Of a stretch of 11,530 nucleotides of DNA, positions 1-11,530 are shown one piece after another. The position numbers and the translations under genes are program-made. The notes below the pieces were generated by a model. It saw nothing but the letters and a program-made list of their open reading frames with translations. It ran no database searches and was not told the DNA's origin. The DNA comes from Halobacteriales archaeon (GTDB lineage Archaea; Halobacteriota; Halobacteria; Halorutilales; JAHENH01): positions 1 to 11,530 of the forward strand of contig JAHENH010000057.1 in NCBI GenBank assembly GCA_018609935.1, in the 5' to 3' direction. Every line of letters begins with the position of its first letter. The stretch's first letter is position 1.

Positions 1-324
1 CTATTAGCAGCAGTTATTGCTTATAAAAAAGGAGCCGAAATCTGTATTGCATGGCATACAACAAGTGCAAAGATAGAAGATGTAGATCCCGAAACGTATT
101 CCATAGTAGCATCTTTTGAAGAAAATAAACAAGACCTACCCAAAAAACAAAGAAAAGCAATAGAATATGCAATAAAAACCGTAGAAAATCCAGAACAAAT
201 AACTGACGAACAAATACAAGAACTTAAAGACTTAGGATATTCGGACAAGGACATAATAGAAATAACAGCTACTGCAGGAACAGCAGCTAAATTCGCAAAC
301 TTCGCAATCTCACTAAACATATAA
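1..324 (+). CDS. Carboxymuconolactone decarboxylase / AhpD-like protein, 3' part (5' end outside window)
   Basis: The frame is open from base 1 to TAA at 322-324, giving 107 residues without a start codon, so the gene enters from the left edge. The fragment resembles the peroxidase-related (AhpD-like) branch of the carboxymuconolactone decarboxylase family: a helix with C-I-A-W-H (C15, H19 of the fragment), then a second helical half with LPKKQRKAIEYA, a segment reading ENPEQITDEQI, and the typical GYSDKDIIEI...FANFAISLN ending. In AhpD-type enzymes this place holds CxxC-x3-H, the thiol pair and proton relay used for peroxide reduction. Here the first cysteine position is alanine (A12), so only the second cysteine and the histidine remain. 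A redox role is therefore uncertain, and a decarboxylase-like or non-catalytic role is possible. The fold assignment is fairly secure; the function is inferred. Confidence 0.72.
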   Translation, partial: LLAAVIAYKKGAEICIAWHTTSAKIEDVDPETYSIVASFEENKQDLPKKQRKAIEYAIKTVENPEQITDEQIQELKDLGYSDKDIIEITATAGTAAKFANFAISLNI

Positions 325-434
325 AAAATATAAATCAAAAGACAAAAATAAAATTCTTTCCAATAAATATAATTATCTTATATATTTTTAATATATAATA
401 AACGGATATATACCTATATTAACAAATAATACAA

Positions 435-522
435 CTTATATATTGTCGAATAGTGCTATTAGATGCCAAAAAATCTAAAACCATCAGAATTATCCTTATT
501 TTTTATTGATGGTTTATTTTTT
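435..522 (+). terminator. TATA-like box followed by a hairpin and U-tract; possible small RNA unit
   Basis: The 296 bases between the first gene and 621 hold no convincing ORF. A TATA-like CTTATATAT lies at 435-443. Downstream, AAACCATCA (478-486) pairs perfectly with TGATGGTTT (507-515) across a 20-base loop, and ATTTTTTG follows at 516-523. The stem plus T-run resembles an intrinsic terminator. It lies about 150 bases after the stop of the first gene, which is far for that gene's own terminator, so a short RNA starting near 464 is an alternative. The complementary strand is also T-rich beyond the stem, so the structure could act in both directions. Confidence 0.35.
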
Positions 523-588
523 GTTTATTTATAGAATTATATTGTTTTGTTTCTCTATAGATTTTGTTTTTTAGTTAATTTTGGAAGT

Positions 589-600
589 ATTATATGTTTA
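589..600 (+). promoter_or_regulatory. TATA box of the UPF0182 gene
   Basis: The sequence TATATGTTTA, in an AT-rich setting, is centred about 27 bases before the ATG at 621. That is the distance from an archaeal TATA box to the transcription start, so the mRNA is probably leaderless or nearly so. No Shine-Dalgarno sequence precedes the start, which agrees. Confidence 0.5.
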
Positions 601-620
601 TAATGAATAGTTTTTATTGA

Positions 621-3332
621 ATGGTTAATAAGAGTTTATTTAGGAAGATAGGTATAGGTGGTTTTCTATTAATTTTGATTTTATTTTTAGCTTCTATACC
701 ATCGTTATTTGGTGATTATTTGTGGTTTTTGTCTGTTGACTATTCTTCTGTTTTTGAGAAAAAAATCATTTATCAACTTTTAATTTTTGTGTTGTTTAGT
801 ATTGTTACATTTGCTTTTCTTTCTTTGAATTATTGGTTTATTGTAAAAAATGTAGATAAAATGAAATCTTATTCGTTTGATTTAATTTCTTTTCTTTCTT
901 TATTTGTTGTTTCACTCTTTGTGGGTTTAATATATTCTGGATCTTGGGACCTTTTGTTATTGTATATAAATAGGGTAAGTTTTGGAGTTGTGGATCCGCT
1001 CTATTCAAACGATGTAGGTTTTTATATATTTGAACTACCATTTTTTAGAGTTGTTTCAGGATATATTTTATTTTTAGGTTTTTTAGGTCTTATAATATCT
1101 TTATTGTTCTATACTATAAATTTTGGACTTGAAGAATATGAAGATATTATTGGTGAGGGAACTGGACAGTCAATTGACCTGAACTTTAAACTATTATTTG
1201 AAAGGTTACGAAGATATTCCTATATTCACTTATCTCTTATTTTCGGATTTTTGTTTTTAGGTTTGGCTGGAAAGTTCTATATAGATAGAATAGAACTTGT
1301 ATATTCAACTAGAGGAACTGTTTTTGGTTTAGGAGCTACCGATATATCTATATTCAAACCTCTTTTGATGTTTCTTATATTGTTCTCTATTTTTATATGT
1401 ATACTTAACTTCCTAAATTCTAGATTTAAAAAAGATGAAATAGTATATTTTTCATTTATATCTATAATATTAATCGCTACAGCAGGCAGCTTTATCGGTA
1501 TAATACATCAAAGCTATGTTGTTGAACCAGATGAACTTAACAAGGAAAGCCAATATATCGAAAGAGAAATACAGATGACAAGAAACGGATTTGGTCTAGA
1601 TAGAGTTGATAGCCAAGAGATTAAACTTGACCCTCTAACTTCTAGTGATGTTGAACAAAATTCTGAAACTATAGATAACATACGTCTTTGGGATCACAGG
1701 CCTTTACGGACTGTCTATAATGAAATACAGAGTTTAAGAACATATTATACATTTTCTGGTGTGGATACCGATAGATATCAAATAGAAAATCAAATAAGAC
1801 AGGTAATGGTTTCTTCCAGAGAGATAAATGTAGATCAACTACCTGGCCGTTCACAGTCATGGGTTAATAGACACTTAGTTTATACCCATGGGTTTGGTGT
1901 AACTATGAGTCCAGTAAAAGATGTATCTAATGAGGGACTTCCTAGACTATATATAAAAGATATGCCTCTTAACTATTCTATTCCAGGGAATTCATCTCTA
2001 GATATTCAACAACCAAGGATATATTATGGAGAAGAAAGTGATACATATAAAGTAGTAAACACAGGTACAGATGAGTTTGATTATCCTGAAGGAGACCAAA
2101 ATGTATATAATTCATATAATGGGGATGGAGGTGTAGATCTTTCCTCTTCTCTTAGAGAAATAGTGTATAGCCTTAAGTTTTCTTCACCAAATATTTTTCT
2201 TTCTAATTCCATAAAATCTGATTCTAAGATACAGTTCAAACGTAAAATAAGAGATAGGGCAAAAGAGATCGCTCCGTTCTTAGAATATGAAGATAACCCA
2301 TATATTGTAGCTGCAAATAATAAATTATATTGGATATTAGATGCCTATACTACTTCTGGAGATTATCCGTATTCAAGCCCTACTACATTCAAGGGAGAAA
2401 GACAGAACTATATTAGAAATTCTGTGAAGGTAGTTGTAGATGCATATTCTGGAGAAATAAATTTTTATATTGTAGACGATGAACCTATAATTCAAGCTTG
2501 GAGCCAAACATTCCCCTCTTTATTTAAACCTATTGAGGCTATGCCTAACGAGATAGAAGACCATATCCGTTATCCTAAAGATTACTTTTCTGTCCAAATA
2601 GATACATATACTGACTACCATATGAAAGACCCTAGAGTCTTCTATAATAAGGAAGACGAGTGGAAGATACCACAAGAAAAACTTAGAGGGAACACAGTTG
2701 ATATGGAGCCATATTATGTAACAATGGATCTACCTGGAAACGGTAACAACCAAGAATTTGTATTGATAATGCCTTTCACACCAACAGGTAAACAGAACAT
2801 GATAGGATGGCTTGGAGCGAGAAGCGACACACTAAACTATGGGAAGATAAAAGGATTCCAATTTTCAAAACAAAAACTAGCATTTGGACCATCACAGATA
2901 GAATCTAGAATAGATCAAAACCCCAACATATCTAGAGATTTCACACTATGGTCACAGCAAGGATCTGATGTATTTAGAGGTAACCTACTTGCAGTACCAA
3001 TAGAAAACAGCATACTATATATAGAGCCAGTATACCTGCAAAGTACATCACAAGGAGCTATACCTGAACTTAAAAGAGTTGTAGTAGCCCAAGAAAACAA
3101 TCTAACAATGAAGCCAACAATAGATATGGGGTTAAATACAATCTTCAGAACTAGAATACGAGACACAGATAGACCAACCGGAACAATACCACCTGAAATC
3201 AGACAAAATCTAAAGGAAGCAAGAACACTATATAGAGAAGCAAACAAAGCACTAAAAAATGGGGACTTCGAAACCTATGGAAGAAAAATAGAAAAACTTG
3301 GGGAAACCCTAAATATAACTAATCCAACATAA
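621..3332 (+). CDS. UPF0182 family membrane protein
   Basis: This 903-residue protein has the full length usual for UPF0182 (PF03699), a family of unknown function found in bacteria and archaea. I see seven hydrophobic segments in the N-terminal third, at about 11-30, 49-70, 88-106, 145-165, 203-218, 246-264 and 275-294. A large domain of about 600 residues follows, expected outside the cell. Family-like stretches in it are SWVNRHLVYTHGFGV (413-427), LYWILDAYTTSGDYPYS (569-585), VKVVVDAYSGEINFYIVD (602-619) and EFVLIMPFTPTG (712-723). The end (about 855-895) is charged, helical and coiled-coil-like. The start is supported by a TATA box 27 bases upstream. Synonymous codons drift from T-ending at the 5' end to A- and C-ending at the 3' end. 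It has no operon partner. The family call is strong; the role is unknown. Confidence 0.93.
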   Translation: MVNKSLFRKIGIGGFLLILILFLASIPSLFGDYLWFLSVDYSSVFEKKIIYQLLIFVLFSIVTFAFLSLNYWFIVKNVDKMKSYSFDLISFLSLFVVSLFVGLIYSGSWDLLLLYINRVSFGVVDPLYSNDVGFYIFELPFFRVVSGYILFLGFLGLIISLLFYTINFGLEEYEDIIGEGTGQSIDLNFKLLFERLRRYSYIHLSLIFGFLFLGLAGKFYIDRIELVYSTRGTVFGLGATDISIFKPLLMFLILFSIFICILNFLNSRFKKDEIVYFSFISIILIATAGSFIGIIHQSYVVEPDELNKESQYIEREIQMTRNGFGLDRVDSQEIKLDPLTSSDVEQNSETIDNIRLWDHRPLRTVYNEIQSLRTYYTFSGVDTDRYQIENQIRQVMVSSREINVDQLPGRSQSWVNRHLVYTHGFGVTMSPVKDVSNEGLPRLYIKDMPLNYSIPGNSSLDIQQPRIYYGEESDTYKVVNTGTDEFDYPEGDQNVYNSYNGDGGVDLSSSLREIVYSLKFSSPNIFLSNSIKSDSKIQFKRKIRDRAKEIAPFLEYEDNPYIVAANNKLYWILDAYTTSGDYPYSSPTTFKGERQNYIRNSVKVVVDAYSGEINFYIVDDEPIIQAWSQTFPSLFKPIEAMPNEIEDHIRYPKDYFSVQIDTYTDYHMKDPRVFYNKEDEWKIPQEKLRGNTVDMEPYYVTMDLPGNGNNQEFVLIMPFTPTGKQNMIGWLGARSDTLNYGKIKGFQFSKQKLAFGPSQIESRIDQNPNISRDFTLWSQQGSDVFRGNLLAVPIENSILYIEPVYLQSTSQGAIPELKRVVVAQENNLTMKPTIDMGLNTIFRTRIRDTDRPTGTIPPEIRQNLKEARTLYREANKALKNGDFETYGRKIEKLGETLNITNPT

Positions 3333-3339
3333 AAACTAA

Positions 3340-3369
3340 TTTTCCCATTTTCCTTTTATTTATTTTATT
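3340..3369 (+). terminator. Oligo-T terminator after the UPF0182 gene
   Basis: Several runs of four T (TTTT at 3340, 3347, 3353 and beyond) follow the TAA within about 40 bases, with no stem. This is the usual form of archaeal terminators. Confidence 0.5.
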
Positions 3370-3403
3370 CTAAATAAACACCAATTATACTATAGACAAA
3401 ATT

Positions 3404-3410
3404 GTTAAAT
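3404..3410 (+). promoter_or_regulatory. TATA-like box of the DUF2892 gene
   Basis: TTAAAT(A) is centred about 27 bases before the ATG at 3434, which fits a leaderless transcript. The match to the archaeal TATA consensus is moderate. Confidence 0.4.
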
Positions 3411-3433
3411 ACTTTAACTTTTATTATGTTAAT

Positions 3434-3652
3434 ATGGATAAAAATGTTGGTGGTACAGATAGAATAGGAAGAATTATAGTAGGTATTATTCTTGTTCTCG
3501 CAGGTTTGGTGGCTGTATTCGTAAATCCATTTGTTGGTTCTGTAATAGCAATAGTTGGCATAATAATTGGGGCTATCTTGTTTATTACTGGACTTACCCA
3601 AAAATGTCCAATAAATCAAACAACAGGAATAAACACATATAAAGAAGAATAA
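3434..3652 (+). CDS. DUF2892 (YgaP-like transmembrane domain) small membrane protein
   Basis: This 72-residue protein opens with MDKNVGGTDRIGRIIVG, the typical start of DUF2892 proteins (Nx-G..DR..R...G). Two membrane helices follow at about 13-30 and 34-54. After the second helix comes GLTQKCPINQ..GINTY, with C58-P59 and the GINT motif that haloarchaeal and methanogen members share. In bacterial YgaP this domain anchors a rhodanese domain; here it stands alone, as it commonly does in archaea, and the function is not known. Both termini should face the same side of the membrane. The gene has its own TATA-like box and no Shine-Dalgarno sequence, so it appears to be transcribed alone. The length is normal for the family. 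Confidence 0.9.
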   Translation: MDKNVGGTDRIGRIIVGIILVLAGLVAVFVNPFVGSVIAIVGIIIGAILFITGLTQKCPINQTTGINTYKEE

Positions 3653-3780
3653 TTTAAACCCTAAAAATAAAAAATTTATAAGATTTTAAAATATTACAAA
3701 AACAATAGTTAAATCCTCAAAAAAATTCTAACTAATCATAAATATTATTTTTTGTAAGATAATTTTTTAATATATAGATT

Positions 3781-4106
3781 TTAACTTAGGTTCTTGAGTT
3801 TTTCTTGGTGGACTATATAAAGTATTTTATTTTTAACTCCAAACATTCCTTTTTCAAAATCAAACGATGCTATAGCCATATTATGTTTTTTCAATAAATT
3901 AAAAACCTTCCTTTTATCTTTCTCTTTATCATTAAAATAAAGTTCTATATCATAAAAAGGATCTTGTTTTTGTATATCTTCAACTTTTTTAACCCATTTT
4001 TGTCCCTCTAATTACCTAAAAATCTACTAACATCATTATTTATATCTTCCATATTCCAGTTAATTAAATATAATTCACTCTCTTTGTTTAAAAAACATAT
4101 AGACAT
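3781..4106 (-). pseudogene. Small unknown protein gene with a single-base frameshift
   Basis: On the minus strand the ATG at 4106-4104 opens 32 codons (MSICFLNKESELYLINWNME...SRFLGN) that end at TAG. One base out of register, the sequence continues as 75 clean codons (EGQKWVKKVEDIQKQDPFYD...KILYIVHQEKLKNLS) to TAA at 3783-3781. Adding one T in the AATT at 4010-4013 would join them through AAT TTA GAG into a 108-residue protein. The second part has no start codon near its beginning and has protein-like composition: charged helices, FYDIELYFND, and a MAIASFDFEKGMFGV strand. It is therefore not a separate gene. It is either a very recent pseudogene or a sequencing error. I do not recognise the family. 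No membrane segment is visible. No clear TATA box sits at the expected distance. Confidence 0.6.
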
Positions 4107-5245
4107 AACTTATAAATCTATTTAATCAGTTGAAAAATTATGTATATATTATTGAGAAAGCTGGTATTGACACTGTGCGATTTTCTATATGTTCTGAATG
4201 TTAAAAGTGAATATAACTATCAAATCATCTTTTTTTATATTATTTTTGGTTTATGGGCTATTTAAAAAAATAATAATATTTATTTATATAGATTGATACT
4301 AAATATATGAAATTGTTTAATCCATTATGGCTTTGGGCAAATACAAGGAACAATCACAAGATAAATAGAAAAGAAAATAAAGAAAAAAAATGAAGAATAG
4401 CTGAAAAATAAATTCAATTTTTGTTTTTTTAATATAATATTTTTTAATATAATCTTTTTATATATCTTTTATACTTCGAGTTTTCACTCTATTTTTCATG
4501 TGTAGATGGAAACTGTTTTTATAGAAAACTCCTGTGTCGAATTGGGATAAAACAAAGATTTAGAATCATTTAAATTATTTTTTTGTATTTAGAATAACAA
4601 AATTAAGCTTTATTTTTTACAATTTTTGTATTCTTTGCAATCTTAGATAAAATCATAGATATCCATTTCTATGCTCTTTTTTGTTTTTTTTGTTATCAAT
4701 TTAAAGGTCTATTCTGGTTCTGTCTATCAATTCAAAGCTGTATTATATTAGTATTATTTTAGGCAATAGTTTGAGAAGTTTCTTGACAAATACTTGTTTT
4801 ATTTTATGAATATGATCCATATTATTCCCCCTATAATAATAGTTATGAAACCTATGAATAGATTTACATTTTCGATATTTATTATTAAGAAAAGATTTGA
4901 AATTACTGGGGTAGAATTTGTATAAAAAATAGGTATAGGAAAGATTGAATTAAAGGAAATTTAGAATATAATTTCATTAAAGATTGGGAAAGTGAATTAG
5001 AAAATATATTTTCTTCATCTTATACTGTTGAGTAATTGGTCTATTTCTACGGCATCTTAGGGTATGATTTAATCTAATGGAATATTTTTAAAGTAAATTT
5101 TAAAGAGAGAATTTCTATAAATATAGAAATGAAAAATTTATACTAGTAAATATATGGTAAGTCTATCTCTAATTATGCAATGGGGTAATATTTTTTATAT
5201 TTCTAGCTTTAAATGTTTAAGTCAGGGGTTCTATAATTAGTTAAG
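4107..5245. other. Gene-poor, probably decayed stretch
   Basis: About 1.1 kb without an obvious gene. Several short frames have protein-like character between stops. On the minus strand, about 4800-4660 reads KQVFVKKLLKLLPKIILI, stop, YSFELIDRTRIDL, stop, IDNKKNKKEHRNGYL in one frame. On the plus strand, 4773-4923 is open for 50 codons, and 4959-5033 reads IKGNLEYNFIKDWESELE...SSYTVE. None matches a family I know; they look like remnants of genes or insertion sequences with accumulated stops. A perfect 8-bp inverted repeat with a 4-base loop lies at 5111-5130 (ATTTCTAT / ATAGAAAT). No tRNA, CRISPR-type repeats or clear terminal inverted repeats were seen. Confidence 0.4.
4307..4393 (+). CDS. 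Possible very small basic protein (28 residues)
   Basis: ATG to TGA encodes 28 residues starting MKLFNPLWLWANTRNNHK and ending in a lysine-rich tail (KENKEKK). A TATA-like TATTTATATA lies at 4281-4290, slightly closer than ideal for a leaderless start. The NPLWLW segment is not what random AT-rich sequence usually gives. Against it, the reading frame is short, it ends in TGA whereas the recognised genes here end in TAA, and it lies in a decayed region. It may be the 5' fragment of a lost gene. Confidence 0.18.
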   Translation: MKLFNPLWLWANTRNNHKINRKENKEKK

Positions 5246-5605
5246 ATGGGTGGAATTGATCCATTTGCTGCTGCAGGTAAAAGAAGGTCTAGAGAATATG
5301 ATGTTGAAGAACAAGTATATATAGAGAAAGGAGAAAAAGAAGGTGATAGATTCGATAAATTAGTATTAGCTAAAGATCAAGAAGGTAATTTTTCAGTTTT
5401 AAGATTTTCCGGAGAAATAAATAAAAGAACAACTGTGGATGGTGATAAAGTAAATGTTGAGTCAGTTGAGAAAAAATCTATATTATGTAACCCAAGAGAT
5501 GTTCTAGGAATCAGAAAAGGTCTGAAAAAACTAGAAGAAAAATTAGAAAAATACGAAATCAACAAACAAGAAAACAACAAAGACCAAAATAGTGCATTCC
5601 GTTAA
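5246..5605 (+). CDS. Unrecognised soluble protein, 119 residues
   Basis: A complete frame from ATG to TAA. I do not recognise the family. The N-terminus MGGIDPFAAAGKRRS looks like a flexible or binding tail. Residues about 20-85 alternate hydrophobic and charged residues in a pattern suggesting a small beta-rich domain (VYIEKGE, KLVLAKD, FSVLRFSGEI, VNVESVEKKSILCNP). Residues 90-105 (RKGLKKLEEKLEKYE) form a likely coiled-coil helix, and the tail is rich in Asn, Lys and Gln. There is one cysteine, C81, and no membrane segment. A TATA-like CTTTAAATG at about 5207-5215 would place the transcript start a few bases before the ATG; no Shine-Dalgarno is visible. NNY codons end in T near the start and in C near the end. 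A hairpin terminator follows directly, so it is a single-gene unit. Confidence 0.72.
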   Translation: MGGIDPFAAAGKRRSREYDVEEQVYIEKGEKEGDRFDKLVLAKDQEGNFSVLRFSGEINKRTTVDGDKVNVESVEKKSILCNPRDVLGIRKGLKKLEEKLEKYEINKQENNKDQNSAFR

Positions 5606-5624
5606 CACCAAATTATTCTAACAT

Positions 5625-5647
5625 AAAAAAGATAGACAACTTTTTTT
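5625..5647 (+). terminator. Hairpin/oligo-T terminator after the 119-residue protein gene
   Basis: AAAAAAG (5625-5631) and CTTTTTT (5640-5646) form a 7-bp stem around an 8-base loop, 19 bases after the stop codon. The T-run itself would be enough for archaeal termination. Confidence 0.55.
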
Positions 5648-5696
5648 ATCGCTATAATTAAGATATATAGACCATTTATCTTATGTGGTGATTGTA

Positions 5697-5747
5697 ATGG
5701 ATAGTAGTAAGAACTCTTCTTTTCAGGATGAGAAGCCCTTAATTTAG
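5697..5747 (+). CDS. Possible 16-codon ORF with TATA box and Shine-Dalgarno
   Basis: The frame reads MDSSKNSSFQDEKPLI and then TAG. A TATA-like GATATATAG lies at 5661-5669, and GGTGA at 5687-5691 stands five bases before the ATG, matching the archaeal anti-Shine-Dalgarno. After the TAG the same frame stays open for 25 more codons with a hydrophobic character (FILALF..., YLLFVYFLNN) to TAA. So this could be a short leader peptide, a decayed 42-residue membrane peptide, or a frame in which TAG is read through. T-rich DNA gives hydrophobic residues by default, so the evidence for translation is weak. Confidence 0.22.
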   Translation: MDSSKNSSFQDEKPLI

Positions 5748-5854
5748 TTTATACTAGCTTTATTTCGGAAAAATAAAAAATATTTATTATTTGTATATTT
5801 CTTAAATAATTTATTAGTTTTCTAATGTTTTTAGGTAATATAGATTTTGTATAT

Positions 5855-6190
5855 ATGGTTAGACAATGGGATATTGATCCGGAACTTCTTTGTGATAATC
5901 ATCTTTTATGAGAACATAAGGAACTACACCAGGAGATTGGTACATTAAGAAACCATCCTTTTGGTAGATCAATTGTTTTGGGACATTTAAAAAAACTTCA
6001 GTTTAGTTTTAGAGATTTGAAAAAACGCCATGATGATCTTGAAAATGAAATGAAAGCTAGGGGAATGGATCCAGAAAGCCCTATAGAAGTGCTAGATCCA
6101 GATAGATTTTATCTTCCAGAAGGACATATAGATATATTATTTAATTTAATTGATCTTTCTAGTAGATGTATAGGTTGTAGAAAAAAATAA
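5855..6190 (+). pseudogene. Pyrimidine dimer DNA glycosylase (T4 endonuclease V family) interrupted by TGA at codon 19
   Basis: From ATG 5855 the frame reads MVRQWDIDPELLCDNHLL, a TGA (5909-5911), then EHKELHQEIGTLRNHPFG and on to TAA, 111 codons in one unbroken register. Hand alignment to T4 endonuclease V matches R3, L12, D14, H16, L17, E20, E23 and L24; E23 is the essential catalytic glutamate. The T4 nucleophile is the amino group of residue 2 (Thr there, Val here). The family signature RHDDLENEMKARGM (58-71) and the C-terminal SRCIGC (C105, C108) of cellular members are intact. Such enzymes excise UV-induced pyrimidine dimers. Cellular homologues usually have Gly at position 19, so one G-to-T change in GGA explains the stop. 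A restart at the TTG at 5978 would lack the catalytic N-terminus. It is a recent nonsense mutant, a sequence error, or a readthrough case. A TATA-like CTTAAATAAT lies at 5801-5810. Confidence 0.78.
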
Positions 6191-6261
6191 AGAGGAGACT
6201 TGGAAACCTATCAAACGATGATATTTTTGTATTAGATAGTTAGATAAGTTGAAATATTCTG

Positions 6262-6307
6262 AAAAAAGGTATATATCTAGATTTTTTATTTATTTTTTAT
6301 ATTTTTT
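6262..6307. terminator. Terminator region between convergent genes
   Basis: For the plus-strand glycosylase gene there are T-runs at 6282-6287, 6294-6298 and 6302-6307. For the minus-strand dehydrogenase gene, AAAAAA at 6262-6267 becomes a U-run in its transcript, about 45 bases after the stop. Both are stemless oligo-T signals typical of archaea. Confidence 0.45.
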
Positions 6308-6308
6308 G

Positions 6309-7091
6309 TTATTTTAGTTCTTCTAGTTCGTTTCTTGGGGTACCTCTTGCTGTAATTGTTTCCCCCACTATATATGAAGATGCTGGACTTGCTAGGAACT
6401 GTGTTATATCCGCGATTTCTTCGCTTTTACCTAGTCTTCTTTGAACTTTGGTTCTATCTACTTGGTCTGAGCTTCCTATACCCCAGTTTTCTATTGGGGG
6501 TGTCGCTGTAAATCCAGGAGCTATACAGTTTACTCTTATATTGTGCTTTGCCCATTCATTTCCAAGTGACTTGGTTAGATTTATTATTCCGGCCTTAGAG
6601 GCTGCATAGTGGGTCATTTCTGGCACTCCATATTTTCCAACCATACTTGAGATATTTATTATGTTTCCTCCATTATTTTGTTTCATTTTTTCTCCGATTA
6701 TCTGTGTACATCTATATATTCCATGTAGATTTACATCAAATGTTTTTTTCCAGTCTTTTTCATCTATTTCTTCGAATTGATTCATATTATATATTCCAGC
6801 ATTATTTACAAGGATATCTATATCTTCAAATTCATCAATTGTTTCTTTTGCTAATTTTTTGATGTCTTCTCTTTTTGTTACATCACATTCAATTGGTTTA
6901 GCGTTTCCAGTGTATTTTTTGTTATTTTGGATTTCTTTTACTACTCTGTCTATGTTCGTTTTTTCACTTGATGATACTACGACGTCCGCTTCATCATTTG
7001 TAAATCTTTTTGCTATGGCTTCACCTATCCCACTTGAAGCACCTGTTATAATAGCTTTTTTATTTTTCACACTGAACTGTTGGGTTGTCAT
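6309..7091 (-). CDS. Short-chain dehydrogenase/reductase (SDR) family oxidoreductase
   Basis: This 260-residue protein is a classical SDR: an NAD(P)-dependent enzyme that oxidises or reduces an alcohol/carbonyl group in the cytoplasm. The cofactor motif TGASSGIG is at 16-23, NNAG at 96-99, and the catalytic set is N121, S149, Y162 and K166 (YAASK). The APG stretch (191-193) follows. After the second beta strand the sequence has SSSEK instead of an acidic residue, which leans towards NADP(H), but this is inference. The usual C-terminal DGG motif is replaced by ARG (248-250), followed by TPRNELEELK. The substrate cannot be told; FabG-like and glucose dehydrogenase-like enzymes look alike here. 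The start is the first ATG, with TTATATAA about 37 bases upstream. It is divergent from the TetR gene and could share its control. Confidence 0.93.
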   Translation of the reverse strand: MTTQQFSVKNKKAIITGASSGIGEAIAKRFTNDEADVVVSSSEKTNIDRVVKEIQNNKKYTGNAKPIECDVTKREDIKKLAKETIDEFEDIDILVNNAGIYNMNQFEEIDEKDWKKTFDVNLHGIYRCTQIIGEKMKQNNGGNIINISSMVGKYGVPEMTHYAASKAGIINLTKSLGNEWAKHNIRVNCIAPGFTATPPIENWGIGSSDQVDRTKVQRRLGKSEEIADITQFLASPASSYIVGETITARGTPRNELEELK

Positions 7092-7121
7092 ATATCTATA
7101 TTGTTTTTTGGTGGCAAAACG

Positions 7122-7132
7122 TTTTTATATAA
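7122..7132 (-). promoter_or_regulatory. TATA box of the dehydrogenase gene
   Basis: Read on the minus strand the sequence is TTATATAAAAAC, a good archaeal TATA box about 37 bases before the ATG, predicting a leader of roughly 10 bases. Near it, ATGTC occurs twice (7144-7148 and 7153-7157), and ATATAACT (7171-7178) is inverted as AGTTATAT (7202-7209). Either could be a regulator site, but both are weak in such AT-rich DNA. Confidence 0.5.
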
Positions 7133-7245
7133 TGATATAACATATGTCTTTTATGTCACATATATTTTTTATATAACTTATATCTGTGATTACTTCATAT
7201 TAGTTATATGTTTTGTTTCTGTTTTGTTTTTTCATAGGGTTTTAG

Positions 7246-7265
7246 TTGACTAACTGGTTAGTCAA
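7246..7265. promoter_or_regulatory. Perfect 20-bp palindrome, probable TetR operator
   Basis: TTGACTAAC (7246-7254), a TG spacer, and GTTAGTCAA (7257-7265) form a perfect two-fold palindrome that ends nine bases before the TetR start codon. Size and symmetry fit a TetR-family dimer site. With a leaderless start at 7275 it would cover the TATA region and the transcription start, so binding should block the promoter of its own gene and of the transporter behind it. The palindrome is GC-richer than its surroundings, which argues against chance. Confidence 0.75.
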
Positions 7266-7274
7266 GATATCTAT

Positions 7275-7880
7275 ATGGTAGATGAGAAAACAAACGAACA
7301 GATAATGAAGGCCACATATACGGCTTTATGTAAAAAAGGGTATGCAGACTTAACGATGCAACATATAGCAAACGAGGCTCAAAAAAGTAAATCAACACTT
7401 CACTATCATTATAATACAAAAAAAGAACTATTTGATTCATTCCTTGAATACTTATATTATAATCTTGAAACCAAACTGGAAACCATACAAGCTGAGAATC
7501 CAGTAGATCAACTTGATAAAACAATAGATTTTATCTTAGACTATAATGATTCACAGGACTATCCTGAACTTCAGATAGCTATCCTAGAAATAAAAACACA
7601 GGCACCATATAATGAAGATTTTAGGGAGAGATTAAAAGAATTTGATAAGCTTCTATGTAAACATTTTGAGCAAATATTAAAGAAAGGGAAAAAACAAAAT
7701 TTTTTTAAAAAAGATATAAATGAAAAAAATACTGCTATGTTTATAATAACATTAATTAATGGATTTCATACTAGAAGAATAGCAATAGGAGATACCAATA
7801 CTTCATTTAAAAATATATTATCTGAATATATCAAGGATTATATATGTATAGAAAAGACAGGAGGTGGGTATATCCTTTAA
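7275..7880 (+). CDS. TetR/AcrR family transcriptional regulator
   Basis: This 201-residue protein has an N-terminal TetR helix-turn-helix at about 8-55: KATYTALCKKGYADLTMQHIANEA, then QKSKSTLHYHYNTKKELF (36-53), with the LHYHY recognition helix usual for archaeal members. The rest is the helical ligand-binding and dimer domain, and the ligand is unknown. It most likely represses its own operon through the palindrome at 7246-7265 and releases it when a compound to be exported binds. No Shine-Dalgarno precedes the ATG, fitting a leaderless mRNA. Its stop TAA is followed at once by the ATG of the transporter, in the same reading frame. TetR next to MATE is a common arrangement in haloarchaea. 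Confidence 0.93.
   Translation: MVDEKTNEQIMKATYTALCKKGYADLTMQHIANEAQKSKSTLHYHYNTKKELFDSFLEYLYYNLETKLETIQAENPVDQLDKTIDFILDYNDSQDYPELQIAILEIKTQAPYNEDFRERLKEFDKLLCKHFEQILKKGKKQNFFKKDINEKNTAMFIITLINGFHTRRIAIGDTNTSFKNILSEYIKDYICIEKTGGGYIL
7859..7866 (+). promoter_or_regulatory. Strong Shine-Dalgarno for the MATE-rhomboid gene
   Basis: AGGAGGTG, a full match to the archaeal anti-Shine-Dalgarno, lies inside the last codons of the TetR gene and ends 14 bases before the ATG at 7881. The spacing is longer than usual. No other ATG, GTG or TTG in a sensible frame stands closer, and the TAA directly before the ATG prevents an earlier in-frame start. Confidence 0.65.
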
Positions 7881-9902
7881 ATGGATATAAAAAGAAAAAT
7901 AAGATCTTTTTTAGAGAATATTAATTCTCCATTTAAACATAGAGATGAATTTGAACTTACATCTGGAGGAATTGCTGGCCCTCTATTTTATCTTTCCTTA
8001 CCTATAGTTATAACAAATCTATTTCAGACAGTATATAATCTTGTAGACACATTTTGGCTTGGAAGATACAGTACAAATGCACTAGCAGCAATAACTTTTT
8101 CTTTTCCATTAGTTTATTTTCTAATTTCTTTAGGTCTGGGAATATCTATAGCAGGAAGTGTATTAGTAGCCCAAAATATAGGAAATAAAACAGAAAAACA
8201 AGCAGAATATGCAGCATCTCAAACAGTAGTATTCGCAGTAATAACATCACTAATACTAGGAGCTATCGGATATCTATATATAGAATATATAATCGCCCTA
8301 TTTGGAGCAGCCCCTGATGTAGTGATTCTTGCTACAGAATATATGCAAGTTATATCACTTGGACTTGTTTTCATGTATGGATTTTTCATTTTTATATCTC
8401 TTATGAGAGGATATGGGGATACAATAACTCCTATGTTAGTAATGTTTGGATCCGTAGTTTTAAACCTAATCTTAGACCCCTTTTTAATTTTTGGATGGGG
8501 GCCATTTATTGAGCTTGGAGTTCAAGGTGCAGCAGTTGCCACAGTTTTCTCTAGAGCCCTCGCAATGTTTCTTGGTATCTGGATAATGTTTAAAGGAAAC
8601 CGAGGAATAGAGATACATATATCTCAGATGATGCCAAACATAACATACATAAAAAAGATATTTATAGTAGGTGCACCAGCATCCATAGAAACAATAAGTA
8701 GATCTTTATCTGTAAATCTAATGCTTTTTATTGTTGGATTATTCTCAACCACAGTAGCAGCAGGGTTTGGCATCGGTATTAGAGTATTGTCTGTTATATT
8801 TATGCCTGCAATGGCGGTAGCTCAAGGTGTAGAAACAATGACAGGACAAAACATAGGGGCAGGGAAATATGACAGAGCAGAAGAAACAAACCATTTCGCC
8901 TCAAAATTAATGTTTTTACTGCTTACTACAATAGGAATAATATCTTGGTTAGCCGCAGAACCAATAGTATCCATCTTCACAATAGATCAAGCTGTAGTTG
9001 ATGTAGGTGTAGAATTCCTACGATATGTAGCACTAACATTTGGATGTATGGGGGTTATGAGGGCATATATAGGAGGCTTTAGAGGAGCAGGTAAAACATT
9101 AACTGCTGCGGTCATATCAATATTAACACTAGAAGTTGTAAGGTTACCTATAGCATGGTTAGTAGCCAACCTTATAGGGCCACCCGGCATCTGGATATCT
9201 TTTGCTATATCAAATATCTTTGGTGCAACCCTAGCTACCATATGGTTTTTAAAAGGAACATGGAAGACTGGGGATTTAACACAACCAGCTAGTGAACCAA
9301 TAGAAAGCAATACTAACTATAATTGTGATTTATTTAAAAAAATAAAGATAACTATTTCACTCTCTATTTTTACTTTATTTATCTCAATACTAGGTTTTTA
9401 TATATCAAATATAAGTCCAACTCTCTTTTTAGAATGGTTTAAAATTCATCCCCCAAATAAATTAACATTAGGATTATTTTTTGGGCTCTTTTCACATGTA
9501 ACCTATCTCCATCTGTTCACTAATCTATTTTTTCTGTTAATATATGGTGGTTTAACTGAAAAATACCTCACAATAAAAGAATATTTATTTTTATTTCTTT
9601 TTTCTGGTTATTTCTCGGGTCTATTACAAACATGGTTTAGCCAAGATTTAGAAGCTGGTATAAGTGGATCTTTAATGGCTCTAATAGGATTTTATACAAT
9701 ACACTATATATACAATAATTATAAAGGACTAACAGATATTAAAATAAAAATTGAAAAACAAGAAACAATAAAGTATACAATGGCGTTAACTGGATTAGTA
9801 ATTATATTCATAGTAATAATATTTCTAGAATCAAAAATAGCGCATATATCCGGAACAATAATAGGAATATTAATCTTTATATACAAGCAATATACAAAAT
9901 AA
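7881..9902 (+). CDS. MATE family efflux transporter fused to a C-terminal rhomboid intramembrane serine protease
   Basis: The 673 residues hold two complete modules. Residues 1-465 are a MATE transporter (12 helices in two repeats): GGIAGPLFYLSLPIVITN and VYNLVDTFWLG (51-61, with D56) open repeat one, and FIVGAPASIETISRS (261-275) opens repeat two. MATE proteins export drugs or organic compounds in exchange for Na+ or H+. A short polar linker (about 466-482) leads to a six-helix rhomboid domain (about 485-672). It has HxxxxHxxxN at H539, H544 and N548, GISG with catalytic S595 (593-596), and AHISG with catalytic H655. Both dyad residues are present, so it should cleave membrane proteins. Twelve preceding helices leave the linker in the cytoplasm, giving the usual rhomboid topology. 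The gene is the second of an operon with the TetR gene. Normal MATE proteins stop near 450-480 residues, so the fusion is unusual. Confidence 0.92.
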   Translation: MDIKRKIRSFLENINSPFKHRDEFELTSGGIAGPLFYLSLPIVITNLFQTVYNLVDTFWLGRYSTNALAAITFSFPLVYFLISLGLGISIAGSVLVAQNIGNKTEKQAEYAASQTVVFAVITSLILGAIGYLYIEYIIALFGAAPDVVILATEYMQVISLGLVFMYGFFIFISLMRGYGDTITPMLVMFGSVVLNLILDPFLIFGWGPFIELGVQGAAVATVFSRALAMFLGIWIMFKGNRGIEIHISQMMPNITYIKKIFIVGAPASIETISRSLSVNLMLFIVGLFSTTVAAGFGIGIRVLSVIFMPAMAVAQGVETMTGQNIGAGKYDRAEETNHFASKLMFLLLTTIGIISWLAAEPIVSIFTIDQAVVDVGVEFLRYVALTFGCMGVMRAYIGGFRGAGKTLTAAVISILTLEVVRLPIAWLVANLIGPPGIWISFAISNIFGATLATIWFLKGTWKTGDLTQPASEPIESNTNYNCDLFKKIKITISLSIFTLFISILGFYISNISPTLFLEWFKIHPPNKLTLGLFFGLFSHVTYLHLFTNLFFLLIYGGLTEKYLTIKEYLFLFLFSGYFSGLLQTWFSQDLEAGISGSLMALIGFYTIHYIYNNYKGLTDIKIKIEKQETIKYTMALTGLVIIFIVIIFLESKIAHISGTIIGILIFIYKQYTK

Positions 9903-10041
9903 AACACCTTAACAAAAAACATTAGGAATATAAAAAATTAATAAAGTATAGTCTGTTTCATATTTCTATTCCAAAACCTAATTTATTTAAAACAATATAA
10001 TTTGTAATTTTTATATGGATTGTTCCTCTCTCTAAACTAGC

Positions 10042-10054
10042 TTTTTTTGTTTTT
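10042..10054 (+). terminator. Oligo-T tract between the MATE-rhomboid and DtxR-like genes
   Basis: TTTTTTT-G-TTTTT is the strongest T-run in the 192-base gap. It lies about 140 bases after the transporter stop, so it would leave a long 3' untranslated region. It is also just before the promoter region of the next gene, whose TATA-like stretch (TTTTATTTTT near 10065-10074) is poor. Confidence 0.35.
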
Positions 10055-10094
10055 AAGGAAAGATTTTATTTTTACTGAAACATATATATAATTA

Positions 10095-10529
10095 ATGGTA
10101 GAACTTAATGGAAGCTTTAAAAGATATCTTTTAGAAATACATATTTTATCTATGAATGATAAAGATACTGTTAAAACAGGGGAATTAGCATCAAATCTTA
10201 ATGTAAAACCGGCTAGTGTTACAGAAATGCTTTCAAAAATGGATAAAAAAGATCTAATAAACTATGAAAAGCATAAAGGTGTAGAGTTAGCCAAAAAAGG
10301 AGAAGAAATCGCAAGAAAACTAATGTGGAAAAAATGTATAGTAGAAAACTTCTTCGAAGATAAACTAAACCTAGATAGTGATACTGAAAAGGAAATTGAT
10401 GTAGCTCAAACTCTATCTGAAAAAGTAGCAATAAAACTTCAAAAATACATAAAACATCCATGTACCCATAGATGTGGTGCACCAATAGATACATATAATG
10501 AATGTCTACCTGAAGTAGAAACAGTCTAA
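10095..10529 (+). CDS. DtxR/MntR-fold transcriptional regulator with altered metal-site residues
   Basis: This 144-residue protein has the winged helix-turn-helix of the DtxR family: YLLEIHIL (11-18), VKTGELASNLNVKPASVTEML (26-46) with the PASVTEML recognition helix, and wing YEKHKGVELAKKGEEIA (57-73). A short dimerisation domain follows, with no SH3-like third domain, so the layout is MntR-like. In a hand alignment with Bacillus MntR, the six metal ligands (D8, E11, H77, E99, E102, H103) fall on R10, L13, K80, I101, A104 and Q105. None is kept. Instead there are four cysteines: C81, C123, C127 and C137, with HPCTHRC near the end. It may sense a thiol-binding metal, redox state, or nothing. 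The start follows an AT-rich upstream region without a Shine-Dalgarno. The gene stands alone; the target is unknown. Confidence 0.85.
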   Translation: MVELNGSFKRYLLEIHILSMNDKDTVKTGELASNLNVKPASVTEMLSKMDKKDLINYEKHKGVELAKKGEEIARKLMWKKCIVENFFEDKLNLDSDTEKEIDVAQTLSEKVAIKLQKYIKHPCTHRCGAPIDTYNECLPEVETV

Positions 10530-10633
10530 AAACCTAAAACTAAAATATATAGTATACTTTTCTAAAAATATCCTTAAATAGAGATAATATGTTATAAAAT
10601 AAAAAAAGTATTTTAATAAAATCATAATTATAG

Positions 10634-10846
10634 ATAATAAAAAACAATACTGAAAAACTTACTAGTAGATCTGGAATACTACTTGTTAGGTATAATATCT
10701 TAAATCATTGGGGTTGTAGAAACATAACAGACATAAAACATATTACTACTAAGCTTAGAGGAAGTATCCCACCTATTAACTATAATATCCAAAAAAATAC
10801 AGTTATCCTATGGTTTATTTTAATAGTTGATATAATAAAAAAATAG
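10634..10846 (+). pseudogene. Probable transposase C-terminal relic
   Basis: The 507-base gap before the last gene holds an open stretch of 70 codons with no start codon, ending at TAG. It contains LVRYNILNHWGCRNITDIKH, ITTKLRG and VILWFILIVDIIKK. The order RY...WG..N...K, TTK, LW..L.VD resembles the C-terminal end of IS4-like DDE transposases (RY..RWGIEN.Y..K, TTSK, LLYN.W.L.D). The catalytic glutamate of RWGIE is missing (here WGCR). In another frame just before it, about 10640-10693 reads ILKNLLVDLEYYLLGIIS, perhaps an earlier part of the same gene shifted by a frameshift. No terminal inverted repeats are visible. The rest of the gap, 10847-11036, is AT-rich with no further gene signal. 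Confidence 0.4.
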
Positions 10847-10989
10847 AATAGAAAAATAAGAATATATCTAATCAATAAAACCTAAAAATGTTTTTAAAAA
10901 CTAAACTTATTTTGTAAATTAATCCAAGAAAAATAATTGTTTTAATAAAAAGGAATAAATACTAAAGTAATTTTTTATAAATAAAAAAA

Positions 10990-11000
10990 CTTATAAATTA
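10990..11000 (+). promoter_or_regulatory. TATA box of the lipoprotein gene
   Basis: CTTATAAATTA, preceded by an A-rich stretch, is a good archaeal TATA box centred about 42 bases before the ATG at 11037. It predicts a transcript start near 11020 and a leader of about 15 bases. Confidence 0.5.
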
Positions 11001-11036
11001 ATAAAATCTCTCAACGATAATAAACAATATTTATTA

Positions 11037-11530
11037 ATGAATCGTAGAAAATACATAAAAATATCAGGTATAATATTAACAACTTCATTAGTTGGATGTA
11101 TAAACCAGCAAAACAATAACTCAAAAGAAAACCAACAACAAAACATACAAAACAAAACTTCAAACCAAAACCAATCTGTTATTACACCCAGGCTTTCAGT
11201 ACAAAATCAAATAACAAATGGATCAGAAATAAGAATAAATGATATAATCATAGATAAAAAAGCATGGATAACAATACATCAAAAAATAAATAATCAAACA
11301 CAAACTGGAAACAAAATATATGGATACAGAAAACTACCACCAGGAAACTACACAGATATTACTTTAGACCTAATAGAAACAATCAAAAGAAACCAAACAG
11401 TATATGCCTCATTATATTATATACACACAATTGACACTCCAAAAAATATAACAACTACAGATGAACCAATAACAAGCAATGGAGATAAACTACGCAAGTC
11501 TATAGATATATCAATCACACAAAAAAACCA
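11037..11530 (+). CDS. Secreted lipoprotein with DUF7282-like domain, 5' part (3' end outside window)
   Basis: The ATG at 11037 opens 164 codons to the right edge with no stop. The N-terminus MNRRKYIKISGIILTTSLVGC has a twin-arginine-like RRKYIK, a hydrophobic core, and the lipobox L18-V19-G20-C21, so the mature protein should be a lipid-anchored exported protein starting at C21. A linker very rich in Asn and Gln (22-47) follows, as is common in haloarchaeal lipoproteins. From about 52 on, the pattern RLSVQNQ...IIIDKKAWITIHQK...GYRKLPPGNYTDITLDL...QTVYASLYYIHT...DEPIT looks like DUF7282, a beta-sandwich domain seen in halophilic archaea whose function is unknown. It has potential N-glycosylation sequons. 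The start is supported by the signal peptide and an upstream TATA box. The domain call is from memory of the pattern and moderately sure; the lipoprotein call is stronger. Confidence 0.75.
   Translation, partial: MNRRKYIKISGIILTTSLVGCINQQNNNSKENQQQNIQNKTSNQNQSVITPRLSVQNQITNGSEIRINDIIIDKKAWITIHQKINNQTQTGNKIYGYRKLPPGNYTDITLDLIETIKRNQTVYASLYYIHTIDTPKNITTTDEPITSNGDKLRKSIDISITQKN

Follow-up and report, generated by a model that had tools for sequence, protein, structure and literature searches.

MATE exporters are membrane proteins of 12 helices with both ends in the cytoplasm, and in PfMATE the carboxylates D41 and D184 have a role in cation coupling. GlpG-type rhomboid proteases (PF01694) form the other family of interest here. 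A rhomboid that acts on a membrane transporter has been described in B. subtilis, where YqgP cleaves the magnesium transporter MgtE and also serves as an adaptor for FtsH (PMC7231995). The natural substrates of haloarchaeal rhomboids are still to be identified and are named as future work in PMC11985538.

Here we describe one gene from a low-GC relative of haloarchaea which combines a drug-export pump with a complete, active-looking rhomboid, a combination absent from the relatives examined. The gene lies in a stretch of 11,530 nucleotides (the window; GC content 28.5%). Known MATE exporters (PF01554, TIGR00797; solved structures PfMATE 3vvn and 6hfb, and DinF-BH 4lz6) resemble it in the whole core, in the residues D56, N195 and D199 and in predicted fold, but none of 120 listed relatives has a second Pfam domain. 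It departs from GlpG-type proteases in having a 12-helix transporter in front, so that the rhomboid is C-terminal, and in having I for A within GxSG. The likeness to YqgP and MgtE is that of a rhomboid acting on a membrane transporter; in contrast to our case, those two are separate proteins, YqgP senses metal by a cytosolic domain and FtsH is its partner (PMC7231995).

One reading frame and its two halves

Table 1. Position of the fusion gene, its parts and its upstream elements, in coordinates of the window
Feature	Position	Strand	Details and basis
Palindrome TTGACTAACTGGTTAGTCAA	7246..7265		9 bases upstream of TetR start codon; sequence
TetR-family repressor, 201 aa	7275..7880	+	Pfam TetR_N, E 4.8e-9
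Shine-Dalgarno-like GGAGGTG ahead of fusion gene	7860..7866	+	Sequence
MATE-rhomboid fusion gene	7881..9902	+	673 aa, ATG to TAA, zero internal stops
MATE exporter half, residues 1-465	7881..9275	+	Pfam MatE, TIGR00797, relatives, PfMATE alignment, Foldseek
Linker, residues 466-488 (limits are our choice)	9276..9344	+	Hydrophilic, runs into basic FKKIK (485-489)
A7 tract in linker	9336-9342	+	Sequence
Rhomboid half, residues 489-673 plus stop	9345..9902	+	H539, H544, N548, S595, H655

The preliminary description had presented the gene as an in-frame fusion, and this holds: a single frame of 673 codons is uninterrupted, with both Pfam domains above their cut-offs. MatE is found in two stretches (the best at residues 41-200, E 7.4e-61) and Rhomboid at residues 532-667 (E 1.1e-14), the curated cut-offs being far exceeded. 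ATG, GTG and TTG are all absent in frame from residues 440-540, the rhomboid part has no in-frame Met before M599, and the remaining two forward frames contain many stops across the junction. The single frame and the missing start codons near the beginning of the rhomboid exclude that the assembled sequence contains two separate genes. A random open frame is ruled out by the domains, the fold and residue conservation. Synonymous codon use in the rhomboid part gives a gain over uniform use of 0.219 per codon, compared with 0.20-0.34 in the other six genes of the window. Because it fits the rest of the window, foreign DNA joined in assembly is disfavoured, but codon use is blind to a join within one genome.

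Another way to arrive at such a frame would be the loss or gain of a single base, either in the assembly or as a variant in the population, that joins two overlapping or adjacent genes. We considered 264 hypothetical single-base differences between 9240 and 9371: 83 would give the rhomboid its own start codon, and 73 of these 83 would end MATE at most 40 residues past D465. A Shine-Dalgarno-like motif of four bases precedes two of the six candidate starts (9155 and 9242). There is an A7 tract in the linker, and no independent copy of the fusion protein was seen among the matches listed in the searched protein set. However, the error must fall within about 130 bases. Removal of one base from the A7 tract creates no rhomboid start, and addition of one leaves a MATE tail of 54 residues. 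A Shine-Dalgarno-like motif is missing at the starts 9260, 9292, 9323 and 9325 but present, as GGAGGTG, ahead of the fusion gene, and the A7 or T7 tracts in the UPF0182, SDR and TetR genes leave those genes unbroken. We regard a frame error, though compatible with the sequence by itself, as very improbable, and consider the MATE-rhomboid gene a real fusion with high confidence.

Tracts of A7 or T7 are common in this low-GC sequence. Slippage at the tract in the linker would terminate the MATE frame or shift it into another one; it is a guess of ours that some pump without protease might be produced in this way.

The first half of the protein is a haloarchaeal MATE. Its two MatE stretches score 205 bits against the curated 24.9, with repeats that span about 400 residues, and the NCBIfam model TIGR00797 matches residues 41-438 with 259.5 against a cut-off of 147.4. 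Foldseek pairs this half with PfMATE (3wbn, E 2.8e-14), and D56, N195 and D199 align with D41, N180 and D184 in the alignment to PfMATE chains. D56 and D199, the counterparts of the cation-coupling carboxylates, are invariant in all 22 aligned MATE sequences. Haloarchaeal relatives from the protein set share 59-65% identity with this half. Identity to 21 aligned relatives, chosen among the 120 listed, is 58-67%; no full-length MATE above 67% was seen, and one partial stretch, from the sample of 59 class genomes, reached 69%. The 21 relatives stop 12-56 residues past D465 (20 of them within 27), in keeping with the earlier claim that MATE proteins normally end near residue 465, and the fusion protein extends 208 residues past it. 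Going by the function of the family, the MATE half would export a drug with H+ or Na+ coupling.

The second half carries a Rhomboid domain that exceeds the curated score and is predicted to have the GlpG fold. The signature residues H539, H544, N548, G593-I-S595-G596 and H655 all stand where they had been reported, and the predicted model agrees with the proposed six-helix rhomboid. Aligned to GlpG of H. influenzae, the protein has the Ser-His dyad (S595 and H655) and the HxxxN motif (H544-N548). Conservation of the dyad had been put forward as support for a working protease, and it is found: S595 in 44/44 and H655 in 41/44 rhomboid relatives, these being proteins other than MATE fusions.

Pseudoproteases lose catalytic residues. 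In the fusion every one of them is kept, which speaks against a pump whose rhomboid is inactive and works as a membrane anchor or as an adaptor for another protease, like Derlin-type proteins. What fits such an inactive domain is the unusual I594 inside GxSG, a position occupied by A in 43 of 44 rhomboids, together with the service of YqgP as an adaptor of FtsH apart from its own cutting (PMC7231995). The conservation of S595 and H655 leaves this reading unsupported, and we give it a small chance.

Taken alone, the rhomboid half is predicted to be complete enough for independent folding. The full-length model leaves it unresolved, because the alignment used for that model contained no other rhomboid, and has pLDDT below 50 at residues 470-489. 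The linker had been placed on the side of the membrane where MATE ends, which agrees with the known MATE topology and with the basic end of the linker. We conclude that the rhomboid half represents a complete fold with the full catalytic set and is probably active. That both halves are active appears reasonably probable.

TetR gene, palindrome and the rest of the window

The ATG of the fusion gene follows immediately after the TetR stop codon. The preliminary description had set the gene under a TetR repressor, and comparison with other loci agrees with this setting, since the TetR-MATE pair and the palindrome recur in haloarchaea. For the comparison, the best 80 of 332 confirmed haloarchaeal MATE loci were taken. 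In 51 of them MATE is immediately preceded by a co-directional TetR gene; TetR is present within 3 kb in 64, and the other 16 have none like the window's TetR within that distance. In 44 loci the site ACTNACNNGTNAGT occurs in the 1 kb preceding MATE, and in 36 it is absent in this form. This corresponds to 44 sites per 80,000 upstream bases, compared with 6 in the remaining 957,627 bases of the 80 loci. The count is to be read as enrichment and not as a blind test, because the pattern was picked once the site of the window and, in a preliminary way, these loci had been viewed.

The palindrome of the window starts about 632 bases ahead of the MATE start, which is the commonest range in loci with adjacent TetR. 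The window at 7246-7880 thus contains the haloarchaeal TetR-MATE module, that is, a same-strand TetR gene directly upstream and the palindrome. We suggest that TTGACTAACTGGTTAGTCAA is the probable operator of the TetR protein. Because the pair and the palindromic site recur in haloarchaea, co-regulation of the TetR gene and the fusion gene is likely. More generally, ACTNACNNGTNAGT probably serves TetR proteins as a common operator in a haloarchaeal efflux regulon; in some loci a second TetR gene is divergent, and ACTNACNNGTNAGT lies between both. Among the open-licence papers listed, none deals with the TetR-MATE site by its title.

Another gene of the window encodes a UPF0182 protein, which is nearest to that of genome G138 (53%) among 392 genomes sampled. 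G138 comes from the class in which these MATE genes occur among the sampled members, and itself gave no MATE match. An AT-rich segment of about 1.6 kb (3653-5245) has no listed frame above 43 aa; in the whole window, this segment included, there was no Rfam match at gathering score and no tRNA. At 11037-11530 a frame starts that is cut by the window end and has, by eye, a lipoprotein-like signal VGCIN.

Relatives of the rhomboid and the search for a second fusion

The nearest rhomboids among the matches listed are 29-34% identical, haloarchaeal, and either solitary or joined to a different partner. The best of them, L140 (34%) and L141 (32%), come from genomes of the haloarchaeal class and match nearly the whole domain. 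In both, an N-terminal rhomboid is followed by about 260-330 residues without Pfam match; the closest rhomboids found are thus joined to a Pfam-less region and not to MATE, and no MATE lies near them within the 15-16 kb fetched. The next relative, L085, is a solitary rhomboid of 234 aa, 29% identical. A profile search of the protein set gave 69 proteins of 117-300 aa with an identity of 19-35% to the rhomboid domain of the fusion, where an alignment was given. In a tree of 44 rhomboids the fusion's domain sits on a long branch and its placement is unsure. A combined alignment of MATE and rhomboid was set aside, as rhomboids were apparently laid onto MATE.

Two arrangements were noted. Haloarchaeal proteins of 537 and 470 aa have an N-terminal rhomboid and a long Pfam-less C-terminal region (L140, L141, L147, L148). 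In one genome (G024:C1; L105, L116), a rhomboid of 254 aa, Cys-rich at its N-terminus, and a UPF0182 gene are about 0.4 kb apart and on opposite strands.

We found no second protein of this type. Of 2953 significant relatives of the whole protein, the 120 listed lack a rhomboid, all having PF01554 only and a length of 452-518 aa. Residues 470-673 were compared with proteins of 370-1178 aa, and none of 1561 scored candidates was a hit in this search, which depends on shared five-residue words so that distant fusions could escape. Whole-protein matches occurred in 647 plasmid records, 0/647 covering 80% in one place, and the rhomboid part matched two records over 46% of its length. Viral contigs contained no relative and no copy of the junction. 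The rhomboid query matched 74 of 392 phylum genomes, with three frames of at least 600 aa, none of them with MATE, and 167 of 391 class genomes, with no MATE-rhomboid frame among the matches listed; the whole protein matched 58 of 59 class genomes, with nothing past residue 481 among the matches listed; the three samples overlap and barely cover bacteria and other archaeal phyla. No paper describes a MATE-rhomboid fusion in its title or abstract start among the open-licence papers listed.

Long frames deserved separate attention. No MATE was present in 42 rhomboid frames (L081-L129) and 13 more (L140-L152), some frames being counted twice. Haloarchaeal rhomboid frames of 548-649 aa (L122, L123, L124, L149, L150, L151) were rejected as fusions, there being no MATE inside. 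The 14 MATE frames of 582-708 aa among the 80 loci were rejected as well: their extra length precedes MATE, with at most 35 residues behind it. Among the matches listed and loci examined, the addition of a rhomboid is thus seen only in this protein, a singleton.

These data bear on the possibility that the fusion is passive, in other words that the boundary between two adjacent genes vanished in this lineage and the two halves work independently, with shared expression as the sole consequence. It would agree with the single occurrence, with the unrelated settings of the nearest rhomboids (N-terminal with a Pfam-less region in L140 and L141, solitary in L085) and with the predicted ability of the rhomboid half to fold by itself. 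However, no remnant of an own start codon of the rhomboid (ATG, GTG or TTG) is present at residues 440-540. Furthermore, the preliminary description had raised the question of relatives with the two as separate adjacent genes, and the loci gave a negative answer: by BLAST and by profile, no rhomboid was present in the fetched flanks (up to 6 kb, some shorter) of any of the 80 related MATE loci. The same profile recovered the rhomboid in all 41 rhomboid loci fetched by then, some of which were in the profile. The stage of neighbouring genes is thus undocumented. We consider a passive fusion a serious possibility, at somewhat below even chances.

A proposed pump with a tethered protease

The interpretation we favour, with moderate confidence, is a two-domain membrane protein, a TetR-controlled pump with a tethered protease. 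TetR would repress the TetR-fusion pair via the palindrome and release it on binding a toxic compound, probably a lipophilic or cationic one. The MATE half, with its 12 helices and cytoplasmic ends, would then export the compound. The linker would lead the chain back into the membrane, so that the rhomboid takes its usual orientation with the active site opening outward. There are two presumed consequences of this arrangement. Firstly, the rhomboid would be made 1:1 with the pump, solely when the pump is needed, and would be kept beside it. Secondly, it would most likely act on helices in the vicinity of the pump, trimming pump copies that are surplus or damaged, or other membrane proteins that the compound has harmed. 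The clipping of the transporter MgtE by YqgP offers an analogy.

Whether the link between pump and protease was selected is a different matter. We put this forward tentatively, as something rather less probable than its opposite; with a single example, we rate a passive join no less likely. If selection maintained the link, it should be met again in close relatives, and the full-length MATE relatives compared reach at most 67% identity. The preliminary description had suggested a protease that cuts on demand, trims the partner of the pump or releases a signal; these roles are speculative, as no second fusion was found that would show the link to be kept. The fullest version, an export pump with an intramembrane protease of its own, in which the compound relieves TetR and one protein both expels it and cuts membrane proteins next to the pump, is unlikely on present data. 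If it is true, protein turnover or signal release would be coupled, in place and amount, to drug export. The covalent link to a transporter and the position behind a repressor indicate where and when the rhomboid should act, and its candidate substrates would be the pump itself and the neighbours of the pump.
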